Shown here: positions 1 through 64,000 of the stretch, in pieces
Position numbering within the stretch: the stretch's first letter is position 1
Layout of the letters: each line of letters begins with the position of its first letter
Assembly (NCBI GenBank): GCA_947490615.1
Contig: CANLHK010000004.1
Location: 186,001-250,000 of the forward strand
DNA from: Planctomycetaceae bacterium
GTDB taxonomy: Bacteria; Planctomycetota; Phycisphaerae; Phycisphaerales; SM1A02
Direction: 5' to 3'
Length of the DNA: 64,000 nucleotides
The notes under the pieces: model-generated
Databases searched by the model: none
What the model was told of the DNA's origin: nothing
What the model saw: only the letters and a program-made list of their open reading frames with translations
Position numbers and translations under genes: made by a program

Positions 1-444
1 CGTGCCCGCGACGCTGCCGAAGAGGAGACTGCGCAATCCACCCTGCGCGCCCGAGTCGTGCGATTGCACCGACGAGAGCAGCACCGTGCCCAACCCGAAG
101 AAGAACGAAAGCGAGACGGCGATCGCGCCGTCAGGGCCGACGCCGCGCAGTCGTGCGAGTGCAGGAACGCTGACGGACGCGAGGAGCGCGCTGCAACTCG
201 CGCCAAGCACGAGAAGCCATGGCGTGCGCCCGCCGACACCGAGCGCTTCACCAAGAAGAAATCCGATGCAAACACCAGGAAGGCTCGCGTGGCCCGCGAC
301 ATCTGCGATGAGCGCCTGTCTTCGCGCGAGGACGAAGGTCCCGACTGCTCCCGCAACGGCTCCAAACAACGCGCAGCCGAGGAGCGCCACGAGGGTGTTG
401 CGCCCGATCTCCGCCAAGACGAGTGGCAGGAGATTCTGGGTCAC
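1..444 (-). CDS. Metal ABC transporter permease (ABC-3 family), partial
   Basis: This is the N-terminal 148 codons of a polytopic inner-membrane permease that runs off the left edge. The GTG start shares a GTGA overlap with the stop of the ATPase gene before it, so the two are translationally coupled. After a first hydrophobic segment comes LARRQALIADVAGHASLPGV, the loop typical of ZnuB/MntB/TroC-type permeases (RRxALxxDAxxHASLPG), followed by further hydrophobic segments. With the ATPase and the binding lipoprotein it would form the membrane channel of a Mn2+ or Zn2+ importer. The adjacent MntR-like regulator and the absence of a His-rich loop in the binding protein favour manganese, but that is inference. 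The rest of the gene lies outside the window. Confidence 0.85.
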   Translation of the reverse strand, partial: MTQNLLPLVLAEIGRNTLVALLGCALFGAVAGAVGTFVLARRQALIADVAGHASLPGVCIGFLLGEALGVGGRTPWLLVLGASCSALLASVSVPALARLRGVGPDGAIAVSLSFFFGLGTVLLSSVQSHDSGAQGGLRSLLFGSVAGT

Positions 445-1283
445 GAGTTGCGCTCCGCGTCGTGTGCCGTGTCAGGCGCCGTGTTGAGCGCAAGGCCATA
501 CGCGCGCGCCACGCTCGCGTCCGCAAGTGTGGCGCGCACTGGACCGTGGGCGAGGACGCGCGTGTTGAACAGAATCGCATCGGCGAAGATCGAACGAACC
601 GTGCCGAGGTCATGGTGCACCGCGAGGATCGTCGTGCCCTGCGCGCGGAGCTCCTGCAAGACGCGCGCGATGGTCTGTTCGGTCACCTCATCGACATTGG
701 CGAAGGGTTCATCGAGCAGCACCAACTCAGCGCGCTGCACCAACGCGCGCGCCACGAGAACGCGCTGGCGTTGGCCGCCTGAAAGTTCGCCAATGGGTTT
801 GTCCTGCGCGTGGGCGAGCCCAACAAGCGCGAGCGCTTCGCGTGCTTCAGCGCGTGCTGCGCGACCCACGCGACGAAACAATCCGAGTCGCCCGTAGAGT
901 CCCATCGCCACGATGTCGAGCGCCGACGCGGGGAAACTCCAATCGAGTTCCGATCGCTGTGGGAGATAGGCGACCTTGCCGCGCACGCGCTCGAGCGGCT
1001 CGCCGAAGAATCGCGCAGCCGATGGATCATGCACAGGCGTCAGTCCGAGGATCCCTTTGAGCATCGTGCTCTTGCCAGCGCCGTTGGGACCAACAAGCGC
1101 CGTCATGCTGCCGCGTTCGAGCACGAAACTCGCATCGACGACAGGGAGTTCACTGGCGGAATAGCCTGCACTGAAGTTGCGAAGTTCGAGCGGAGCGTGC
1201 AGACGAGTCGGGCTCTCCGTTGCACTCTTTGCGGGCCTCGTGCCCGCCGAACCTTCAAGCGCACCGCGCGTCGCGTCCATCAT
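441..1283 (-). CDS. Metal ABC transporter ATP-binding protein
   Basis: Cytoplasmic ATPase of the metal importer, 280 aa. Walker A GPNGAGKST lies at residues 65-73, followed by the signature LSGGQRQRVLVARAL and Walker B LVLLDEP. The order and spacing fit the MntB/ZnuC/TroB group. I chose the ATG that overlaps the stop codon of the binding-protein gene (ATGA). A longer reading frame starts 25 codons upstream but would lie entirely inside the preceding gene. The roughly 30-residue N-terminal leader before the ABC fold (LELRNFSAGY) is longer than usual and not obviously functional. The gene sits between the substrate-binding lipoprotein and the permease, with 4-nt overlaps on both sides, so all three are one operon. 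Confidence 0.9.
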   Translation of the reverse strand: MMDATRGALEGSAGTRPAKSATESPTRLHAPLELRNFSAGYSASELPVVDASFVLERGSMTALVGPNGAGKSTMLKGILGLTPVHDPSAARFFGEPLERVRGKVAYLPQRSELDWSFPASALDIVAMGLYGRLGLFRRVGRAARAEAREALALVGLAHAQDKPIGELSGGQRQRVLVARALVQRAELVLLDEPFANVDEVTEQTIARVLQELRAQGTTILAVHHDLGTVRSIFADAILFNTRVLAHGPVRATLADASVARAYGLALNTAPDTAHDAERNS

Positions 1284-2278
1284 CGCGACGCTCCTGGAAC
1301 CACGCCGCCGAGACTCGCCGCGATGACTCTCGCGTTGTGACGGAGCATGCCCTCCCAATTTCCCTCAGGAGTGTCGGGTCGTCCCATCGAGTCGGAGAAC
1401 AGTGGCTCGCCGATCTTCAGTTGATGTCCGATGGCGGCGCATCCTTCCACGAGTGCACGAATCGTGCGATCCGACACGGTGGTTTCCACGAACGCCGTCG
1501 GCACGCGTCGCGCAGAAATCTCAGCGACGAGATGCTCGATGTCGGTGATCGATGCTTCACTTTCGGTTGAAAGACCTTGGATGCCGTAGACGGTGAGCCC
1601 GAAGCGTCGACCGAAGTAGGCAAACGCGTCGTGCGCCGAGACCAGCGTGCGATGCTCAGAAGGAATGGACGCGATGAGCTGCTCGCACTCTTTCTCTAAC
1701 AGCGCTGCGCGCTCGCGGTAGAGCGCGGCGTTGGCGCGGAACTCGCCCTCATGAGTCGGATCAAGTCGCGAGAGCACATCGGCCACAGGAGCCGCGGTCT
1801 GTCCCCACAGCGCGGGATCCATCCACACGTGCGGGTCAAAGTACGACGCGCGATTGGGATCGGTGAGCAACTCAGTGCGGGTGATTGACTGCGCGACACG
1901 CAGCACAGGGCGCCCCATGCTCTCGACGCGCGCGAACGCGTCACCCACGCGACCTTCGAGCATGAGCCCGTTGAGGAACACCGCTTGCGCATCGAGAATC
2001 CGCAGCACATCTGTGCGCGTCGGCGTCCACAAGTGGGGGTCGACGCCAGGGCCGATGAGGCAGACGACTTCAGCGCGCGGACCAGCGACCGAGCGCACCA
2101 CATCGGCGACCATCGGCGTGGTCGCAACAAGAAGCGGGAGTTCGGCATGCTCACGCGGTGGCGTGGCGTTCACGGTCGGTCGTGCCGCAGGTCGGTCGCA
2201 GCCGACCAAGCACACGGTCAGCAAGACCACGAACGACGCAAGCACGGCGACGAGGATGGAGGTGGCGCGATGTAGCAT
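1280..2278 (-). CDS. Metal-binding lipoprotein of ABC importer (TroA/MntC/ZnuA family)
   Basis: Extracytoplasmic binding protein of a cluster-9 metal importer, 332 aa. A lipoprotein signal peptide ends in LVGC (Cys27). The expected metal ligands are visible: His in DPHLW, His in DPHVWMDP, His in SAHDAFAYF and a C-terminal Asp in PLFSDS. The His-rich loop common in Zn-specific ZnuA proteins is missing, which with the adjacent MntR-like regulator favours Mn2+. It heads the operon (binding protein, ATPase, permease). The ATG lies inside a perfect 16-bp palindrome and no Shine-Dalgarno sequence is possible there, so initiation may be leaderless. No other in-frame ATG precedes the signal peptide. 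Confidence 0.88.
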   Translation of the reverse strand: MLHRATSILVAVLASFVVLLTVCLVGCDRPAARPTVNATPPREHAELPLLVATTPMVADVVRSVAGPRAEVVCLIGPGVDPHLWTPTRTDVLRILDAQAVFLNGLMLEGRVGDAFARVESMGRPVLRVAQSITRTELLTDPNRASYFDPHVWMDPALWGQTAAPVADVLSRLDPTHEGEFRANAALYRERAALLEKECEQLIASIPSEHRTLVSAHDAFAYFGRRFGLTVYGIQGLSTESEASITDIEHLVAEISARRVPTAFVETTVSDRTIRALVEGCAAIGHQLKIGEPLFSDSMGRPDTPEGNWEGMLRHNARVIAASLGGVVPGASR

Positions 2279-2302
2279 ATGCTACATGTAGCCTACGCTA
2301 CG
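2271..2302 (-). promoter_or_regulatory. Tandem MntR-like operator overlapping the transporter start codon
   Basis: Two adjoining 16-bp copies of TGTAGC-N4-GCTACA. The first (2271-2286, TGTAGCATATGCTACA) is a perfect palindrome; the second (2287-2302, TGTAGCCTACGCTACG) has one changed end base and a non-palindromic spacer. The first contains the ATG of the binding-protein gene (2278-2276). The arm/spacer pattern TAGC-N4-GCTA matches the core of the E. coli MntR box as I recall it (ATAGC-N4-GCTAT). The site lies between the mntR-like gene and the transporter operon, where a Mn-dependent repressor site is expected. The repeat is seen directly; regulator identity is inferred. Confidence 0.75.
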
Positions 2303-2369
2303 GTTGGGGTGCGTGCGAGAGCCTCGCCGCCCGAAATCGAAAAAGACCGAGAGAGAGGGGTGAACGCCG

Positions 2370-2888
2370 CTAGCGCCCGAGATAGCGGGCCATGGCCTTC
2401 AAGGTCGCCGCCGAGCAGTGGTGCTCGATGCCTTCAGCGTCAAGTCCCGCGGTGCGGTCGTCGACGCCTAAAGCGCGCAGAAAGTCGATCACGAGGTCGT
2501 GACGGCGTTTGGCCTCCGCCGCGAGCGTCCGACCTCGGGTGGTGAGGCCGAGCGGCTTATGGGGTTGGGCCTGCACAAGGCCTTCACTGGCGAGTCGCCG
2601 CACCACGCGACTGACCGTCACATGGGAAAGCCCAAAGCGTTCGGCAATGCGCCCGACGCGTGCTTCGACCCCTGCATCGAGCAGGTCCGCAATCGCCTCG
2701 CAGTAATCCTGCGCCGCTTCGGTCTCGTGCTGAGCCCGCAGAACGCGGTGGCGTTCGGCCGACGCGGCAGGACGCACCGCGACGGACGACTTCGCGGTCG
2801 AACTCGGCGGGGGAGTGGTCTTCTTCTTCGCGGCCATGGAGAGTCGTTGCTCAGGAGGAACTGTGGATCGGGCTCGCCGCGGCGTCAC
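2370..2888 (-). CDS. mntR: MntR/DtxR-family metal-dependent transcriptional regulator
   Basis: DNA-binding metalloregulator, 172 aa. A Lys/Pro/Ser-rich N-terminus is followed by HETEAAQDYCEAIADLL, a winged helix (RIAERFGLSHVTVSRVVRRLASEGLV) and the dimerisation/metal-binding part with RHDLVIDFLRALGV and DAEGIEHHCS. These match the MntR branch (RHxxVxxFLxxLGV, DAEGMEHHVS). There is no C-terminal SH3-like domain, again as in MntR. The GTG start used here overlaps the acs stop (GTGA). An internal ATG at 2837 (MAAKKK) is an equally possible start, and neither has a clear ribosome binding site. The gene lies directly upstream of the metal ABC operon and a tandem palindrome that is its likely target. 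Confidence 0.87.
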   Translation of the reverse strand: MTPRRARSTVPPEQRLSMAAKKKTTPPPSSTAKSSVAVRPAASAERHRVLRAQHETEAAQDYCEAIADLLDAGVEARVGRIAERFGLSHVTVSRVVRRLASEGLVQAQPHKPLGLTTRGRTLAAEAKRRHDLVIDFLRALGVDDRTAGLDAEGIEHHCSAATLKAMARYLGR

Positions 2889-4903
2889 TCATCGTTGCCG
2901 CGCAAGGCAGCGAGGACATTGAAGTCCTCGAGAGTCGTGGTGTCCTGCTTGGAGTCGCGGCCCGCAGCGACATCGCGCAGCAGTCGTCGCATGATTTTTC
3001 CGGAGCGGGTCTTAGGGAGTGACTGCGTGAAGCGGATCATGTCGGGCTTGGCGATCGGACCGAGCACACCAGAAACATGCTCGCGCAGCGCGGACTTCAG
3101 CGCGTCGCTCGCGGTGGCGCCCGGAGCAAGCGACACGAACGCCGCGATGCCTGTGCCCTTGATCTCGTGCGGCATGCCGACGACGGCTGCTTCGACGACG
3201 GCCTCATGCGACACCAACGCGCTCTCGACTTCCATCGTGCCCAATCGATGGCCCGAGACATTGATGACATCGTCGATGCGGCCCATGATCCAGAAGTAGC
3301 CGCGATCGTCGCGACGCGCGCCGTCACCAGCGAGGTACATGCCGCTCACGCGCGACCAGTAGGTTTCGATGTAGCGCGCGCGGTCGCCGTGAATGCCGCG
3401 CAACATCGAGGGCCACGGCTTGCGGATGACCAGGAGTCCGCCCGTGTTGGCGGGCAGTTCGTTGCCGTGTTCGTCGACGACGGCTGCGTCGATCCCGAAG
3501 AACGGCAGCGTGCACGAGCCAGGCACCGTCGGTGTCACGCACGCGAGCGGCGTGATGACATGTCCGCCCGTTTCGGTTTGCCAGAAGGTGTCGACGATGG
3601 GGCAGCTGCCGCGGCCGATGTGCTCCTGGTACCAGATCCACGCCTCAGGATTGATCGGTTCACCCACGGTGCCGAGCACCTTGAGGCTCGAGAGATCGTG
3701 CTTGGCGGGATGCTGGTTGCCCCACTTCATGAACGCGCGGATCGCCGTTGGGGCCGTGTAGAAATGCGTGACGCGGTGACGCGCGACCATCTCCCAGAAG
3801 CGGTCGTCGCCAGGAAAGTTCGGCGCGCCTTCGTACATCAGTGTCGGCACGCGGTTGGGCAGAATGCCATAGACGATGTACGAGTGGCCCGTGACCCAAC
3901 CGATGTCGGCGGTGCACCAATAGACATGCCCAGCGCCTGCGCGCAGGTTGAAGGTCTGCTGCGCGGAGTACGCGGTGTAGACCATGTATCCGCCGATGGT
4001 GTGGCGAATGCCCTTGGGCTTTCCTGTTGAACCCGAGGTGTAGAGCAGGAAGAGCAGATCCTCGGAGTCCATCGCCTCACAGGCGCACTCGGTCGATTGC
4101 GCTGCGAGGAGTTCGTGCCACGCGTGATCGCGGCCCGCGGTGGAAGTGACGGCAGACTTTGTGCGCGTGACGACGACGCAGTGGTCAACGGTGTGCCGTT
4201 GCGCGGCGAGAAGCTCGATGGCTTCATCGACGCACTTCTTGAGCGCGACCACCGCCCCGCGACGCCATGCGCCATCGCAGGTGATGATCACGCGCGAGTT
4301 CGCGTCGAGCATGCGATCGACAATCGCAGGCGCAGGGAATCCGCCAAAGATCACGCTGTGCGCAGCGCCGATGCGCGCGCAGGCCAACATGGCGATGGCG
4401 AGTTCGGGAACCATGCCCATGTAGAGCGTGACCACATCGCCCTTCTGGACACCGAGCGACTTCAACGCGTTGGCAGCGCGGCAGACTTCGTCAAGAAGCT
4501 CGCCGTAACAGAGGTGCTTGACCTCGGGCGTGCCGCTCGCGTCCTTGGGTTCGCCTTCCCAAATGATGCCGACTTGGTGACCGTGGCCATCGAGCACATG
4601 ACGGTCAAGTGCGTTGTGGCAGATGTTCGTGGTCGCGCCGACAAACCACTTCGCGTCGGGGCAGTTCCACTCAAGGACTTTCGACCACGGTGTGAACCAC
4701 TCGAAATCCTGCGCGACCTCGCCCCAGAATCCCTCAGGATCCGCGATCGACCGCGCATGCCGCGCGTGGTACTCGTCCATCGAGGAGCAAAACGCGCCAC
4801 CGAGCTCGCTCGCCTGCACAGCCGTCGGCGGGAACAGACGAGTTTCCTTGAGAAGAGACTCGACGGTAGTCGACACGCCAGGCGCGCTCGATGGGTTGCT
4901 CAT
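2885..4903 (-). CDS. acs: Acetyl-CoA synthetase (AMP-forming)
   Basis: Converts acetate, ATP and CoA to acetyl-CoA, AMP and PPi in the cytoplasm; 672 aa, close to the usual 650. The ANL-family motif LLYTSGSTGKPKGIRHT is present, as are GHSYIVYGIL, YTAPTAIRAF, DTFWQTETGG and the C-terminal KTRSGKIMRRLLRD, whose Lys is the residue acetylated by Pat-type enzymes. I chose the ATG giving MSNPSSAPG; a longer frame would run into the end of alaS and adds only Arg-rich sequence. TACCTT on the same strand ends 7 nt before this ATG, suggesting leaderless transcription from the 76-nt gap after alaS. It is followed, with a 4-nt overlap, by the mntR-like gene. Confidence 0.96.
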   Translation of the reverse strand: MSNPSSAPGVSTTVESLLKETRLFPPTAVQASELGGAFCSSMDEYHARHARSIADPEGFWGEVAQDFEWFTPWSKVLEWNCPDAKWFVGATTNICHNALDRHVLDGHGHQVGIIWEGEPKDASGTPEVKHLCYGELLDEVCRAANALKSLGVQKGDVVTLYMGMVPELAIAMLACARIGAAHSVIFGGFPAPAIVDRMLDANSRVIITCDGAWRRGAVVALKKCVDEAIELLAAQRHTVDHCVVVTRTKSAVTSTAGRDHAWHELLAAQSTECACEAMDSEDLLFLLYTSGSTGKPKGIRHTIGGYMVYTAYSAQQTFNLRAGAGHVYWCTADIGWVTGHSYIVYGILPNRVPTLMYEGAPNFPGDDRFWEMVARHRVTHFYTAPTAIRAFMKWGNQHPAKHDLSSLKVLGTVGEPINPEAWIWYQEHIGRGSCPIVDTFWQTETGGHVITPLACVTPTVPGSCTLPFFGIDAAVVDEHGNELPANTGGLLVIRKPWPSMLRGIHGDRARYIETYWSRVSGMYLAGDGARRDDRGYFWIMGRIDDVINVSGHRLGTMEVESALVSHEAVVEAAVVGMPHEIKGTGIAAFVSLAPGATASDALKSALREHVSGVLGPIAKPDMIRFTQSLPKTRSGKIMRRLLRDVAAGRDSKQDTTTLEDFNVLAALRGNDE

Positions 4904-4910
4904 GCGGTGG

Positions 4911-4916
4911 AAGGTA
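4911..4916 (-). promoter_or_regulatory. -10 element TACCTT, leaderless promoter for acs
   Basis: TACCTT on the minus strand, 7 nt before the ATG of acs. It matches the TAnnnT element seen at the same place in front of many genes here. No convincing -35 hexamer. Confidence 0.5.
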
Positions 4917-4979
4917 CCCGCGGTTTGAACGCGGCGGAAACTCGAGACGAGCACGCGGCGCTCGAGGGCACTTCCTCCC

Positions 4980-7871
4980 TTACACCTTCCCCTTCGCAAA
5001 CCCCTCCGCCGCCTCCAGCGCTTCTCGTGTCTTACTTGGGTCTTTGCCGCCGGCTTGTGCGGTGTCGGGGCGTCCGCCGCCGGCGCCGCCGCAGGCTTGC
5101 GCGGCTGCTTTCACCCAGTCGCCTGCTTTGAGTCCCTTGTCGTTGGCGCTCTTGGGGCAGGTTGCTGCGATGGCGACTTTGCTTGCGCCAAAGTCGGGTG
5201 AGAGAAAGAGAATCGGCGTGTCGGAAAGTTTCGCGCGCGCTGCGTCGATGGCGGCAAGCAGCGCGGGCGCGTCGGCGCCGTTGATCATCGCTACGAGTGG
5301 TCGCGATGCGCCGCTCTTGGGATTGGCGTGCAACTCCACGAGTTCGCGTGCCTGCGCGACGGCGTGGTCGCGCGCCGCACCTTCGGCGTTCTTGCGCGCG
5401 GCCTTCGCTTTCTCGCGCAGTGGTTCGAGCGCGCGATCGAGTTCGACCTTCGCCACGGCGCCGAGTTCGAGCGACTCGAGCATCTTGGCGATGTCCGCGA
5501 GTTCCTTGGCGAGTGCGTCACCGTCGAGCGCCATGGCTTCCTTGGTGCGTTGCGCAAGACCTTCGGCTGCGAACTGCGCGGCGATCGCGCGTGGTCCCGT
5601 GAGTGCGAGGACGCGCCGCACTCCTGCAGCGAGTCCGCCTTCACTCACGAGGACACATTGTCGCGCATCGCCCATTGAGCGCAGGTGGGTTCCGCCGCAG
5701 AACTCGATGGAGAGCGTGCTCCACTTGGGATCTTGTGGTTGCGCGATGAGTTCCGCAACCGTCGCGCCGATGGCCACGACGCGCACGGGGTCGGGATAGC
5801 GCTCGCCAAACACCGCGCGCACGCCGTTGATGCCGCGTGCGGTGGTCAGTGGGATTTCTTGCGCGTCGACGGTGAGGTTCGCGGTGATCGCCTGGTTGAC
5901 GCGCGACTCGACTTCACGAATCTGCTCGAGGGTGAGTGGCGCCTTCGCCGCGTAATCAAAGCGCAACTTCTCGTCGTCGACGAGCGAACCTTTCTGCTCG
6001 ACCTCATCGCCTGCGACGGCGCGCAATGCGAGATTGAGCGCGTGCGTCGCGCTGTGGTTGGCGCGGATCGCCTCGCGGCGGTCGCGTTGAACCATGAGCA
6101 TGCCATCTTCACCGCAGCGCACTTTGCCCTGCGTGAGGCGGCCGATGTGCAGCACGAAGTTGCCCGCGCGTTGGACATCGGTGAACTCGAACACAGCACC
6201 ACCCGCGCTGGTGTTGTCGATGCGGAACGAGCCGTGGTCGGCGACTTGACCGCCCATCTCGGCGTACATCGGAGTCTTGTCGAAGACGAACGCCAGCGTC
6301 AACGCGCTTCCTGCGTTCGCGCGATCGTCGAAGTTCTTGCCGTTCCAAATCGCCATGAGCGTGGCATGCGTCGGCTTGCCGACAAACTTGGCGGAGTCGT
6401 CGGTCGGCTTCACACCGAGCTCGTCGAGCTTGGCAATCGCATCAGGCGGGAAGTGCAATCCCGTTTCGGTGCCACCAGCGCTGCGACTGCGTTCGCGCGC
6501 AGCTTCCATGAGCGTTTCAAATCCAGCAGCGTCGACGGTCATGCCCGCTTCGTCGGCCATCACTTGCGTGAGGTCAATCGGGAAGCCCGAGGAATCGTGC
6601 AGTCGGAAGGCATCTTCAGCAGAGATGGTGTTGCCGCCCGCCTTCTTCACGCGCGCGGCCGCGTCAGCAAAGAGCGTGAGTCCGCGCTCGAGCGTCTTGC
6701 CGAATTGGATCTCCTCGTCTTCGATGAGTTGCGCAACGCGCCCACTGGCTGGCTTGAGTTCGGGAAACGCGCCGCCAAGACTCGCCACCACCGCAGGAAC
6801 GAGATCCTTGAGAAACGGCCCGCGCACGCCAAGAGTCTGGTGACCGTGGCGCACCGCGCGACGAAGAATGCGACGCAGCACATAGCCGCGGCCTTCGTTC
6901 GATGGTGAGGCGCCATCGGTCAACGCCATGGTCAGGCAGCGGATGTGGTCGGCGATCACGCGGTAGGCAATGTCGATGTGGTCATCGAGCTTGCCGCTGT
7001 AGGCGCGCGCGCTGGTACGCAGACGAATCGCTTCAAAGAGCGAAGCCCACAAGTCGGTGTCGTAGTTCGAACGCTTGTCCTGAATCACCGAGACGAGACG
7101 CTCGAGACCCATGCCCGTGTCGACATGCTTGGCAGGCAGCGGCTTGAGCGATCGATCAGGCTCGCGATTGAACTGGATGAACACATGGTTCCAGATCTCG
7201 AGCACATCAGGATCGCCCGAGTTCACCAGCTTCGCCGCGTTGCGCCCGCCGCCGATGCGGTCGTAGTGAATCTCCGAGCAGGGCCCGCACGGACCCGTCT
7301 CACCCATCTCCCAGAAGTTGTCCTTCATGTTGCCAGGGATCACATGATCCTTGGGAAGCAGCGATTCCCACAGCGCTTTCGCTTCGAGATCAGGCTCGAG
7401 TCCCGCCGCGGCATTGCCTTCAAACCAAGTGGCGTAGAGCCGATTGGGATCGAGTCCGTAGGTCTTGGTGAGAAGTTCGAACCCCCAGCGGATCGACTCT
7501 GCTTTGAAGTAGTCGCCGAACGACCAGTTGCCGAGCATCTCAAAGAAGGTGTGGTGATAGGTGTCCTTGCCCACATCTTCGAGGTCGTTGTGCTTGCCGC
7601 CTGCGCGAATGCACTTCTGCGTGTTGACGGCGCGGGTGTACGAGCGCGAGCCGCGTCCAAGGAAGACATCCTTGAACTGGTTCATGCCTGCGTTGGTGAA
7701 CAGCAGCGTCGGATCGTCATGCGGCACGACAGGGCTCGACGGTGCGAAGGTGTGCGCGGCCTTCTCCACGAAGAAGTCGATGAACGCCTGTCGAATCTCT
7801 ACGGCCGTCGTGGGGCGACGCGAGAGGTGCTTGGCGGCATGAGACGACGGTGCAGGCGTGGAGGCAGACAT
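4980..7871 (-). CDS. alaS: Alanyl-tRNA synthetase
   Basis: Charges tRNA-Ala, 963 aa (family about 875-960). The class II catalytic domain begins EIRQAFIDFF and carries TLLFTNAGMNQFKDVFLG and HHTFFEMLGNWSFGDYFK. The editing domain has the zinc/catalytic motif HSATHALN and the partner FCGGTHLRSMGD. The C-terminus has the DHHA1-like glycine-rich region (MINGADAPAL... ACGGAGGGRPDTAQAGG). I chose the ATG giving MSASTPAPSS; the extra 52 codons of the open frame lie in the promoter region shared with tpiA. TATCTT ends 8 nt before this ATG. Transcribed divergently from tpiA and followed by acs. Confidence 0.97.
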   Translation of the reverse strand: MSASTPAPSSHAAKHLSRRPTTAVEIRQAFIDFFVEKAAHTFAPSSPVVPHDDPTLLFTNAGMNQFKDVFLGRGSRSYTRAVNTQKCIRAGGKHNDLEDVGKDTYHHTFFEMLGNWSFGDYFKAESIRWGFELLTKTYGLDPNRLYATWFEGNAAAGLEPDLEAKALWESLLPKDHVIPGNMKDNFWEMGETGPCGPCSEIHYDRIGGGRNAAKLVNSGDPDVLEIWNHVFIQFNREPDRSLKPLPAKHVDTGMGLERLVSVIQDKRSNYDTDLWASLFEAIRLRTSARAYSGKLDDHIDIAYRVIADHIRCLTMALTDGASPSNEGRGYVLRRILRRAVRHGHQTLGVRGPFLKDLVPAVVASLGGAFPELKPASGRVAQLIEDEEIQFGKTLERGLTLFADAAARVKKAGGNTISAEDAFRLHDSSGFPIDLTQVMADEAGMTVDAAGFETLMEAARERSRSAGGTETGLHFPPDAIAKLDELGVKPTDDSAKFVGKPTHATLMAIWNGKNFDDRANAGSALTLAFVFDKTPMYAEMGGQVADHGSFRIDNTSAGGAVFEFTDVQRAGNFVLHIGRLTQGKVRCGEDGMLMVQRDRREAIRANHSATHALNLALRAVAGDEVEQKGSLVDDEKLRFDYAAKAPLTLEQIREVESRVNQAITANLTVDAQEIPLTTARGINGVRAVFGERYPDPVRVVAIGATVAELIAQPQDPKWSTLSIEFCGGTHLRSMGDARQCVLVSEGGLAAGVRRVLALTGPRAIAAQFAAEGLAQRTKEAMALDGDALAKELADIAKMLESLELGAVAKVELDRALEPLREKAKAARKNAEGAARDHAVAQARELVELHANPKSGASRPLVAMINGADAPALLAAIDAARAKLSDTPILFLSPDFGASKVAIAATCPKSANDKGLKAGDWVKAAAQACGGAGGGRPDTAQAGGKDPSKTREALEAAEGFAKGKV

Positions 7872-7879
7872 GGCAGCGC

Positions 7880-7885
7880 AAGATA
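7880..7885 (-). promoter_or_regulatory. -10 element TATCTT, near-leaderless promoter for alaS
   Basis: TATCTT on the minus strand ends 8 nt before the alaS ATG, in the divergent alaS-tpiA region. No clear -35 or Shine-Dalgarno sequence. Confidence 0.5.
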
Positions 7886-7965
7886 GGGCGTGCCTGCACC
7901 GACCGCGCGCGGGAGCGGAGCTTGAATGGGCCACCAAGTGACGGCGCGGCGTGCTGACGGAGTGG

Positions 7966-7971
7966 TAGTCT
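7966..7971 (+). promoter_or_regulatory. -10 element TAGTCT, leaderless promoter for tpiA
   Basis: TAGTCT ends exactly 6 nt before the tpiA ATG, so position +1 would be the A of ATG. No Shine-Dalgarno sequence precedes the start. Confidence 0.6.
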
Positions 7972-7977
7972 GCACGC

Positions 7978-8769
7978 ATGGCGACTACGCGAAGGCCCTT
8001 CGTCGGCGGCAATTGGAAGATGAACACGACGCGCGCTGCGGGGCTCGAACTCGCGCGCGCCGTGGCGGATGCGGCGCGCGCACACCCTGAAGCCGAGGTC
8101 GTGGTCTATCCCTCGTTTCCGTTTCTTGAGGGTGTGCGCGAGCGAGTCAGCGGTTCGGGGCTGAGCGTCGGAGGTCAAGATTGCGCGGGCCATCAGACGG
8201 GAGCGCACACGGGGCAAGTCTCCGCGGCGATGCTCCAAGAGGTCGGCTGCGCCTCGGTGCTTATCGGGCACTCAGAGCGCCGTCACGGGCTCAGCGAGTC
8301 CGACGCGCTCCTCTCCATGAAGCTCCATCGCGCCGTCGAATGCGGTCTGCAACCCGTGCTTTGTGTGGGAGAAACCCTCGCGCAACGCGAGGAAGGCAAC
8401 GCCGACGGTGTCATCGCGCAGCAATTGCATGGCGCGCTCCATGGTCACAGTGAGCAAAGCCTCGCCGCACTTGTCATCGCCTACGAACCAGTCTGGGCGA
8501 TCGGAACTGGGCGCACGGCGGCGGTTTCTGATGCCGAGGCTGCCCATCGAACGGTCAGGCAGACGCTTGCGGATCTGTATAGTGCGCGGTTCGCCGAGCA
8601 GGTCAGGGTGGTGTATGGCGGCTCGGTGCATGCCAAGAACGCGGCGGAGCTCTTCGGGTGCGAAGAGATCGACGGCGGTCTCGTTGGAGGTGCGTCGCTG
8701 GTTGCGGCGGACTTTGCGACGATCATCGCCAGCGCCGCGAGCCGATCATCCATGCGGCGTGGACGCTGA
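7978..8769 (+). CDS. tpiA: Triosephosphate isomerase
   Basis: Glycolytic and gluconeogenic interconversion of dihydroxyacetone phosphate and glyceraldehyde-3-phosphate; 263 aa, slightly long because of an Arg-rich C-terminal tail. Catalytic Lys14 lies in GNWKMN, the catalytic His in LIGHSERR, the catalytic Glu in AYEPVWAIGTG, and the phosphate loop in VVYGGSVHAKNAAEL plus DGGLVGGASL. All active-site residues are present. First of a rightward group leading into secG (56-nt gap), yicC and the APH-family kinase. The start has a leaderless-type -10 and no ribosome binding site. Confidence 0.97.
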   Translation: MATTRRPFVGGNWKMNTTRAAGLELARAVADAARAHPEAEVVVYPSFPFLEGVRERVSGSGLSVGGQDCAGHQTGAHTGQVSAAMLQEVGCASVLIGHSERRHGLSESDALLSMKLHRAVECGLQPVLCVGETLAQREEGNADGVIAQQLHGALHGHSEQSLAALVIAYEPVWAIGTGRTAAVSDAEAAHRTVRQTLADLYSARFAEQVRVVYGGSVHAKNAAELFGCEEIDGGLVGGASLVAADFATIIASAASRSSMRRGR

Positions 8770-8825
8770 CGCGTATCACGCCGTGCATCACGCGCGCTCG
8801 CAGTCAGCGTCTGAAACGGGTTTCC

Positions 8826-9374
8826 ATGCAGATCACCTTCAACATTCTCACGATCCTCTTCATCATCGTCTCGGTCGCCCTCGTGCTGATCGTGCTCGTC
8901 CAGCGCCCACAGGGCGGCGGACTCACGGGTGCCTTTGGTGGCGGCGGCGGAACCGACACGGCCTTCGGTGGTCGCACGGGTGATGCACTGACGGTGGCGA
9001 CCATCACGGCCTTCACGATCTACCTCTTGATCGCCATCGGACTCAACATCACCAGCAACACGATGTTGCAGACGACGACTGCGCCCGCGGCGAACACGAC
9101 CGTTGATCCAAACGCGACGATTCCTGCCACGACGCCAGCCACGGGCGCGACTCCTCCCGCTGCGCCCACGCAGCCGATCGCGATTTCGCCGGAGGAAGCC
9201 AAGAAGATCCTCGGCAATACGGCGCCTGCGCCAACGCCCGTGCCAACCCCCGCGCCAGCACCTGTTGAGACGGCGCCACCAACCGCCAACGCGCCCGTCG
9301 AGACTCCGGTTCCAGCGGGGACACCAACGATCACGCCGACGGTCCCACCAGTGACTCCCGCTCCTGGCCTCTGA
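8826..9374 (+). CDS. secG: Preprotein translocase subunit SecG with long C-terminal tail
   Basis: Small subunit of the SecYEG channel. Two membrane segments are seen: residues 5-25 (LTILFIIVSVALVLIVLVQ) and about 57-75 (VATITAFTIYLLIAIGLNI). They are joined by the diagnostic RPQGGGLTGAFGGGGGTDTAFGGR loop. Standard SecG is about 75-110 aa; here the core is followed by roughly 100 residues rich in Ala, Pro and Thr, giving 182 aa. The tail's side of the membrane and its role are unknown. The chosen ATG gives a normal SecG N-terminus; upstream codons of the open frame overlap tpiA. It lies between tpiA and yicC on the same strand. Confidence 0.93.
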   Translation: MQITFNILTILFIIVSVALVLIVLVQRPQGGGLTGAFGGGGGTDTAFGGRTGDALTVATITAFTIYLLIAIGLNITSNTMLQTTTAPAANTTVDPNATIPATTPATGATPPAAPTQPIAISPEEAKKILGNTAPAPTPVPTPAPAPVETAPPTANAPVETPVPAGTPTITPTVPPVTPAPGL

Positions 9375-9397
9375 GCCAGAGTGAGCACGAAACACGC

Positions 9398-10288
9398 ATG
9401 ATTCGATCCATGACAGGATTCGGCGCCGCCACCGCAGACGCGGAAGGCTGCCGATTTTCGGTTGAGATCAAGAGCGTCAACAACCGCTTCTTCAAAGCGA
9501 TCATCCGTGTGCCCGAAGAGATGTCGACGCTCGAAACCGAGCTCGAAGCGGTTGTCGCCAAGCGTCTTGGTCGCGGCAGTGTGATGTTGCTCGTGCGCTT
9601 CGTGCCTGGAGGATCGGTCGCGGCCGTCGAGGTCAATCCCGACGCGGCGCGCACCGCGCTCACTGCGTTGCTTGCGGCGCTTCCTGCAGAACTGCGCGAT
9701 CGAGCGACCGTCGACCTCGGCGCCTTGTTGGCGGTGCCAGGCGTGTTGCGCACGGACGGCGTCGAAGCGCTCGTTGAGATGGCGCGGCCCGTACTGCTCA
9801 AGCTTGCTGCCGAAGCATGCGACCGCGTGTTGGCCATGCGCACGCGTGAGGGTGAGTCGATCTCGGCCGAACTCGTGCGCTTTGGTGCGGCGATTCGCAG
9901 TGCGCTTGCAGACATCTCTGCGCGCGCGCCGCAGGCCACCACGAACTACCAGGATCGCTTGCGGACTCGCATGAACGCGCTCCTCGCGGAGGTCGGCGCC
10001 ACCGCGGCCGAGCAGGATCTGCTGCGCGAAGTCGCGGTGTTTGCCGAGCGCAGCGATGTTGCCGAAGAGGTCGCACGACTCACGGGACATCTCAAACAGT
10101 TCGATCAGGTGATCGCCGCTTCGCACGCCGAACCCGCTGGCCGCACGCTGGACTTTCTCTCGCAGGAGATGTTGCGCGAGGCCAACACCATCGCGAGTAA
10201 GAGCCAGGATGTCGAGATCGCGCGTCGCGTCGTCGAGATGAAGACCGCGATCGATCGCATCAAGGAACAGGCCGCCAACGCGGAGTAA
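9398..10288 (+). CDS. yicC: YicC/YloC-family endoribonuclease
   Basis: Member of the YicC family, endoribonucleases reported to act in RNA turnover; 296 aa, the usual size. The N-terminal hallmark MIRSMTGFG is followed by VEIKSVNNRFFKAIIRVP. The C-terminal hallmark includes EVARLTGHLKQF, GRTLDFLSQEMLREANTIASKS and VEMKTAIDRIKEQAANAE. Transcribed after secG with a 23-nt gap and followed by the kinase gene 3 nt after the stop, so all are probably one transcript. In many bacteria yicC is near gmk; here the nearest nucleotide kinase is adk about 2.5 kb away on the other strand. Confidence 0.93.
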   Translation: MIRSMTGFGAATADAEGCRFSVEIKSVNNRFFKAIIRVPEEMSTLETELEAVVAKRLGRGSVMLLVRFVPGGSVAAVEVNPDAARTALTALLAALPAELRDRATVDLGALLAVPGVLRTDGVEALVEMARPVLLKLAAEACDRVLAMRTREGESISAELVRFGAAIRSALADISARAPQATTNYQDRLRTRMNALLAEVGATAAEQDLLREVAVFAERSDVAEEVARLTGHLKQFDQVIAASHAEPAGRTLDFLSQEMLREANTIASKSQDVEIARRVVEMKTAIDRIKEQAANAE

Positions 10289-10291
10289 CGC

Positions 10292-11452
10292 GTGTCGCCC
10301 TCTGACGATCCATCCAACGCATCGTCTGGTGATCCGTACCGCGAATCCTTTCGCGAGTCGTCGCGCGAGAGTGGCGACCACTACCACGCGCCGCAACCCG
10401 AAGCAGCAGCCGAGGCGCACCGCGAGAAGTTTCACGCGCTTGAGATTGCTCAGGTGCTGTCGCATTACGACATCGGTGTGATTGCGCAGATTCGCGAGTA
10501 TCGCAGGGGTTCGCGCCGCTCACCCAAACTCAAGCTCCAGAGTGAGCGCGGTGAGTTTCTCCTCAAGCGCAAGCAATCCGATCAGTCGCTCGAACGCGCT
10601 GAGGCGAGTCACGCTGTGCAGGCGCGTGCGGCCGCGGGCGGTGTGCCTGTCGCGCCTCTCGTGGAGTTGCGGCGCGGTGGCACGCTCTTGTCACTCGGCG
10701 AGCGTCGCTACGAACTCTACGATTGGGTGGCAGGCACGCGCTTCGAGCGCGATCCAGCGCAGGCGCACGAAGCGGGCGTCGCGTTGGCGCGACTGCACCG
10801 CGCGTTGGCGGTGGGGAATGCAGAGTCGGAGCTTCCGGTCGGAGGTTTTTCAGACATCGGCGCCGTGCGGAGGTCGCTCTTTCTTGCGGATGCAGCGGCG
10901 AGTCTGCGGGCGGATCTCGCAGGACGCGAACGCATCGGCGGCTTTATGACGAGTCTCGATGCCCACCTTTCGCGCGTCGAGAAGAAGCTCACGGAGAAAG
11001 GACTGCGCGAGCAGCCGACGGCGATTTGCCACGGCGATTTCCATCCTGGCAACACGCTTTGGTTTGGCGTGACGCTTGGTGCGGTGATTGATTTCGACAG
11101 CGCGCGACGCGAGTCGGTCGCGGCCGAAGTCGCCAACGCGATGCTGCAGTTCGCCTTGAAACACCGCGTGGGAGAGAATCCTGACGCGTGGCAGATTGGC
11201 CTTGATCCCGATCGTCTGCGTGCGTTCTGTGCGGGCTATTGCTCACAGCCTTCGACGGTCGCGCATCGTGAGATCGCTCCGCTGTTGCCTTGGCTCATGA
11301 TGGCAGCGGTCATCGCCGAGGCGGCGGTTCCCATCGCGCGTTCGGGCGACTTCGCGGGCATTCCTGCGGTTCCGTTCCTGCGCGCGACTACGAACCTCGT
11401 GGATTGGTTGGCGCATCGGACTCGAGCAGTGTCGGGCGCGTTTGGTGGCTGA
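10292..11452 (+). CDS. Aminoglycoside-phosphotransferase-fold (APH family) kinase
   Basis: Protein-kinase-like small-molecule kinase, 386 aa, cytoplasmic. The catalytic loop ICHGDFHPGNTLW and the metal-binding VIDFDSARRE are those of the APH/choline-kinase/homoserine-kinase-II superfamily. The ATP-binding part includes GEFLLKRK. The substrate cannot be deduced: SrkA-like, homoserine kinase II-like and CotS-like proteins all share these motifs. The N-terminal 45 residues are low-complexity (Ser, Glu, Arg) and may be disordered. The GTG start is 3 nt after the yicC stop; no ATG precedes the conserved part. It shares the rightward transcript with yicC. Confidence 0.75.
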   Translation: MSPSDDPSNASSGDPYRESFRESSRESGDHYHAPQPEAAAEAHREKFHALEIAQVLSHYDIGVIAQIREYRRGSRRSPKLKLQSERGEFLLKRKQSDQSLERAEASHAVQARAAAGGVPVAPLVELRRGGTLLSLGERRYELYDWVAGTRFERDPAQAHEAGVALARLHRALAVGNAESELPVGGFSDIGAVRRSLFLADAAASLRADLAGRERIGGFMTSLDAHLSRVEKKLTEKGLREQPTAICHGDFHPGNTLWFGVTLGAVIDFDSARRESVAAEVANAMLQFALKHRVGENPDAWQIGLDPDRLRAFCAGYCSQPSTVAHREIAPLLPWLMMAAVIAEAAVPIARSGDFAGIPAVPFLRATTNLVDWLAHRTRAVSGAFGG

Positions 11453-11459
11453 GCCGTGC

Positions 11460-11465
11460 TACGCT
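11460..11465 (+). promoter_or_regulatory. -10 element TACGCT, leaderless promoter for PDZ protein gene
   Basis: TACGCT ends exactly 6 nt before the ATG of the PDZ protein gene, just after the stop codon of the kinase gene. No Shine-Dalgarno sequence. Confidence 0.55.
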
Positions 11466-11471
11466 CTCTTC

Positions 11472-12617
11472 ATGCTTGGTCCTGTGGCCCAATTCGCCGT
11501 CGTGCAGGTGCTTGGAGCGCTGGTCGTCTCGGCACAGGTGCCCGTTCTGCCCAATCCCAAGCCGCAGCCTGTGCTGCTCGATGTCAACCAACAGATCGTC
11601 GTGCCGCGCGCGGATCCGAAACTCCCGAGCGATGAGGAACTCGCGCGCATCGTGGTGGCGCCTGACCTCGTGCGGCTCGCGCGACAACTCGACGCCGACG
11701 CGTTTGCCGATCGGCAAGCCGCTCGCCAAGCACTCGCGCAGCGCAAACTGCCGCCCGATGAACTCATGGCCTTGCTGATCCGCACGGATCTTGGCGAAGA
11801 AGCGCGGCACCAACTCGTCGATCTTCTGCGCGATCGAATTCTGCATTCGCCCCGCGGGGCGCTGGGCATTCGCATGGAGAACACCGGCGAAAGGGAAGGC
11901 GGCGTGCGCATCATCGGCCTCGTCGCGGAGATGCCCGCCGAGCGCGTGTTGAAATTGGGCGATGTCGTCCGCAAGGTCAACGACACCGTCCTGCGTCACT
12001 CGGCGGATCTCGTGCAATCGGTGCAGTCGCTTCCGCCTGGTGTTGAGGTCAAGCTCGTGGTTCGACGCATCAAGCGCGACGCGCTCGCGCCCAATCGTCC
12101 TGCTCCGCCTGTTGTTGCGCCAGCTCCTGCACCACCGCCACCAGCCGTCGATGGCGTCGGCGCACGCGCGGTGCCGCCCGCGCCAGCATCACTCTTCGAT
12201 GAGTTTGAAGTGACGCTTCGACTCGGCTCGACCGAGGAGCTCACCGAGAAGGGCGACCCCGTTCCCGCGGTGGGTGCGCAGGGAATGCTCGGCGGAGCTG
12301 GCAACAATGTGATCACCTACGAGCGACTTGCTGCTGCGCGACTTGCGGCGGCGCGATTTCTCACCAAGCCCGTGCTGCTGAAGTTCCCTAGTCGCGTTCC
12401 CGCGTCTGAAGATCGCCCGACGGCGACGCCTGATTCGGTGCGCAAGTTGCTCATGGAACTGCAACTCGCCGACGGTGACGCTGACCTCGTGCGCATTCAC
12501 CGCGCGCGGCTCGATCAGATCACCGAGCAGATGACGCGCACGACGGATGTAGAAATGCGCGTGCGCCTGCAACGCGCCCTCGAAGCCCTCGAAACCGAAA
12601 TCCGCGGCTCGTTCTAG
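11472..12617 (+). CDS. Exported PDZ-domain protein of unknown function
   Basis: 381 aa with a hydrophobic N-terminal segment (LGPVAQFAVVQVLGALVVSA), probably a signal peptide or anchor. A single PDZ domain lies at about residues 125-205: RGALGIRMENTGEREGGVRIIGLV, then PAERVLKLGDVVRKVNDTVLRHSADLVQSV and GVEVKLVVRRI. A Pro/Ala-rich linker and a C-terminal region I do not recognise follow, ending in a charged, probably helical segment. No protease domain is visible, so it is not an HtrA or RseP enzyme; a scaffold or adaptor role is a guess. The ATG chosen has a -10 element 6 nt upstream. An ATG 10 codons earlier would overlap the kinase gene. Confidence 0.75.
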   Translation: MLGPVAQFAVVQVLGALVVSAQVPVLPNPKPQPVLLDVNQQIVVPRADPKLPSDEELARIVVAPDLVRLARQLDADAFADRQAARQALAQRKLPPDELMALLIRTDLGEEARHQLVDLLRDRILHSPRGALGIRMENTGEREGGVRIIGLVAEMPAERVLKLGDVVRKVNDTVLRHSADLVQSVQSLPPGVEVKLVVRRIKRDALAPNRPAPPVVAPAPAPPPPAVDGVGARAVPPAPASLFDEFEVTLRLGSTEELTEKGDPVPAVGAQGMLGGAGNNVITYERLAAARLAAARFLTKPVLLKFPSRVPASEDRPTATPDSVRKLLMELQLADGDADLVRIHRARLDQITEQMTRTTDVEMRVRLQRALEALETEIRGSF

Positions 12618-12690
12618 AGCCGAAAACGGGCGGCGATCCGCGCAAGGCACACCCACGGCGCCATCCCCACCAAAGGGAGCAGCCGCAGCT

Positions 12691-12750
12691 GCGACCGCTC
12701 AAACACGCGACCGCTCAAACACGCGACCGCTCAAACACGCGACCGCTCAA
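12691..12750. repeat. Short tandem repeat, 16 bp x 3.75
   Basis: Unit GCGACCGCTCAAACAC, with three full identical copies and a 12-nt partial copy. It lies in the 129-nt gap between the convergent PDZ-protein and adk genes. The last partial copy contains the adk stop codon, so copy-number change would alter only the 3' untranslated region. Perfect identity suggests recent slippage. No hairpin partner was found nearby. Not a CRISPR: there are no spacers. Confidence 0.9.
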
Positions 12751-13376
12751 CTCAACGGATTGCGGAAATGCTCGTTCTGAATCGGGACGATCATCTCGAG
12801 CACATGCTGCAGGACTTCCGCGGGTGAACCCATCGCGTTGACATCGCGCACGATCGAGCGCGGATAGAAGTTGAGCACGGGGCGTGTCTCCTTCTCGTAG
12901 ACCTCAAAGCGCTTGCGGATGACCTTCTCGTCGGCGTCGTCGATGCGATTCTCTTTGAGCGCGCGACGACGCATGCGCGTGATCATCGCTTCAAGATCGG
13001 GGCAAACAAGATGCAGCACCGCGAGCACTTCAAGGTGCTCATCGAGGTGCTTGGCTTGATTCACATTGCGCGGGATGCCGTCGAGCACGAGCAGATCGAC
13101 ATTGGGCTTGTAGATCGAGAGCACCGTCTGCGCGTGCATGTTCTGTCGCCACATCTCAATGGTGAGCTCGTCGGGGACGAGTTCGCCGCGCGAGGAGTAG
13201 GCCATGAATTCCTTGCCAAGATCCGACGCCATGTCGAGCGAGCGAAAGACATCGCCACACGCGAGGTGATAGAAGCCAGGGACCTTGCCGAGGATCTTCC
13301 CTTGCGTGCCTTTGCCAGCGCCAGGAGCGCCGAAGAGAAGGATGGTCTTGTACTTCCGCGTGGTGACTGTCGACAT
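12747..13376 (-). CDS. adk: Adenylate kinase (nucleoside monophosphate kinase)
   Basis: Catalyses ATP + AMP = 2 ADP, 209 aa. P-loop FGAPGAGKGTQ lies near residue 16. HLACGDVFR replaces the usual HLSTGDMLR. LVLDGIPRN is the NMP-site motif, and RIDDADEKVIRKRFEVYEKETRPVLNFY is the conserved LID-to-C-terminus helix. The long zinc-type LID with four Cys is absent; MRRRALKENRIDD is a short form. I chose the ATG with CGGAGG 4 nt upstream; the open frame continues 256 codons further without resembling any protein. TACTCT about 40 nt upstream on the same strand is a plausible -10. Divergent from recJ. The stop lies in a 16-bp tandem repeat. Confidence 0.92.
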   Translation of the reverse strand: MSTVTTRKYKTILLFGAPGAGKGTQGKILGKVPGFYHLACGDVFRSLDMASDLGKEFMAYSSRGELVPDELTIEMWRQNMHAQTVLSIYKPNVDLLVLDGIPRNVNQAKHLDEHLEVLAVLHLVCPDLEAMITRMRRRALKENRIDDADEKVIRKRFEVYEKETRPVLNFYPRSIVRDVNAMGSPAEVLQHVLEMIVPIQNEHFRNPLS

Positions 13377-13414
13377 GAGGCCTCCGTCTGTGACCGTGGT
13401 GGCGGTGGGTGCGG

Positions 13415-13420
13415 AGAGTA
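13415..13420 (-). promoter_or_regulatory. Candidate -10 element TACTCT for adk (leadered)
   Basis: TACTCT on the minus strand, about 40 nt before the adk ATG, leaving a roughly 30-nt leader that carries a GGAGG ribosome binding site. It contrasts with the leaderless arrangement of the divergent recJ. Confidence 0.35.
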
Positions 13421-13523
13421 GAGCGGCGCTGCGTTGGCGTGGGAAGCCTTGAGTTGAAAACCGAAAATCCCGCGCGTCCGACGCCTCGGCCCGCGATCGT
13501 CCGAGCGCGCGCGCGCGCTTGGT

Positions 13524-13529
13524 TACACT
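13524..13529 (+). promoter_or_regulatory. -10 element TACACT, leaderless promoter for recJ
   Basis: TACACT ends exactly 6 nt before the recJ ATG. The upstream sequence is an alternating GC stretch (13504-13518) with no -35 hexamer. Confidence 0.6.
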
Positions 13530-13535
13530 CGAACC

Positions 13536-15410
13536 ATGCAGTTTCCCGCGAAGCGATGGGTGATGACGGAGCCACGAGTGTCGAGCGATCTTCGCGATTC
13601 CCTCGTCGATGGCGGTGATTCGTCGCGCAGGGCGCCACGGGTTCATGGCGAGTCGATCGTCGATCGACTGCTCGCGATGCGTGGCATTCCTGCGGGCCCT
13701 GCGCGCGACGCGTTCCTTGAACCGCGGCTCACCCACTTGCGCCATCCGCGCTCGATGCACGGGATGGTCGACGCGGCGGCAGCGATTTGCGAGGCGGTGC
13801 GCGCGCGCAAGTGCATCGCCGTCTACGGCGACTATGACGTCGACGGCGTGATGTCCACCGCGATCGTTTGGCACATGTTGCGCACGCTCGACGGGACGCA
13901 AGGTGGCAAGCTCGATCTGCGGACCTATGTCCCGCACCGCATCGATGAGGGCTACGGTCTCAACGCCGAGGCGCTGCGCGCGCTTGCGGCGGAGGGCGTC
14001 GAGGTTGTCATCACCGTCGACTGTGGCGTTGCGGCGTTGGTTGAAGCGCGACTCGCCCGCGAGTTGGGTCTTGAACTCATCATCACCGATCACCACGAGC
14101 TCGCGGCCAGCGGAGAGGTGCCCATCGCGCGCGCCGTGGTTCATCCGCGTCTCCCTTCATGCGGCGAGTTGAAGGACGCGCCGTACGGTGAACTCTGCGG
14201 CGCAGGGGTGGCGTGGAAACTCGCGTGGATGCTCGGCGAAACTTGGTGCGGCAGCGGCAAGCAGCCCGAGGTGTTTCGCACGCGGCTGAAGTCGTTGTTG
14301 CCGCTTGCTGCCGTGGGCACCATCGCCGATGTCGTGCCGCTGTGCGATGAGAACCGCGTCCTCGTTGCGCGTGGACTGCGGGAACTCGGCGCCACAGGCA
14401 TCGTCGGCATGGACACGCTTCTTGACTCTGCCCGCGTCGATGGACGCAGCGCCGATGCGGAAAAGGTCGCGTTTCGCCTCGCCCCGCGCATCAATGCTTG
14501 CGGACGCATGGACCACGCCAAAGAGGCGATCGAGTTGTTCACGACTGCCGACGCAGCGCGCGCCGACGAGATCTGCGCCATGCTCGGAGATCTCAACGAG
14601 GAACGCAGGAAGCAGGAGCGCGCGATCTTTGATCAAGCACTGGCGAAGCTCGCGCAACAAGGTGGTTCGTCCAAGCCGCGCGGCATCGTGCTCCATGACG
14701 AGAAGTGGAACCTCGGCATCGTCGGCATTGTCTGTTCGCGGCTTGTTGATCTCTACGCCTGCCCTGTTGTGCTCATCACCAGCAACAAGGATGGCTACAA
14801 GGGCAGCGGTCGCAGCGTGCATGGCATCGAGCTCCATCGCGTGCTCGAAGCGTGCAGCGCGCACTTGTCTGGATACGGTGGGCACGCGATGGCCGCGGGC
14901 GTGAAGCTCGATGGCGTGGCCGAGATCGAGGCGTTTCGCGCCCGCTTCGTGGAAGAGGTGGATCGCCTGCTTCCTCGTCAGGACGCGCAGAAGCCACCAC
15001 TGGAGATTGAGTTCTCCTGCAACATCGCGGAGATCGCTTCGTGTTCGGTCGTGACCGAGATGGAGCGGTTCGCGCCGTTTGGTCGAGGCAACCGCCGGCC
15101 TGCGTTCTTGCTCACGGATGCGGTGGTCACGCAAACGCGCCTCTTCGGGAAGATCCCCGCGGGCGCACCGAAAGACGCGCTGCCTCCGCACCTTGAATTG
15201 GTGGTCTGCCAACGCGGCGCTGCGCAAGATCAATTCCTGCGCGTGCAATGGTGGGGCGGAGCGCCGCACGCAGCGTCGTTTGGCAAGGGTGTCTGCATCG
15301 ACCTCGTCGTCGAGGTCGCACTCAGTACCTATTCGCGACTTCCTGAAGTGGAAGCGAAGTTGATTGACCTGCGGCCGATTGTGCCCGCGCAGCTCACTGC
15401 CATGGCGTGA
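13536..15410 (+). CDS. recJ: Single-stranded-DNA-specific exonuclease RecJ
   Basis: 5'-to-3' exonuclease of recombination and mismatch repair, 624 aa (family about 570-600). DHH phosphoesterase motifs are visible: AVYGDYDVDGVMST at about residue 96, VITVDCGVAA, and IITDHHELA at about 183. The DHHA1 part carries GSGRSVHGIELHRVLEAC and YGGHAMAAGVKL. The C-terminal OB-type region (FAPFGRGNRRPAFLL) is intact. The ATG chosen (MQFPAKRW) has a -10 element 6 nt upstream; a second ATG 9 codons in is possible. Its 3' end overlaps the convergent kinase gene by 17 nt. Confidence 0.96.
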   Translation: MQFPAKRWVMTEPRVSSDLRDSLVDGGDSSRRAPRVHGESIVDRLLAMRGIPAGPARDAFLEPRLTHLRHPRSMHGMVDAAAAICEAVRARKCIAVYGDYDVDGVMSTAIVWHMLRTLDGTQGGKLDLRTYVPHRIDEGYGLNAEALRALAAEGVEVVITVDCGVAALVEARLARELGLELIITDHHELAASGEVPIARAVVHPRLPSCGELKDAPYGELCGAGVAWKLAWMLGETWCGSGKQPEVFRTRLKSLLPLAAVGTIADVVPLCDENRVLVARGLRELGATGIVGMDTLLDSARVDGRSADAEKVAFRLAPRINACGRMDHAKEAIELFTTADAARADEICAMLGDLNEERRKQERAIFDQALAKLAQQGGSSKPRGIVLHDEKWNLGIVGIVCSRLVDLYACPVVLITSNKDGYKGSGRSVHGIELHRVLEACSAHLSGYGGHAMAAGVKLDGVAEIEAFRARFVEEVDRLLPRQDAQKPPLEIEFSCNIAEIASCSVVTEMERFAPFGRGNRRPAFLLTDAVVTQTRLFGKIPAGAPKDALPPHLELVVCQRGAAQDQFLRVQWWGGAPHAASFGKGVCIDLVVEVALSTYSRLPEVEAKLIDLRPIVPAQLTAMA

Positions 15411-18400
15411 CGCGCAGTGCGCGCAGCAGGCCGTCGTCGCAGGCGAGCCAAAGGGTGTGCTCACTGTCCCACGCAAGGTCGCGGCACGAACCGCGCCATG
15501 CCGTGAGGACCTCTTGTTTGTTGGCAACATCCCAGACACGCACGGTGCCGTCGGTTGAAGCGCTGGCCACGCGGAGGTTGTCGGGGCTCCACGCGATGGC
15601 GTGCACGGGTCGGCGGTGATTGGGGAGTTGTGCGACGAGCTGATAGGTTCGCGCATCCACGATCGCGAGCTCGCTCGCGCGCGCGACGCTTCCAATGGCG
15701 ACAAGTTTTCGGTCAGGCGAGAGCGCGCCGCAACTGGCGTACTCAATCTCACGAACGAGGGCTCGCTCCTCCATCGAACTCGTATCAAGCAGACCCGACA
15801 GGCCCGTGACGCCGCGCGGGAGGACAACCTCGTTGCGTCGAGCCGTTTCCAAGGCGACCGTTGAGCCTCGCTTGAAATGGTGCGTGCTCCAAACGACGGA
15901 GCCATCCGCAGTCGAAAGCGCGAGCATCTGTTCGTCCTCAAGCCGAACGGTCGTCGTCGCGCCGCGGTCGAGGGAGCCGACGCGCGTCGCGGGCGATGCG
16001 GTTTCGACGCTGCGGAGAATCGAGCCGTCGCTTGACAGCCACGCGACGCCACCATCGTGAGCGACCGCGAGTTCACCCGAGGGAAGTGCGTAGACCGCGT
16101 TGGCGTGCAGCGATGAAGCGAGCAGGACGGGCGTGCTGCCTCGCTCTGTCGAGAGCGCGAAGAGACCGCCGTTGGCTGTGGTCGCGTAGATGCGGTCTTT
16201 GTGCTGCGACACCGTCAAGATGGCCGAACCATCGCACGCGAACTCCTCCGCGCGCGACGACGCGTGGGAGTCGAACACCTTGACATGCGCGCTGAAGGTG
16301 CCTGAGGCGATCCACTTTCCGTCGGGGGATGGAGCCGAGTGCCAGACTTGGCTATACGCGCCCGCGATGGTGGCAAGGTGCGCGCCCGTTGTTGCGTCAA
16401 GACGATCGACCGACTCAGCCCACGCGGAGGCAATCACTTCGCGGCCGTCGCTCGAAAACTTCACGCCGCGGTAGTTCGACTCGACCCCAGGCAGATGCCA
16501 GAGTCGCTCGCCTGAAGCAAGCTCAAACGCGAACACTCCTGCGAGGCAGACCGCGACCGCGACTCGGTCGTCGGGCGAAATCGCGACAGCGCGGATCTGA
16601 TCCCCTGTCTGACCACTATTCCGACGCTCGGCGGTGAAGGACCAGAGTCGCGCTCCGTCATCGCTTCGAAACGCGGTGACTTCGCCGTCCATCGTGCCGA
16701 CGAGGAAGTGGCGCGCGTCTGCGGTGACCGCCACAGCGCCGACCGCTCCCGTGAGTGGCGGCTGCGCCGCAAATCCTCCGATGCGCTCAAGGGTGCTCGG
16801 ATCGATCTCTTGCGCGCCGCCAAGTTCTTCTGCAAAAAGTCGCGTGCGCGCAGCGTTGGACGCGAGATCGCTGCTCGCCTTGATCAAACCTTGCGCAACG
16901 ACCGAGCCCGACGCGTTGAATCGTCGCAAGGTTCCGTCATGGTAAAGCGCGATGGTGTCGCCATTGGCCATCATGATCACGCGCCACGCGGGCAGGAGAT
17001 TGGGCTCGGGCGTGCGCCAAAGTTCACGGCGGCGTTCAGCGTCGAGCACGCTGATGGAACCACTCGCAGCCACCGCGATACGAGTGCTGTCGAGTGACCA
17101 GTCAACGCAGTACACCTGCTGGCCAACGGCGTACGCGACCTCCCAAACGGTCTGATCGATTGCGCGTTCAAGCGCGTGCCATTCCCAACCGCGCAACGCA
17201 GGAGGCGCTTGCAGGAGCATGTCGTGTGCCGCGCTGGCATCGCCGCGATCGAGCATCGCACTGGCCGCGCTGAGCGACGCGACATACGCAGCCCAGTCGG
17301 CGCGATCGTGCTCTTGGCCTTCGCGTCGGAGGAGCACGAGCGAGACGATGAGCGCGCACGCAACGACAAGAAACACACCAAGGGCGGTGACGAGCCTCGC
17401 GCGATGCTTTCGCGTCACGCGGACAAACGCGTCCCACTCGCTGTCGGGTTGCGCGATGAGCGTTTCGCCTGCGAGTACGCGGCGCAATTCGTCGGCGAAC
17501 TCCAAGGCGCTTCGATAGCGACGATCGGGCTCGCTCGCGAGCGCCTTGTGCAGCACGGCGTCGGTCGCTGCGGGAAGCGACGCTGCAAACGCAGGTCCGT
17601 GCGCTGCGGCTGCAAGCGGCGCGATCGGCTGCGCAGTCCCATGGAGCAGATGTTCGAGATGCGCGGCAATCGAGGGATCGCCACCGTCAAAGGGCGGATG
17701 ATCGCTGAGTAAGTCGTAGAGCAGTGCGCCGAGACCCCAGACATCGCTGCGCGTGTCGATGGTGCGACCGCGCGCTTGCTCAGGACTCATGTACGCCAGT
17801 GTGCCCATTGGTCCTTCGGTCGCGGCGGTCACCGTCGAGTCGCGCACCGCGGCGATGCCGAAGTCGATCACCTTCGGCGCGCCGTCATTGCCGACGATCA
17901 CATTGCCAGGCTTGAGATCGCGGTGGATCACGCCCGCGCGATGGGCATGCTCGACGGCGTCAGCGATCGTCGCGATGAGCAGGATGCGCGCGCGCGCCGT
18001 GAGTTGTTGGCGGTTGGACCACTCGGTGAGCGGCAGCGCGTTCTCAATGAGCTCCATCACGATGTACGGGCTCTCGCGTTCGTCCTCACCCATGCGCTGC
18101 GAGCCCGCTGCGTAGACGCGCGCGATGTTGGGGTGGTCGAGTCGCGCGAGTGCTTCGGCTTCGACACGAAGTCGGCGCCGCGCGCTGGCGCTGAGACGCT
18201 CGCGGCGCACGACTTTCACTGCCACGCGTCGACGGGGAAAATCCTGCGTCGCCGAGTAGACCGCGCTCATGCCGCCGTAACCGAGCAGTCCATCGATGTT
18301 GCACCCAGCGATCGTGCTTCCGACAAGCGTCGCGGGGGAAGCGGAGAACGGTTTCACCTCTGTGGTTTGCGATTCAGCGTGATAGCCCAGAAGCGACGAC

Positions 18401-18534
18401 ACTTCGCTCGCAAGCGTCGGATCCTGACTGTGCAGCCGGGCGAGAAACGCGCCGCGCGACAGCGTGGGGAGATCCGCAGCCTCGGCGAAGGCCTCTTGCA
18501 CGCGGTCAGGATCAAGTGGGGGCTCGGGCTCCAT
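15394..18534 (-). CDS. Transmembrane Ser/Thr protein kinase with C-terminal beta-propeller (WD40-like)
   Basis: 1046 aa. A short N-terminal region is followed by a complete Hanks-type kinase: GYGGMSAVY (85-93), VAVKVVRR with Lys107, HRDLKPGN (204-211), VIDFGIAAV with DFG at 224-226, and MSPEQARG. A single membrane segment (LVTALGVFLVVACALIVSLVLL, about 381-402) separates the kinase from some 600 residues of WD40/PQQ-like repeats, for example HRRPVHAIAWSPDNLRVASASTDGTVRVWDV near the end. The propeller would be extracytoplasmic and could sense a ligand. It lies 69 nt downstream of an ECF sigma gene on the same strand, the ECF/kinase pairing known from planctomycetes, so kinase control of the sigma factor is plausible inference. 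Confidence 0.93.
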   Translation of the reverse strand: MEPEPPLDPDRVQEAFAEAADLPTLSRGAFLARLHSQDPTLASEVSSLLGYHAESQTTEVKPFSASPATLVGSTIAGCNIDGLLGYGGMSAVYSATQDFPRRRVAVKVVRRERLSASARRRLRVEAEALARLDHPNIARVYAAGSQRMGEDERESPYIVMELIENALPLTEWSNRQQLTARARILLIATIADAVEHAHRAGVIHRDLKPGNVIVGNDGAPKVIDFGIAAVRDSTVTAATEGPMGTLAYMSPEQARGRTIDTRSDVWGLGALLYDLLSDHPPFDGGDPSIAAHLEHLLHGTAQPIAPLAAAAHGPAFAASLPAATDAVLHKALASEPDRRYRSALEFADELRRVLAGETLIAQPDSEWDAFVRVTRKHRARLVTALGVFLVVACALIVSLVLLRREGQEHDRADWAAYVASLSAASAMLDRGDASAAHDMLLQAPPALRGWEWHALERAIDQTVWEVAYAVGQQVYCVDWSLDSTRIAVAASGSISVLDAERRRELWRTPEPNLLPAWRVIMMANGDTIALYHDGTLRRFNASGSVVAQGLIKASSDLASNAARTRLFAEELGGAQEIDPSTLERIGGFAAQPPLTGAVGAVAVTADARHFLVGTMDGEVTAFRSDDGARLWSFTAERRNSGQTGDQIRAVAISPDDRVAVAVCLAGVFAFELASGERLWHLPGVESNYRGVKFSSDGREVIASAWAESVDRLDATTGAHLATIAGAYSQVWHSAPSPDGKWIASGTFSAHVKVFDSHASSRAEEFACDGSAILTVSQHKDRIYATTANGGLFALSTERGSTPVLLASSLHANAVYALPSGELAVAHDGGVAWLSSDGSILRSVETASPATRVGSLDRGATTTVRLEDEQMLALSTADGSVVWSTHHFKRGSTVALETARRNEVVLPRGVTGLSGLLDTSSMEERALVREIEYASCGALSPDRKLVAIGSVARASELAIVDARTYQLVAQLPNHRRPVHAIAWSPDNLRVASASTDGTVRVWDVANKQEVLTAWRGSCRDLAWDSEHTLWLACDDGLLRALRVTPWQ

Positions 18535-18603
18535 CGTGGATCACATCATGGATTGCATCACGGTCTCTCTCGCGTTCTTCATGCGGAAACCGCGCGCAGC
18601 GCC

Positions 18604-19224
18604 TCACACTTCTCGGGCAACTTCGCGATCCAATGCACGCCGAAGCCACGCACGAGCGAAGGTCCAGTCTTTTTCAGTGGTCGAGTCGCTCACGCCAAGG
18701 ACCTTGGCGGCGTCGATGTTGGAGAGCCCAAGCATGGAGCGCAGGCGCGCAACCTCCGCCGCGCGCGGATACTCGGCGTTGAGCCTCTCGAGGGCGGCGG
18801 GAAGTCCGTAGTCGGCAGCAACGCGGTAGTGGTCGGGGCTGCTGAGCTCACTCGCCACAAAAGTCAGCGGCAAAGGCGGCTTGCCACCGCCGCGCTTGAT
18901 GGCCTTGCGTGAGCGAGCGAGGTCAACCAACGCCTGTTCGCAGGCGCGGGCGATGGCGCCGAAGAAATGACGACGGCTCTCCCACGCTCCCGGCGGGTGG
19001 GAATGGACGCGGACAAAAATTTCTTGCACGAGCACCGTCGGGTGGAGATCAGCGTTGCACGCATGACCCGCGGCCTCACGCGCAATCGCAGTCGCCGCCA
19101 TCGCACGAACCTCCGCATACACCGCTGTCCACACCTCTTCCGCTGCGAGCGCCGCCACTGCATCAGCGCCAAGTGCGCGATTCAAAGTCGTGGTGAGCGG
19201 GAGCGGAAGGGGGAGCGCGGGCAT
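18604..19224 (-). CDS. ECF-type RNA polymerase sigma factor
   Basis: 206 aa. Region 2 is recognisable in LHPTVLVQEIFVRVHS and the -10-recognition helix SRRHFFGAIARACEQALVDLARS. Region 4 carries a helix-turn-helix, LSNIDAAKVLGVSDSTTEKDWTFARAWLRRAL. The form (HPTxLVxEaf, tRhFFxxAArxMRrxLvdxAR-like, KDWxxArawL) is the planctomycete/acidobacterial ECF subgroup that usually sits beside Ser/Thr kinases. It has no anti-sigma gene next to it; the kinase gene follows instead. The upstream region contains a 12-bp palindrome (AGATCGCGATCT, 19242-19253) overlapping a possible -10 (TAAGAT) and is shared with the divergent exported-protein gene. Confidence 0.88.
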   Translation of the reverse strand: MPALPLPLPLTTTLNRALGADAVAALAAEEVWTAVYAEVRAMAATAIAREAAGHACNADLHPTVLVQEIFVRVHSHPPGAWESRRHFFGAIARACEQALVDLARSRKAIKRGGGKPPLPLTFVASELSSPDHYRVAADYGLPAALERLNAEYPRAAEVARLRSMLGLSNIDAAKVLGVSDSTTEKDWTFARAWLRRALDREVAREV

Positions 19225-19284
19225 AGGGAGCGACCAAAGTCAGATCGCGATCTTAGAGAACTTTCCATTTCCCTCTGTGGGAAA

Positions 19285-19311
19285 GAAACCCCAGGCACGC
19301 CAAGAGTCGAC
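19285..19311 (+). promoter_or_regulatory. Candidate ECF-type promoter before the beta-helix protein gene
   Basis: GAAACC, 15 nt, then GTCGAC resembles the general ECF consensus (GGAAC near -35, GTC near -10) and would start transcription just upstream of the AGGAG ribosome binding site. It lies in the region divergent from the ECF sigma gene. A TTTCCC-TCTGT-GGGAAA inverted repeat (19268-19284) abuts it. This is a motif resemblance only. Confidence 0.25.
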
Positions 19312-19325
19312 ACAGGAGCGTTCAA

Positions 19326-21746
19326 ATGAAGCGCCATTGGCTTGCGGTTGCGATCGTGTGCGGATACTCGTTGGGTACAACGGTTTGCGCGCAGGTGACG
19401 AGGTATGTCGACAACAACTCGGGCGACGGCAACAACCCGCCGCCGAAGTCGGTTGTGTTTCAGACGATCCAGGAGGCGATCGATCTGTCCGTCGATGGCG
19501 ACACCGTCAAGGTGTATCCAGGCACGTACACCTCGACTGCAAGCGAAGTTGTGAACTTGCGCGGCAAGGCGATTGTGTTGGAGGCGGCGGTGCCGATGGT
19601 GGTGGGCAACTACGCGACCTATGCGACGATTTACGGACAAGAAGCTCGGCGGGGGATTGTCGCGACGGAAAATGAGACGGATGCGACGGTGGTGCGTGGA
19701 CTCCGCGTGTTCAGCTGCCGCGTAAACCTCGGCGCGGCAATGATCGTCATGAACGGAAGTCCTCGGATTGAGGGGATGTACTTTGAGGGGAACTTCGCAA
19801 CTGATTCGGGCGGAGCACTCCTCTTGATCGGGAGCGCCTCTGTCATCCAAGACTGTTTGTTTCAGTCCAACACGGCGATTGGAAAGGGCGGTGCCATCCT
19901 GAACTCGCAAGGATCGATCTTGGTGGATTCGTGCGAGTTTGCGGACTGCACTGCGGCGCGTGGTGGCTCGATATTCACTCAGGACGATGCATCGACAGTG
20001 TTGAACACGGTGTTTCGGAACGCCTTGCGCTCGGGCTGCTGCCTTGCGCAGACCTTCGGGCTAGGTGTGTACGCAAAGGACTCTCATATCGCGATTTCAG
20101 CTAGTCTCTTCAAGGATCTCCGGATCAGCGACTGTTGTGGTACGGGGCATTTCGGCGCAGGAATTGTCGTCCATGGTGCCGACGCAGACGTGTTAGTGTC
20201 GGGATGCCAGTTTCTCAATAACAGAATCGAGGGTGGTGGTGGTGGTCGCGGAGGCGCGATCGCAGTCGGTACGGATGCAGATGCGCGCGGCAGCGTCCGC
20301 GTTGTCAACTCGGAATTTCAGGACAACTACGCCAGTGCGGATGGCGGTGCGATTGCGATGCAAAGCGGGGATCGACTGGAGATCGATGGCGTCGGTGGCG
20401 CTCAAACACTTTTCAAGAGCAACTCCTGCGGTCGCCTCGGCGGCGCGATCTCCGTGAATGTCGATTGGAACCACCAAGGCACCTTTCTGCTCGATGATGG
20501 CGTTTTTGTAGAGAATTCAGCGATCGGCAATGGCACTGGCGGCGCAGTCTGGATCCGTCAGTCCAATGGGGGCCTCCGCGTGCTTACCGATTCGGTGTTC
20601 GTGCGTAACGGTGCCGCCGAGGGTGGCGCGCTGTACCTCGAGGGAACGAATTCGCTCAGCCAGATTGGTTCCACCGTGTACTGCGGCAACTTCTTGAGCA
20701 CCATCCGCGGCAGCTATTTGGATCTAACCAACAACTGCTTCACGGTCGATTGCAGCGACGCCAACGGGGACGCCTTTCCCGACAGTTGCGAACCCGAACT
20801 CGTCGACTGCAATGGGAACACGATCCCTGATCAGGAAGAGCTCATCGGCAACGACATCAACAACGACCAGATCCCTGACGACTGCCAGATCGGCGAGCTC
20901 GATTTCGACGGGCTCGAGAGCGAACTCGTCACGATGGACATGACGAGGATCCCGAACGAAAGTCCACTGCCAATCACGGCGCTCTGTTGGCGCGTCTACG
21001 CCAAGACGCGGCATCCCGATGCGTCGGTGATTTGCGTCTTCGGCAACGCAGCGCATTCGATGTCGGTTTCCGCTAGCGGTGGCTTCTACCAACATGGACA
21101 GGGCGGTGACACCGTCGAGTCAATCCTCTGTGGGCCGACGGGCGTGTTGCGCTACGACAGCTTCTTCACCATCGAAGCGAATTGCGCCCCCGAGTTCGAC
21201 CTGCTCGACCAGAACCTCGAGTCGGCGTTCAGTGGTTTCAACTGCTGCGGCAACTACTTCACCAACAACGGCGCGTACTTCGTCATGCCTGGCGCAGCAG
21301 GAAGCCAGGCTGGTTCGGATCAGCGGATTCTGTTGATGCAGGTGACGACCATGTCGGCGATCAAGCCTTCGGCTTCCATCAACCTGCTCGGGCGACACCA
21401 TCTGCAGAATCCCGACAGCAGCTGGAGCGAGTGGAATGCCTTCGGACTTGCCATTCCAGATCCGATCATGGTCGACTGCAACGGCAACGGCATCCATGAC
21501 TCCATCGAGATTGCCACTGGCCAAGTCGCCGACTCCGATCGCAATGGCTTGCCCGACAACTGCCAGCAATGTCTTGGTGATGTCGACAGCAACGGCGCCG
21601 TCGATGTCGACGACTTGATCGAAATCCTGGTTGCGTGGGGTGACCCGAACCCTGGCGCTGCGGATCTCGACGGCAACGGCGTGGTCAACGCGGCAGATCT
21701 GATCCAGGTCCTGGACGGCTGGGGCGCGTGTATCCAGCGGCCTTGA
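19326..21746 (+). CDS. Exported right-handed beta-helix protein with dockerin-like C-terminus
   Basis: 806 aa with a Sec signal peptide (KRHWLAVAIVCGYSLGTTVCA). It starts like parallel beta-helix proteins: RYVDNNSGDGNNPP, TIQEAIDLSVDGDTVKVYPGTY. Repeating rungs follow to about residue 470 (NSPRIEGMYF-like, CLFQSNTAIGKGGAI, DGGAIAMQSG). A Ca-binding linker (DCNGNTIPDQEELIGNDINNDQIPDDCQ) and a second globular region follow. The C-terminus has two dockerin-type loops (VDSNGAVDVDDLIEILVAWG and DLDGNGVVNAADLIQVLDGWG). AGGAG 7 nt upstream supports the start. The product should be extracellular or surface bound; polysaccharide binding is only a guess. Divergent from the ECF sigma gene and overlapping or abutting the next gene. 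Confidence 0.88.
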   Translation: MKRHWLAVAIVCGYSLGTTVCAQVTRYVDNNSGDGNNPPPKSVVFQTIQEAIDLSVDGDTVKVYPGTYTSTASEVVNLRGKAIVLEAAVPMVVGNYATYATIYGQEARRGIVATENETDATVVRGLRVFSCRVNLGAAMIVMNGSPRIEGMYFEGNFATDSGGALLLIGSASVIQDCLFQSNTAIGKGGAILNSQGSILVDSCEFADCTAARGGSIFTQDDASTVLNTVFRNALRSGCCLAQTFGLGVYAKDSHIAISASLFKDLRISDCCGTGHFGAGIVVHGADADVLVSGCQFLNNRIEGGGGGRGGAIAVGTDADARGSVRVVNSEFQDNYASADGGAIAMQSGDRLEIDGVGGAQTLFKSNSCGRLGGAISVNVDWNHQGTFLLDDGVFVENSAIGNGTGGAVWIRQSNGGLRVLTDSVFVRNGAAEGGALYLEGTNSLSQIGSTVYCGNFLSTIRGSYLDLTNNCFTVDCSDANGDAFPDSCEPELVDCNGNTIPDQEELIGNDINNDQIPDDCQIGELDFDGLESELVTMDMTRIPNESPLPITALCWRVYAKTRHPDASVICVFGNAAHSMSVSASGGFYQHGQGGDTVESILCGPTGVLRYDSFFTIEANCAPEFDLLDQNLESAFSGFNCCGNYFTNNGAYFVMPGAAGSQAGSDQRILLMQVTTMSAIKPSASINLLGRHHLQNPDSSWSEWNAFGLAIPDPIMVDCNGNGIHDSIEIATGQVADSDRNGLPDNCQQCLGDVDSNGAVDVDDLIEILVAWGDPNPGAADLDGNGVVNAADLIQVLDGWGACIQRP

Positions 21747-21757
21747 TGAGGTGCTCC

Positions 21758-23242
21758 ATGCGTGACCTCGCGTTCGTACTCGCATCCTGCGCGCTTGCGT
21801 CGCTGGCATTCGGTGACTCGGTGGAGTTGCCGACGCTGGTGCACTCACCGCAGTCGTCGCCATTCAATGTGCTCGGCGGCGACCTCGCGCTGACGACGCC
21901 AACCGTGTGCGTGGTCGGCGTGCGCGGCGCGGATGGCCTGGCACTGAACCAGGGCGCCGTCGAGAGTTTCGAATTGAGGTCTGACGGTTGGACCTACCTC
22001 CAACGGCTGCAGCCAAGCGAACTCGCAGCGGGCGATCAGTTCGGCGAGGCGGTCGCGGGCGACGCGCAGTGGATGGTTTCCAGTGCGACTCGCCACGACG
22101 CAGCGGGCGTTGATGCGGGAGCCGTGTGGATCTATCGCCGCGAGGGGAGATTCTGGCAAGGAGCGCAACAACTGCTCCCGGGCATGGGGTCGGATGGTGC
22201 GCGATTTGGTTCAGCCCTCGCTCTTTCTGGAAACTGGCTTGCGATCGGCTCACCGACGGCGAGTTCGGGCGGAGTCGTGACGCTCTACCAACTCGTCGGC
22301 TCGACCTGGCAGTTTGATCGGACCATTGCCAATCCGAGTCCCGCGCAAGGCGATCGATTCGGCGATGCGCTCGCGCTCACGAGCGATCGGCTTGTCGTGG
22401 GAGATCCGTTTGACGACACGCAGTCCATCGATCGCGGCGCTGTGTTCGTCTACGAGCACGCGGGTCGATCGTGGACGCTCGGCGCGACGCTGGCTCCGTC
22501 GAGCAGTTCGGATCGGCAGTACTTCGGCCGTTCGCTCGCGCTCGGCGCTTCGCGACTTGCCGTGGGTGCCAACGGCGCGGACGCTTCAAGCGGAACGAGT
22601 GCGAGCGGAATGGTGGAGGTCTTTGATCTCATGGGCGGCGTCTGGCTGCGCAGCGCAGAACTTCGTCCCGACACGGCTGTGGTCGGAGGTCACTTTGGTT
22701 GGGATGTTGCGATGGAATCATCGACGATCGTCGTCGGCGAACCTGGATTTGGTGCGGGCAGTGCGGTCCCGTTGGTCGGACGCTCGCATGTGTTCGCGCA
22801 AACCGCCGGTGGGCTCTGGACTCTTGAGTGGAGTCTCCAGGCCGAGTTTCCTGCGGCGCAGGATGTCTTGGGCACTTCAGTCGCGTATGCGAGTGGACGG
22901 CTCGTCGTCGCTGCACCGGGACGATCGGGACAGGCGGGCGCCTTGATGTCGATCGATCTCAATGCCGACTGCGATGGCAACTCGATCTCCGATCTGCTTC
23001 AAGTCGCAGCCGACCCCGCGCTCGACTGCAACGGCGACCTTGTGCTTGACGCCTGTCAGCCCATCAACTGCGACTGCCCGTCCGACCTGAACGGCGACGG
23101 CGTCGTGAGTTCGGCCGATCTCGCAGTGCTCCTCGCGCAGTGGGGCAACTACGGTCAGGGCAGCGCCGACATGAACGGCGACTTCGAGGTGGATGCGTTT
23201 GACCTCGCCCTCCTCCTCGCCAGCTGGGGACCTTGTCCCTAA
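21758..23242 (+). CDS. Exported FG-GAP-like beta-propeller protein with dockerin-like C-terminus
   Basis: 494 aa with a signal peptide (RDLAFVLASCALASLAFG). The body is built of seven-bladed-propeller-type repeats of the FG-GAP kind: AGDQFGEAVAGD, DGARFGSALALSGNWLAIG, QGDRFGDALALTSDRLVVGDP, DRQYFGRSLALGASRLAVG, VGGHFGWDVAMESSTIVVGEP. The C-terminus carries DCDGNSISDLLQ-type Ca loops and a dockerin-like pair (DLNGDGVVSSADLAVLLAQWG, DMNGDFEVDAFDLALLLASWG). I chose the ATG with GAGGTG just upstream; an ATG 4 codons earlier overlaps the previous stop (TGATG). Probably co-transcribed with the beta-helix gene. Confidence 0.88.
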   Translation: MRDLAFVLASCALASLAFGDSVELPTLVHSPQSSPFNVLGGDLALTTPTVCVVGVRGADGLALNQGAVESFELRSDGWTYLQRLQPSELAAGDQFGEAVAGDAQWMVSSATRHDAAGVDAGAVWIYRREGRFWQGAQQLLPGMGSDGARFGSALALSGNWLAIGSPTASSGGVVTLYQLVGSTWQFDRTIANPSPAQGDRFGDALALTSDRLVVGDPFDDTQSIDRGAVFVYEHAGRSWTLGATLAPSSSSDRQYFGRSLALGASRLAVGANGADASSGTSASGMVEVFDLMGGVWLRSAELRPDTAVVGGHFGWDVAMESSTIVVGEPGFGAGSAVPLVGRSHVFAQTAGGLWTLEWSLQAEFPAAQDVLGTSVAYASGRLVVAAPGRSGQAGALMSIDLNADCDGNSISDLLQVAADPALDCNGDLVLDACQPINCDCPSDLNGDGVVSSADLAVLLAQWGNYGQGSADMNGDFEVDAFDLALLLASWGPCP

Positions 23243-23267
23243 CACCTCGGCTCAGCGAGCGCGCGCG

Positions 23268-24692
23268 TCACAGCACCAGTTCGGCTCCTGCTTCGATCTC
23301 GCGCGGGAGATCTGTGTCGGCGAGGTCGTCGGCTTCGAGGGCGGTCTGCGCGAGGATCTCAATACGCGCGTTCACATCGCCGTTGGGTCGGCGTGGCACT
23401 TTCACGCCGAGGCGTTCGAGCCAGGCGCCGTTGCGGTTGGATTGAATTTGGTGGCTTGACGCGGGGCTGTCATCACCCGAGGCGTTCTTGATCGGCGCGA
23501 ACTCTTCGATGCGCGCGGTTTCCATCACGAGGCTCTTGCTCGCGAGCGCGAGCGCGTCGAAGACGAAGGCTTCAAACTTGATGGCGTTGGGCTCGACGGG
23601 ATCAATCGTCTTGCCTTGCGTGCTGCACCAGTAGGGGACCTTCTTCTTGGCGCGATGAAAGGGCAGCGCGAAGTCGCCCACGGTGAGTCGATCGAGGAAG
23701 CTGAGCGAGATCAGATGAATCGCGACCGAGCCCGCGTTGAAGCGGAGCGCTCCTTGGCCATCGACCGCGTTGGTGAGTTGGCTCGGCATGTCGCTGTACT
23801 CAACGACGCCCGTCTTGCCGCCGCCGACATCGCAAAAGACGCCGACCTTCTCCGCGGCGTCGCGCTTGGCAACCATCTTGCTTGACATCTCACCGGACGA
23901 GCTCGCGGAGCGCGCGTGCAGTCCGAGGAAGACGGGGTCGACGATGCGCACCAGCGGATTGTCGACTTGGAAATATGAGAGATGCGCGATCCCGCGCGCG
24001 AGCATGTCTTGAAGCGCGCCGCTGTGATGGAGCGCGCGGATCGCGCCGCCGTGGCCATCGGGGTTGACCGCGAGCGCACTCGGATGCTCGAGCATGAGCT
24101 TGCCCTCGAAGGTGATCGACGGCATCGTGCCCTGCGGAAAGAGGAAGGTGTCGGAGGGGTTGCGACCGAACCAGTTGTTGTCGCGAAAGAACGCATGCGT
24201 GTCGGCGTCGTTCAGCGGACTGGTCATGATGTACCAAGGGATCGCGCAGCCGTAGCGTTTTTCGGCTGCCGCGATTTGCTCGGCGAAGACGCGAAAGAGC
24301 GGCTTGCCCGTCACGACGGTCGCGGGATAGGTGCCCTTGGGTCCCTTCCAACCGAGTCGTGTTCCCTGACCGCCTGCGACGGTGAACGCAGCGACCTTGC
24401 CTTCGCGCAACAGCGACTCGCCGTGCGCGCGCGCGTCAGCAGTGCGCGAACCGAGCGCGATGTATGGAGCGGGCGCGAGTGTCATGGGATCGACTTTCGC
24501 GTCTCCGCGATGGCCTTGAGCCTTCAGCTCAGCGACGAGTTTCGCCATGAGCGCGAGATCGACCTCAGCGAGTTGCGCGAGGAATTCCTGGCGCTGACGC
24601 GGCGCGAGCTCAGCGAGGTGGCGCAGGACCTGACCTTGCCCGTGGGCATGGAAGGCTTCGGTGATCCGAGGCTCGATTTCGGCGGACAACAT
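23268..24692 (-). CDS. UDPGP-family nucleotidyltransferase, probably UDP-N-acetylglucosamine pyrophosphorylase (UAP1-like)
   Basis: 474 aa cytoplasmic UTP:sugar-1-phosphate uridylyltransferase. The signature FTVAGGQGTRLGWKGPKGTY (about 103-122) and later IPWYIMTSPLNDADT, FLFPQGTMPSI, PDGHGGAIRAL and YFQVDNPLVRIVDPVFLG match the eukaryotic-type UAP/USP group rather than bacterial GlmU or GalU. Product UDP-GlcNAc (or UDP-GalNAc/UDP-Glc) would feed envelope glycan synthesis; substrate specificity cannot be settled by eye. The gene follows phoU on the same strand with a 17-nt gap and is convergent with the FG-GAP dockerin gene (25-nt gap). Confidence 0.85.
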   Translation of the reverse strand: MLSAEIEPRITEAFHAHGQGQVLRHLAELAPRQRQEFLAQLAEVDLALMAKLVAELKAQGHRGDAKVDPMTLAPAPYIALGSRTADARAHGESLLREGKVAAFTVAGGQGTRLGWKGPKGTYPATVVTGKPLFRVFAEQIAAAEKRYGCAIPWYIMTSPLNDADTHAFFRDNNWFGRNPSDTFLFPQGTMPSITFEGKLMLEHPSALAVNPDGHGGAIRALHHSGALQDMLARGIAHLSYFQVDNPLVRIVDPVFLGLHARSASSSGEMSSKMVAKRDAAEKVGVFCDVGGGKTGVVEYSDMPSQLTNAVDGQGALRFNAGSVAIHLISLSFLDRLTVGDFALPFHRAKKKVPYWCSTQGKTIDPVEPNAIKFEAFVFDALALASKSLVMETARIEEFAPIKNASGDDSPASSHQIQSNRNGAWLERLGVKVPRRPNGDVNARIEILAQTALEADDLADTDLPREIEAGAELVL

Positions 24693-24709
24693 GCGGGTTT
24701 CCAGAGGGA

Positions 24710-25390
24710 TTAGGGCGACGGCGGCAGCGGCTTCGACCAGCCCTCAGGTCGGTGGCGCACGATGAGACCTGCGTGGAGGTAGATCACTTGCTCGCACACA
24801 TTCGTGCAGTGGTCGGCGATCCGCTCGATCGACTTGGTGATGGTGAGCAGGCGAAACGCGTAGTCGACAGGCAGCGCTCCAGCAGCAACTTGCTCCTGCG
24901 CGGTGCGGAGGAGCTGCGTGCGGAAGCTCGCCACCGTGTCGTCAAAGAGCAGGACTTGCTGGGCGAGACTGGTGTTGCCCGCCGCGAGCGCGCGGTTGGT
25001 GTCGCGCAACATGCCGATGACCGAGTTGGCCATGACCCGAAAGACATCAGGAATCCGCGCGGGCAGTTGCACATCGGAGAGCACCGCTTCGGCGATGTCG
25101 ACGGCGCAGTCGGCGACGCGTTCGAGCTCGTTGTTGACCTTCACGATGGTGAGGACCGAGCGGATCGATTTCTCGTCGGTCACGCCCATGGCCAAGAGCG
25201 GAATCGAGGCGCGCTCGATCTCGACATCAACGCGGTCGACCTCTTCATCAGCGGCGATGACCAACGCAGCCTTCACGCGATCGCCGTCGAAGTAGCTCTC
25301 GACGGCTTTGAGCGTGATGTCGAGGACGCGGTCGCCTTGAGCGACGATGTCGTTGCGCAGATGCGCGAGCTGGTCGTTGAAGTTCGGCAC
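24710..25390 (-). CDS. phoU: Phosphate transport system regulatory protein PhoU
   Basis: 226 aa, two three-helix PhoU repeats. Repeat 1 spans QLAHLRNDIVAQGDRVLDITLKAVESY to VNNELERVADCAVDIAEAVL; repeat 2 spans PDVFRVMANSVIGMLRDTNRAL to ITKSIERIADHCTNVCEQVIYL. The ERVAD and ERIADH metal-binding motifs are both present. PhoU links the Pst transporter to the PhoR/PhoB signalling pathway. No pst or pho genes lie nearby. The start is a GTG (VPNFNDQLAHL); the long upstream open frame is the shadow of pdxJ. TATACT ends 8 nt before the GTG, and the gene is divergent from pdxJ. Confidence 0.93.
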   Translation of the reverse strand: MPNFNDQLAHLRNDIVAQGDRVLDITLKAVESYFDGDRVKAALVIAADEEVDRVDVEIERASIPLLAMGVTDEKSIRSVLTIVKVNNELERVADCAVDIAEAVLSDVQLPARIPDVFRVMANSVIGMLRDTNRALAAGNTSLAQQVLLFDDTVASFRTQLLRTAQEQVAAGALPVDYAFRLLTITKSIERIADHCTNVCEQVIYLHAGLIVRHRPEGWSKPLPPSP

Positions 25391-25398
25391 AGTCGGCG

Positions 25399-25404
25399 AG
25401 TATA
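25399..25404 (-). promoter_or_regulatory. -10 element TATACT, near-leaderless promoter for phoU
   Basis: TATACT on the minus strand ends 8 nt before the phoU GTG start. It is close to the consensus TATAAT and supports the GTG choice. Confidence 0.55.
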
Positions 25405-25471
25405 CCTGTGGCGCGTATGCTGCACCGCGTGGAGCTCGCTGCCAAGAGCCTCCGACGAGGAACCGCCAACG

Positions 25472-26212
25472 ATGCCGAAACTCTGCGTGAACATCGACCA
25501 TGTTGCGACGATCCGCCAAGCGCGGCGTGGGCATGAGCCTGATCCTGTGCACGCCGCGATCGAGGCCGAGGCGGGCGGCGCCGACGGCATCACCGTGCAC
25601 CTGCGGGAGGATCGTCGGCACATTCAGGACGCCGACCTCTTGCGCATCAAGGAAGTTGTCCGCACTCGGTTCAACCTCGAGATGGCTGCGACCGAAGAGA
25701 TGGTCGCCATCGCCATCGCCCTCAAGCCGCACTTGGCCATGTTTGTGCCCGAACGACGGCAGGAAGTCACCACCGAGGGCGGCCTTGATGTTCGTTCCCA
25801 AGTGGAGCGCATCGGAATGGCCGTGGCGCGGCTGAAACAGGCGGGAATTCCCGTGAGTGCGTTCATTGACGCCGATGAACAGCAGATCGAGGCGGCCGCC
25901 CGCGCAGGCTTTGATTGCTGCGAGATTCACACGGGTCCCTACGCGCACGCGTGTCACGGCGGCCCTGGCAACGAGGCAGCCGATGGATCGCGCGCCGTTG
26001 TCGAACTGGCCAAGATCGCGCAGGCCGCAGCTGCGATCCAGTCGCGCGGCATGCAAGTCAATGCTGGCCATGGGTTGAATACGGCCAATGTTGGCGCGGT
26101 CGCCGCGATCAAGGGTGTGCGCGAGCTCCACATCGGCCACTCGATCGTCTCGCGGGCGGTCTTCATCGGACTGCGCGCGGCCGTCGCTGAGATCAAGTTG
26201 GCCATGCACTGA
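25472..26212 (+). CDS. pdxJ: Pyridoxine 5'-phosphate synthase
   Basis: Last step of the DXP-dependent vitamin B6 route: condenses 3-amino-2-oxopropyl phosphate with deoxyxylulose 5-phosphate. 246 aa, typical. CVNIDHVATIRQARRG, GADGITVHLREDRRHI, FNLEMAATEEM, CLVPERRQE-like MFVPERRQEVTTEGGLDV, AFIDADEQQIEAA, VNAGHGLN and ELHIGHSIVSRAVFIGL are all diagnostic. GACGAGGAA about 9 nt upstream of the ATG is a fair ribosome binding site, unlike the leaderless neighbours. Divergent from phoU. A 45-nt gap with its own -10 separates it from dapA. Confidence 0.96.
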   Translation: MPKLCVNIDHVATIRQARRGHEPDPVHAAIEAEAGGADGITVHLREDRRHIQDADLLRIKEVVRTRFNLEMAATEEMVAIAIALKPHLAMFVPERRQEVTTEGGLDVRSQVERIGMAVARLKQAGIPVSAFIDADEQQIEAAARAGFDCCEIHTGPYAHACHGGPGNEAADGSRAVVELAKIAQAAAAIQSRGMQVNAGHGLNTANVGAVAAIKGVRELHIGHSIVSRAVFIGLRAAVAEIKLAMH

Positions 26213-26245
26213 CATGTGCTGACCTGCCTTGCCGCGCTCGCGCGC

Positions 26246-26251
26246 TACACT
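26246..26251 (+). promoter_or_regulatory. -10 element TACACT, leaderless promoter for dapA
   Basis: TACACT ends exactly 6 nt before the dapA ATG. The 15-mer TACACTCGCGCCATG is identical to the one at moxR. Confidence 0.65.
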
Positions 26252-26257
26252 CGCGCC

Positions 26258-27208
26258 ATGAACAGTTCCGCGCGCAACAGCTCTAACAACACTGCTGGCC
26301 CCATCGAGTTTCACGGTTGCTACACAGCGATCGTGACGCCGTTCACTGCTGATGGTGTCGCGATCGATCAGGCACGACTGGCCGAACAGATCGCGTTTCA
26401 GGCTGACGGAGGAGTGCGCGGCATCGTCGCCTGCGGGACGACGGGTGAGTCGCCGACGCTTGAAGAAGACGAGCACCGTCTCGTCGTCGAGCACGCGGTG
26501 GAACTCGGTCACGCGCGCGGACTGCAGGTGCTTGCTGGCGCGGGTTCGAATTGCACGCGTCACGCCGTGGCGTTGCAGCGACTCGCCCATGAACTTGGCG
26601 CCGACGCGGGACTGCAGGTTTCGCCGTACTACAACAAGCCTTCACAAGAAGGTCTCTATCGGCACTTCATGACGGTGGCTGATTCATGCCCGCTGCCAAC
26701 GATGCTCTACAACATCCCTGGCCGTTGCGGTGTCGCGATCAATCCTGAGACGGTGGCGCGTCTCGCGCGGCATCCGAACATCGTGGCGATCAAAGAGGCG
26801 ACGGGCTCGATGGACTCCGCGAGCGAGATTCGCCAACGCTGCGGGATCACCATCCTTTCGGGCGACGATTCACTCACGCTCTCGTTTGCGGCCTGCGGTA
26901 GTTCGGGCGTCGTGAGCGTGGTGTCGAACATCATGCCCGCACAGATTCAGGCGCTCTGTGACGCCTTCCTGCGCAACGATTTCACCACGGCGCGTCGGCT
27001 GCACCGCGAGATCTTCCCACTGGCCAAGGGCTTGCTTTCGCTCGATGTCAATCCAGTTCCGCTCAAGGCAGCGATGCGCTTGCTCGGCCGAGACTCGGGC
27101 GCCGTGCGCTTGCCACTCGTCGAGGCTTCGACCGAAGCGACGACGAAGATCGGCACGATCCTCTCGCAATTCGGCTTCACCAAGCTCGAAGCGGTCGCGC
27201 GAGTGTGA
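26258..27208 (+). CDS. dapA: 4-hydroxy-tetrahydrodipicolinate synthase
   Basis: Condenses pyruvate with aspartate semialdehyde in lysine and diaminopimelate synthesis; 316 aa. TIM-barrel family motifs: YTAIVTPF, IVACGTTGESPTL, VLAGAGSNCTRHAV, LQVSPYYNKPSQEGLYRHF, MLYNIPGRCGV with the catalytic Tyr, and VAIKEATG with the Schiff-base Lys. I chose the ATG giving MNSSARNSS because the leaderless -10 sits 6 nt before it; the longer frame begins inside the promoter. The Nudix gene overlaps its stop by 4 nt. DAP is needed for Gram-negative type peptidoglycan, which fits the amidases elsewhere in the window. Confidence 0.95.
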   Translation: MNSSARNSSNNTAGPIEFHGCYTAIVTPFTADGVAIDQARLAEQIAFQADGGVRGIVACGTTGESPTLEEDEHRLVVEHAVELGHARGLQVLAGAGSNCTRHAVALQRLAHELGADAGLQVSPYYNKPSQEGLYRHFMTVADSCPLPTMLYNIPGRCGVAINPETVARLARHPNIVAIKEATGSMDSASEIRQRCGITILSGDDSLTLSFAACGSSGVVSVVSNIMPAQIQALCDAFLRNDFTTARRLHREIFPLAKGLLSLDVNPVPLKAAMRLLGRDSGAVRLPLVEASTEATTKIGTILSQFGFTKLEAVARV

Positions 27209-27747
27209 GCGCAATGGATACGACCAATCCGCATGATGTGCGCGCGATGCCCTACAAGATCGCCGTGCTCTGTTACCTCTACGACGAGGCGGGGCGACTC
27301 CTGTTGCTCCACCGACGCAAGCCGCCGAACCGCGACATGTACTCACCGATTGGTGGCAAGCTCGAGGTCCGCGAGGGCGAAGGTCCACACGACTGCGCGC
27401 TGCGCGAGATCCGCGAGGAAGCCTGCGTGGAACTTCGTTACGACGAGATCCGCATGATCTCGATCGTCAGTGAGCGCGCCTATCAAGGCGAGGATCACTG
27501 GCTGATCTTCCTCTTTGAGGCGACGCGCGCGATTCGTTGTGATGAGATTCCCCACACCGAGTTCGACGAGGGGCGATTGGAGTGGCACGCGGTCGAGGAT
27601 GTCGAGCGACTTCCGATTCCGCAGACCGATCGCGAGATCATGTGGCCCAATGTCCTCAAGCACCGTGGGGGCTTTTTCATGGTCCACATCGATTGCTCGA
27701 AGGAGCCGATGGAGCCGCGCTTGCTGGAATCCTGGCCAGCGACTTGA
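27205..27747 (+). CDS. Nudix (MutT-like) hydrolase
   Basis: 180 aa. The fold starts with YKIAVLCYLYDEAGRLLLLHRRKPPNRDMYSPIGGKLE. The Nudix box GKLEVREGEGPHDCALREIREEACVEL fits GX5EX7REUXEEXGU except that Cys stands where Gly is expected. The substrate is unknown; the family hydrolyses nucleoside diphosphates linked to another moiety. The GTG start overlaps the dapA stop (GTGA), so translation is coupled. An ATG 3 codons in is an alternative. The C-terminal 40 residues are extra relative to minimal MutT proteins. Confidence 0.85.
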   Translation: MSAMDTTNPHDVRAMPYKIAVLCYLYDEAGRLLLLHRRKPPNRDMYSPIGGKLEVREGEGPHDCALREIREEACVELRYDEIRMISIVSERAYQGEDHWLIFLFEATRAIRCDEIPHTEFDEGRLEWHAVEDVERLPIPQTDREIMWPNVLKHRGGFFMVHIDCSKEPMEPRLLESWPAT

Positions 27748-27958
27748 GCAACGCAACGAGTGGTGACTCGTGGCTCCCGAGAACGAGCGGGCTGCGCGCA
27801 TGTCGAGTCGCTCCCTCCGCGTCGTCGACGATCGAAAAATAGTTGCGTGCCTAACGACTGGACAGGATGAGGGTTACGCGCGCGCGGCCGCAAAGGCAGG
27901 TTTTCGCTCTTTGCAGGGCCCGTTTCCGCACTAGTTTCTGAGTGGGTAATCAGGGAGA

Positions 27959-27975
27959 GGGCGGTCAGACCGCCC
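27959..27975 (+). promoter_or_regulatory. Hairpin in the 5' leader of the PEP-CTERM protein gene
   Basis: GGGCGGT-CAG-ACCGCCC: a perfect 7-bp stem with a 3-nt loop, ending 16 nt before the ATG and 5 nt before the GGGAGGG ribosome binding site. It could stabilise the leader or gate translation. The 244-nt gap from the Nudix gene holds no other clear feature. Confidence 0.55.
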
Positions 27976-27991
27976 TTTGGGAGGGTATGCA

Positions 27992-28762
27992 ATGGGACTT
28001 TTCAACTCTGTGGAAACGGCATGTGCCGTGGGCGCTGTCGTCGCCTGTTCTGTCTTCGCTGGACCTTTTGCGTCCACCGCGGAGGCGTCGCTCACTGCCA
28101 CGCTGTCGGCCTATTCGGCCGGTCGCTACGAGCAGTGTGGCTTCTCCTCGGCCTTGGCGTGGGACTCGACCGCGTCGGTCGATCTCTTCTCGATCCGCGC
28201 GTTTCAACACACCTTTACTGAGACTGGTGGCCCCGCACAGGGTCAGTTCCAGTCTTGGTGCGTGGAGGTCTTCCAAGGTCTCGACCTTGGTGGCACCTAC
28301 ACCTTCGATGTTGTCGCTGCCGAAGCCGCACCAGGCGCAGCGGTCGCACCTGGTCCGATGGGCGCGGTGAAGGCCGCGGCTGTGCGCGATCTCTTTGCGC
28401 GCTGGATCAATCCCGCGACGGGCAATGTGAATGGCGCGATCGGTGATCGCGACGCCAAGACTTCCGCGTTCCAGCTCATGCTGTGGGAGATTTCCCACGA
28501 GAACTTCACAGCGACCACCGCGCAAGGAATTCTCGCGCAGTTGTCGCTCTCGAGTGGCGCGTTTCGCGCGAGTATCAGTGGCGCGACCGCCAGTTGGTAC
28601 GACTCGATCATGCAGTCGCTTGGTGTGGGTGGGTTCCAGAGCAGTGCCATCGAAGGACTGACCAGCGCCACGGCGCAGGATCAACTCCGACTCGTTCCCG
28701 CTCCAGGCTCCATCGCGCTCCTGGGACTTGCTGGTCTGCTTCGTACTCGTCGTCGTCGCTGA
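27992..28762 (+). CDS. Exported PEP-CTERM-type protein of unknown function
   Basis: 256 aa. The signal peptide (SVETACAVGAVVACSVFAGPFASTAEA) is followed by a soluble domain with LSAYSAGRYEQCGFSS, FQSWCVEVFQGLDLGGTYTFDV, AVRDLFARWINPATG and FQLMLWEISHENF. The C-terminus VPAPGSIALLGLAGLLRTRRRR is a PEP-CTERM sorting signal: PAPG motif, short hydrophobic helix, Arg cluster. It is recognised by an exosortase, which is not encoded here. The 'WCVE... LW...' layout recalls other PEP-CTERM surface proteins, but no function can be given. The ATG has GGGAGGG upstream; a TTG five codons earlier is open but less likely. A strong hairpin terminates the gene. Confidence 0.82.
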   Translation: MGLFNSVETACAVGAVVACSVFAGPFASTAEASLTATLSAYSAGRYEQCGFSSALAWDSTASVDLFSIRAFQHTFTETGGPAQGQFQSWCVEVFQGLDLGGTYTFDVVAAEAAPGAAVAPGPMGAVKAAAVRDLFARWINPATGNVNGAIGDRDAKTSAFQLMLWEISHENFTATTAQGILAQLSLSSGAFRASISGATASWYDSIMQSLGVGGFQSSAIEGLTSATAQDQLRLVPAPGSIALLGLAGLLRTRRRR

Positions 28763-28834
28763 GGCGCGGTCCTTGGGCGGTGGTGTTCCCCACGCCGCCC
28801 GCGGCCGCAGTATCCGATTGCGATTCCAAATCGT

Positions 28835-28866
28835 CGCTGGCGTGAATCCCTCGATTCGCGCCAGCG
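28835..28866 (+). terminator. Hairpin terminator after the PEP-CTERM gene
   Basis: A 14-bp stem (13 Watson-Crick pairs plus one G-U) with a CCTC tetraloop: CGCTGGCGTGAATC pairs with GATTCGCGCCAGCG. It is followed by CGTTTCATTT, a weak T tract. The dus promoter (TATTCT) starts 13 nt later. Intrinsic termination is likely but the T run is poor. Confidence 0.65.
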
Positions 28867-28878
28867 CGTTTCATTTCG

Positions 28879-28884
28879 TATTCT
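28879..28884 (+). promoter_or_regulatory. -10 element TATTCT, leaderless promoter for dus
   Basis: TATTCT ends 7 nt before the ATG of the tRNA-dihydrouridine synthase gene. No Shine-Dalgarno sequence. Confidence 0.55.
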
Positions 28885-28891
28885 CGCTTTG

Positions 28892-30016
28892 ATGTCCGTC
28901 GATCTCTCTCCACCCAATCTCCCCGACTATCCCGTTGATCGGACCGTCGCGGAGATTGCCCGTTCGTGGACGGTCGATCCGCGCATTCCCGCGACGATTC
29001 CAGGCTTTGACGCGCCGTTCTTCCAGGCTGGACTTGCTGGCTACAGCGACGGCGCCATGCGCCTCGTCGCCCGCAGGCACGGCGCGCCGTTCTGTGTGAC
29101 CGAGGCGCTCCTTGATCGCACGCTCATCAATGGCGGCAAAGGTCGGCGCAAAGAAGATCCTGATCTGCTCGCCACCGAATGCGGCATGGGCGAGATCGAG
29201 GACAACATCGCAGCTGGTCTTGATGACCACCCGATTGCTGGCCAAGTCATGGGGTCTCACCCTGAAGAGATGGCGCGCGCGAGCGAACTCTTGGTCAAGA
29301 TGAACTACGACGTCATCGATGTGAACCTCGCCTGTCCAGTCAAGAAGATCAAGAAGTCGAATCGCGGCGGCCACTTTCTCGCCTATCCCGACGATGCCAT
29401 CGAGATCCTCAAGGCGGTGCGCGCCGTGGTTCCTGCGGCGATTCCGTGCACGGTCAAGCTCCGTCGAGGCTTCGACGACACCCCCGAGATGGCCGAGCGC
29501 TTCGAGCAGATCTTTGCTGCGACCTACGAGCTTGGGTATGCGTGGGCGGTGGTGCATTGCCGCACCGTGGCGCAGAAGTACCTCGGGCCTTCGAAATGGG
29601 AGTTTCTCCGCGATCTTTGCGTGCGACATCCTGATCGAGTGATCTTTGGCTCGGGCGACATCTGGACAGTCGACGACATCTTTCGCATGCACGCCTACAC
29701 AGGCGTCCATGGGGTGAGCGTGGCGCGCGGCTGCATCGGAAACCCGTGGATCTTCACGCAGGCCCGTGCGTTGATGCGTGGAGAGCCTGCGCGGCAACCC
29801 ACGATGGCCGAGCAGCGTCACGCGCTGGAGTCGCACTTCGACCTCGCGATGCAGCTTCATGGCGAAGACGCAGGCGGCAAGCGCATGCGCAAGTTCGGCA
29901 TCAAGTTTGCCTCCCACCATCCGCAGGGCGATGAGGTCAAGCGCGACTTCATCGATTGTGAACGGACACGGGATTGGAAGTCGACGCTCGCCAAGTGGTA
30001 TCCGGCTGTTCCGTGA
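28892..30016 (+). CDS. tRNA-dihydrouridine synthase
   Basis: FMN-dependent enzyme that reduces uridines in the tRNA D-loop; 374 aa. The barrel begins APFFQAGLAGYSDGAMRLVARRHGAPFCVTEALLD. The catalytic Cys is in DVNLACPVKKIKKSNRGG, with CTVKLRRGFDD and the FMN-phosphate region VIFGSGDIWTVDD and GVSVARGCIGNPWIF following. CPVKKI instead of CPx3KV sets it apart from E. coli DusA/B/C, so I give no subfamily letter. A TTG codon directly precedes the chosen ATG. Its last 68 nt overlap the convergent FG-GAP gene. Confidence 0.9.
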   Translation: MSVDLSPPNLPDYPVDRTVAEIARSWTVDPRIPATIPGFDAPFFQAGLAGYSDGAMRLVARRHGAPFCVTEALLDRTLINGGKGRRKEDPDLLATECGMGEIEDNIAAGLDDHPIAGQVMGSHPEEMARASELLVKMNYDVIDVNLACPVKKIKKSNRGGHFLAYPDDAIEILKAVRAVVPAAIPCTVKLRRGFDDTPEMAERFEQIFAATYELGYAWAVVHCRTVAQKYLGPSKWEFLRDLCVRHPDRVIFGSGDIWTVDDIFRMHAYTGVHGVSVARGCIGNPWIFTQARALMRGEPARQPTMAEQRHALESHFDLAMQLHGEDAGGKRMRKFGIKFASHHPQGDEVKRDFIDCERTRDWKSTLAKWYPAVP

Positions 30017-31622
30017 GTGACACGGGCGGTCGATAGAGCGCGACTCCTGGGCTTGGACCGAACGATTCTTCTTCGACATAGAGATGCCCGCACGCCGCGA
30101 CGCGCGCAGAAGTGGTTGCGTCTGAACTTTCGGCGCTTACAAACGCGAGGCTGATCGAGAAGAGCCCCATTGGTGTCAGCGCGGGCGCGAGGAGTGTCGC
30201 GGTGTGCGCGCCTGACCAACGCGCGTAGAGGTAGGCGCGGCCGCAGTCTTCGATGTCGCCTTCAGCTTCAGGTCCTGGCGCGTCAAATCCTGCTGCGCCG
30301 ACGAGAATGTCTGCACCGTCGATCGCGACCGATTGTCCGAAAGCGAGGCCTGTCATGCGATCGGGCGGACGGAGTTCCTGCGGCGGATTTGTCGGGTCTT
30401 CAAGATCGAAGATCCACGCCTTGCCGCACGCGACGCCATCGATCCGTCCGCCGAACTCGCCGACGACGAGCGTGGTGCCATCGAGTGCCAACGCAGCTCC
30501 GAACGAGCCGAAGGATGTCGCTGTGGGCGACCAGATCGTGCGCTCAAAGACAAAGCGACCGTTCGCAGCGCGCGCAAAGAGATGCACCGCGCCAGCATCG
30601 GGCGTGGTGATGCCGCCGTTGCTTGCGCTGTCCGACGAGTTCTCACCGGGCGCGCCGACGGCAATCCACGCCTCGCCGCACGCTACAGCGGAGCCAAACC
30701 ATGCTGCGCTTTGCGGTGCCGGCGCGCAAAGCGTCTGCGTGTGCGACCACGGGTGAGTTGTCAGATGGCGCAGCAGCGGGGCGGCCGAGTCGGGCGAGGC
30801 TTCGCGCGGTTGGGTGTTGCTGTACTCAAAGAGGTTGATGCACCCAGCGTCGGTGAGGCCGCCGAGGTCGCCGAGGTCGTGTCGTCGCGCTGCCACGGCC
30901 AGGAGGTCACCCGACGGCGCGAAGTCCACAGCGCTGCCGAACTCAGCGCCGACTTGTGGACGAGGCGCTGTGATGGTCGCGATCGGCTTCCATAAGAAAC
31001 TGCCGTCAGGCTCGGGACGGAGCTCAAAGAGGTCCACGCAACCCTCGAATCCACCTCCCGACTCGCCGAGCGCGTCGAAGTAATCCTCGTGATGTATTTG
31101 AAGGCGATCCACAAGCGTCGCGCGATCCGCGCCGACGGCGGCTGTCCACCGCGCCATCGTTTGTTCGCGTGCAGTGCCGCGTCCGAGCGCGACGCTGCAG
31201 GCAAAGTGATCACCCACGCGCGTGGCATTGAACTCGCCCTCGGTGGTGCGCACGACTTGACCCTTTGAGTCGACCGCGAAACGGAGCAGGGTGACGGAGC
31301 CTGGCTCAAGCGCCGCATCGCCGTCGGTCGGGGCAGCGATGAGGAGCCGATCGTGATGCGACGCGACGCTCTCGCCAAAACGAAGGACCTCGGGTCGCGG
31401 CGGAGCAATCACCTCGCTCGGATCGACCGTCGGCGGCGCCGTCGCAGCGGTCGGGAGTGCTGCAGCGGCAAGCAGCGAGGCCGCGCACAGCGCCGCAAGC
31501 TGCGCGAAGCCGCGAGAGCGCTTTCGCGGATTTCGCCCACGATTCCTGCTGATGTTCCGCGCATGAGCGCGCTGGCTCGACTCGATCCGACCGTCGAACG
31601 GCTCACGACTTCGCTGTGGCAT
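29949..31622 (-). CDS. Exported FG-GAP-like beta-propeller protein
   Basis: 557 aa. A basic N-terminus of about 40 residues (RNRGRNPRKRSRG) precedes a hydrophobic core (FAQLAALCAASLLAAAALP), so it is a long signal peptide or an anchor. The rest is a propeller of FG-GAP repeats: VLRFGESVASHHDRLLIAAP, VGDHFACSVALG, VGAEFGSAVDFAPSGDLLAVAA, SAAWFGSAVACGEAWIAVGAPGEN, FGSFGAALALDGTTLVVGE, LAFGQSVAIDGADILVGAAG. Unlike the other FG-GAP protein here it lacks a dockerin tail. AAGGAG lies 6 nt before the chosen ATG; the much longer upstream frame overlaps the divergent hydrolase gene and is a shadow. Confidence 0.82.
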   Translation of the reverse strand: MPQRSREPFDGRIESSQRAHARNISRNRGRNPRKRSRGFAQLAALCAASLLAAAALPTAATAPPTVDPSEVIAPPRPEVLRFGESVASHHDRLLIAAPTDGDAALEPGSVTLLRFAVDSKGQVVRTTEGEFNATRVGDHFACSVALGRGTAREQTMARWTAAVGADRATLVDRLQIHHEDYFDALGESGGGFEGCVDLFELRPEPDGSFLWKPIATITAPRPQVGAEFGSAVDFAPSGDLLAVAARRHDLGDLGGLTDAGCINLFEYSNTQPREASPDSAAPLLRHLTTHPWSHTQTLCAPAPQSAAWFGSAVACGEAWIAVGAPGENSSDSASNGGITTPDAGAVHLFARAANGRFVFERTIWSPTATSFGSFGAALALDGTTLVVGEFGGRIDGVACGKAWIFDLEDPTNPPQELRPPDRMTGLAFGQSVAIDGADILVGAAGFDAPGPEAEGDIEDCGRAYLYARWSGAHTATLLAPALTPMGLFSISLAFVSAESSDATTSARVAACGHLYVEEESFGPSPGVALYRPPVSLTEQPDTTWRASTSNPVSVHNR

Positions 31623-31783
31623 CTCTTCTCCTTGATTGGATGTGCGTGCAAGGCGGGAGCCTACTCCGTCGGCGAGGCCCGTTTTGTGATCACTCCATTT
31701 CCCACGAAGTTCACGAGAAACTTTCGGTGCCTCTTTCAGCATCACGATTCCGCTGCAGCAGACACGGCACGGCGCAGCGTTCG

Positions 31784-31789
31784 TAAACT
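31784..31789 (+). promoter_or_regulatory. -10 element TAAACT, leaderless promoter for dienelactone hydrolase gene
   Basis: TAAACT ends exactly 6 nt before the ATG. No Shine-Dalgarno sequence. Confidence 0.6.
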
Positions 31790-31795
31790 CTCCAC

Positions 31796-32524
31796 ATGGC
31801 AATCGCTGCGCGCACGGGACTCGTGAGTTACTTCGATGGTTCGACCGAGCTCGAGGGCTACCTCGCGATCCCCACCGAGAGCGCGAAGGCTCCGCGACCG
31901 ATTGTGCTTGTGGTCCACACTTGGACGGGCCTCGATGAGTTCGCGCGCGCCAAGGCGCACATGCTTGCGGAGCTCGGCTACATCGCGTTGGCCGTCGATG
32001 TCTACGGCAAGGGTCGACGCGGAACCACGCATGCAGAGTGCGGTGCGTTGATGACACCGTGGACGGAAGATCGCGGCGCGCTTCGGGCGCGACTCCTTGC
32101 TGCGGTCGCCGCTGCCAAGACCATTGAAGGCGGTGATGGCGATCGACTTGGTGTGATCGGCTTCTGCTTCGGCGGTCTCTGCGCGCTGGATCTCGCGCGG
32201 GCCAATGCACCAGGCTTGCGTGCAGCCATCGCCTTTCATGGACTGCTGCATCCTCCGAATCTCGGCGCGCAGCCGTCGATCAAGGCCAAGCTGCTTGCGC
32301 TCCACGGATTCGACGACCCGTTGGTCCGACCTGAGGGCATGGTGGCCTTTGAAGAGGAGATGACCGCAGCCCATGCCGATTGGCAAGTGGTCGCGTACGG
32401 CGCGACAGGGCACGCCTTCACCAATCCAATGGTGCATGATTACGCGAGCGGAATGTTCTACAGAGAGATCATCGCGGATCGTGCCTTTGCCTCGATGCGC
32501 GCGCTGCTCGCGGAAGCGCTCTGA
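31796..32524 (+). CDS. Dienelactone hydrolase family protein
   Basis: 242-aa alpha/beta hydrolase, cytoplasmic. The nucleophile is Cys124 in IGFCFGGLCA, the acid is Asp in LHGFDDPLV (173/174) and the catalytic His is His206 in YGATGHAFTNP. This Cys-Asp-His triad is that of dienelactone hydrolases. The N-terminal VVHTWTGLDEFARAKAHMLAELGYIALAVDVYGKG is typical. True substrate is unknown: no chlorocatechol genes are present, so it is likely a general esterase. Monocistronic, divergent from the FG-GAP gene. Confidence 0.9.
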   Translation: MAIAARTGLVSYFDGSTELEGYLAIPTESAKAPRPIVLVVHTWTGLDEFARAKAHMLAELGYIALAVDVYGKGRRGTTHAECGALMTPWTEDRGALRARLLAAVAAAKTIEGGDGDRLGVIGFCFGGLCALDLARANAPGLRAAIAFHGLLHPPNLGAQPSIKAKLLALHGFDDPLVRPEGMVAFEEEMTAAHADWQVVAYGATGHAFTNPMVHDYASGMFYREIIADRAFASMRALLAEAL

Positions 32525-32616
32525 AAGCTGCGTAGGACTCGCTTGCTGACCGCGCTTTGGGGACGGGAGTTTCGTGATTCACTCGCGCTGCGCTTCCAAT
32601 CGCGCGCGCTCTTCAC

Positions 32617-32622
32617 GATACT
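32617..32622 (+). promoter_or_regulatory. -10-like element GATACT for the PSCyt1/DUF1553 gene
   Basis: GATACT ends exactly 6 nt before the ATG. It differs from TAnnnT at the first base but has the same spacing as the leaderless promoters of neighbouring genes. Confidence 0.45.
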
Positions 32623-32628
32623 GCGCCG

Positions 32629-35475
32629 ATGCGATGGTTCTCGCGCTTCCGAGCTCCTTTGGTGCTCGCCTTCTTCATGCTTGAAGGCGCGGTCATCGTT
32701 CCCGCCGCAGCTGCTGTTGATTACGACCGCGCGATCCGTCCCGTCCTTGCAGCGCGTTGCTACTCCTGTCACGGACCTGACGGTGAGTCACGCAAAGCGG
32801 GCCTGCGGCTCGACACCTTTGCGGGCGCGACGGCCACGCTCAAAGATGGCGTGCGCGCGATCGTTCCAGGCGATCCAGCCGCGAGCGAGATTCTTGCGCG
32901 ACTTTCTGCGCACGATCCTGAAGAGCGCATGCCGCCCGACGGTCGCGAGCCGTTGACGGCGACAGAGCTCGCGGCCGTGCGTCAGTGGATTCAAGAGGGC
33001 GCGGTCTACGCGCAACCATGGGCGTTTCGTGCGATGGATGACGGCGCGGCGCCAACCGTGCGCGACGCGTCGTGGCCTCGCAGTGAGATCGATCGCTTTG
33101 TGCTGGCCACGCGCGAAGCAGCAGGACTCGCCGCACCCGCGCAGGACATTGATCCAGCTGCCTTGCTGCGTCGCGCGTCGTTTGACCTCACGGGGTTGCC
33201 GCCAACGGAAGCGGATCTCCGCGCGTATCTCAGTGATTCGAGCGAGGCGAACTTCGAAGCGTTTGTCGATCGCGCTCTGGCGAGTCCTGCGTTTGGTGAG
33301 CGATGGGGTCGGCACTGGCTCGATCTTGCGCGCTACGCGGAAACGCTCGCGCATGAGTTCGACTACGAGATCCCCGACGCGTGGCGCTACCGCGACTATG
33401 TCATCGACTGCTTCAATCGCGATTTGCCGCCTGCGCGGTTTGTCGCGGAGCAACTCGCGGGCGACTTGCTTGAGCCGCGTGCGGCACTCGGGCTCACCAA
33501 CGCAGCGCCGCTTGGGACGGCGTACCTGTTTCTTGGTCCCGCGACGCACGCGCCCGTCGATGTGCGATTGGATGAGGCCGATCGCATTGCTGGTTCGATT
33601 GATGTCGTCGGTCGTTCGCTCTTGGGCATGACGCTCGCGTGCGCACGGTGTCACGATCACAAGTTTGATCCGATTCCTACGCGCGATTTCTACGCGCTTG
33701 CCGGCGCGCTGCGCAACACGCGGCGCGTCGAGTCCTTCCTCGATACTGATCCTCGCGCTGCGTCGCTTGCGGCCGACGCGACTTCGGCGCTCGACGCTGC
33801 GGCGCGCGTGGCTTCAGTCTCTCCTGAAGCGCACTCGTTGGTGGCCGATGCAACGCCAGGATCGATGCGACTTGATGACGCGTCGGACGGTGGCGCAGCA
33901 TGGGATCAGTCGGGTCAGGCGTTTGCTGCTTCACGCGCACTTCTGGGGTGCAGTGCCGATGGATCGCTGCGTCTTGCCGAGTCGGGCACGATCGACAGCG
34001 CGCGACTGGATACGCAACTGGTCGGCAGCGCGCGTTCGCCTGCGTTTGGAATCTCCAAGCGCTACCTCCATCTTCGCGTGCGCGGTGCGTCGAGTTGGGT
34101 GCGCGTGCTGATCGACAACTACTGGCTCGACTCCGCCAACGCGCTCCTCTTTGATGGGATGCGTCGAAGACTCGCCGATGCCGACGCCACACAGGCCACG
34201 CGCGATCCGCGCGAGTGGGAGTGGCGTGTCGAAACCTTTGACCTCGCGCGCTTTGTCGGAGAGCGTGCCTATGTCGAGTTGATCGACGATGGCGGCGGTT
34301 GGGTTGAGTTCGATGCGATGCTCGCCAGTGACGAGGCGCAGCCGCCGAAGTCTGAGCTTTGGGACATCGACGGCACAGCGTCGGCGGTGGATCTCCTCGG
34401 TCCGTCGACGAACGCACAGCGCGATCTCGTCGTGGCTGCGCGCGACGCGCTGCGCGCCTGCACGCCGCCGATTCGCGCGCTGGTGGCCGAGGACTCTGGG
34501 CAATTCGATGAACCCGTCCATGTGCGCGGCTCACCACGAAACTACGGAGAGGGTGTGCCGCGCGCAGAGCTTTCGATTCTGGCCGCGCGCAACGCTGCGG
34601 CGCAACCTGGAACCATCGGCAGCGGGCGACTTCGCCTCGCTGGTGAGATCACCGATCCGTCTCGGCCGTTTCTTTGGCGCACGCTGGCCAATCGTGTCTG
34701 GCTCAAGCTCTTTGGTCGCGGCATCGTCGAGACGCCCGACGACTTCGGCCAACTCGGCGCAGCACCGTGGAGTCGTGAACTCCTCGATCACCTCGCGATG
34801 AAGCTTGCGCGCGGCGGGACCTTCAAGGAGCTCATTCGCGCCATCGTGCTGACGCGCGCGTATCGCGCGCTTGGTGACGAGGAGACGCTTGCGCCGACTG
34901 CGTGGGGCGCGCTTCCTGTGCGTCGCCTCGATGCCGAATCGATCCGCGATGCGATGTTGCTTGCCAGCGGACGGTTCGATCCGCGCGCTGGTGGACCAAG
35001 CGTCGCAGCGCGTTTGACCGAGCACATGCAAGGTCGCGGTCGTCCTGGGCAGAGTGGTCCTGTCGATGGAGCGGGGCGTCGCAGCGTGTATCTCGCGGTG
35101 CGGCGCAATTTCCTCGATCCCTTCATGCAGGCGTTTGATCAACCCGTGCCAGCAACGACCTGCGGCAAGCGGCATACCTCGAATGTTCCTGCGCAGGCGC
35201 TCGCGCTCTTGAACAGCGATCTTGCCCATGAACTCGCTGCGTTTTGGGGCAAGCGTCTCGCTGAGCAGTCCGCGCTCACCGACGACTCGAAGATCGACTC
35301 GATGTGGTTTGCAGCCTTCGCGCGAGCTCCGCGTGAGGATGAGCGCGCTGCAGCAGTCGAGTTTCTCGGTGGTGAACGCGCTGCCGCTCTGGACGCGTCT
35401 GCACGCGACGCCGCCGCATACACGGCGCTGGCGCATGCGCTCTTCTCGGCGAAGGAGTTCGTGTTCCTGCGATGA
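32629..35475 (+). CDS. Planctomycete-type cytochrome protein: PSCyt1, DUF1549 and DUF1553 domains
   Basis: 948 aa, exported (signal APLVLAFFMLEGAVIVPAAAA). Residues 30-115 form a PSCyt1 domain with the haem motif CYSCH (44-48) and RMPPDG. DUF1549 follows (WPRSEIDRFVLATREAAGL, LLRRASFDLTGLPPTEADL, ERWGRHWLDLARYAET, with a second CxxCH in CARCHDHKFDP near 340). A central region without recognised domain precedes the C-terminal DUF1553 (LWRTLANRVWLKLFGRGIVETPDDFGQLG, RRLDAESIRDAMLLASG, TCGKRHTSNVPAQALALLNS). It overlaps the DUF1501 gene by 4 nt (ATGA), the standard planctomycete pair, suggested in the literature to act on sulfated or other polysaccharides or in redox chemistry. Function here is inferred only. 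Confidence 0.92.
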   Translation: MRWFSRFRAPLVLAFFMLEGAVIVPAAAAVDYDRAIRPVLAARCYSCHGPDGESRKAGLRLDTFAGATATLKDGVRAIVPGDPAASEILARLSAHDPEERMPPDGREPLTATELAAVRQWIQEGAVYAQPWAFRAMDDGAAPTVRDASWPRSEIDRFVLATREAAGLAAPAQDIDPAALLRRASFDLTGLPPTEADLRAYLSDSSEANFEAFVDRALASPAFGERWGRHWLDLARYAETLAHEFDYEIPDAWRYRDYVIDCFNRDLPPARFVAEQLAGDLLEPRAALGLTNAAPLGTAYLFLGPATHAPVDVRLDEADRIAGSIDVVGRSLLGMTLACARCHDHKFDPIPTRDFYALAGALRNTRRVESFLDTDPRAASLAADATSALDAAARVASVSPEAHSLVADATPGSMRLDDASDGGAAWDQSGQAFAASRALLGCSADGSLRLAESGTIDSARLDTQLVGSARSPAFGISKRYLHLRVRGASSWVRVLIDNYWLDSANALLFDGMRRRLADADATQATRDPREWEWRVETFDLARFVGERAYVELIDDGGGWVEFDAMLASDEAQPPKSELWDIDGTASAVDLLGPSTNAQRDLVVAARDALRACTPPIRALVAEDSGQFDEPVHVRGSPRNYGEGVPRAELSILAARNAAAQPGTIGSGRLRLAGEITDPSRPFLWRTLANRVWLKLFGRGIVETPDDFGQLGAAPWSRELLDHLAMKLARGGTFKELIRAIVLTRAYRALGDEETLAPTAWGALPVRRLDAESIRDAMLLASGRFDPRAGGPSVAARLTEHMQGRGRPGQSGPVDGAGRRSVYLAVRRNFLDPFMQAFDQPVPATTCGKRHTSNVPAQALALLNSDLAHELAAFWGKRLAEQSALTDDSKIDSMWFAAFARAPREDERAAAVEFLGGERAAALDASARDAAAYTALAHALFSAKEFVFLR

Positions 35476-36926
35476 GCCACCCGCAACACCAGACACCTCA
35501 CCATCATTGCGGACGATTCATCGCGCCGCCACTTTCGCGTCGCGATGCGCTGCGATCTCTCGGCGGCGGGTTTGGCATGGTCGCGTTGGCGGGTCTCTTT
35601 GGTCGCGAGGCGCTTGCGTCGGACGCGGGTGAAATTCTTGCCGAGCGTGCGCTTGGCGCGACGCATCTTCCCGCGCGCGCCCGCAGCGTGATCTTCCTCT
35701 ACATGGATGGCGGCCCGTCGCAGGTTGATACCTTCGATCCCAAGCCGCGGCTCGCCGACTACAACGGGAAACCCTTCCCGATGACGATGGCGCCGACGCA
35801 GTTCAACAACAACGGGAACACCCTCGCTTCGCCGTGGAAGTTCCAGCAGTTTGGCGAGTCGGGACTCTGGGTGAGTGATCTCTTTCCGCATGTCGCGGGT
35901 GTGGCCGATGAGCTCTGCGTGATTCGCTCGATGACCAGCGAATTCAGCGAGCACACCAACGCGAACTATCTCTTGCACACGGGCTCTGGCATTCCTGGCC
36001 GCCCATCGATGGGAGCGTGGTGCGCCTACGGACTCGGTGACGAGAACAACAACCTGCCTGGATTCGTGGTGCTCGAAGGTGGACTCATTCCGCCAGGCGG
36101 ACTGGACTGCTTTACCGCAGGATTCCTGCCCGCGCGCTACCAAGGCTCGGTCATGCGTCCCGTGGGTGAGGCGATCGCCGATGCAACGCCGCGCGAGAAG
36201 CTAGAGGCGCAGGATCGCAAGCGGCAGTTGATCGCACGACTTGATAGCGCGTTCCTCCACGAGGCTGATGCTGAAGCCGTCGAGAGCGCGATCAAGAATC
36301 ATGAACTCGCGTATCGGATGCAAGCAGCGGTGCCCGAGCTCGCGTCACTCGACCACGAGAGCAAAGAGACGCAGGCGCTCTACGGCTTTGACTCGCCCGA
36401 TCCCAACACGCGTCACTACGCGCGCGAATGTTGCCTCGCACGGCGGCTTGTGGAGCGCGGCGTGCGCTTTGTCGAGGTCACTTGTCCGCGCACGATTGGT
36501 GATCGCTGGGATCAGCACAACGATCTCAAGGCGGGACACGAGGCCAACGCGCACGCGGTCGATCAGCCGATCGCGGCGCTGATCCGCGACCTCAAGCGTC
36601 GCGGTCTGCTTGAGAGCACGCTCATTGTCTGGAGCGCTGAGTTTGGCCGCACGCCGTTTGCGCAGGGTTCGAATGGTCGCGACCACAATCCGTTTGGCTT
36701 CACGGTCTGGATGGCAGGCGGAGGCGTGAAGGGCGGCGCCGTCATCGGTGCCACCGACGAGTTCGGCTATCGCGCCGTCGAGAATCCGTACCAAGTGCAT
36801 GACCTGCACGCGACAATGATGCACCTGCTTGGCGTCGATCATCGCCGCTTGACCTTCCGTTTCGGAGGCCGCGACATGCGGCTGACCGATGTGCACGGCC
36901 GCGTGATTGAGGGCGCGGTCGGCTGA
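35472..36926 (+). CDS. DUF1501 Tat-exported protein
   Basis: 484 aa. The Tat signal LSRRDALRSLGGGFGMVALAGLFG (from residue 21) predicts export as a folded protein. The DUF1501 body shows SVIFLYMDGGPSQVDTFDPKPRL, SMTSEFSEHTNANYLLHTG, GRPSMGAWCAYGLG, LPGFVVLEGG, CLARRLVERGVRFVEV and STLIVWSAEFGRTPFAQG...GRDHNPFGFTVWMAGGGVKGG, an alkaline-phosphatase/sulfatase-like metal-site layout. Catalytic activity is not established for the family. The ATG overlaps the stop of the DUF1553 gene, so they are coupled. It is the last gene of this operon; a weak terminator follows. Confidence 0.93.
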   Translation: MSHPQHQTPHHHCGRFIAPPLSRRDALRSLGGGFGMVALAGLFGREALASDAGEILAERALGATHLPARARSVIFLYMDGGPSQVDTFDPKPRLADYNGKPFPMTMAPTQFNNNGNTLASPWKFQQFGESGLWVSDLFPHVAGVADELCVIRSMTSEFSEHTNANYLLHTGSGIPGRPSMGAWCAYGLGDENNNLPGFVVLEGGLIPPGGLDCFTAGFLPARYQGSVMRPVGEAIADATPREKLEAQDRKRQLIARLDSAFLHEADAEAVESAIKNHELAYRMQAAVPELASLDHESKETQALYGFDSPDPNTRHYARECCLARRLVERGVRFVEVTCPRTIGDRWDQHNDLKAGHEANAHAVDQPIAALIRDLKRRGLLESTLIVWSAEFGRTPFAQGSNGRDHNPFGFTVWMAGGGVKGGAVIGATDEFGYRAVENPYQVHDLHATMMHLLGVDHRRLTFRFGGRDMRLTDVHGRVIEGAVG

Positions 36927-37012
36927 CCACGGGTCCCAGGGCTAAGAATCGGCCATTGCAGGCATTGCAAGCGGCTTTCAGCGGCGGACCCGCCGAGAGA
37001 GTGGGGCAGCGC

Positions 37013-37037
37013 TCCGCACGAAGTCGGCGGATTTTTT
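37013..37037 (+). terminator. Weak candidate terminator after the DUF1501 gene
   Basis: TCCGC, 9-nt loop, GCGGA and then six T. The stem is short, so confidence is low. The remainder of the 260-nt gap should hold the promoter of the PepSY gene. GTGGTTTAGACCGC near 37100 resembles GTGGTTAGACTGC upstream of the Ca-repeat protein gene. Confidence 0.4.
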
Positions 37038-37186
37038 GGCGATGGTTGTATCTGGAGGCGGGACCTCGCGCTCCCGTCTGGTGTTCGCTGGGCGTGTGGT
37101 TTAGACCGCAGCGAACCGACGGAGTTCCGAGTGGAACGCCGCATCGCGTACGCCCGATCCAACATCTAGAGCTAAGGAGTCTTTCA

Positions 37187-38350
37187 ATGTCACTCAAGAC
37201 ATGCGCTTTCGCATCGTCCTCTCTCACCCTCGCCGTTGTGGCGAGCTTTGCATCGTCCGTTTCCGCGGACATCGGTTACGCAGCCGCTGTTGACGCAGCG
37301 CGCGCTGCTGCGCCGCTGGGCACGCTGTTCGGGATCCAACAGCGCGAGCGCAACAATGTCATGATCTACGAGGGCGAGCTCTACGACGCGCCGCTCAATA
37401 CGCAGTTCCAAGCCAGACTCGACCTTGAGACTGGTGCACTCTTGCGCGTCGATGTCAATGGCGTTTCGAAGTCTGCTCGCCCCGCGCTGCAAGAAATCGC
37501 TGACCGTCTTGGCGAAGTCCAACTCGACTTCGCGCCAGCGATTGATGCCGCCAACGCCTCGAGTGCGCGCAGCGATGTGCAGAAGGCTGCCTTCGACATG
37601 GAAGCGGGAATCCTCGCCTACCAAGTCGAGTACTTCGACGGTGTGACCAAGGTCTACATCGACAGCGTGACGGGCGGCGTGATCCCCCATCACGGTCAGG
37701 ATGACGACATGGATCCGACGAATCCGTCGACCGCGGTCATCGCAGCGATCGATATCGCTGAGGCCCACAAGGGTGCGGGCTGGGTCACCATCGGTCTTGA
37801 GAACGAGTCGGAAAAGGGCGGCAACATCGTTGAAGTCCTGCTCATGGAACTCAAGGGCAACATGCTCTCGATGGTGCGCGTCGCTGGTGACGCCGTGCTG
37901 AGCTCGAGCGACTTTGAGCCAGCGGGCAATCAGATTGCACGCATCGCGCTGTTGCGCGACAACTGGGACTTGGTCGTGACCGACCTCGCAGCAGCCGTCG
38001 GCGCCGCCGAAGCGGCGTATCCAGGCGCGGGCATTTCGGAAGCTGAGTTTGAGGTTGAGACAGAGAAGACGGGCAACACCGTCAGCTGGAAGATCAATCT
38101 CATCACCGCAGATCTCATCGAAGTGGATTACATCGTCGACGCCTCGCAGGCCATCGGCAACGGCTTCCGCTTCGCGACCGCTCCTGTCACGAGCATCGTT
38201 GGTGACTACACCGGCAACGGCATCGTCGACGCGCAGGACATCGCGGAAGTCTTCCACACTTGGGGCGCGATCAATCCGCTCATGGATGTGAACGGTGATG
38301 ACCGCGTCGGTTCGCAGGAAGTTGCCGCAGTGCTCTCCAACTGGAGCTGA
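37187..38350 (+). CDS. Exported PepSY-repeat protein with dockerin-like C-terminus
   Basis: 387 aa with a signal peptide (SSLTLAVVASFASSVSA). Up to four PepSY-like units are visible: VMIYEGELYD...LDLETGALLRVDV, ILAYQVEYFDGVTKVYIDSVTGGVI, and two more degenerate ones ending LLMELKGNMLSMVRV and WKINLITADLIEVDYI. The C-terminus has a dockerin-like pair (DYTGNGIVDAQDIAEVFHTWG, DVNGDDRVGSQEVAAVLSNWS). PepSY domains usually bind or inhibit proteases; combined with dockerin loops this suggests a surface-attached regulator, but that is a guess. AAGGAG lies 8 nt before the ATG. The next gene but one terminator is a paralogue. Confidence 0.82.
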   Translation: MSLKTCAFASSSLTLAVVASFASSVSADIGYAAAVDAARAAAPLGTLFGIQQRERNNVMIYEGELYDAPLNTQFQARLDLETGALLRVDVNGVSKSARPALQEIADRLGEVQLDFAPAIDAANASSARSDVQKAAFDMEAGILAYQVEYFDGVTKVYIDSVTGGVIPHHGQDDDMDPTNPSTAVIAAIDIAEAHKGAGWVTIGLENESEKGGNIVEVLLMELKGNMLSMVRVAGDAVLSSSDFEPAGNQIARIALLRDNWDLVVTDLAAAVGAAEAAYPGAGISEAEFEVETEKTGNTVSWKINLITADLIEVDYIVDASQAIGNGFRFATAPVTSIVGDYTGNGIVDAQDIAEVFHTWGAINPLMDVNGDDRVGSQEVAAVLSNWS

Positions 38351-38383
38351 GCAGAGAAGAAGAGAGAAGCTGAGACACACACC

Positions 38384-38430
38384 GCCTGCGCTGGAGTCGG
38401 CCCATTGGCTCCAGCGCAGGCTGTTTTTTT
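38384..38430 (+). terminator. Rho-independent terminator after the first PepSY-dockerin gene
   Basis: A perfect 13-bp stem (GCCTGCGCTGGAG / CTCCAGCGCAGGC) with a 12-nt loop, then TG and seven T. It is the best intrinsic terminator in the window. It separates the two PepSY paralogues into independent units. Confidence 0.92.
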
Positions 38431-38535
38431 GGGCCGTTTTCGAAGGAACGCCACGGAGCCCGATTTGAAACGCGTGCTGCTTGGTTGGCGGACTTGCTCG
38501 TGTTACTCTCGTCGTTCACTTTGAAGGACGACTGA

Positions 38536-39711
38536 GTGGTGCGGACGACCTCGACCTCAACACGATTCTTGATCGCGCTCGTCGCAGCGCTGACGCTGAG
38601 CCTCTGCGCCGATCGCGTCATGGCCGCGATCGGCTTTCCTGCGGCCGCGACGGCTTGTCGCGCCGCAGTGCCGGGGCAGAAGTTGTTGGCGCTGCGTGAA
38701 CGCACACGCAATGGCGTCTGGGTCTATGAGGGTGATCTCGTCGAAGTCCCGCCGACTCGCGTGACCACGGCGACGATTGAGCGCGACACCGGCGCGCTTC
38801 TCGATGTTGCTTCGATCGTGATTCCCTCGGACGAACTGCCCGCGATCCAGCAGTCGGTGCAACGCCTGAACTACGCGACCGTCGATTTCGCGCAAGCGGA
38901 GTCGGTCGCCAGTGTCGCGTCACTGCGCACCGATACCGAGCGCATCGAGCTTCTCTATGAAGGCGGGATCCTGGCGTATCGCGTGAGTTACTTCGATGAC
39001 CCCGTGCTGATCGAAGTGGATTCGATTACGGGTGGCGTGATTCCGTCGCCGCTCCCTGGTCTGGCAATTGAGCCCACGGTGCGCGTTGCCGAGATGGCGG
39101 GCGCGATCGCCCACGCGCAGTGGTACACCAGCGCGCAATGGACTCCGATCGAAGCGACTGCCACGCAGCGCATCGATGGCGTGACCGTGCGCGTGCTCTT
39201 CGTCAACCGAGTGTCGGGCTTCATGGTCCGCCACGAAGTTGTGCAGGGCTTTCTCATCCCCGGCTCTTCGTTCGTGCCCGTCGGTCAGCAGATCGCGCGC
39301 GCTGCGATGGTCGCGATCGGCTCTCCCGTGATCTGCCCATCTATCTCGGCGCTTGCGGCGGTGCAAACGGCATCGCCTGGCCTTGGCGTGAACAGCCTCT
39401 CGCTCGAGCTCGGCGGCACTGCGGGTGCGTACACCTACGACTGGGTCACGCGATTCGTCGACGCAAGCGAAACCGAACGCGACGCGCACACCGACGCCAC
39501 ACAGCCCGTGTCGAAGAAAGGCGCGCCGCAATTCACGGCGCCGATCGACCTCGCCGCGGTGGACTTCACGCGCGACGGAGTCGTCGATGCCCGCGACCTC
39601 ACCGAACTCCTCGCCTATTGGGGCGCCTTCAACGCACTCCTCGATGTGAACAACACAGGGTTCGTCGACGCAGGAGATTTGGCGATGTTGCTGAGTGAGT
39701 GGACGGGGTGA
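38536..39711 (+). CDS. Exported PepSY-like protein with dockerin-like C-terminus (paralogue)
   Basis: 391 aa, GTG start with GAAGGA upstream and a signal peptide (FLIALVAALTLSLCADRVMA). The layout parallels the preceding gene: IGFPAAATACRAAVPGQKLLALRERTRNGVWVYEGDLVE against IGYAAAVDAARAAAPLGTLFGIQQRERNNVMIYEGELYD, then ILAYRVSYFDDPVLIEVDSITGGVIP against ILAYQVEYFDGVTKVYIDSVTGGVIP, and a C-terminal DFTRDGVVDARDLTELLAYWG plus DVNNTGFVDAGDLAMLLSEWTG. It is clearly a diverged duplicate. The first Ca loop has lost one ligand relative to the consensus (DFTRDG). Function is unknown. Confidence 0.82.
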   Translation: MVRTTSTSTRFLIALVAALTLSLCADRVMAAIGFPAAATACRAAVPGQKLLALRERTRNGVWVYEGDLVEVPPTRVTTATIERDTGALLDVASIVIPSDELPAIQQSVQRLNYATVDFAQAESVASVASLRTDTERIELLYEGGILAYRVSYFDDPVLIEVDSITGGVIPSPLPGLAIEPTVRVAEMAGAIAHAQWYTSAQWTPIEATATQRIDGVTVRVLFVNRVSGFMVRHEVVQGFLIPGSSFVPVGQQIARAAMVAIGSPVICPSISALAAVQTASPGLGVNSLSLELGGTAGAYTYDWVTRFVDASETERDAHTDATQPVSKKGAPQFTAPIDLAAVDFTRDGVVDARDLTELLAYWGAFNALLDVNNTGFVDAGDLAMLLSEWTG

Positions 39712-39971
39712 GGGCGCGCGCACTGCGCGGCGCCATGGGGATTGGTGCAGTGAGAAAGCGCCACGGCAAACCTTGCGTTGTCGCGTGAGTCGTGTGACAG
39801 CGCACTGGGGTTACGACGCACGCAGCGGAATGGAACAACGCTGAGTTGGTTGCGATGGCGCCAATCACGCACGCTGTTCGACCATGGCCACCTTGCGGAA
39901 CTGCGCGCAGCGTGGTTAGACTGCTTTTTCGGCTGAAGTTTGATCGAACACTTCAATCACGAGGAAGAGCC

Positions 39972-41429
39972 ATGCGAGCAACCACTGTTTGCGTTTTGGC
40001 GGTCTTGAGCGTCGCGCAGTTCTGTTCGGCAGCGCAAGGGGATAAGGATTGCGCGGAAGCCAATCAGAGCCGTCCATACTTGTTTCACAGGCGACTTCCT
40101 TCGCAGCCGGAGCCCGGCTCGCAGGAGATTGTGGTGTTTACGTTTGACGCGCTGCCGGTCCCGAGCTGGGGATGGCTTCGGGTTCGTGCCTCAGCCGATC
40201 TCGGTCTGCTTGATGAGGTGCTCTTTGTTCGGATTGACGGCGGTAGTTGGATGCAGTTGGAAGAGAACTCTTTTGTAGACTGTTCGGAGCCAGCGAACTG
40301 CTGGAGCTATTACGTCGATTCGGGGGAAGTTGCTGACGGTTCACTCACCGTCGAGATTCTCGCATCTCCAGGGGTCAATGCTCGCGTCTGCCCAGAGGGC
40401 TTCGTGGAGGTTGCGCTCAACCTCTACGCGGAGCAAGACCGTGACTGCAACGGCAACCGCCGCGACGACGCTTGTGACATCCTCGATGGACTTCTCGTCG
40501 ACTGCAACAACAACCTTTGGGCGGACTCGTGCGAGATTCAGCGGTTCCCTGAGTTTGATTGCGATGGAAACGGTCGCCTCGACTGCTGTGATGCACAAGA
40601 TGGCGCGCAGGACTGCGATCTGAATGGAGTGCTCGATCGCTGCGAGATCTCCGCTGATCCGAGTCGTGATTGCAACAGCAATGGTCGGCTTGATTCGTGT
40701 GAGATCATGCTCGAAGGTGCTCCCGACGCGGATCTCAATCTCATCCCTGACGCGTGCGACATCGCTGCGGGTCGTCTGGCCGACTGCGATAGCAATGGCA
40801 TCGCCGACATCGCTGAGTGGATCGCTCTCGGCGGTGACGCGACGGGCAACTATCGCCTCCCTGCGTGCTTTGTTCCAACTCCAGACATCTACGCCGATGG
40901 CGTCGTGGACGCTGTGGATTTGGCCGTGGTGCTCAGTCGTTGGAACTGGGTCGGCACTCCCGCAGACCTCAACAATGATGGGTTTGTCGGTGGCGAAGAT
41001 CTCGCGATCCTGTTGTCCGCGTGGGGCCCGTTCGGTTTGTGCGGGGACGGCTTCGCCGATCCGGGAGAGAACTGCTGCAACTGTCCTTCCGATGTGCACT
41101 GTGGCGATGGCTTTGACTGCTACTACGGCGAGTGTGTCGCCTGCCCGAGTGGCGAGTGCCCGAAGGGTGAAGATCTTTGTGAAGTGCTGTATGGGCCTCA
41201 GCCACTGTTTCCGTATGGAACGGCCGATGTCTGCTACGGCCAGAATCCCTACGGATTCTGGTGCGCTGCTGGTCTCTTGGGCAACACCCGCGCAGGCGGC
41301 TTCTCCATGAATGTCCTGAGCGTGGACATCGCGGCCCCGTCAGCGGCCATCGCGTCGTTTGGGTTGCTGGCGTTCACCGCGATTCCGCTGCGCTCGAGGC
41401 GCCGAACTGCGACGCCAGCCCAGCGCTGA
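39972..41429 (+). CDS. Exported Ca-binding repeat protein with internal dockerin-like pair and C-terminal anchor-like tail
   Basis: 485 aa with a signal peptide (RATTVCVLAVLSVAQFCSA). After an N-terminal beta domain come about seven short repeats of the type DCDxNGxxDxCEI (DCNGNRRDDACDI, DCNNNLWADSCEI, DCDGNGRLDCCD, DCDLNGVLDRCEI, DCNSNGRLDSCEI), thrombospondin-type-3-like. A dockerin-like pair follows (IYADGVVDAVDLAVVLSRWN, DLNNDGFVGGEDLAILLSAWG), then a Cys-rich segment (CGDGFADPGENCCNCPSDVHCGDG). The C-terminus AAIASFGLLAFTAIPLRSRRR is a hydrophobic helix plus Arg cluster, like a sorting or anchor signal without a PEP motif. GAGGAAGAG precedes the ATG. Its end overlaps the convergent ligase gene by 56 nt. 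Confidence 0.82.
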   Translation: MRATTVCVLAVLSVAQFCSAAQGDKDCAEANQSRPYLFHRRLPSQPEPGSQEIVVFTFDALPVPSWGWLRVRASADLGLLDEVLFVRIDGGSWMQLEENSFVDCSEPANCWSYYVDSGEVADGSLTVEILASPGVNARVCPEGFVEVALNLYAEQDRDCNGNRRDDACDILDGLLVDCNNNLWADSCEIQRFPEFDCDGNGRLDCCDAQDGAQDCDLNGVLDRCEISADPSRDCNSNGRLDSCEIMLEGAPDADLNLIPDACDIAAGRLADCDSNGIADIAEWIALGGDATGNYRLPACFVPTPDIYADGVVDAVDLAVVLSRWNWVGTPADLNNDGFVGGEDLAILLSAWGPFGLCGDGFADPGENCCNCPSDVHCGDGFDCYYGECVACPSGECPKGEDLCEVLYGPQPLFPYGTADVCYGQNPYGFWCAAGLLGNTRAGGFSMNVLSVDIAAPSAAIASFGLLAFTAIPLRSRRRTATPAQR

Positions 41430-42585
41430 TGCACAGACAGATCAGGCACCAATCTTTGAGCAGCGTGAGGTCGAGCATCGACATCGCGGCGAACGCAGCG
41501 AGCGAGCCAGCGACACCAACAGCCCAGGGTCGTATCCGCGCCGTCGCGAGGCCGCGACGCAGATCGCGGATCACCAGGAAGCTGAGCGCGGCAAAGAACG
41601 TGCATCCGAGGAGGCCGCGTTCGACGAGCAGTTCGAGCGGGACATTGTGAACCCACGGCATTCCGCCAGGTGGGGTTTCCCATCCACTCGGCCGCGCTTC
41701 CTTGCGAGAAGCCTCGTTGACCTCGAAAAACACCGCAGGCCCGTGCCCGAGCCACGGTCGCTCAACCGCCGCTTCGAGAGCGATGCGCCAAGTCTGCAGT
41801 CTCATCTCCTGCTGAGGCCGAAGTGTCTCGGTGAGTCGCTTGCGGAAAGAGCCGAGGTCGCCAATCCACGCGACGGTACCGACGACCATCACGATCACCA
41901 GCGACCAGCGCAAGAACTGACGCGTGCCAAGCCAACTTCGCGTCCACGCGCCCACAAGAAGTCCGCCGAGCGTCGTGCGACTGCCAGTGAGCAGCACTCC
42001 AAAAGTCGCGATGGCGGCGATGGAGATGCTGCGCAGCCGACTGGCGCGTCCCTTCGTCGTGGGAGTGACAAGCGCCAGCGGCAGAAGGAGCGCGACAAAC
42101 CCCACTTCGTTGGGATTCGGCAGACTCCCCGTGAACCGCCAGCGATCGGCGGGCTCAGGAATCCCACCGAGCAGACTGTGGTGGAACACATACTGCCAAG
42201 CAATATCGATGCCACACACGATGATGGCAGCCTGCATGGCTCGTTGGAGCCATCGAAGCGTCGTGGGTTCGCGTGCGACAATCTGCGCCGCAGGGAACGC
42301 AAGCAACAGCATCAGTCCACCCGCGCCTCTCGCAAAGGACGCATCGGCATAGCGCGAGAACCAGGCCGAGAGAAGACTCGCGCCACCAAAGGCGAGCAGC
42401 GTGGGAACATGGCGAACCGCGCACGAGCCTAGGAAGTGGTTGGAAAGAACCCCCAACACGAGGAGCGCCAGTACACCTTGCGAGAGCCAGTTCGATTGAG
42501 GGCGCCCGAGAGGGAACCACAGCACGCAGGCCGCCAGCGCGAACATGCACAACCACGCGGGGAGGCGGGCGAGCCGTTGCTGCAT
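41374..42585 (-). CDS. O-antigen ligase/polymerase-like membrane protein
   Basis: 403 aa, about ten hydrophobic segments. The O-antigen ligase (Wzy_C) family features are the large periplasmic loop with GSLPNPNEVGFVALLLPLAL, GVLLTGSRTTLGGLLVG, RLQTWRIALEAAVERPWLGHGPAVFF and PWVHNVPLELLVERGLLG, where the conserved H(N)xxL motif follows the RxxxW region. It joins or polymerises lipid-linked glycans at the inner membrane; the substrate is unknown. The ATG giving MQQRLARLPAWL is chosen; a TTG 22 codons earlier is open but improbable. It is 95 nt downstream of rnr, possibly co-transcribed. Confidence 0.83.
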   Translation of the reverse strand: MQQRLARLPAWLCMFALAACVLWFPLGRPQSNWLSQGVLALLVLGVLSNHFLGSCAVRHVPTLLAFGGASLLSAWFSRYADASFARGAGGLMLLLAFPAAQIVAREPTTLRWLQRAMQAAIIVCGIDIAWQYVFHHSLLGGIPEPADRWRFTGSLPNPNEVGFVALLLPLALVTPTTKGRASRLRSISIAAIATFGVLLTGSRTTLGGLLVGAWTRSWLGTRQFLRWSLVIVMVVGTVAWIGDLGSFRKRLTETLRPQQEMRLQTWRIALEAAVERPWLGHGPAVFFEVNEASRKEARPSGWETPPGGMPWVHNVPLELLVERGLLGCTFFAALSFLVIRDLRRGLATARIRPWAVGVAGSLAAFAAMSMLDLTLLKDWCLICLCISAGLASQFGASSAAESR

Positions 42586-42680
42586 CTCGAGTTCAAGACC
42601 CCCATTGCTGGGCTTCGCCTTTCTCCTCGCAGCTCGAGGGTACCACCGCAATGGCGGACCTCGAACTCCTCAGCAGCCAC

Positions 42681-45152
42681 TCACCCCTTCCGTCCGCGTC
42701 GCCCTTGTTTGAAGCCTGATTTGTGGCCTGATTTGTCGCGACCCGCGCGGCCCTTTTTGCTGCCGCCTTCGCGGGGGCGGGGTTCGAAGTACTCGCGGGT
42801 TCCTCCGACCATCTGTGCGCCTGCGTCGCCCTTGGCGGGGAGCTCTCCTTCGACTTCGATGGCGGCGCGACCGAAACTGGCGACCTCAAGATTGAGTTGT
42901 CGTCCGCGAAGGTCCACCGAAGTGATGCGCACCTTGATGCGATCGCCGAGTCCAATCGAGGCGCCGCTGCGTTGCGCGACCAGTCGGCCGCTGCGAGGAT
43001 CGCGGTTGAAACGGTCGAGCCTTCCGTCGCCGCCCTTCATGTCACGGTTGGGAACCGCGCCGTCGACGAGGTAGCGGTCAATCGAAACGAACACGGTTCC
43101 GTTGGGCATGAGCCCAGTCACGGTTCCGTCGAAGACTTCGCCGAGGTGCTTCTCGTGGAGCAACTGGAGTACGAGGAAAGTTCGCAGATCCTTCTCGGCG
43201 TGATCCGCCGCAACCTCGCGTTCGCTGGCATGGCGACCGAGGTCGATGAGCTTGGCTTCGTCGAGGACCCGCGGATCGATCGCGAGTTGTCTGGTGAGTT
43301 GGCGTCGGCGCTTGCCTCCGCCTGATTCCGTGCCGTTCTCGGTGATGTCGAGGTACGCATGCACCACGCGATGCACGAGGAGGTCGGGATAGCGACGGAT
43401 CGGACTGGTGAAATGTCCGTAGTGCTCGCTCGCGAGTGCGTAGTGGCCGATGAGCGCGGGTGAGTAGACCGCCTTGGACATGCAACGCAGAATCGAGAAG
43501 TGGATCGCGCGCGCAGCGGGCGAGTGGCGCGTGGCTTCGAGCAGCGCTTGCAGATCTTTGCGCGTCGGCTCGTCGGGGAGCCGCCATTTGGCGAGCCGCG
43601 CGAACTGACGAACTTCCTCGATGTCGCCGAAGGTCGGGTCTGGGTGAATGCGGCGCAAGAGTGGCGTGTCGAGTCCCGCAAAGGTGCGCGCAACGGCTTC
43701 GTTGGCCTCGACCATGAACATCTCGATGAGCGTGTGGGTGTAGGAATCATCTTCCTTCACCGCATCGACGACATGCCCCGCGTCGCTAAAGATCAACTCG
43801 ACTTCGGGAAGGTCGAGATGGATCATGCCCGCGGCCTCGCGGCGGGCGCGAATGACCTTGGACAACTTGTCGGCGCGCTGCAGGGCGTCGAGGAGTTCGG
43901 GGGTGTAGGCGCTGTCGGTCTTGGCATGCTCGCGCGCGAGCTCGGGCTTTCCATCGATGAGCGCCTGCGCCTCGATGTAGGTCAAGCGCTTCGACGAACG
44001 AATGACGGTGCGGGCGAGACGCTGTCCGACGATCTTGCCTTCGTCATCGAGGGCGATGAAGGCGCTGAGCGTGAAGCGCGCCACACCTTCTTGCAGCGAG
44101 CAGACGCCGTTGGAAAGCGTCTCAGGCAACATGGGCACGGTGTGGCGGGGGAGGTAGACGCTCGTGGCGCGCGTGCTTGCTTCCACATCGAGCGCGGAGT
44201 CCTGCGTCACAAAGTGCGCGACATCCGCGATGTGCACGCCGAGTTCCCACTGGCCCGTGGTCGCGTGTTGCACGATGGAAATGGCATCGTCGAAGTCTTT
44301 CGCATCAGGCGGGTCGATGGTGAAGATGAAGTTGGCGGTGAGATCCTCGCGGTCCTCCCACGATCCAGAACTTCCTGCTGCGTTGGTCGCGCGTTCAAAG
44401 GCAACCGCCGCTGCGTGGGCTTGCGCGATTGCTTGCGCGTCGAAGACCTCGCGGATCTGATAGGTCGCGATGACCGCCTGCGTCTCGACATCGGGCCGAC
44501 CCGCAGGGCCAAGCACTTCGACAATGACACCCTCGGCCAGTGCGCCTTCTTCAGGCCAGAGCAGAATGTCGACGACGACCTTGTCGCCTTCTTTGGCGTT
44601 CTTCGCGCTTGGATCGCGCACCACGATCGGCTCGCGAATCGAGCGTCCATCGGGTTCGACGAGCCACTCGCGACCGCGCTTACAGAGCGTGCCTGCGTAG
44701 CGCGACTGACCTCGCACGAGCACCTCGAGGACACGCCCCGAGATGTCGTCGCGCGTCGTGCCAGGAGCAACACCCGCGCCGCGATTCCAACGATCGCCGC
44801 GGCGTGAGACTTGCACGCGCACGCGGTCGCCACTCACAGCGTCCTTGGTTTCACCTTCGGGGATGAAGAGGTCACCCTCGCGATAGGCGATCTCCGTCTT
44901 GAGAAACCCGAAGCCGCGCGGAGTGATCTTGATGGTGCCTTCAACTTCTTCAGGAAGGCGTGGCAGACGGAGGCGTTCGTCTTTGCCGATCTCAACATGC
45001 TTGAGTTCTACAAGCTGCCGAATCGCCTCGCCGAACGCGGGCTCGTCTTCGTCGGCGACCCGCAGTTGCCGCGCGACATCCTTCATGTACATCGGCGCGT
45101 AGGTCTTGTGCGCGAGGTGATCGAGGATTCGGCTCTTGAATCGAAGCGGCAT
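42681..45152 (-). CDS. rnr: Ribonuclease R (VacB/RNase II family exoribonuclease)
   Basis: 3'-to-5' exoribonuclease that degrades structured RNA; 823 aa, typical. The N-terminal winged-helix domain (AHKTYAPMYMKDVARQLRV) is followed by cold-shock domains (GTIKITPRGFGFLKTE). The catalytic RNB domain has FTIDPPDAKDFDDAISI with the metal-binding Asp cluster, then HTLIEMFMVEANEAVA and YSPALIGHYALASEHYGHFTSPIRRYPDLLVHR. The S1 domain (GEVFDGTVTGLMPNGTVFVSI) comes next. It ends in a basic Gly/Lys/Arg tail like other RNase R proteins. TACACT ends 8 nt before the ATG. It follows the grpE-fmdB genes on the same strand. Confidence 0.96.
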   Translation of the reverse strand: MPLRFKSRILDHLAHKTYAPMYMKDVARQLRVADEDEPAFGEAIRQLVELKHVEIGKDERLRLPRLPEEVEGTIKITPRGFGFLKTEIAYREGDLFIPEGETKDAVSGDRVRVQVSRRGDRWNRGAGVAPGTTRDDISGRVLEVLVRGQSRYAGTLCKRGREWLVEPDGRSIREPIVVRDPSAKNAKEGDKVVVDILLWPEEGALAEGVIVEVLGPAGRPDVETQAVIATYQIREVFDAQAIAQAHAAAVAFERATNAAGSSGSWEDREDLTANFIFTIDPPDAKDFDDAISIVQHATTGQWELGVHIADVAHFVTQDSALDVEASTRATSVYLPRHTVPMLPETLSNGVCSLQEGVARFTLSAFIALDDEGKIVGQRLARTVIRSSKRLTYIEAQALIDGKPELAREHAKTDSAYTPELLDALQRADKLSKVIRARREAAGMIHLDLPEVELIFSDAGHVVDAVKEDDSYTHTLIEMFMVEANEAVARTFAGLDTPLLRRIHPDPTFGDIEEVRQFARLAKWRLPDEPTRKDLQALLEATRHSPAARAIHFSILRCMSKAVYSPALIGHYALASEHYGHFTSPIRRYPDLLVHRVVHAYLDITENGTESGGGKRRRQLTRQLAIDPRVLDEAKLIDLGRHASEREVAADHAEKDLRTFLVLQLLHEKHLGEVFDGTVTGLMPNGTVFVSIDRYLVDGAVPNRDMKGGDGRLDRFNRDPRSGRLVAQRSGASIGLGDRIKVRITSVDLRGRQLNLEVASFGRAAIEVEGELPAKGDAGAQMVGGTREYFEPRPREGGSKKGRAGRDKSGHKSGFKQGRRGRKG

Positions 45153-45160
45153 AGATCGCG

Positions 45161-45166
45161 AGTGTA
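45161..45166 (-). promoter_or_regulatory. -10 element TACACT, near-leaderless promoter for rnr
   Basis: TACACT on the minus strand ends 8 nt before the rnr ATG, in the 69-nt gap after fmdB. It suggests rnr has its own promoter despite following the chaperone genes. Confidence 0.55.
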
Positions 45167-45221
45167 AGGTGCGGCAGGGCGCGTGGACGCAGTCGCCTTT
45201 GGTGGCGAAGCCGCAGTGAGT

Positions 45222-45773
45222 TCAGGAGCCGCGTTTGCGCGGGGTTCGAGCCGCTTTCGGCTGCGCGATGTTCCCCATGCCCCGTCCCACGCGTGAGGGA
45301 TGGGTGGCGCGCGCATCGATCCGCTTGTGGTCGGCTGCGTTGGTGGGCGGATTGCTGGGCTTGCTGTCGGCTTTCGGTGGCGAGGTCGGACTCGATGGAG
45401 CCTCGGGCTTCGCGTCACGAGTGGATTCTGATTTGGAGTCCGATTTGCCCTGCGACTTGCTCTCGCTCTCACTCTTGACCGCGGGCTTCTGCTCAGAGGT
45501 GCCGCCTGACTTCTCGTCCTTCTTGCCGGCAGCGTCTTCTTTGGGAGTGCCCGCTGCGCGATCGGACTCTGCGCCCGACTTGTAGTTCGCGCTGCGGTAG
45601 TCGGTCTCGTAGAAACCGCCGCCACGGAAGAGCACCGCGCCACCACCCGAGATCTTCCGCTCGACGCGCTTCTTCTTGCAGGTCGGGCAGACCGCAATGG
45701 CTGCTGCAGTGATCGAGTGAAACACTTCGAACTCATGCCCGCAGGCGCGGCAGATGTATTCGTAGGTTGGCAT
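45222..45773 (-). CDS. FmdB-family zinc-ribbon protein with long charged tail
   Basis: 183 aa. Residues 1-60 are a canonical FmdB zinc ribbon: MPTYEYICRACGHEFEVF, then CPTCKKKRVERKISGGGAVLFRGGGFYETDYR. The two CxxC pairs bind one zinc. About 120 residues follow, very rich in Ser, Lys, Glu and Pro, ending in a short basic motif (RTPRKRGS). FmdB proteins are small putative regulators. The tail is probably disordered. The ATG lies 5 nt after the grpE stop, so translation is likely coupled; an open frame extending into grpE is ignored. Confidence 0.88.
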   Translation of the reverse strand: MPTYEYICRACGHEFEVFHSITAAAIAVCPTCKKKRVERKISGGGAVLFRGGGFYETDYRSANYKSGAESDRAAGTPKEDAAGKKDEKSGGTSEQKPAVKSESESKSQGKSDSKSESTRDAKPEAPSSPTSPPKADSKPSNPPTNAADHKRIDARATHPSRVGRGMGNIAQPKAARTPRKRGS

Positions 45774-45778
45774 AACGA

Positions 45779-46309
45779 TCAGGCTTCGGGCGACACGGCG
45801 ACCTTCGCAGGTCGCAGCACGCTCTCGCCAAGTTTCCAACCTGTTTGAAAGCGCATGCTCACGCAGCCTGGGGCGATGCCCTCGGCGGGTTGACGCATGA
45901 CGGCGTCGTGTTGCAACGGATCAAACGCAGCGCCTGGAGTCGGCTCGATGCGCACGATGCCGTTCTGCTCGAGGGCCTTCTGCAATTCGGCGCGCGTCAT
46001 CTCAATCGACTTGGCGAGCTGCTCGATGGTGATCTTGGAGTGATCTTGCGCGAGCGCGAGGTCGAAGTGGTCGAGCACGGGCATGAGCGCGCGCGTGAGT
46101 TGTGAGAGGCCGCGCAGGCGCGCGCGCTCTTCGTTCTCCACGCTGCGACGCTGAAAGTTCGCAAAGTCCGCCTGCGCGCGCATCTTGGCGGCGAGAGCCT
46201 CCTCGCGCTCCGTCGTGAGACGCTCGATGAGTTGCGCGAGATCGACCGTCTCCGTCTGTGCGTCGGCGGCGTTCGTGGATTCTGGTTCGCTTGGAGTGTC
46301 GGTGGACAT
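45779..46309 (-). CDS. grpE: Nucleotide exchange factor GrpE
   Basis: Releases ADP from DnaK; 176 aa. The N-terminal coiled coil (LAQLIERLTTEREEALAAKMRAQADFANFQRRS) is followed by LTRALMPVLDHFDLAL and the C-terminal beta domain (GIVRIEPTPGAAFDPLQHDAVMRQP...GCVSMRFQTGWKLGESVLRPAKVAVS). The family signature FDPxxHxAV is present. I chose the ATG giving MSTDTPSEP, 19 nt after the dnaJ stop. dnaK itself is not in this window, so DnaK must be encoded elsewhere. Confidence 0.93.
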   Translation of the reverse strand: MSTDTPSEPESTNAADAQTETVDLAQLIERLTTEREEALAAKMRAQADFANFQRRSVENEERARLRGLSQLTRALMPVLDHFDLALAQDHSKITIEQLAKSIEMTRAELQKALEQNGIVRIEPTPGAAFDPLQHDAVMRQPAEGIAPGCVSMRFQTGWKLGESVLRPAKVAVSPEA

Positions 46310-46328
46310 GGTTGATGGCGTGGCGGGT

Positions 46329-47459
46329 TCAATTGCCGAAGGGATTGATCTTCTTCCAGAAGCTCGAGTCCTCGGCGCGGACATCCACATGTTCGGTTTG
46401 AGCATACTCCGTGAGGAGCCTGCGTTGGTCGTCGCTGAGTCGTTTGGGCACGACGAGTTGCAAGACGACATGCAGATCGCCGCGAGCCTTGGACTGCAGC
46501 GTGGTCATGCCCGCGCGCTCGACGATCACTACATCGCCATGCTGGCTTCCTGGGGGGATCGCGAGATCGAGCTCGCCGTCGATGCCATGGAACTTCACGC
46601 TCGCGCCAAGTGCGGCCTGCGCAAACGCCATTGGCTGCACGCCGACAAGATCCGCGCCGCGACGATCGAATCGTTCGTCGTCGGTCACGCGCACCACGAC
46701 ATGGAGATCTCCCCGCGGACCTTTCCCTGCTGCGTTGACTTCGGGTGGCGGCGGCTCGCCCTCACCTGCGACACGCATCACTTGACCATCCTCGATGCCC
46801 GCTGGGATGTTGAGCTTGAGCTTGCGCTTGGTGGAGACGCGGCCTTGACCGCGGCATTTCTCGCACTTGTCCGCGATGATGGTGCGTCGCCCGCGGCACT
46901 CGGGGCAGGTCGTGACCATGCGGAACATGCCGCCGAAACCCGTCTGCGCGACTTGTCCTTGTCCGTTGCAGACCGTGCAGGGCGTGGGCTTGGAGCCAGG
47001 CTTCGCGCCCGAACCCGCGCAGGGTTCGCAGACATCGAGGCGCTTGAACTCGGTCTCAACCTCGCAGCCCTTGAAGGCTTGCTCGAGTTCGATTTCGACT
47101 TCGGTTTCCAGATCGAATCCGCGCGAAGGACCGCGCTGCGCGCGTCCTCCAGCCTGCTGACCAAAGACATCGTTGAACATCGAGAAGATGTCGTTCACAT
47201 GCATCGAGCGGAAGTCGTGGCCAGGATTCTGTCGCAGGCCCGCGTGTCCATGGCGGTCGTAGAGTGGCCGACGCTCGGGATCGGAGAGCACTTCGTAGGC
47301 CTCGGTGCACGCCTTGAATTCGCCCTCGGCCTCGGGATTCCCAGGATTGCGATCAGGATGCCACTTCATCGCGAGCCGTCGATAGGCTCGCTTGATGTCG
47401 TCCTGTGAGGCTCCGCGCTCCACCGACAGGATTTCGTAGTAGCAGCGGGTTTGCGGCAT
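46329..47459 (-). CDS. dnaJ: Chaperone protein DnaJ
   Basis: Hsp40 co-chaperone, 376 aa, with all domains. The J domain carries HPD in [11 protein letters not shown] Gly/Phe-poor linker ([21 protein letters not shown]) follows. The zinc-finger region has four CxxC modules ([32 protein letters not shown]), the third with GRR in place of GxG. The client-binding C-terminal domains contain [21 protein letters not shown] and [12 protein letters not shown]. The ATG giving MPQTRC is preferred; a GTG three codons upstream is open. No ribosome binding site is seen. A 16-bp palindrome lies about 20 nt upstream. Confidence 0.95.
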
Positions 47460-47478
47460 GCGCGGCACCAGTCGAGCG

Positions 47479-47494
47479 CGACGAAGGTTCGTCG
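47479..47494. promoter_or_regulatory. Perfect 16-bp palindrome upstream of dnaJ
   Basis: CGACGAAGGTTCGTCG, perfectly self-complementary, located between the groEL terminator hairpin and the dnaJ start, ending 19 nt before the ATG. It is not the CIRCE element (TTAGCACTC-N9-GAGTGCTAA). It could be an operator or an mRNA hairpin; nothing proves either. Confidence 0.5.
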
Positions 47495-47502
47495 TTTAGG
47501 AA

Positions 47503-47538
47503 AACCGCCCGCACGCGGCTGTCCGCGTGCGGGCGGTT
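47503..47538 (-). terminator. Terminator hairpin after the second groEL
   Basis: A perfect 16-bp stem (AACCGCCCGCACGCGG / CCGCGTGCGGGCGGTT) with loop CTGT, 11 nt after the groEL stop. On the minus strand it runs into TTTTCC. The T tract is short but the stem is very stable. It should insulate dnaJ-grpE from the groE genes. Confidence 0.8.
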
Positions 47539-47549
47539 GGATTCACACC

Positions 47550-49163
47550 TTAGACGACGGCGCCTTCGACGGGCTCCGTCTCATCCTTGAGTTCGGTGAT
47601 GATCACATCGGTCGTCAGCATGAGGCCAGCGACGCTCGCTGCGTTGAGCAGCGCCGTCTTCATGACCAAGGCTGGATCGATGATGCCCGACTTCACGAGA
47701 TCCTCGTACTCACCCGTGGCGGCGTTGAAGCCGACATTGGTCTTGGAGTTGCGGATCTTCTCGACGACGAGATCGCCGTCGTGTCCCGCGTTCTCTGCGA
47801 TTTGCTCGCAGGGACGCGTCATCGCAATGGCCACGATGTCAAAGCCGTACTTCTCATCGCCCTTGGCCTTCTTCTTGGCGTCGAGCACAGCGTCGACTGC
47901 GCGCACGAGTGCAACGCCGCCGCCAGGAACAAAGCCTTCCTTGGCTGCCGCGCGGGTCGCATGGAGCGCGTCGTCGACGCGATCCTTTGTTTCCTTCATG
48001 GCAACTTCGGTCGCTCCGCCAACGGAGATCACTGCAACACCTGAGACCATCTTGGCGAGACGCTCCTGGAGCTTCTCCTTGTCGTAGTCGCTGGTGGTGC
48101 GGTCGATCTGCGTCTGAATCTGCGCGGCGCGCGCCTGAATGTCCTTGGTCTTGCCGCCGCCTTGGATGATCATCGTCTCGTCCTTCGAGATGACGACCTT
48201 CTTCGCGGTGCCGAGCTCCTTGAGCTCGACATCCTCGAGGCTGCGACCGAGGTCTTCGGCGAAGAACTCGCCCGCGGTGAGCACGCCGATGTCGGCGAGC
48301 ATCGCCTTGCGACGATCACCGAAGCCCGGCGCCTTGACCGCACAGACATGGAGCACGCCGCGGAGTCGATTGACCACGAGCGCGGTGAGCGCCTCGGCTT
48401 CGACATCTTCGGCAATGATCAGCAAGGGCTTGCCTGAGGTCGCGACCTTGTTGAGCAGCGGCAGGAGATCTTGCAGCAGCGAGATCTTCTTCTCGTAGAT
48501 CAGGACGAGCGGATTCTCAAGCACGCACTCGCCGCGCTTGGGATCGGTCATGAAGTATGGAGAGAGGAAGCCCTTGTCGAAGGCCATGCCTTCGACATAG
48601 CTCAGCGTGGTGTCGGCGGTCTTGCCTTCTTCGATTTCGCACACGCCATCGGCGCCGACCTTGTCGATCGCGTCGGCGATGAGCTTGCCGATCACGGTGT
48701 CGTGGTTGGCCGAGACGGTGGCGATCTTCTCGAGATCGGCCTTGCCCTTGCACTTCTGCGCCATCGCGGTGATCGCGTCGCAGGCGGCGTTGGCCGCTGC
48801 ATTGACACCGCGCTGCACAGCCACGGCGTTGGCGCCCGCGGCGATGTGCTTGAGGCCGCCGTTAAAGATCGCGCCAGCGAGCACGGTGGCGCAGGTCGTG
48901 CCATCACCCGCGACATCCGCGGTCTTCTTGGCGACCTGCTGGACCATCTTCGCGCCCATGTTCTCGAAGGGCGAGGGAAGATCGATTTCCTTGGCGACGG
49001 TGACGCCGTCCTTGGTGATCGACGGAGCGCCAAACGACTTCGCGAAGAGCACATTGTGTCCCACAGGACCCATGGTGACCGCGACCGCGTGGACGAGCTG
49101 ATCGACGCCGCGCTTCAACTCAGCGCGCGCCTCAGCATCAAACTTCATTTGCTTGTTTGCCAT
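47550..49163 (-). CDS. groEL: Chaperonin GroEL, divergent copy (no GGM tail)
   Basis: 60-kDa chaperonin subunit, 537 aa. Core motifs are intact: VAGDGTTCATVLAGAI with Asp87, [68 protein letters not shown] and [19 protein letters not shown]. Differences from E. coli-type GroEL: GPVGHNV at 32-38 instead of GPKGRNV (positions 34 and 36 changed), and the C-terminus ends EPVEGAVV with no Gly-Gly-Met repeats. It lies 30 nt downstream of groES on the same strand. ATP hydrolysis residues appear retained, so it is probably active, perhaps with altered ring or client properties. Confidence 0.94.
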   Translation of the reverse strand: MANKQMKFDAEARAELKRGVDQLVHAVAVTMGPVGHNVLFAKSFGAPSITKDGVTVAKEIDLPSPFENMGAKMVQQVAKKTADVAGDGTTCATVLAGAIFNGGLKHIAAGANAVAVQRGVNAAANAACDAITAMAQKCKGKADLEKIATVSANHDTVIGKLIADAIDKVGADGVCEIEEGKTADTTLSYVEGMAFDKGFLSPYFMTDPKRGECVLENPLVLIYEKKISLLQDLLPLLNKVATSGKPLLIIAEDVEAEALTALVVNRLRGVLHVCAVKAPGFGDRRKAMLADIGVLTAGEFFAEDLGRSLEDVELKELGTAKKVVISKDETMIIQGGGKTKDIQARAAQIQTQIDRTTSDYDKEKLQERLAKMVSGVAVISVGGATEVAMKETKDRVDDALHATRAAAKEGFVPGGGVALVRAVDAVLDAKKKAKGDEKYGFDIVAIAMTRPCEQIAENAGHDGDLVVEKIRNSKTNVGFNAATGEYEDLVKSGIIDPALVMKTALLNAASVAGLMLTTDVIITELKDETEPVEGAVV

Positions 49164-49193
49164 GATTCAAAGCCTTTCAGGCGGATGCGGGGG

Positions 49194-49484
49194 TCACTTG
49201 GCCATCACGCCGAGCAGTTCGCTCTCGCGCATGATCACATGAGTCTGGTTCTTGATCTCGATTTCGCTGCCCGCGTACTTGCCGTACACGACGACATCGC
49301 CCTTCTTGACGACGACGGGCGCGCGCTCGCCGTTCTCGAGGAGGAGTCCTGGTCCCGTGGCGACGACGGTTCCTTGCATGGGGCGCTCCTTGGCGCTCTC
49401 AGGAAGGAACAAGCCGCTGGAGGTCTTGGTCTCGGGCTCGGTGGGCTTGATGAGAATTCGGTCTTCGAGTGGTCGGATGGACAT
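49194..49484 (-). CDS. groES: Co-chaperonin GroES
   Basis: 96 aa, standard size. Begins SIRPLEDRILIKPTEPETKTSSGLFLPESAKERPMQGTVVATGPG and ends HVIMRESELLGVMAK. The mobile loop (about 17-32) and the GDVVVYGKYAGSEI signature are both present. It caps GroEL rings. It sits between two groEL genes, 106 nt after the upstream one and 30 nt before the downstream one. Confidence 0.97.
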   Translation of the reverse strand: MSIRPLEDRILIKPTEPETKTSSGLFLPESAKERPMQGTVVATGPGLLLENGERAPVVVKKGDVVVYGKYAGSEIEIKNQTHVIMRESELLGVMAK

Positions 49485-49567
49485 GGTTCGTTTCTCTTGT
49501 TCGCTGAAGTGTTTCGTGTGAAGTGGATGATCGAGGAGTCACAGACGGCAACGCGTGATGCGTGATC

Positions 49568-49588
49568 GACGCGCGGCCGCCGCGCGTC
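49568..49588 (-). promoter_or_regulatory. GC-rich inverted repeat between groEL and groES
   Basis: GACGCGCGGC-C-GCCGCGCGTC, 10-bp arms with a 1-nt centre (realistically 8 bp with a 5-nt loop), directly after the groEL stop. There is no T run, so it is more likely an attenuator, processing or mRNA-stability hairpin than a full terminator. Confidence 0.55.
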
Positions 49589-49590
49589 CT

Positions 49591-51258
49591 TTAGAACATG
49601 CCGCCCATGCCTTGGTGTCCGCCGCCATGACCGTGGTGGTCATCTTGCGGCTCGCCCTTGGGCTGTGGTTTGATGGAGATAGCGCAATCGCAAGTCAGGA
49701 GGAGACCCGCGACGCTCGCGGCGTTTTGCAGTGCGCTGCGGTCGACCTTTGCGGGAGTGATCACGCCTTGCTTGATGAGGTCGCCGTACTCGAGCGTGAG
49801 TGCGTTGAAGCCCTCGTCGCCCTTCATCTCCTTGACCTTCGAGACGACGACGGTGCCCTTTTCGCCCGAGTTTTCAGCGATGGTGCGCAGCGGAACGCAG
49901 AGTGCTTCTGCCACTGCTTCGACGCCTGCGAGCTCGTCGCGCAGGTCGTCGCTCTTGAGTTGCTTGCGCACCTTGTCGAGCGCGGGAAGCGCGCGGATGT
50001 AACTGGTGCCGCCGCCCGCGACGACGCCTTCAGCGATCGCTGCGCGGGTCGCGTGGAGCGCGTCCTCGACGCGCGCCTTCTTCTCCTTGAGCTCGGCCTC
50101 GCTTGAGGCGCCGACACTGATCTGGGCGACACCGCCGGCAAGCTTGGCAAGACGCTCCTGGAGCTTCTCACGGTCGTAGTCGGAATCGGTGTTGGCGATC
50201 TCTTGGCGGATCTGCTCGCAACGATTCTTGATCGAAGCGGTGCTGCCTGCGCCTTCGACGATCGTGGTGTTGTCGCCGTCGACGATGATCTTCTTGGCCT
50301 GGCCGAGGTCCTTGAGCGTGACCTTGTCGAGCTCGAGGCCGAGGTCTTTCATGATCGCCTTGGCGCCCGTGAGGATCGCGATGTCTTCGAGCATCGACTT
50401 GCGGCGGTCGCCGTAGCCAGGAGCCTTGACGGCGCAGACATTGAGCACGCCGCGCATCTTGTTGATGACCAAGGCGCTGAGTGCTTCGCCCGTGACATCT
50501 TCGGCGATGATCAGGAGCGGCTTCTTCGCCTCCATGATCTTCTCGAGGAAGGGAACGAACTTCGCGAGCGAGTCGATCTTCTCTTCGTAGATGAGCACGA
50601 GCGCCTTCTGGAACTCGCAGGTCATTTCTTCGGTGTTCGTCGAGAAATTCGGGCTGAGATAGCCGCGGTCGAATTGCATGCCTTCGACGACGGTGATTTC
50701 CGTGTCGCGGCTCTTGCCTTCTTCGACGGTGATGACGCCGTCCTTGCCGACCTTCTCAAAGGCCTCGGCCATGATCTTGCCAACGCTCAGGTCGTTGTTG
50801 GCGCTGATCGATGCGACCGCGCCGATGCCGCCGCTGACCTTCTCAACAGGTCGCGCGCTCTCGGTGATGCGCGCGGCGACCGCGGTGACGGCCTTCTTCA
50901 TGCCGCGCACGACAGCGTTGGGATCCGCACCCGCGGAGATCTGGCGATAGCCAGCCTTCACAAGCGCCTCTGCGAGCACGGTCGCGGTGGTGGTGCCGTC
51001 GCCGGCATCGTCGGAGGTCTTCGAGGCGGCCTCCTTCACCAGCTTCGCACCCATGTTCTCAACCTTGTCGCGGAGTTCGATCTCCTCGGCCACCGAGACG
51101 CCGTCCTTGGTGATCGTCGGTCCGCCCCAGCTCTTGTCGAGTACGGCGTTGCGGCCGCGGGGGCCGAGCGTGCTCTTGACGGCGGCTGAGAGCTTCTCAA
51201 CGCCTGCGAGCAGGCTCTTGCGGGCTTCGTTGTCGAAGGAAAGTTCCTTGGCAGACAT
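49591..51258 (-). CDS. groEL: Chaperonin GroEL, canonical-tail copy
   Basis: 555 aa. Begins [23 protein letters not shown] and carries [88 protein letters not shown] and [25 protein letters not shown]. The C-terminus is His- and Gly-rich and ends GMGGMF, the expected flexible tail with an added [10 protein letters not shown] stretch. In the substrate/GroES-binding region it has GYLSPNF where E. coli has GYLSPYF (Tyr203 to Asn). The start has GGAGAG about 9 nt upstream; the long upstream frame is spurious. First gene of the groEL-groES-groEL series. Confidence 0.95.
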
Positions 51259-51324
51259 CTTGGGCGCTCTCCGATGAATCGTGTTTGAGGGTCTCTGATC
51301 GAGCTCGTGGAACGGGCCCGACGC

Positions 51325-51355
51325 CGTTTGTAGCGGGTCGCGGGTAACACAAACG
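51325..51355. promoter_or_regulatory. Inverted repeat in the groE upstream region
   Basis: CGTTTGT, 17 nt, ACAAACG, centred about 80 nt before the first groEL start. The 330-nt stretch between the zinc-ribbon membrane gene and groEL contains no gene; it should hold the groE promoter. No CIRCE element or clear sigma-32 promoter was found. A 7-bp hairpin (TGCTGCC-GTAAT-GGCAGCA) sits at 51511-51529 and may end the upstream gene. Confidence 0.3.
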
Positions 51356-51510
51356 CCGTACCAGCGACTTGCAAGCACACTTGGCGACTTCGCGCAGGGA
51401 ATCTGGCCTAGGCGACGCGCGCAAGTCTTTATCAAGCAAGATGTTGAAGGCAGGCGACGGTGACAAGGTCGCCATGTTCCTGCTGACACTTCTGTAGGTC
51501 GACGGAGGAG

Positions 51511-51529
51511 TGCTGCCGTAATGGCAGCA
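51511..51529 (-). terminator. Small hairpin after the zinc-ribbon membrane protein gene
   Basis: TGCTGCC-GTAAT-GGCAGCA: 7-bp stem, 5-nt loop, about 60 nt downstream of the gene's stop. There is no T tract. It may be a 3' stabiliser or a weak terminator before the groE promoter. Confidence 0.35.
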
Positions 51530-51588
51530 GGTGCTGGAGGAGTCGCGGCGTCGCACGCATGGCCACGCGCTTGGCCATGCGCTTGAGC

Positions 51589-52425
51589 TCACTCTCCGAG
51601 AACTTCAGACAGTCGTGGCGGCGGCCGCCGCACCGAAAGGAGCACCCAGTGCGCGTTCACGAGGCGATACCCGAGACCGACCACCAGAAACATGGCGCTG
51701 GAGAACGCGACGATTCCTGAGTAGAGGGCGACGTCGAATGTTGGATCGAGGTCGGCAGGAAGGTACTGCCCGAGATAGAGCGGGACCGCTCCCGTGGCGG
51801 CGCAGACCGCCGCAGCAATCAAGAGGTCGCGCGTGGATTGCGTGGCGTGTCGCGCGGTACTGAAGAACCGCGAGTGCGGCGTGAGTTCGCGCAGGAGCGG
51901 CGTCAACGCTGCGACGACCATCGCGATAGCAGCGAGGGCCATGAGCGCGATTTCGTACGAGGGCGGTTGCACGCTGAGAAACATCCAACCGAGGAATCCG
52001 CCGCTGCCGAAGAACCGCGCGCGCCTCACCGGTCGTCTTCGATCCCACGGCAGCACCAAGAGCAAGCCGATCAATCCGATCGTGGTTCCAAACAGTGCGA
52101 TCCGCGGCGCCGCAATGCTGAGCTTGTTGAGTGTTGAGAAGAGCCACGCCGGCAGATCAACAGCCGTCCCTGCGTGTTTGAGTATCGGAGACACAGCGAT
52201 GAAACAGCCGAGCACACTTCCCGCGCACGCGAGATAAAGAGCCCACGCCGTGCGGACGAGCGCGGCGCTGCGCGTGAGTTCCTCGGCGGCGATGTCGAGT
52301 CGGAGGGCGAGTGTGGCGATGTTGTCGCTTCCACACTCAGGACACCGCCCCCTTGCCTCAAGACCATTGAGGTCGTAGCCGCACTTCGCGCACGGCAACG
52401 GCTTGCGAATGGTGAGGCCAGGCAT
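51589..52425 (-). CDS. Membrane protein with N-terminal CGYDL-type zinc ribbon
   Basis: 278 aa. Near the N-terminus is a zinc ribbon CAKCGYDLNGLEARGRCPECG, a form very common in planctomycetes. About six to seven hydrophobic segments follow (WALYLACAGSVLGCFIAV, RIALFGTTIGLIGLLLVLPW, EIALMALAAIAMVVAALTPLL, LLIAAAVCAATGAVPLYLG, SGIVAFSSAMFLVVGLGYRLV). No catalytic motif is seen and no function can be assigned. The ATG giving MPGLTIRKPL is chosen; CACACT ends 7 nt before it. Divergent from moxR with a 70-nt gap. Confidence 0.75.
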   Translation of the reverse strand: MPGLTIRKPLPCAKCGYDLNGLEARGRCPECGSDNIATLALRLDIAAEELTRSAALVRTAWALYLACAGSVLGCFIAVSPILKHAGTAVDLPAWLFSTLNKLSIAAPRIALFGTTIGLIGLLLVLPWDRRRPVRRARFFGSGGFLGWMFLSVQPPSYEIALMALAAIAMVVAALTPLLRELTPHSRFFSTARHATQSTRDLLIAAAVCAATGAVPLYLGQYLPADLDPTFDVALYSGIVAFSSAMFLVVGLGYRLVNAHWVLLSVRRPPPRLSEVLGE

Positions 52426-52483
52426 AGTCGAGAGTGTGCCTTGGTCGTCGACGCATGGCAAGCGCGCTCGACAAGCGGTGCTG

Positions 52484-52489
52484 TACACT
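52484..52489 (+). promoter_or_regulatory. -10 element TACACT, leaderless promoter for moxR
   Basis: TACACT ends exactly 6 nt before the moxR ATG, in the same 15-mer context as at dapA. Confidence 0.65.
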
Positions 52490-52495
52490 CGCGCC

Positions 52496-53425
52496 ATGCA
52501 GGACCGGATCGAGGCACTTCGCGCGAACATCGTCTCCGTCTACATGGGGAATGTGCAGGCCGTCGATCGGCTCATTGTCTGCCTTCTCGCGCGCGGCCAT
52601 GTCCTGATTGAGGATGTTCCTGGTGTGGGCAAGACCGTGCTGGCCAACGCCTTGGCACGCTCGATTCGCTGCTCGTTTAGCCGCATCCAATGCACGCCCG
52701 ATCTGCTGCCTGCGGATGTCACGGGAACGAGCATCTATCGGCAGGACACGCAGAACTTTGAGTTTCGCCAAGGACCGATCTTTGCCAATGTCGTGCTCGC
52801 CGACGAGATCAACCGCACGACGCCGCGCACGCAGTCGGCCATGCTTGAGGCGATGAGCGACGGAACCGTCTCGGCCGAGGGCAGCGTGCTTCATCTGCCG
52901 CAGCCATTCCTCGTGGTGGCGACGCAGAATCCCTACGAGTTTGAGGGGACCTACTTCCTTCCCGAGAACCAGCTCGACCGATTCCTGATGCGACTCTCTT
53001 TGGGCTATCCCTCGCCCGACGATGAGGCGCGTGTGCTCCTCAAGCAACCCGCCCGCTCGGCGCTCCCTGATCTGCAGCCTGCGATGGCCGCCGACGAGGT
53101 GTTGGCGTTGCAACGGCATGTCGATGGTGTGCGCATGGAGCGCAGCCTGATTGATTACATCATCGCCATCGCGACGGCCACGCGAAATTGCGAAGACCTC
53201 CAAGTCGGCGTCTCACCGCGTGGCGCGTTGGCGTTGGCGGCGGCAGCCCGCGCAACGGCGTTCGTGTTGGGACGCGAGTACTGCATTCCTGACGACATCG
53301 TTTCAAATGTGCTGCCCGTCTGCGCGCACCGCGTCATCAGCCGCACCTACATGCATCAGGGCGACACCTTGACGACGCGGCGGATCATGCAGCGGGTGTT
53401 GGAGAGCGTCGCGAGTCCCGTCTGA
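52496..53425 (+). CDS. MoxR-family AAA+ ATPase
   Basis: 309 aa. Walker A GVGKT (43-47) and Walker B LADEINR (about 102-107) frame a typical MoxR core. QCTPDLLPADVTGTSIY, FEFRQGPIFANVVLADEINRTTPRTQSAMLEAM and VVATQNPYEFEGTYFLPENQLDRFLMRL are diagnostic, as is VSPRGALAL for sensor 2. MoxR ATPases act as chaperones for metal-cofactor or membrane-protein assembly, usually with DUF58 and VWA partners. None of these follow here; the next gene is queC, 31 nt on. The start ATG has a leaderless -10. Confidence 0.92.
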   Translation: MQDRIEALRANIVSVYMGNVQAVDRLIVCLLARGHVLIEDVPGVGKTVLANALARSIRCSFSRIQCTPDLLPADVTGTSIYRQDTQNFEFRQGPIFANVVLADEINRTTPRTQSAMLEAMSDGTVSAEGSVLHLPQPFLVVATQNPYEFEGTYFLPENQLDRFLMRLSLGYPSPDDEARVLLKQPARSALPDLQPAMAADEVLALQRHVDGVRMERSLIDYIIAIATATRNCEDLQVGVSPRGALALAAAARATAFVLGREYCIPDDIVSNVLPVCAHRVISRTYMHQGDTLTTRRIMQRVLESVASPV

Positions 53426-53456
53426 ATCGCGCTCGCGACACGAGGTTCACGCTTCC

Positions 53457-54128
53457 ATGAAACGCGCGGTCGTCCTTCTTTCTGGTGGTCTTGACAGCGC
53501 GACGGTGTTGGCGTGGATGCGTCGCGAGGGATTCGCGTGTCACGCATTGAGTTTCAGTTACGGCCAGCGACATGCGGTGGAACTCGCGCGCGCTGCTGAG
53601 ATCGCCACCGCGCTCGGCGCTGTCTCGCACTCGGTGACACAGATTGATCTGCGCGCGTTTGGAGGAAGTGCCCTCACGGCGGACATCGCGGTCCCCAAGG
53701 ATCGCGATGACGCGTCGCTTTCGCACGGCGTCCCCATCACCTATGTCCCCGCGCGCAACACGATCTTCCTCTCTTTCGCGCTGGCCTACGCCGAAACGCT
53801 TGGCTCGAGTGACATCGCCATCGGAGTGAATGCAATCGACTACTCGGGCTATCCCGATTGCAGGCCTGAGTTCATTGCGTCCTTTGAACGGCTCGCCAAT
53901 CTTGCCACCAAAGCAGGTGCGGAGGATGGCACCAAGTTTCGTGTGCACACGCCGCTGCAGCGGCTGTCGAAAGCGGAGATCGTGCGGCTTGCGGTCGAGT
54001 TGCGCGTACCCGTTGGTCGCACGGTCTCCTGTTACGATCCAACTCCCGATGCACAACCGTGTGGACGGTGCGATGCGTGCATCTTGCGACGCCGCGGATT
54101 TGCTGAAGCGGGTGTCGCGGACCAGTAG
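53457..54128 (+). CDS. queC: 7-cyano-7-deazaguanine synthase
   Basis: Makes preQ0 from 7-carboxy-7-deazaguanine, ATP and ammonia in queuosine biosynthesis; 223 aa, typical. The PP-loop VVLLSGGLDSATVLA is at 5-19, with SFSYGQRHAVEL, VPARNTIFLSFALAYAE and IGVNAIDYSGYPDCRPEF following. The zinc site comprises four Cys in SCYDPTPDAQPCGRCDACILRRRGF. All key residues are present. No other queuosine genes lie in the window. Probably co-transcribed with moxR. Confidence 0.96.
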   Translation: MKRAVVLLSGGLDSATVLAWMRREGFACHALSFSYGQRHAVELARAAEIATALGAVSHSVTQIDLRAFGGSALTADIAVPKDRDDASLSHGVPITYVPARNTIFLSFALAYAETLGSSDIAIGVNAIDYSGYPDCRPEFIASFERLANLATKAGAEDGTKFRVHTPLQRLSKAEIVRLAVELRVPVGRTVSCYDPTPDAQPCGRCDACILRRRGFAEAGVADQ

Positions 54129-54183
54129 GTGCGGTGGCGCGCCACGGCAGAGACGGACCAGCATCCAAACCTTGGAGCGACTC

Positions 54184-54963
54184 ATGACGGCTCACATTCG
54201 CACGACGGTTGTCTCGTTCGCGTTGATGGCGCTTGCCTCGAGCACAGGCTGTGTTTCGCGGTACTTCACGCCAGGCGGCCCCGCGCCAATCGGAGCGATG
54301 ACGACCGCGTCGGTCGCGGCAGTGTTGCAGACGGTTCCTGAGAGTCCCATGCCTGCACGCGTGGCCTATGCGCACATTCAGGACCGCAGCTATCGCTCGG
54401 CCTCGACCTCAGGAGTCGCGCGCGGCACGATCGCACTGGTCTCCGCCGATGATCTTGAGAAGGCCGCGGATCTTGAAGCGATGCGACGGTGGCCTGAGAC
54501 AACCGACTTCGTGCGGCTGACGCCGATCCTTGTCCGTAACGGTGCCGCAGCGCAGGATTTTGACGCGCTGACCGCGCTGCGTGAAGGCGCCGCCACGCTG
54601 CACGCGGACATTCTCGCGCTCTACACCGTCGACACGCACTTCCGTGTCGACGACTTCTCGCCAGGCGCGCTTGGCGTCTTGACGCTTGGGCTGGCGCCGA
54701 CGCGAACCGCCGTGGTGCACTCGACGGTGAGCATCGTGTTCGTCGATGTGCGCACGGGGTTTGTCTATGGCACCGCCGAAGCGAGCTCCAACGATGATCA
54801 GTTGGCAAACTCCTGGACCAGCGGCGACGCGGTCGACCAATGTCGGCGGCGGGTCGAGCGTGAGGCGTTCGAGAAGCTGCTCGTTGAAGCAGGCAAGACT
54901 TGGGAGGGGCTCGCGGCCCAGCGGCGTGCCCAACTGACTTCGCAGGGACTCACGACTCCGTGA
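54184..54963 (+). CDS. Putative lipoprotein of unknown function
   Basis: 259 aa. The N-terminus ALMALASSTGCVSRYF looks like a lipoprotein signal with Cys23 as the lipidation site, although the -3 residue (Ser) is weak. The body has no recognised motif; LREGAATLHADILALYTVDTHFRVDD and STVSIVFVDVRTGFVYGTAEASS resemble outer-membrane-associated lipoproteins of unknown role. TTGGAG lies 6 nt before the ATG. A much longer upstream frame overlaps queC and is a shadow. On the same strand as queC, 55 nt downstream. Confidence 0.65.
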   Translation: MTAHIRTTVVSFALMALASSTGCVSRYFTPGGPAPIGAMTTASVAAVLQTVPESPMPARVAYAHIQDRSYRSASTSGVARGTIALVSADDLEKAADLEAMRRWPETTDFVRLTPILVRNGAAAQDFDALTALREGAATLHADILALYTVDTHFRVDDFSPGALGVLTLGLAPTRTAVVHSTVSIVFVDVRTGFVYGTAEASSNDDQLANSWTSGDAVDQCRRRVEREAFEKLLVEAGKTWEGLAAQRRAQLTSQGLTTP

Positions 54964-55036
54964 AGCAGGCCTCGCGCTGCGCAAACCTCGCAGCGCGCGT
55001 GAGGCTGAACCGCTACCGTGCGCGCAAGGAGTTTCC

Positions 55037-56377
55037 ATGCTTGCGTGCACACTGCTTCCACTCGTTTTTGCGCTGACTCTCGATGATCCCAAGCAGACGC
55101 CACCAGCGCCTGCGCCAGCCAACGCCACCGCGCCAGTCGCAGGGGCGCCCACGGTCGAACAACTCGAGCAACGCGTCGCCGCGCTCTTCCAGGAGTTGCA
55201 GGACAAGTACTCCAAGCTCGAGAATCCCAGCGAAGACGAGATGAAGCAGATCCAGACCGAGGTGGCCGCGCGCGCCGACGCAGCGCTGGCGGACCTCGAT
55301 CTCGCGACACTCAGCGACACGCAACTGGCCGCGATCGAGCCGCTCATCGGTTGGTCACCCGCGGCGCGCGAGCGCATGCAGAAGATCCTCATCGAGAAGG
55401 CGAAGGCGCCGACGGCCGCAGGCTTCATGGCCGCGGTGCAGGCTGCATCCTTGGGGAGTCGCGGAGGCGCAGGCGGTGAGCCCGTACTCTTGCTTGATCA
55501 TCCTGGCTTTGCCGAGGGCGTCGCGACCGAGGATGGCGCTGCAGTGTTCGAGTTGCTCGAAGACGCGCCGAAGGCTGAGCTCGCCAAGCGCGCCGCGATG
55601 ATCGAGGCCTACAGCACGCGCTTCACGCCCGACGCGCCGATGCTCGTGGTGATGACGGGTGAGGGCTACCTCAAGCTCGCCAACGCTGCGCTCACCAAGG
55701 AGAAGTCCGCGGCGGTGCGCACCACCGTGTTGGCAGCGATCGCAGCGAAGTCCGTCACCGCCGAGGGACGCGACAAGAAGATTCTCGAGCGCATGGCCAA
55801 GACGCTCAACGGCGCTGCCGCGCGCGGCGAACTGGTTGGCTTCCCGATTCCGACGATGCACTGCGATTGGGTCAAGCGCGTCGACGGCACCACGCCGTTC
55901 AAGGACTTCGCAGACCTCAAGGGCAAGGTCGTGGTGCTCGATTTCTGGGCGACTTGGTGTGGACCATGCGTCGGGAGCTTCCCCAAGGTTGCGCAACTGC
56001 GCACCGATTACCCCGCCGACAAACTCGAAATCGTGGGCGTCACCAGCATTCAGGGCATGGTCGCGCACACCAAGCGCGAAGCCGTGCAGTGTGAAGGCGA
56101 CACCGAGAAAGAGAAGACCGAGCTCCTCGCGTTCATGAAGGACATGGGCGTGACTTGGACGGTCGCGATCACCACGGAAGATGTCTTCAATCCCGACTTC
56201 GGCATCCGCGGGATCCCCTTCGTGGCGATCCTCGATCAAGCAGGCAAGGTGTACAAGGTCGGCATGCATCCCTCGGATGAGGGTTCGATCCGTGCGGCGA
56301 TCGACGAGCTGCTCTCGGCGAGCGGACCCGCTGCCACCCCAGCGAAGCCCGCGAACACGCGCGCCTCGGGCGGCTGA
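55037..56377 (+). CDS. Exported TlpA-like thioredoxin-domain protein
   Basis: 446 aa with a short signal peptide (LACTLLPLVFALTL). An Ala-rich, coiled-coil-prone N-terminal region covers residues 20-250. The C-terminal thioredoxin-fold domain has VVVLDFWATWCGPCVGSFPKVAQL with Cys308 and Cys311, and the cis-Pro motif GIRGIPFVAILD. TlpA/ResA proteins are periplasmic thiol-disulfide oxidoreductases, for example in cytochrome c maturation, which would suit the haem CxxCH protein in this window; the partner is unknown. AAGGAG precedes the ATG by 6 nt. The gene is convergent with gyrB across a shared terminator. Confidence 0.88.
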   Translation: MLACTLLPLVFALTLDDPKQTPPAPAPANATAPVAGAPTVEQLEQRVAALFQELQDKYSKLENPSEDEMKQIQTEVAARADAALADLDLATLSDTQLAAIEPLIGWSPAARERMQKILIEKAKAPTAAGFMAAVQAASLGSRGGAGGEPVLLLDHPGFAEGVATEDGAAVFELLEDAPKAELAKRAAMIEAYSTRFTPDAPMLVVMTGEGYLKLANAALTKEKSAAVRTTVLAAIAAKSVTAEGRDKKILERMAKTLNGAAARGELVGFPIPTMHCDWVKRVDGTTPFKDFADLKGKVVVLDFWATWCGPCVGSFPKVAQLRTDYPADKLEIVGVTSIQGMVAHTKREAVQCEGDTEKEKTELLAFMKDMGVTWTVAITTEDVFNPDFGIRGIPFVAILDQAGKVYKVGMHPSDEGSIRAAIDELLSASGPAATPAKPANTRASGG

Positions 56378-56402
56378 GCGCGTCGCGCGCAAGCCTCGTG
56401 TG

Positions 56403-56444
56403 ACTGAACGACAACGACTGAACGACAACGACTGAACGACAACG
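56403..56444. repeat. Short tandem repeat, 14 bp x 3, merging into a terminator stem
   Basis: ACTGAACGACAACG repeated three times without change. The third copy supplies the left arm of the following hairpin; the first two are spare copies of that arm. Confidence 0.9.
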
Positions 56445-56474
56445 GCCCTGCGCACGCGCGGGGCCGTTGTCGTT
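56435..56474. terminator. Bidirectional terminator hairpin between tlpA-like gene and gyrB
   Basis: AACGACAACGGCCC pairs perfectly with GGGCCGTTGTCGTT (14 bp) around a 12-nt loop. It lies between convergent genes. Neither side has a long T run. The left arm is the last unit of a 14-bp tandem repeat. Confidence 0.65.
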
Positions 56475-56514
56475 GTTCAGAGGTCGATCGGATCAAGCGC
56501 GTGCGCGGTCGCGC

Positions 56515-59175
56515 TCACACATCGAGGTTCTTCACCTCAAGCGCGTGCTTCTCGATGTAGGCCCGCCGTCGCTCGACATCTTCGCCCATGAGGATGGTGA
56601 AGAGCGCATCGGCATCGCTGGCACTCTCGAGGGTCACGCGCACGAGTGTGCGTCGCGACTGGTCCATGGTGGTTTCCCAGAGTTGCTCTGGTTCCATCTC
56701 ACCGAGGCCCTTGAAGCGTTTCACTTCGATGCCGCGTCGGCCGACTTCGAGGAGTGCGCGGATCACGCCGGGCACGCTGGCCGCTTCCACGATGCCTGAT
56801 TCCTTTGCAGAATCCTTGCGGCGTCCTGGCTTCTCGCTCTCAGTCTCTGTGTTGGTCGTGCCGTCAGCGGCAGCGTGCGCACTGTCGAGGCCCGCAGGCT
56901 TGTTGCCATCAACGATCCACGCGTAGCGCGTCGGCTGCTTCTCGCCTGTGACGGTTTCGACTTGCACGCGATCCCAGTCATCGATGCTGATGTGCCAGTG
57001 CGAAAGCTGGCCGATGATCCGCTCGATCTCGCGGTTCTCATGGAGCTCGCGCAGGCTGCCGATGCGGCGGCGATCGATCTTCATCTCGCTCGTGACAAGG
57101 TCATCAAGCACAAGCTCGTGCTTGGCGACTGAGGCGCGCGCGTCGACTTCATTGGCAAAGAGCAGGTCGCCCTCGGCCCAGGCGAGATGCCACGAGGGGA
57201 GCTTTCCAAGCGCGTCCTTGGTCCGCGCGGCCAGCAACTTCGAGAACGGAATGCCGCGGCGTTGCGAGACCGTGACCAGTTCTTCCAGCCGCTCAAGCGC
57301 GCGCACCATGCGGCGGATTTCTTCGCCTTGCACGCGATGCTCCACGACGCCTGCGTCGTCGCGGACCGCAAAACTCGCGTGCGCGAGCGCGAGGTTCACC
57401 AGCGTTTCATTCATGCGCTTGTCGTTCAGGACATAGGTCGCGGTCTTGCCGCGAGCGATCTGGTAGAGCGGCGGTTGTGCGATGAAGACCTTGCCGCGCC
57501 GCACCAGTTCCTGCATCTGTCGGAAGAGGAAGGTCAGCAGGAGCGTGCGAATGTGCGAGCCGTCGACATCGGCGTCGGTCATGATGATGACGCGGCCGTA
57601 GCGCAGCTTGGCGAGATCGAAGTCCTCGCCGATGCCGCATTGCAACGCTTGGATGAGGATGCGGATTTCTTCGAAGCCGAGCACCTTGTCCAGACGCGCC
57701 TTCTCGACATTGAGCAGTTTGCCGCGCAACGGAAGAATCGCCTGATGGACATGGTCGCGGCCGCCCTTGGCGCTTCCGCCTGCGCTGTCACCCTCGACGA
57801 TGAAGAGCTCGGTCTTCTCGACATCATCCGAAGAGCAGTCGCTGAGCTTGTGCGGCATGCCGCCTGAATCAAGCGCGCCCTTGCGCTTGATGAGCTCGCG
57901 GGCTTTGCGCGCGGCTTCACGCGCTTGCGCAGCGAGCACAGCGCGCAGACAGATTTCGCGCGCGTCCTTGGGATGCTCCTCGAGCCACGCGCCGAGCCTT
58001 TCGCCGAGCGCGTTGGAGACAAATCCCTCGATCTCGGGATTGAGGAGCTTCTCTTTGGTCTGGTTGTTGAACTGCGGATTGGGCAGCTTTACGCTCACCA
58101 CCGCCACAAGGCCTTCGCGCAGGTCGTCGCCCGACGGCACGAGGTCTTTGAGCAAGTTGTTCTTGCGCGCGTAGCCGTTGACCACGCGGGTCAGCGCAGC
58201 CTTGAAGCCCTGGATATGGGTGCCGCCGTCGCGATTGGGGATGTTGTTGCCGAACGCGAGCGTGAGCTCGGAGTTCGAGTCGACATACTGCATCGCAAAG
58301 TCGAGTCGGAAGTTTCGACTCTCATCGTCGGACGCGAAGGCAATCACGGGACTCTGAATAGTCTTCTGCTCGTTGCGCCACGCGACATAGCCGCCGATGC
58401 CGTGCGGGCTGTGGAAGGTGGCATCGCGTCGCTCGCCGCTGGCATCGACGCGTTCATCGATGAGCCGAATCTTCACGCCGGGGTTGAGGAACGCCAACTC
58501 GCGCAAGCGGTTTTCCAGCGTTTCAAAGCGGAATTCGGTGTCGGGAAAGATCTGTGAGTCGGGAAGAAACGAGATGCGTGTTCCGGTGCGCTTCTCAGTG
58601 GCCGCGGACTTCTCGAGCGTCTCGACGAGTTCAAGCGGCTTGGTGACATCACCGCGCGAGAAGCCGATGTGATAGGTCCGCTCGTGCTTGTACACCTCGA
58701 CCTCGGTCCATTCGCTGAGCGCGTTGACGCACTTAATGCCGACGCCGTGCAAACCGCCCGAGACCTTGTAGGCGTTGTCGCCGAACTTTCCGCCCGCGTG
58801 CACCTCGGTGAGGATCACTTCGACGGCGGGACGACCATTGATGGTCGGGTTCTCGTGGCGCATCGGATCGACGGGCATGCCGCGGCCGTCATCGATGATC
58901 GTGCAAGAGCCGTCGACACCCACGCGAACCGTCACGGTCGTCGCGAAGCCAGCCATCACTTCGTCGATGGCGTTGTCGACGCATTCGTAGACGAGATGGT
59001 GGAGCGCGCTGAGTCCCGTGCCGCCGACATACATGCCCGGACGCTTGCGGATCGCCTCGAGTCCCTCAAGCACCTGGATGGATTCCGAGGTGTAGGTCGC
59101 TGCATCAGCGAGCTCGACGACAGCCTCCTTGACGGCATCTTTCACGGGGTCTTTGACGGGTGTAGATTCGGTCAT
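56515..59175 (-). CDS. gyrB: DNA gyrase subunit B
   Basis: ATPase subunit of gyrase, 886 aa. The GHKL domain has RKRPGMYVGGTGLSALHHLVYECVDNAIDEVMAG, DDGRGMPVD and KVSGGLHGVGIKCVNALS. The transducer and TOPRIM domains show ELFIVEGDSAGGSAKGGRD with EGDSA, and IIMTDADVDGSHIRTLLLTFLFR with DADVDG. The C-terminus RFKGLGEMEPEQLWETTMD is canonical. It is longer than the usual 640-800 aa because of about 200 residues between TOPRIM and the tail, as in E. coli GyrB. ParE cannot be fully excluded. I chose the ATG giving MTESTPVKD. TAGGAT at 59262-59257 could be its -10. Confidence 0.94.
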   Translation of the reverse strand: MTESTPVKDPVKDAVKEAVVELADAATYTSESIQVLEGLEAIRKRPGMYVGGTGLSALHHLVYECVDNAIDEVMAGFATTVTVRVGVDGSCTIIDDGRGMPVDPMRHENPTINGRPAVEVILTEVHAGGKFGDNAYKVSGGLHGVGIKCVNALSEWTEVEVYKHERTYHIGFSRGDVTKPLELVETLEKSAATEKRTGTRISFLPDSQIFPDTEFRFETLENRLRELAFLNPGVKIRLIDERVDASGERRDATFHSPHGIGGYVAWRNEQKTIQSPVIAFASDDESRNFRLDFAMQYVDSNSELTLAFGNNIPNRDGGTHIQGFKAALTRVVNGYARKNNLLKDLVPSGDDLREGLVAVVSVKLPNPQFNNQTKEKLLNPEIEGFVSNALGERLGAWLEEHPKDAREICLRAVLAAQAREAARKARELIKRKGALDSGGMPHKLSDCSSDDVEKTELFIVEGDSAGGSAKGGRDHVHQAILPLRGKLLNVEKARLDKVLGFEEIRILIQALQCGIGEDFDLAKLRYGRVIIMTDADVDGSHIRTLLLTFLFRQMQELVRRGKVFIAQPPLYQIARGKTATYVLNDKRMNETLVNLALAHASFAVRDDAGVVEHRVQGEEIRRMVRALERLEELVTVSQRRGIPFSKLLAARTKDALGKLPSWHLAWAEGDLLFANEVDARASVAKHELVLDDLVTSEMKIDRRRIGSLRELHENREIERIIGQLSHWHISIDDWDRVQVETVTGEKQPTRYAWIVDGNKPAGLDSAHAAADGTTNTETESEKPGRRKDSAKESGIVEAASVPGVIRALLEVGRRGIEVKRFKGLGEMEPEQLWETTMDQSRRTLVRVTLESASDADALFTILMGEDVERRRAYIEKHALEVKNLDV

Positions 59176-59425
59176 CGCGCTCTGCTGCAGGGGCTTCGGG
59201 CACACGCATGGGACGCGGCGCGAGGCCGCAACGGGCGAGTCCATCCGCGAGCGGAAATCCTAGCAGAAACCGCGGTTTTCCGCCCTCGCCGCACGGGTTG
59301 GAAGGCGACGCGAACAAGGCAAAAACGCGCGCGCTTTCCGCAGAGAGTTTGCCCTCGGCAACGGGCGCCGCGCTCTACACTCCGAGCCCTCCCTGAGCCT
59401 GCATCGTCGGAGCGGAGCCCTTCCC

Positions 59426-60334
59426 GTGACGGACGACAAGAAGCCAACCCTGCGTCGCGAACCCTGCGACCCGCAGCCCGATCCGCTGCGCGTTGCGGGC
59501 GCTCTTGCACCCGAAATTCTTCTCGAACTGGCGGCGCGCGAGCGGGCACTCCGAGTTTGGTCACGGCGCGTTTTTCTTGGTTCGACGATCGCGGGAACAC
59601 TCGGTTGCGCCTTTGGACTTGCCGCGTGCGCGACAAAGGGTCAGGGCGCAGCGAACCTGAACGAGCTCCCACTTGGCCAGTGGCAGGAACCACCAGCGCC
59701 TCTGCCGCGTGCGGTCGTCGCGCATTCCGATCCTGCGCCAGAGCAGACGCCTGCGAGCGCAACGAAGACCAAGCCCGTCGCGCCGAAGCCTGCTGCCGCA
59801 ACTCCCACCAGTGAGGCCGCCTTGCCGTGGGCCAAGCCGCGCTTCTTGTGGGCCAAGGGCGCGCCGATTCGCGCGGAGCTCAATCCGATGTTGCCAGTGA
59901 CCTGCGTCACGGTCCATCACGATGGTTTGGAGGAGTTGATCTGGACTGCGCGCACCGAGGATGTCGCCGCGCGCATGGAGCACTACCGCGTTGGTCACCT
60001 CGGTCGCGGTTGGGCGGACATCGGTTACCACCTGGCGATCGATCGCGGGGGCGTGCTCTGGCAGGGGAGGTCGATTCGCTGGCAGGGCGCCCATGTGCAG
60101 TTCCACAACGAAGGGAACATCGGCGTGTTGGTCATGGGAAACTTCGATCTCCAACGCCCGACCGCTGCGCAGTTGGTGACGCTGAAGAAGGTGCTCGTCG
60201 ACCTGCGCTCGACCTACGGCATCAAGCGCGGACGGGTCTACACCCACAAGGAGTGGCAGGACGCGCAGACCGCCTGTCCAGGCAGCAACCTGCAGCCGCG
60301 CGTGGAGAAACTCCGAACCGCCATCGGTGCCTGA
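59426..60334 (+). CDS. Tat-exported lipoprotein N-acetylmuramoyl-L-alanine amidase (PGRP/Amidase_2 type), first copy
   Basis: 302 aa. A 45-residue cytoplasmic N-terminus precedes a Tat signal (WSRRVFLGSTIAGTLGCAFGLAAC) that ends in a lipobox with Cys68. After a Pro/Ala linker comes the zinc amidase domain: VTCVTVHHDG with the first zinc His, RGWADIGYHLAIDRGG, VQFHNEGNIGVLVMGNF, and RVYTHKEWQDAQTACPG with the later His and Cys ligands. It cleaves the peptide from peptidoglycan, here tethered to a membrane. GTG start with GGAGCGGAG upstream. TACACT lies 44 nt before the start and is a plausible leadered -10. Followed by a homologue. Confidence 0.88.
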   Translation: MTDDKKPTLRREPCDPQPDPLRVAGALAPEILLELAARERALRVWSRRVFLGSTIAGTLGCAFGLAACATKGQGAANLNELPLGQWQEPPAPLPRAVVAHSDPAPEQTPASATKTKPVAPKPAAATPTSEAALPWAKPRFLWAKGAPIRAELNPMLPVTCVTVHHDGLEELIWTARTEDVAARMEHYRVGHLGRGWADIGYHLAIDRGGVLWQGRSIRWQGAHVQFHNEGNIGVLVMGNFDLQRPTAAQLVTLKKVLVDLRSTYGIKRGRVYTHKEWQDAQTACPGSNLQPRVEKLRTAIGA

Positions 60335-60465
60335 GGCGAACAGGGCGGAGCGCGCAGGCTCGGCGGGTTTCTGCGCCAAAATGGTGGGATTGGCCGATGC
60401 ACTCGGCCGCGACGCCCCGCCCTGACTGCCACGATGCTTGAATGATCGCCGCCACGGAGCCCGAC

Positions 60466-61398
60466 ATGTCTGAGGAGCAGAACTTCACACCATCCCCGCA
60501 GGCGCAAGAGCTCCTCGATGGTGGCCCGACGCCCGCGCAAATCGCGCGACGCGGCTTCGTGCTTGCGAGCCTCGGCTTCCTCGCGGCCTGCGCATCAGGC
60601 GGCGCTTCCAAGACGGTGGCGCAAGGCACGAGCGGCGCCAAGTCAACCTTGCCTCCAGGACTGTGGACGAGCGAAGGTAATCTTCCGCCGCAGCGTTGGG
60701 CGCAACCAGTCGAAGCTCGACCCGACCCGCGCGTGCCCCCTGCGGTGCGTCAGGCCACGGCTCCGAGTAAGGCCGTCGTGCGCGCAGCCGACAAGCCCGC
60801 AGCGAGTGCCAGCAGCGCGATCCCGAAGTCCTATGACGGCAAGGTCATTCCTCGGTCGGCGTGGACCAACTGGTGTCCGAACCCGAAGGAAATGGACGCG
60901 CTGGGCAAGGTGCGCAAGATCACCGTGCATCACACGGGTAATCCTTACACCTTCACGGACACGGGTGTCGCCGAGGTCAAGGAAGAACTCCAGCATGTGC
61001 TGCGCGGTGAGATGGGCGGCGGTCACACCGACATCGCCTACCACTATGTGATCGACCCCGCTGGTCGCGTGTGGGCCGCGAGGGACATCCGCTACGAAGG
61101 TCGTCACACCCGCGATTGGAAGGGCGTCGACAACCGTTCGGGCAACATCGGGATCATGCTGCTTGGGAACTTCGAGAAGCAATCGCCCTCGTCGCCGCAG
61201 ATGGTCACACTCGAGAAGTTCGTCGTGAGCTTGCAGAAGCAGTACAAGGTTCCGCGGCAGAAGTTGGCAGGCGGTCGACTCTCGAAAGAGGTTGGCGTCT
61301 TCACGCATCAGCAGTTGTCGCCAACGGCGTGCCCAGGCGACAACATGCAGAATCCGTGGGAGAAGAAGCTCTTCCCGCGTTTGGTTCGCTCGGTCTAA
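60466..61398 (+). CDS. Tat-exported lipoprotein N-acetylmuramoyl-L-alanine amidase, second copy
   Basis: 310 aa. N-terminal cytoplasmic stretch of 25 residues, then a Tat-like signal with lipobox (ARRGFVLASLGFLAAC, Cys42). The amidase domain has VIPRSAWTNWCPNPKEMD, KITVHHTGNPYTF, GGGHTDIAYHYVIDPAGRVW, GNIGIMLLGNF and VFTHQQLSPTACPGDNM. The zinc His and Cys ligands are conserved. Homologous to the preceding gene in fold and signal layout but clearly diverged. CGGAG lies 8 nt before the ATG chosen; an ATG 8 codons earlier is open. Confidence 0.88.
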   Translation: MSEEQNFTPSPQAQELLDGGPTPAQIARRGFVLASLGFLAACASGGASKTVAQGTSGAKSTLPPGLWTSEGNLPPQRWAQPVEARPDPRVPPAVRQATAPSKAVVRAADKPAASASSAIPKSYDGKVIPRSAWTNWCPNPKEMDALGKVRKITVHHTGNPYTFTDTGVAEVKEELQHVLRGEMGGGHTDIAYHYVIDPAGRVWAARDIRYEGRHTRDWKGVDNRSGNIGIMLLGNFEKQSPSSPQMVTLEKFVVSLQKQYKVPRQKLAGGRLSKEVGVFTHQQLSPTACPGDNMQNPWEKKLFPRLVRSV

Positions 61399-61417
61399 GG
61401 CGCGCCTCAAACAGAAC

Positions 61418-61654
61418 TCAAGTTGACGGGTTGGAAGGCGGCGGTGGCTGCTGCTGCGGTGGCGACTGCTTGCCAAATTGCGCGGCTGCGCCGAAGCGCC
61501 CCTTCGAGGCGCGCTCATCGTCGGCGTCGAGTTTCTTCTGAAACTCCGTGTCCTTGGCTTCCTGTCGGTTCACGAGTCGCCACGCGATGTACGCCACCGC
61601 ACCCATGCCGACGATCGCGACAAGCCAGCGCAGAATGGTGACGAGGACAACCAT
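61418..61654 (-). CDS. Small single-pass membrane protein of unknown function
   Basis: 78 aa: one membrane helix (VTILRWLVAIVGMGAVAYIAWRLV), then a charged segment (NRQEAKDTEFQKKLDADDERASKGRFG) and a Pro/Gln-rich tail. No family is recognised. TAGGAT ends exactly 6 nt before the ATG, which supports the gene being real; that -10 contains the stop codon of the xylulokinase gene. Convergent with the second amidase gene (19-nt gap). Confidence 0.6.
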   Translation of the reverse strand: MVVLVTILRWLVAIVGMGAVAYIAWRLVNRQEAKDTEFQKKLDADDERASKGRFGAAAQFGKQSPPQQQPPPPSNPST

Positions 61655-61660
61655 AGTGAG

Positions 61661-61666
61661 ATCCTA
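61661..61666 (-). promoter_or_regulatory. -10 element TAGGAT, leaderless promoter for the small membrane protein gene
   Basis: TAGGAT on the minus strand ends 6 nt before the ATG of the 78-aa gene. Its TAG is the stop codon of the xylulokinase gene. Confidence 0.5.
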
Positions 61667-63187
61667 CCGCGCGACTCGAAGCGCGCGTTGAGCTGCCAGA
61701 CTCGCACGCGCCTTCACAGCGGCGTACTGCTGCACCCGCGTCGTGTCAGGTGCGAGTGCTTGTGAGGTTCGCACCGTGACATCGCAGGCTGCGTCGACCG
61801 TTGGGAAGACCCCAGCGCCGACCGCCGCCAACAGCGCGACACCTGCCGCGCCGCTCGCATCGCTGGCCAGGAGGCAGACCGACGCGTCAAACATGTCGGC
61901 GCACATCCCGCGCCAGAACGGGCTCTTCGCGCCGCCACCCGAGAGGCGCACTTCATGGACCGGCACGCCAAGCGCGCGCATGAGGTCAACATTTCCAGCC
62001 AGACCTGCTGTGATTCCTTCGAAGACCGAACGCGCGAGATGATCGACACCGTGCGCGATGTCGAGTCCTGCAAATCCGCCGCGAATCGCTGGATCAGGGA
62101 TCGGGCAGCGTTCGCCCGTGAGATACGGGAGAAAGACCAGCCCCTCGCTGCCGATGGCCACACGCTGCGCGCGTTGTGCGAGCAGGTCGTAGGGATCGAT
62201 GCCTTGATCGCGCGCTTGGGCGATGGCGTCCTTGGCGAGCGTGTCGCGAAACCAGCGCAAACTCCCGCCTGCAGAAAGCATCACGCCCATGAAGTGCCAG
62301 CGACCAGGAATCGCGTGGCAGAACGCATGGAGTTCACCGTTGCTCGTGGCGCGCCAACTGTTGCTTGCCGCGAAGACCACGCCCGAGGTTCCGATGCAAC
62401 AGGAAACGCTTCCTTCACGAGAGACGCCGCTACCGATCGCAGCGGCGGCTTGGTCGCCTGCGCCACCCGCGATGCCGATTCCTGCGCGAAGTCCCAGTGC
62501 GCGTGCGGCCGCTGCACTGAGTCGTGTCGAGTGGATCGGTGACTCCGCGACATCAGGGAAGAGCGAGCGCGGCAGCTGCAGGATCTCGAGCATCTCGCTT
62601 GACCAAGTGCGTCGCGCACAGTCAAAGACCGCGGTGCCTGATGCGTCGCTCGGCTCAGCCATGAACGCGTCAGAGAGTCGATAGCGCAGCCAGTCTTTGG
62701 GGAGGAGTGCCTTTGCGGTGCGCGCAAACGCAGCGGGTTCGTGCTCGCGCATCCACAGCAGTTTCGGCGCCTGAAAGCCAGGAAACACGCGGTTTCCCGT
62801 AGTGCGCAGGAGCGTCGGCAATCCTGGCTCACTCGTCTGGAGCTTCTCGCAGATCGCGCTGCTGCGTGAGTCGTTCCAAAGAATGCACGGGCGCACGACA
62901 GTGCCCGAGGCGTCGAGCGCTACGAGACCGTGCATCTGCCCCGAGAGTCCGATCGCTTCGATCTGCGCTGCGCTGTTGGGTGCGGAATCCGTTGCTTGCC
63001 GCACCGCTGCGACGGTGGAGGTCCACCAGTCTTCAGGATTCTGCTCGCTCCAACCAGGACGCGGATAGGAGACCGCGTGCTCCACGGTCGCGTCAGCCAC
63101 GATGAGGCCAGCGGCGTCGAGGATGACGCACTTGGTACCTGTGGTTCCGATGTCGATGCCGAGAAAGAGCGGTGCAGCCGTTGGCAT
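61664..63187 (-). CDS. xylB: Xylulokinase (FGGY family)
   Basis: Phosphorylates D-xylulose to xylulose 5-phosphate for the pentose phosphate pathway; 507 aa. FLGIDIGTTGTKCVILD is the phosphate-1 motif; GLSGQMHGLVALD is the xylulokinase-type substrate motif. CILWNDSRS, GGAGDQAAAAIGSG, VFLPYLTGERCP and VRLSGGGAKSPFWRGMCAD follow in family order. No xylose isomerase or transporter genes are adjacent, so the physiological sugar could be another ketopentose. The ATG giving MPTAAPLFLG is supported by TACATT ending 6 nt upstream; a longer frame of 9 codons includes that promoter. Confidence 0.93.
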   Translation of the reverse strand: MPTAAPLFLGIDIGTTGTKCVILDAAGLIVADATVEHAVSYPRPGWSEQNPEDWWTSTVAAVRQATDSAPNSAAQIEAIGLSGQMHGLVALDASGTVVRPCILWNDSRSSAICEKLQTSEPGLPTLLRTTGNRVFPGFQAPKLLWMREHEPAAFARTAKALLPKDWLRYRLSDAFMAEPSDASGTAVFDCARRTWSSEMLEILQLPRSLFPDVAESPIHSTRLSAAAARALGLRAGIGIAGGAGDQAAAAIGSGVSREGSVSCCIGTSGVVFAASNSWRATSNGELHAFCHAIPGRWHFMGVMLSAGGSLRWFRDTLAKDAIAQARDQGIDPYDLLAQRAQRVAIGSEGLVFLPYLTGERCPIPDPAIRGGFAGLDIAHGVDHLARSVFEGITAGLAGNVDLMRALGVPVHEVRLSGGGAKSPFWRGMCADMFDASVCLLASDASGAAGVALLAAVGAGVFPTVDAACDVTVRTSQALAPDTTRVQQYAAVKARASLAAQRALRVAR

Positions 63188-63193
63188 CGGCGC

Positions 63194-63199
63194 AATGTA
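63194..63199 (-). promoter_or_regulatory. -10 element TACATT, leaderless promoter for xylB
   Basis: TACATT on the minus strand ends exactly 6 nt before the chosen xylB ATG and so decides the start. Confidence 0.6.
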
Positions 63200-63226
63200 G
63201 CGCGCCGCGTGCACCTCGCCGCGTGG

Positions 63227-63742
63227 TCAGCTCGCTGGTTTCTTCGCAGGCTTCTCGACGAACATCTTCTTCGCGTTCACAACGAAGTTGCCCTTGTCGT
63301 CGACTTCCGCGACGACGCCCTCGAAGACCACGAGCGCGAGTGGCTCAAGTTCATGCGAACCCTGCGCGCCAACCTTGAGCGGCTTGCCGTCGTCGCCGAC
63401 GAACTGCACGATCATCATGTTGACCTTCTTCGACTCTGGTGGTTCGCAGCAGTAATCCCACGGCTTCGCGCAGGTGTCGCCAGGAATGGTGTCGCAGCTC
63501 TTCAGCGAGCGATCCGCGACCATGAAGACAGCGCGGTTCTTCACGAACGGCTCAGAGCGGCCGCCGACCTTGGCCTCGATGATGACGGTGTCGCCCTTCT
63601 TGGCGGACTTCTTCATCGCAGCGACGCTCTTGGCGTCCTTGGGTTTCTCAGCAACGAAGACCGCGTCGGGGATCTTCGGATCAGCCGCTGGTGGCGGAGG
63701 TGGGGCGAACAGGATGAGGAGTGATGCGGTCAGGGTGAGCAT
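63227..63742 (-). CDS. Exported protein with PWDYCCE motif, function unknown
   Basis: 171 aa with a very short signal (LTLTASLLILFA) followed by a Pro run. The body looks like a small beta domain: GDTVIIEAKVGGRSEPFVKNRAVFMVADRSL, then SCDTIPGDTCAKPWDYCCEPPES with four Cys, then MMIVQFVGDDGKPLKVG and ALVVFEGVVAEVDDKGNFVVNAKKMFV. The strand pattern suggests an OB-like fold. The Cys cluster could bind a metal or form disulfides. I believe similar proteins occur in other planctomycetes, but I cannot name a family. Leftward, 39 nt upstream of xylB, and downstream of the permease fragment. Confidence 0.65.
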   Translation of the reverse strand: MLTLTASLLILFAPPPPPAADPKIPDAVFVAEKPKDAKSVAAMKKSAKKGDTVIIEAKVGGRSEPFVKNRAVFMVADRSLKSCDTIPGDTCAKPWDYCCEPPESKKVNMMIVQFVGDDGKPLKVGAQGSHELEPLALVVFEGVVAEVDDKGNFVVNAKKMFVEKPAKKPAS

Positions 63743-63791
63743 GGTGGATCCGGGGTTGAGTGGGAGAGAATACTGAGAAGTCGATGGATCT

Positions 63792-64000
63792 TTACGAGCG
63801 AAGAGCAGCAGGAATGGGAAGTGTCAGACAACGCGCGATCGCGGGCACGGCGCCGAGGACTCCGAGAAAGACACCAGCAAGAAGCGCAGCAGCGATGGCG
63901 TGGGCATCGATGTGCAGGCCGAACGATCCCATGGAGAACTGGATGGCCACGCCTTCGAGAAGTGCGCCAGAGATCAAGCACGCTGCGAGTGCGCCCGTCA
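63792..64000 (-). CDS. C-terminal end of an FtsX/MacB-type ABC transporter permease, partial
   Basis: The last 68 codons of a gene entering from the right edge; stop TAA. The visible part has a hydrophobic segment (ALAACLISGALLEGVAIQF), then HAIAAALLAGVFLGVLGAVPAIARCLTLPIPAALRS. This is the terminal membrane helix plus the GxxPAxRxxxLPIxxALR motif that ends FtsX-domain permeases. The transported substrate and start are outside the window. Confidence 0.75.
   Translation of the reverse strand, partial: TGALAACLISGALLEGVAIQFSMGSFGLHIDAHAIAAALLAGVFLGVLGAVPAIARCLTLPIPAALRS

Follow-up and report, generated by a model that had tools for sequence, protein, structure and literature searches.

The closest described counterparts of the site analysed here are the MntR boxes of E. 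coli K-12, where TAGCAAAGGCTA stands before mntH and two TAGCN4GCTA boxes stand before mntS. The earlier note on this DNA had given the E. coli core as TAGC-N4-GCTA, and this core is indeed present upstream of both genes. The MntR boxes of the Lysobacteraceae module are inverted palindromes that precede Mn-responsive genes, and fusions were used to test them (PMC13217887). Operators placed over promoters are known from corynebacteria: those Zur targets of C. glutamicum that are transcribed from the A of the ATG carry the operator over the core promoter (PMC2823685), and in C. diphtheriae, where 20% of genes are leaderless, one target has its -10 region covered by a DtxR site (PMC5784534). TANNNT before the start codon is a known leaderless signature (PMC3160421), and leaderless and/or S1-dependent initiation has been suggested for a set of phyla that includes the Planctomycetes, represented by one species (PMC5397173). 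Our literature search on MntR in planctomycetes returned MntR as a lone mention only, and a search pairing MntR with the letters of the half-site returned no match.

Here we analyse a 64-kb stretch of planctomycete DNA (the window), in which a 32-bp element lies between an mntR-like gene and a metal transporter operon. We consider it very probable (about 0.82) that this element is a tandem MntR operator, where metal-loaded MntR would keep RNA polymerase from a promoter, leaderless or nearly so, that forms part of the operator itself. Four things are observed: the sequence of the element, how it is conserved, that it is linked to MntR and to the transporter, and the promoter context in which relatives have it.

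The paired boxes and their neighbours

The earlier note had described two abutting 16-bp TGTAGC-N4-GCTACA elements, the first perfect and containing an ATG, and both the coordinates and the mismatch counts agree with our own. Predicted box 2, the start-proximal one (TGTAGCATATGCTACA, 2271..2286, minus strand), is a perfect 16-bp palindrome with 0 mismatches to the pattern and has the ATG inside. It is directly abutted by predicted box 1, upstream in the direction of the operon (TGTAGCCTACGCTACG at 2287..2302, CGTAGCGTAGGCTACA on the minus strand), which has 1 mismatch. All remaining matches to the pattern in the window have 3 mismatches, no better than chance. The window contains two copies of the core TAGCN4GCTA, both at the operator, against 0.06 expected, and two cores were reached in 0 of 100 shuffles of the window. 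The exact box is found once in the whole 3.26-Mb genome, at the start of the operon. Across 151 genomes of the order, exact boxes are not more numerous than matches to a reversed control pattern, so we rejected the genome-wide count as evidence; it is the position of the boxes, not their number, that lies far beyond chance.

Two other 1-mismatch sites in the same genome were considered as further members of the regulon and rejected. Both overlap ORFs of at least 100 aa and are probably due to chance: one (L002) lies within a 207-aa ORF, the other (L004) overlaps a 101-aa ORF on the minus strand and is also ~45 bp upstream of a 388-aa ORF. A search of this genome for an mntH target gave only a distant Nramp-like match (63.7 bits), with no exact or 1-mismatch box nearby.

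All genes of the locus are on the minus strand, in the order acetyl-CoA synthetase (acs, 4903-2885), mntR-like regulator (2370..2837, 155 aa, with a GTG start at 2888 also possible), 67 bp, box 1, box 2, substrate-binding protein, ATP-binding subunit and permease-like frame. The regulator gene, claimed earlier to lie just upstream, thus ends 67 bp before the boxes. Between the stop codon of acs and this GTG start there is a 4-bp overlap (2885-2888), and acs and mntR stay together in the genus (L053, L054, L057) even where the metal transporter is elsewhere.

The regulator belongs to the DtxR/MntR family. Its best family is NF008273 (E. coli-type MntR, PRK11050), matched over 140 of 156 positions with 149.1 bits (E 7.7e-44), narrowly under the curated cut-off of 153 bits. 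Both DtxR-family domains are present above their cut-offs, the N-terminal DNA-binding domain (PF01325, 37.0 bits) and the C-terminal metal-binding and dimerisation domain (PF02742, 42.7 bits), and the closest solved relative is E. coli MntR (2h09). Residues D44, E47, H113, E135, E138 and H139 align with D8, E11, H77, E99, E102 and H103 of B. subtilis MntR, the six metal ligands of that protein, and all six positions are invariant across 17 relatives.

The operon begins with a TroA-like metal ABC transporter substrate-binding lipoprotein (1280..2278, 332 aa, ATG at 2276..2278). It is followed by a metal ABC transporter ATP-binding protein (441..1286), AztA/MntA-like at scores under the curated cut-offs, and by a hydrophobic frame (1..445) which runs off the window and, from its position, is presumably the permease subunit. 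In the alignment the third metal-site position of the substrate-binding protein is a histidine (AHDAF), as in TroA, and the His-His-Glu-Asp site of the PsaA/MntC type is not matched. Judged from the regulator, Mn2+ is the most likely metal, but with a TroA-like binding protein carrying this third histidine the metal may also be zinc or iron.

Distribution of the box in relatives

The earlier note had expected the motif upstream of orthologous operons in related planctomycetes, and it is found there, at transporter operons and/or mntR across the genus, the family, the order and other phyla. The 27 kb next to 34 mntR orthologues contain 19 exact boxes, whereas 340 kb lying further from these genes contain 0, and 179 permuted half-sites of the same letters gave 0 exact palindromes near these genes. 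The enrichment is specific to the 4-bp spacer. Among 80 named loci, 20 exact boxes are near mntR and 1 is further away. The relatives that carry names are Planctomycetota, placed by kinship in the order Phycisphaerales. The exactly abutting pair occurs in 19 of 400 genomes of the order, as against 0 of 400 for the reversed-pattern control. MntR orthologues have the box beside them not only in planctomycetes but also in alphaproteobacteria and verrucomicrobia. Two genus members (G002 and G006) have the transporter operon away from mntR. Their acs-mntR locus shows no box, and the tandem box goes with the transporter, which identifies the transporter as the target of the operator. In this genus mntR itself appears to be without a box of its own.

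The spacing of tandem boxes differs by lineage. Start to start it is 19 bp in four relatives (G084, G092, G122 and G135), as in E. coli mntS, and wider in three others (21 bp in G149, 22 bp in G143 and 26 bp in G134). The neighbouring genes vary as well. In L070 (7395-9776) and L065 the box follows mntR and an extra gene stands between this box and the substrate-binding protein; in L070 this gene encodes a 434-aa protein that is porin-like by eye and may be a metal porin of the outer membrane, belonging to the regulon. In L064 (6460-8388) the box precedes mntR, and the next gene after mntR encodes no transporter but a multicopper oxidase (PF07731, PF07732), a possible link to manganese oxidation. 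In L063 (7167-9071, from G038) the box sits between mntR and a divergent 634-aa ORF with no Pfam match.

Promoter, start codon and alternative readings

In many other relatives the box forms the spacer of a sigma-70-type promoter, with the last four bases of the box beginning the -10 hexamer. The composite TTGACN-N4-TGTAGCNNNNGCTACANT (TTGACN-N4-box-NT) was found in 20 distinct cases in relatives, 18 of which give TANNNT. No consensus sigma-70 promoter was found at the site in the window. In its own genome a strong leaderless signature is widespread: in a scan of the window and of one contig (G000, C1:1-400000, L200-L219), 19 of 141 constrained starts have TANNNT at a distance of exactly 6 nt, with about 0-2 cases at nearly all other gaps, and the 6-nt matches share the consensus CGNTA[GC]NCT-N6-ATG and have no -35. 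This leaderless-type signature recurs in genus members L046-L056.

In the operators of the genus the centre of the box spells a -10-like element. TANGCT is present in the last box region before the start in 12/12 genus operons, as opposed to 1/9 partner boxes, and in L163, where the last box is degenerate, TATGCT is kept. Comparison of start-proximal and partner boxes for the NTAN pattern gives a Fisher p of 4e-5, a value that is too small because the genomes are related. The gap from TANGCT to the start is 7-8 nt in most genus operons and 10-11 nt in the clade of the window. In the window, the candidate -10 element TAGGCT in box 1 (2290..2295, minus strand) lies 11 nt ahead of the ATG, for a predicted leader of about 5 nt. 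In a scan of 50 nt it is the top match to the own-genome leaderless-promoter matrix (p 0.0007 per position), and TANNNT at a gap of 11 is rare in this genome. A weak alternative candidate, TACATG at the junction of the boxes (2285..2290, minus strand, 6 nt before the ATG), is in the exact leaderless register but ends in G rather than T, so that neither candidate combines the strict 6-nt register with the final T. With either of them, transcription would begin ~0-5 nt before the ATG, within the operator. The leaderless initiation on which the earlier note had made part of its argument conditional is thus favoured by the genome-wide signature, while the transcription start of this particular operon is a prediction.

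The frame of the substrate-binding protein cannot be extended upstream, since the TGTAGC of box 2 itself supplies an in-frame TAG two codons before the ATG. Among 12 genus operons compared, 7 have an ATG 4 nt past the last box, and 5 of these have an additional in-frame ATG in the box. The start is 5 nt past the pair in L171 and 8 nt past a single box in L161, the latter being the distance of the window ATG from box 1. In the window, L162 and L163 it is the in-box ATG that opens the frame. In most of L192-L199, which represent another family, ~12-20 nt separate the pair from the ATG, and this gap often holds a Shine-Dalgarno-like AGGAG.

Could the in-box ATG of an otherwise genuine MntR operator be incidental, a spacer ending in AT that happens to spell ATG with the following GCTACA, with translation starting later and the overlap having no function? 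Box 2 spacers do frequently end in AT, in five genus members the in-frame ATG 4 nt past the box is the likelier start, and the window offers a possible later one in a GTG that lies 33 nt downstream. That GTG, however, would strip the signal peptide of its positive residue, the N-terminus MLHRAT agrees with MLQRAA, MLHRTA and MPHRAT of relatives, and in L162 the in-box ATG is the sole ATG, GTG or TTG ahead of the lipobox. We therefore regard an incidental ATG as unlikely: the in-box start is forced in L162 and is likely in the window, and the overlap of start and operator is probably real, yet it looks like a local end-point of having the operator at the extreme 5' end of the gene. In other words, the operator does seem to swallow the start codon here, as the earlier note had it, but this is specific to the lineage, the start elsewhere being mostly 4-8 bp past the box.

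Two further readings fare worse. That the boxes belong to another metal regulator, of the Fur/Zur family or a second DtxR-like protein, could be argued from the TroA-like transporter, which is possibly for zinc, and from the several genus members whose acs-mntR locus lacks the box, so that adjacency of box and mntR is not universal. We think this very unlikely, as the genome contains a single match to the mntR-like regulator, E. coli mntH and mntS carry the same core, and the box goes with MntR orthologues in all three groups named above. Action of the palindromes in RNA, where two hairpins would hide the start codon whether or not a metal sensor takes part, is hardly credible. A transcript spanning both boxes would fold into two hairpins (-15.5 kcal/mol, z -2.3), but the first 39 nt counted from the predicted transcription start show no more folding than shuffled sequences, and in relatives where the box is a promoter spacer it would not be transcribed whole. 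Moreover, the half-site is conserved as sequence and not as pairing, since no other palindrome of the same letters occurs.

Reading the pair as MntR boxes is thus supported by the sequence comparisons, and from them we infer MntR binding, the identity of the metal, the position of the -10 element, the transcription start and repression. In the proposed mechanism MntR loaded with metal, most likely Mn2+, and encoded just upstream would bind both boxes, and the bound dimers would cover the -10 region, the transcription start and the first codons. RNA polymerase would be excluded from the TroA-like uptake operon when the metal is plentiful and released when it is scarce. More speculatively, the operator, once bound, might serve as a roadblock against read-through from mntR as well, because mntR is co-directional just upstream and no terminator-like site was found at this locus. 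We further suggest, tentatively and at somewhat less than even odds, that in this genus one 32-bp element has come to combine the MntR operator with the -10 element and the start codon of a leaderless or near-leaderless mRNA, the operator centre being selected for a -10 hexamer and the abutting boxes permitting cooperative binding at the site of initiation. Operator, promoter and coding constraints would then be read from the same bases.

Comparison with known systems

The type of site is already known, and its unusually compact packing is a local variation specific to the lineage. What the locus adds is that the E. coli-type MntR box, its core unchanged, reaches into the Planctomycetota, where it defines a sharp and checkable regulon. 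It also suggests how an operator may absorb the promoter and the sequence for initiation where leaderless-type promoters are widespread in a genome, so that one repressor footprint could span promoter, transcription start and start codon. Among the putative parts of the proposal the most interesting is the merging of operator and -10 element with the start codon.

An experimentally mapped parallel to the proposed operator is C. glutamicum Zur at leaderless promoters (PMC2823685). The corynebacterial Zur and DtxR cases involve other regulators and motifs, and their promoters were mapped by experiment, whereas that of the window is deduced from sequence. The Lysobacteraceae MntR module is from Gammaproteobacteria and has other targets, and the part of its description used here notes no operator over a start codon (PMC13217887). 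With the E. coli boxes the window shares an identical TAGC-N4-GCTA core and a metal-uptake gene as target; mntS likewise has two tandem boxes, and the mntH box is likewise close upstream of the start. The flanks differ from TGTAGC/GCTACA in E. coli (2 mismatches at mntS), and the mntS boxes are 19 bp apart, whereas those of the window abut at 16. The E. coli target is an Nramp transporter rather than an ABC transporter, and its start codon lies outside the box, in contrast to that of the window, which lies within it.

Follow-up and report, generated by a model that had tools for sequence, protein, structure and literature searches.

An ECF sigma factor gene that adjoins a kinase gene and diverges from genes for secreted proteins raises two questions: how the sigma factor is controlled, and whether the neighboring surface-protein operon is among its targets. 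An earlier note on this DNA had read the genes as one regulatory module, in which the sigma factor drives the surface operon from an ECF-like promoter. We analyzed the locus within a 64-kb window, that is, the whole stretch of DNA under study, which belongs to a source genome of 3.26 Mb in 28 contigs. Genomes are referred to by handles, the source genome being G000.

Gene content of the locus

The coordinates and domains of the three genes named in the earlier note were confirmed (Sigma70_ECF; Pkinase and WD40; Chlam_PMP/Beta_helix with a weak dockerin match). Together with an FG-GAP gene they form a four-gene block that fits exactly between recJ and a UDPGP-family gene (Table 1). On the minus strand, the ECF sigma gene is followed directly downstream by the kinase gene. 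The sigma gene and the beta-helix gene are divergent and are separated by a gap of 101 nt (19225-19325), and the start of the FG-GAP gene overlaps the stop of the beta-helix gene by one base (TGATG). No anti-sigma gene was found among the scanned neighbors (recJ, kinase, surface pair, UDPGP, and PhoU), as the note had stated for the ECF gene.

Table 1 Positions of the features discussed, numbered along the 64-kb window.
Feature	Position	Strand	Evidence
Transmembrane Hanks-type Ser/Thr kinase, 1046 aa	15394-18534	-	Pkinase 1.7e-41 and WD40
ECF sigma factor, 206 aa, PF07638 / TIGR02999 (Sig-70_X6)	18604-19224	-	Sigma70_ECF Pfam E 3.9e-32; TIGR02999 127.0 bits
Thr63 codon, region 2.2 (HPTVLVQE), predicted phosphorylation site in place of acidic DAED	19036-19038	-	invariant in 32/32; EcfP/EcfK position
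AGATCGCGATCT palindrome	19242-19253		exact match
TAAGAT as candidate housekeeping -10 of the sigma gene (31 nt before its start)	19250-19255	-	promoter scan of 8 sigma genes
TTTCCC-N5-GGGAAA inverted repeat	19268-19284	.	present; rare in window; not conserved
GAAACC-N15-GTCGAC, proposed ECF promoter, judged non-promoter	19285-19311	+	genome counts; upstream regions of orthologues and dockerin genes
Shine-Dalgarno AGGAG of beta-helix gene	19314-19318	+	read from sequence
Secreted right-handed beta-helix (PMP-repeat) protein, C-terminal dockerin-like repeat	19326-21746	+	Chlam_PMP 8.3e-13, Beta_helix 3.3e-8, Dockerin_1 0.014
Secreted FG-GAP protein, C-terminal dockerin	21746-23242	+	FG-GAP_2 5.7e-34, Dockerin_1 1.5e-7

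The dockerin_GC model (NF041540, cut-off 29) scored 29.6 bits on the beta-helix protein and 30.3 bits on the FG-GAP protein in the genome scan, and 24.4 and 26.7 bits, respectively, in the protein scan. When the two scans were merged, about 92 dockerin-bearing frames were found in the source genome. The domain scan also placed planctomycete cytochrome and PSD1 domains among the window genes. Three other ORF pairs in the window were considered as sigma-kinase pairs and rejected; they correspond to RNase R, gyrase B, an FG-GAP protein, and unmatched ORFs. A further gene for an FG-GAP_2 protein, which gave no dockerin match, lies near the block (29949-32210, minus strand).

The sigma factor and its kinase

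The sigma factor barely passed the curated cut-off of TIGR02999 (126.15 bits), and this model matched all nine clade members at 1e-5 or better. Relatives of the sigma factor (1e-15 or better) occurred in 87 of 121 genomes. Orthologues with 50-68% identity were found in nine genomes, in each of which a kinase orthologue lay directly downstream. Across 78 regions processed with a crude gene caller, a kinase gene stood next to 47 of the 55 sigma genes and within four genes of 48. A scan of further genomes gave 23 loci, with one close orthologue (L214).

In region 2.2, the sigma factor has HPTVLVQE in place of the DAED-LVQE of ordinary sigma factors. Thr63 was invariant among the 32 aligned homologues. 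The first DAED position was occupied by Q, H, S, or T in 29 of them and by Glu in three, and the fourth position was acidic in none. Going by the descriptions in PMC8999054 and PMC13147305, Thr63 corresponds exactly in position to the phosphorylated threonine of EcfP (STTA) and to Thr51 of EcfK (QATE). In EcfP, the third residue of STTA is described as being phosphorylated by the neighboring kinase, which restores the charge needed for polymerase binding (PMC8999054, PMC8103513). The loss of DAED and the invariant threonine at the EcfP/EcfK position thus predict direct activation by the kinase. By analogy with these systems, the kinase probably switches the sigma factor on by phosphorylation. 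It should be noted that EcfK, as described, has a further site in the linker besides Thr51 and remains functional as T51A (PMC13147305), so that a region 2.2 threonine need not be the sole site.

The earlier note had also proposed that the partner of the sigma factor is a transmembrane kinase with a propeller of about 600 residues, which agrees with the Pkinase and WD40 matches, the predicted membrane segment, and the AlphaFold and Foldseek results. The protein consists of N-terminal helices, a kinase domain (residues 78-355), and a double WD40 propeller (residues ~462-1040). A single transmembrane segment lies at about residues 384-402 in all ten orthologues, with four to six basic residues on the preceding cytoplasmic flank. 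The catalytic residues K107, HRD 204-206 (D206), N211, and DFG 224-226 (D224) were likewise invariant in the ten orthologues. The AlphaFold model (mean pLDDT 81.4, pTM 0.59) showed the kinase, a long helix, and then about 58 propeller strands from residue 462 onward, and its top Foldseek matches included tandem WD40 proteins such as AIP1.

The pair resembles described systems in which a sigma gene lies beside a Hanks-type kinase gene, namely EcfP-PknT of Vibrio parahaemolyticus and EcfK-PknS of Xanthomonas citri (PknS being described as transmembrane), both of ECF group 43. Like EcfP and EcfK as reported, the sigma factor has a threonine at the same region 2.2 position and has lost the DAED acids. 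In contrast to ECF groups other than ECF43, which are described as keeping DAED or a similar acidic motif (PMC8999054), the clade studied here lacks DAED. It also resembles the planctomycete groups ECF59, 61, 62, and 217, whose sigma genes are reported to adjoin Ser/Thr kinase genes and which are predicted to be regulated by phosphorylation (PMC8999054); these predictions are described as drawn from gene neighborhood (PMC8999054, PMC8103513). The kinase of the present pair differs from PknT and PknS as described in that a WD40 double propeller follows its membrane segment. This layout, an N-terminal cytoplasmic kinase, one transmembrane segment, and a periplasmic WD40 array, matches that given for Planctomycetota WD40 kinases in PMC11032199. 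The pairing with a sigma gene seen here is not part of that description.

Promoters and repeats in the intergenic region

The GAAACC-N15-GTCGAC string that the earlier note took for an ECF-like promoter before the surface genes was exactly present in the right orientation and stops 14 nt short of the beta-helix start codon. However, its GTCGAC half (19306-19311) is separated by 2 nt from the AGGAG Shine-Dalgarno sequence. Transcription usually starts 6-8 nt downstream of the -10 element, so a start site at that distance would cut the ribosome site. The genome contains two exact copies of the string, the second of which lies inside and antisense to an ORF that we take to be amidohydrolase-like. 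With up to two mismatches, there were 761 sites genome-wide versus 261 for a reversed control, and 17 sites in the window versus 8.2 expected; we attribute this excess to the frequent occurrence of GTCGAC in coding sequence.

The string was absent upstream of the beta-helix homologues of six genomes (G003, G011, G015, G004, G006, and G033) and from the divergent intergenic regions of G004, G067, and G032. Nor was it enriched upstream of the dockerin genes of the source genome, where it occurred at 11 of 69 genes (up to three mismatches) versus 6 in antisense and 6.6 in shuffled sequences. These 69 genes derive from the 80 frames (L134-L213) fetched from the 92 listed, the last 12 being left out; in 70 frames a start followed by a signal-like segment could be located, and the window's own gene was then removed. 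Hydrophobicity served as the rule for choosing the starts, some of which appear to be misplaced. On the basis of the genome counts and both sets of upstream regions, GAAACC-N15-GTCGAC was rejected as a promoter. Both outcomes, the lack of enrichment and the absence at orthologous loci, are ones that the earlier note had named as refuting its idea; they tell against the string as evidence, and a regulatory link by another route is still plausible.

One clear promoter signal was found for the dockerin genes, TTG-N19-21-TAnnnT, which occurred at 14 of the 69 genes versus 1.6 in shuffled sequences and 1 in antisense. Its -10 element often lies about 12 nt before the start codon. As the general signal of this genome's dockerin genes, it has the look of a housekeeping promoter whose transcripts are often leaderless. 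Upstream of the sigma genes, TAnnnT was found 12-15 nt before the start in seven of the eight genes scanned, versus 0.41 in shuffles, and a TTG at the right distance accompanied it in three of those seven. The exception was the window's sigma gene, which, unlike its orthologues, has TAAGAT at -31 only and no -35. The sigma genes of most orthologues have housekeeping-like promoters, although a second promoter may lie farther upstream, and constitutive expression of the sigma gene would fit post-translational control.

Two inverted repeats in the gap had been pointed out in the earlier note, and both were exactly present. The AGATCGCGATCT palindrome overlaps the TAAGAT candidate -10 of the sigma gene, as the note had suggested. 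It was unremarkable in the window (1 found versus 0.45 expected, up to one mismatch) and was absent from the divergent gaps of the other five genomes compared. The TTTCCC-N5-GGGAAA repeat is rare by expectation (1 found in the window, 0.04 expected, up to one mismatch) and was not present in five orthologous gaps; it is a possible operator of some regulator. Two such inverted repeats within the 101-nt gap arose in 2.4% of mononucleotide shuffles.

The regions before the divergent genes of six orthologues yielded no conserved -35/-10 promoter of a non-housekeeping type. A search of the six divergent intergenic regions for shared spaced 4-mer/3-mer pairs gave nothing above shuffles; the best pair occurred in four of the six regions, a level that shuffles reached in 50 of 100 runs, with five of six reached in 2 of 100.

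Linkage with secreted dockerin proteins

The same four genes lie together in the congener G015, on contig 16, arranged as here and beside an ORF that is presumably trpA-like. The recJ and UDPGP genes of G015 lie 1.1 kb apart on contig 45 without the block, so that the block occupies two unrelated sites within one genus. In G067, G031, G068, and G032, recJ adjoins the UDPGP-family gene with no module between them. In G011, recJ, kinase, sigma, and a divergent beta-helix gene are followed by the contig end. In G003, the surface pair (56% and 51% identity) lies between recJ and the UDPGP gene without sigma and kinase genes; conversely, the recJ side of G004 and of G005 carries sigma and kinase genes without the beta-helix/FG-GAP pair. 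Distant surface pairs were found in G006 and G004, and no sigma ORF was matched in the surrounding 12-14 kb. The link is thus not obligate, as congeners keep either the sigma-kinase half or the surface half alone.

The secreted neighbors of the sigma-kinase pair varied among genomes. The divergent gene of G004 encodes an RCC1-repeat protein with half a dockerin, G005 has a beta-helix gene on the other side of the kinase, and G032 has one dockerin gene divergent from the sigma gene and another convergent with the kinase gene. The dockerin gene of G067 is broken by two in-frame stops; we assume that its product was lectin-like (C-type lectin). G033, which represents another, distant genus, has sigma, two beta-helix dockerin genes, and kinase in this order on one strand with short gaps (L129, contig 104). 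In addition to the surface pair, the recJ-UDPGP gap of G003 encodes one more secreted protein, whose Ig_2 and dockerin matches fall below the cut-off. The place taken here by the sigma and kinase genes is occupied in G003, between recJ and the beta-helix gene, by an ORF of about 257 aa (L128:11787-12557, minus strand) on the same strand as recJ and the surface pair. It was considered as another sigma factor, a reading that was dropped because its one match, to HTH_AsnC, was weak and below the cut-off.

We found an intact divergent dockerin gene, or its orthologue, beside the sigma gene in five of nine readable clade members versus 11 among 122 divergent partners used as control (p 0.0014 by Fisher test), and over all detected sigma genes in 7 of 26 (p 0.019); related genomes were counted as independent, which makes these p values optimistic. 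Outside the clade there was no significant excess (3 of 21 by recount; p 0.36 for a test on 3 of 22). The clade members were counted by hand. G000, G004, G011, G015, and G032 were positive, with G011 included as an orthologue whose gene is cut by the contig end, so that its dockerin is not visible; G005, G031, and G068 were negative. The broken gene of G067 was not counted as positive, and G007, whose contig starts inside the sigma gene, was left out. The gene caller had missed the sigma genes of G011 (L042), G067 (L044), G069 (L051), and G033 (L129), which were read by BLAST and by eye, and it had given a spurious divergent gene upstream of the sigma gene of G005. The association of the surface operon with this clade is real and goes beyond adjacency in a single genome. 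The module idea of the earlier note therefore survives in part: the linkage of sigma factor, sensor-type kinase, and surface genes stands above chance, and the promoter evidence does not hold.

Several explanations of this linkage can be compared. In a dockerin-rich genome with an insertion hot spot between recJ and the UDPGP gene, the two gene pairs could have landed side by side by chance. The abundance of dockerin frames, the extra secreted protein in the G003 gap, and the separate occurrence of each half in congeners are consistent with such an origin. However, the identical arrangement in G015, far from recJ and UDPGP, speaks against it, and the excess in the clade and the gene order in G033 would each need a separate coincidence; we regard chance as an unlikely explanation. 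The surface protein could instead act as the input, with the secreted dockerin/beta-helix protein docking on the kinase propeller or presenting a ligand to it, and being encoded nearby as a component of the sensor. The two dockerin genes between sigma and kinase in G033 would fit this, as would a partner that differs in family from species to species (beta-helix, RCC1, other dockerins, and the presumed C-type lectin) and is always secreted, as a ligand-binding accessory might be. However, in most orthologues the surface gene is divergent and outside the sigma-kinase operon, and a divergent surface gene is lacking in G005, G031, and G068; we regard an input role as rather improbable.

Direct reading of GAAACC-N15-GTCGAC by the sigma factor, at the beta-helix gene and at similar sites before dockerin genes, was the version of the earlier note. 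It can draw on the exact, correctly oriented string and on the surplus of near matches in the window. However, the absence of the string from the orthologous regions (G003, G011, and G015 beta-helix homologues; G004, G067, and G032 divergent genes), its lack of enrichment at the dockerin genes, and its closeness to the Shine-Dalgarno sequence leave this version very improbable.

We favor a phosphorylation-activated ECF pair of one sensor and one sigma factor, with the surface operon as the best candidate target or partner, and give this view as a whole an even chance of being right. The sigma factor would be made constitutively from a housekeeping-type promoter and would be inactive, its region 2.2 being without the acidic residues through which a sigma factor holds on to the clamp of RNA polymerase. 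The periplasmic double propeller of the kinase may read an envelope or surface cue, upon which the kinase would phosphorylate Thr63 and thereby supply the missing negative charge. The active holoenzyme would then transcribe a small regulon, of which the divergent operon is the best candidate member, via some other promoter. Of this view, phosphorylation, the direction of signaling, and control of the operon are inferred. Support is best for the pair itself, a phospho-switched sigma factor and its kinase, which belongs to a known kind of system and here would have a WD40 sensor. That the sigma factor drives the surface operon is plausible. More tentatively, the four-gene block could be a relocating cassette that forms a self-contained circuit, in which a surface cue leads to phosphorylation of a constitutive sigma factor at Thr63 and this factor controls the adjacent secreted dockerin proteins or is itself gated by them; the sigma-kinase core would be kept and the secreted partner swapped between species.

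The secreted dockerin neighbors differ from the T6SS genes described beside EcfK. They recall the dockerin/cohesin 'planctosome' of freshwater Phycisphaerae (PMC6461901), in that planctomycete dockerin proteins occur without an evident role in cellulose degradation. The planctosome is proposed to be a peptidase complex and is described without a regulator in the portion of PMC6461901 cited here, in which respect it differs from the sigma-kinase-linked dockerin genes of this clade.

Planctomycetes carry many sigma-kinase pairs, among which this clade is a compact case, with a single predicted phosphosite, a housekeeping-like sigma promoter, and, as the first candidate for a target or partner, the two-gene operon next to it. 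Its repeated linkage to dockerin genes provides an entry to the question of what is sensed by the WD40 propeller kinases of the phylum. Another sigma-kinase subfamily, found in the source genome as well, regularly has a gene for a small membrane protein (with TCNIDQRG... close to its start) ahead of the pair and in the same direction (L238, L240, L241, L243, L245, L246, L252, and L052).
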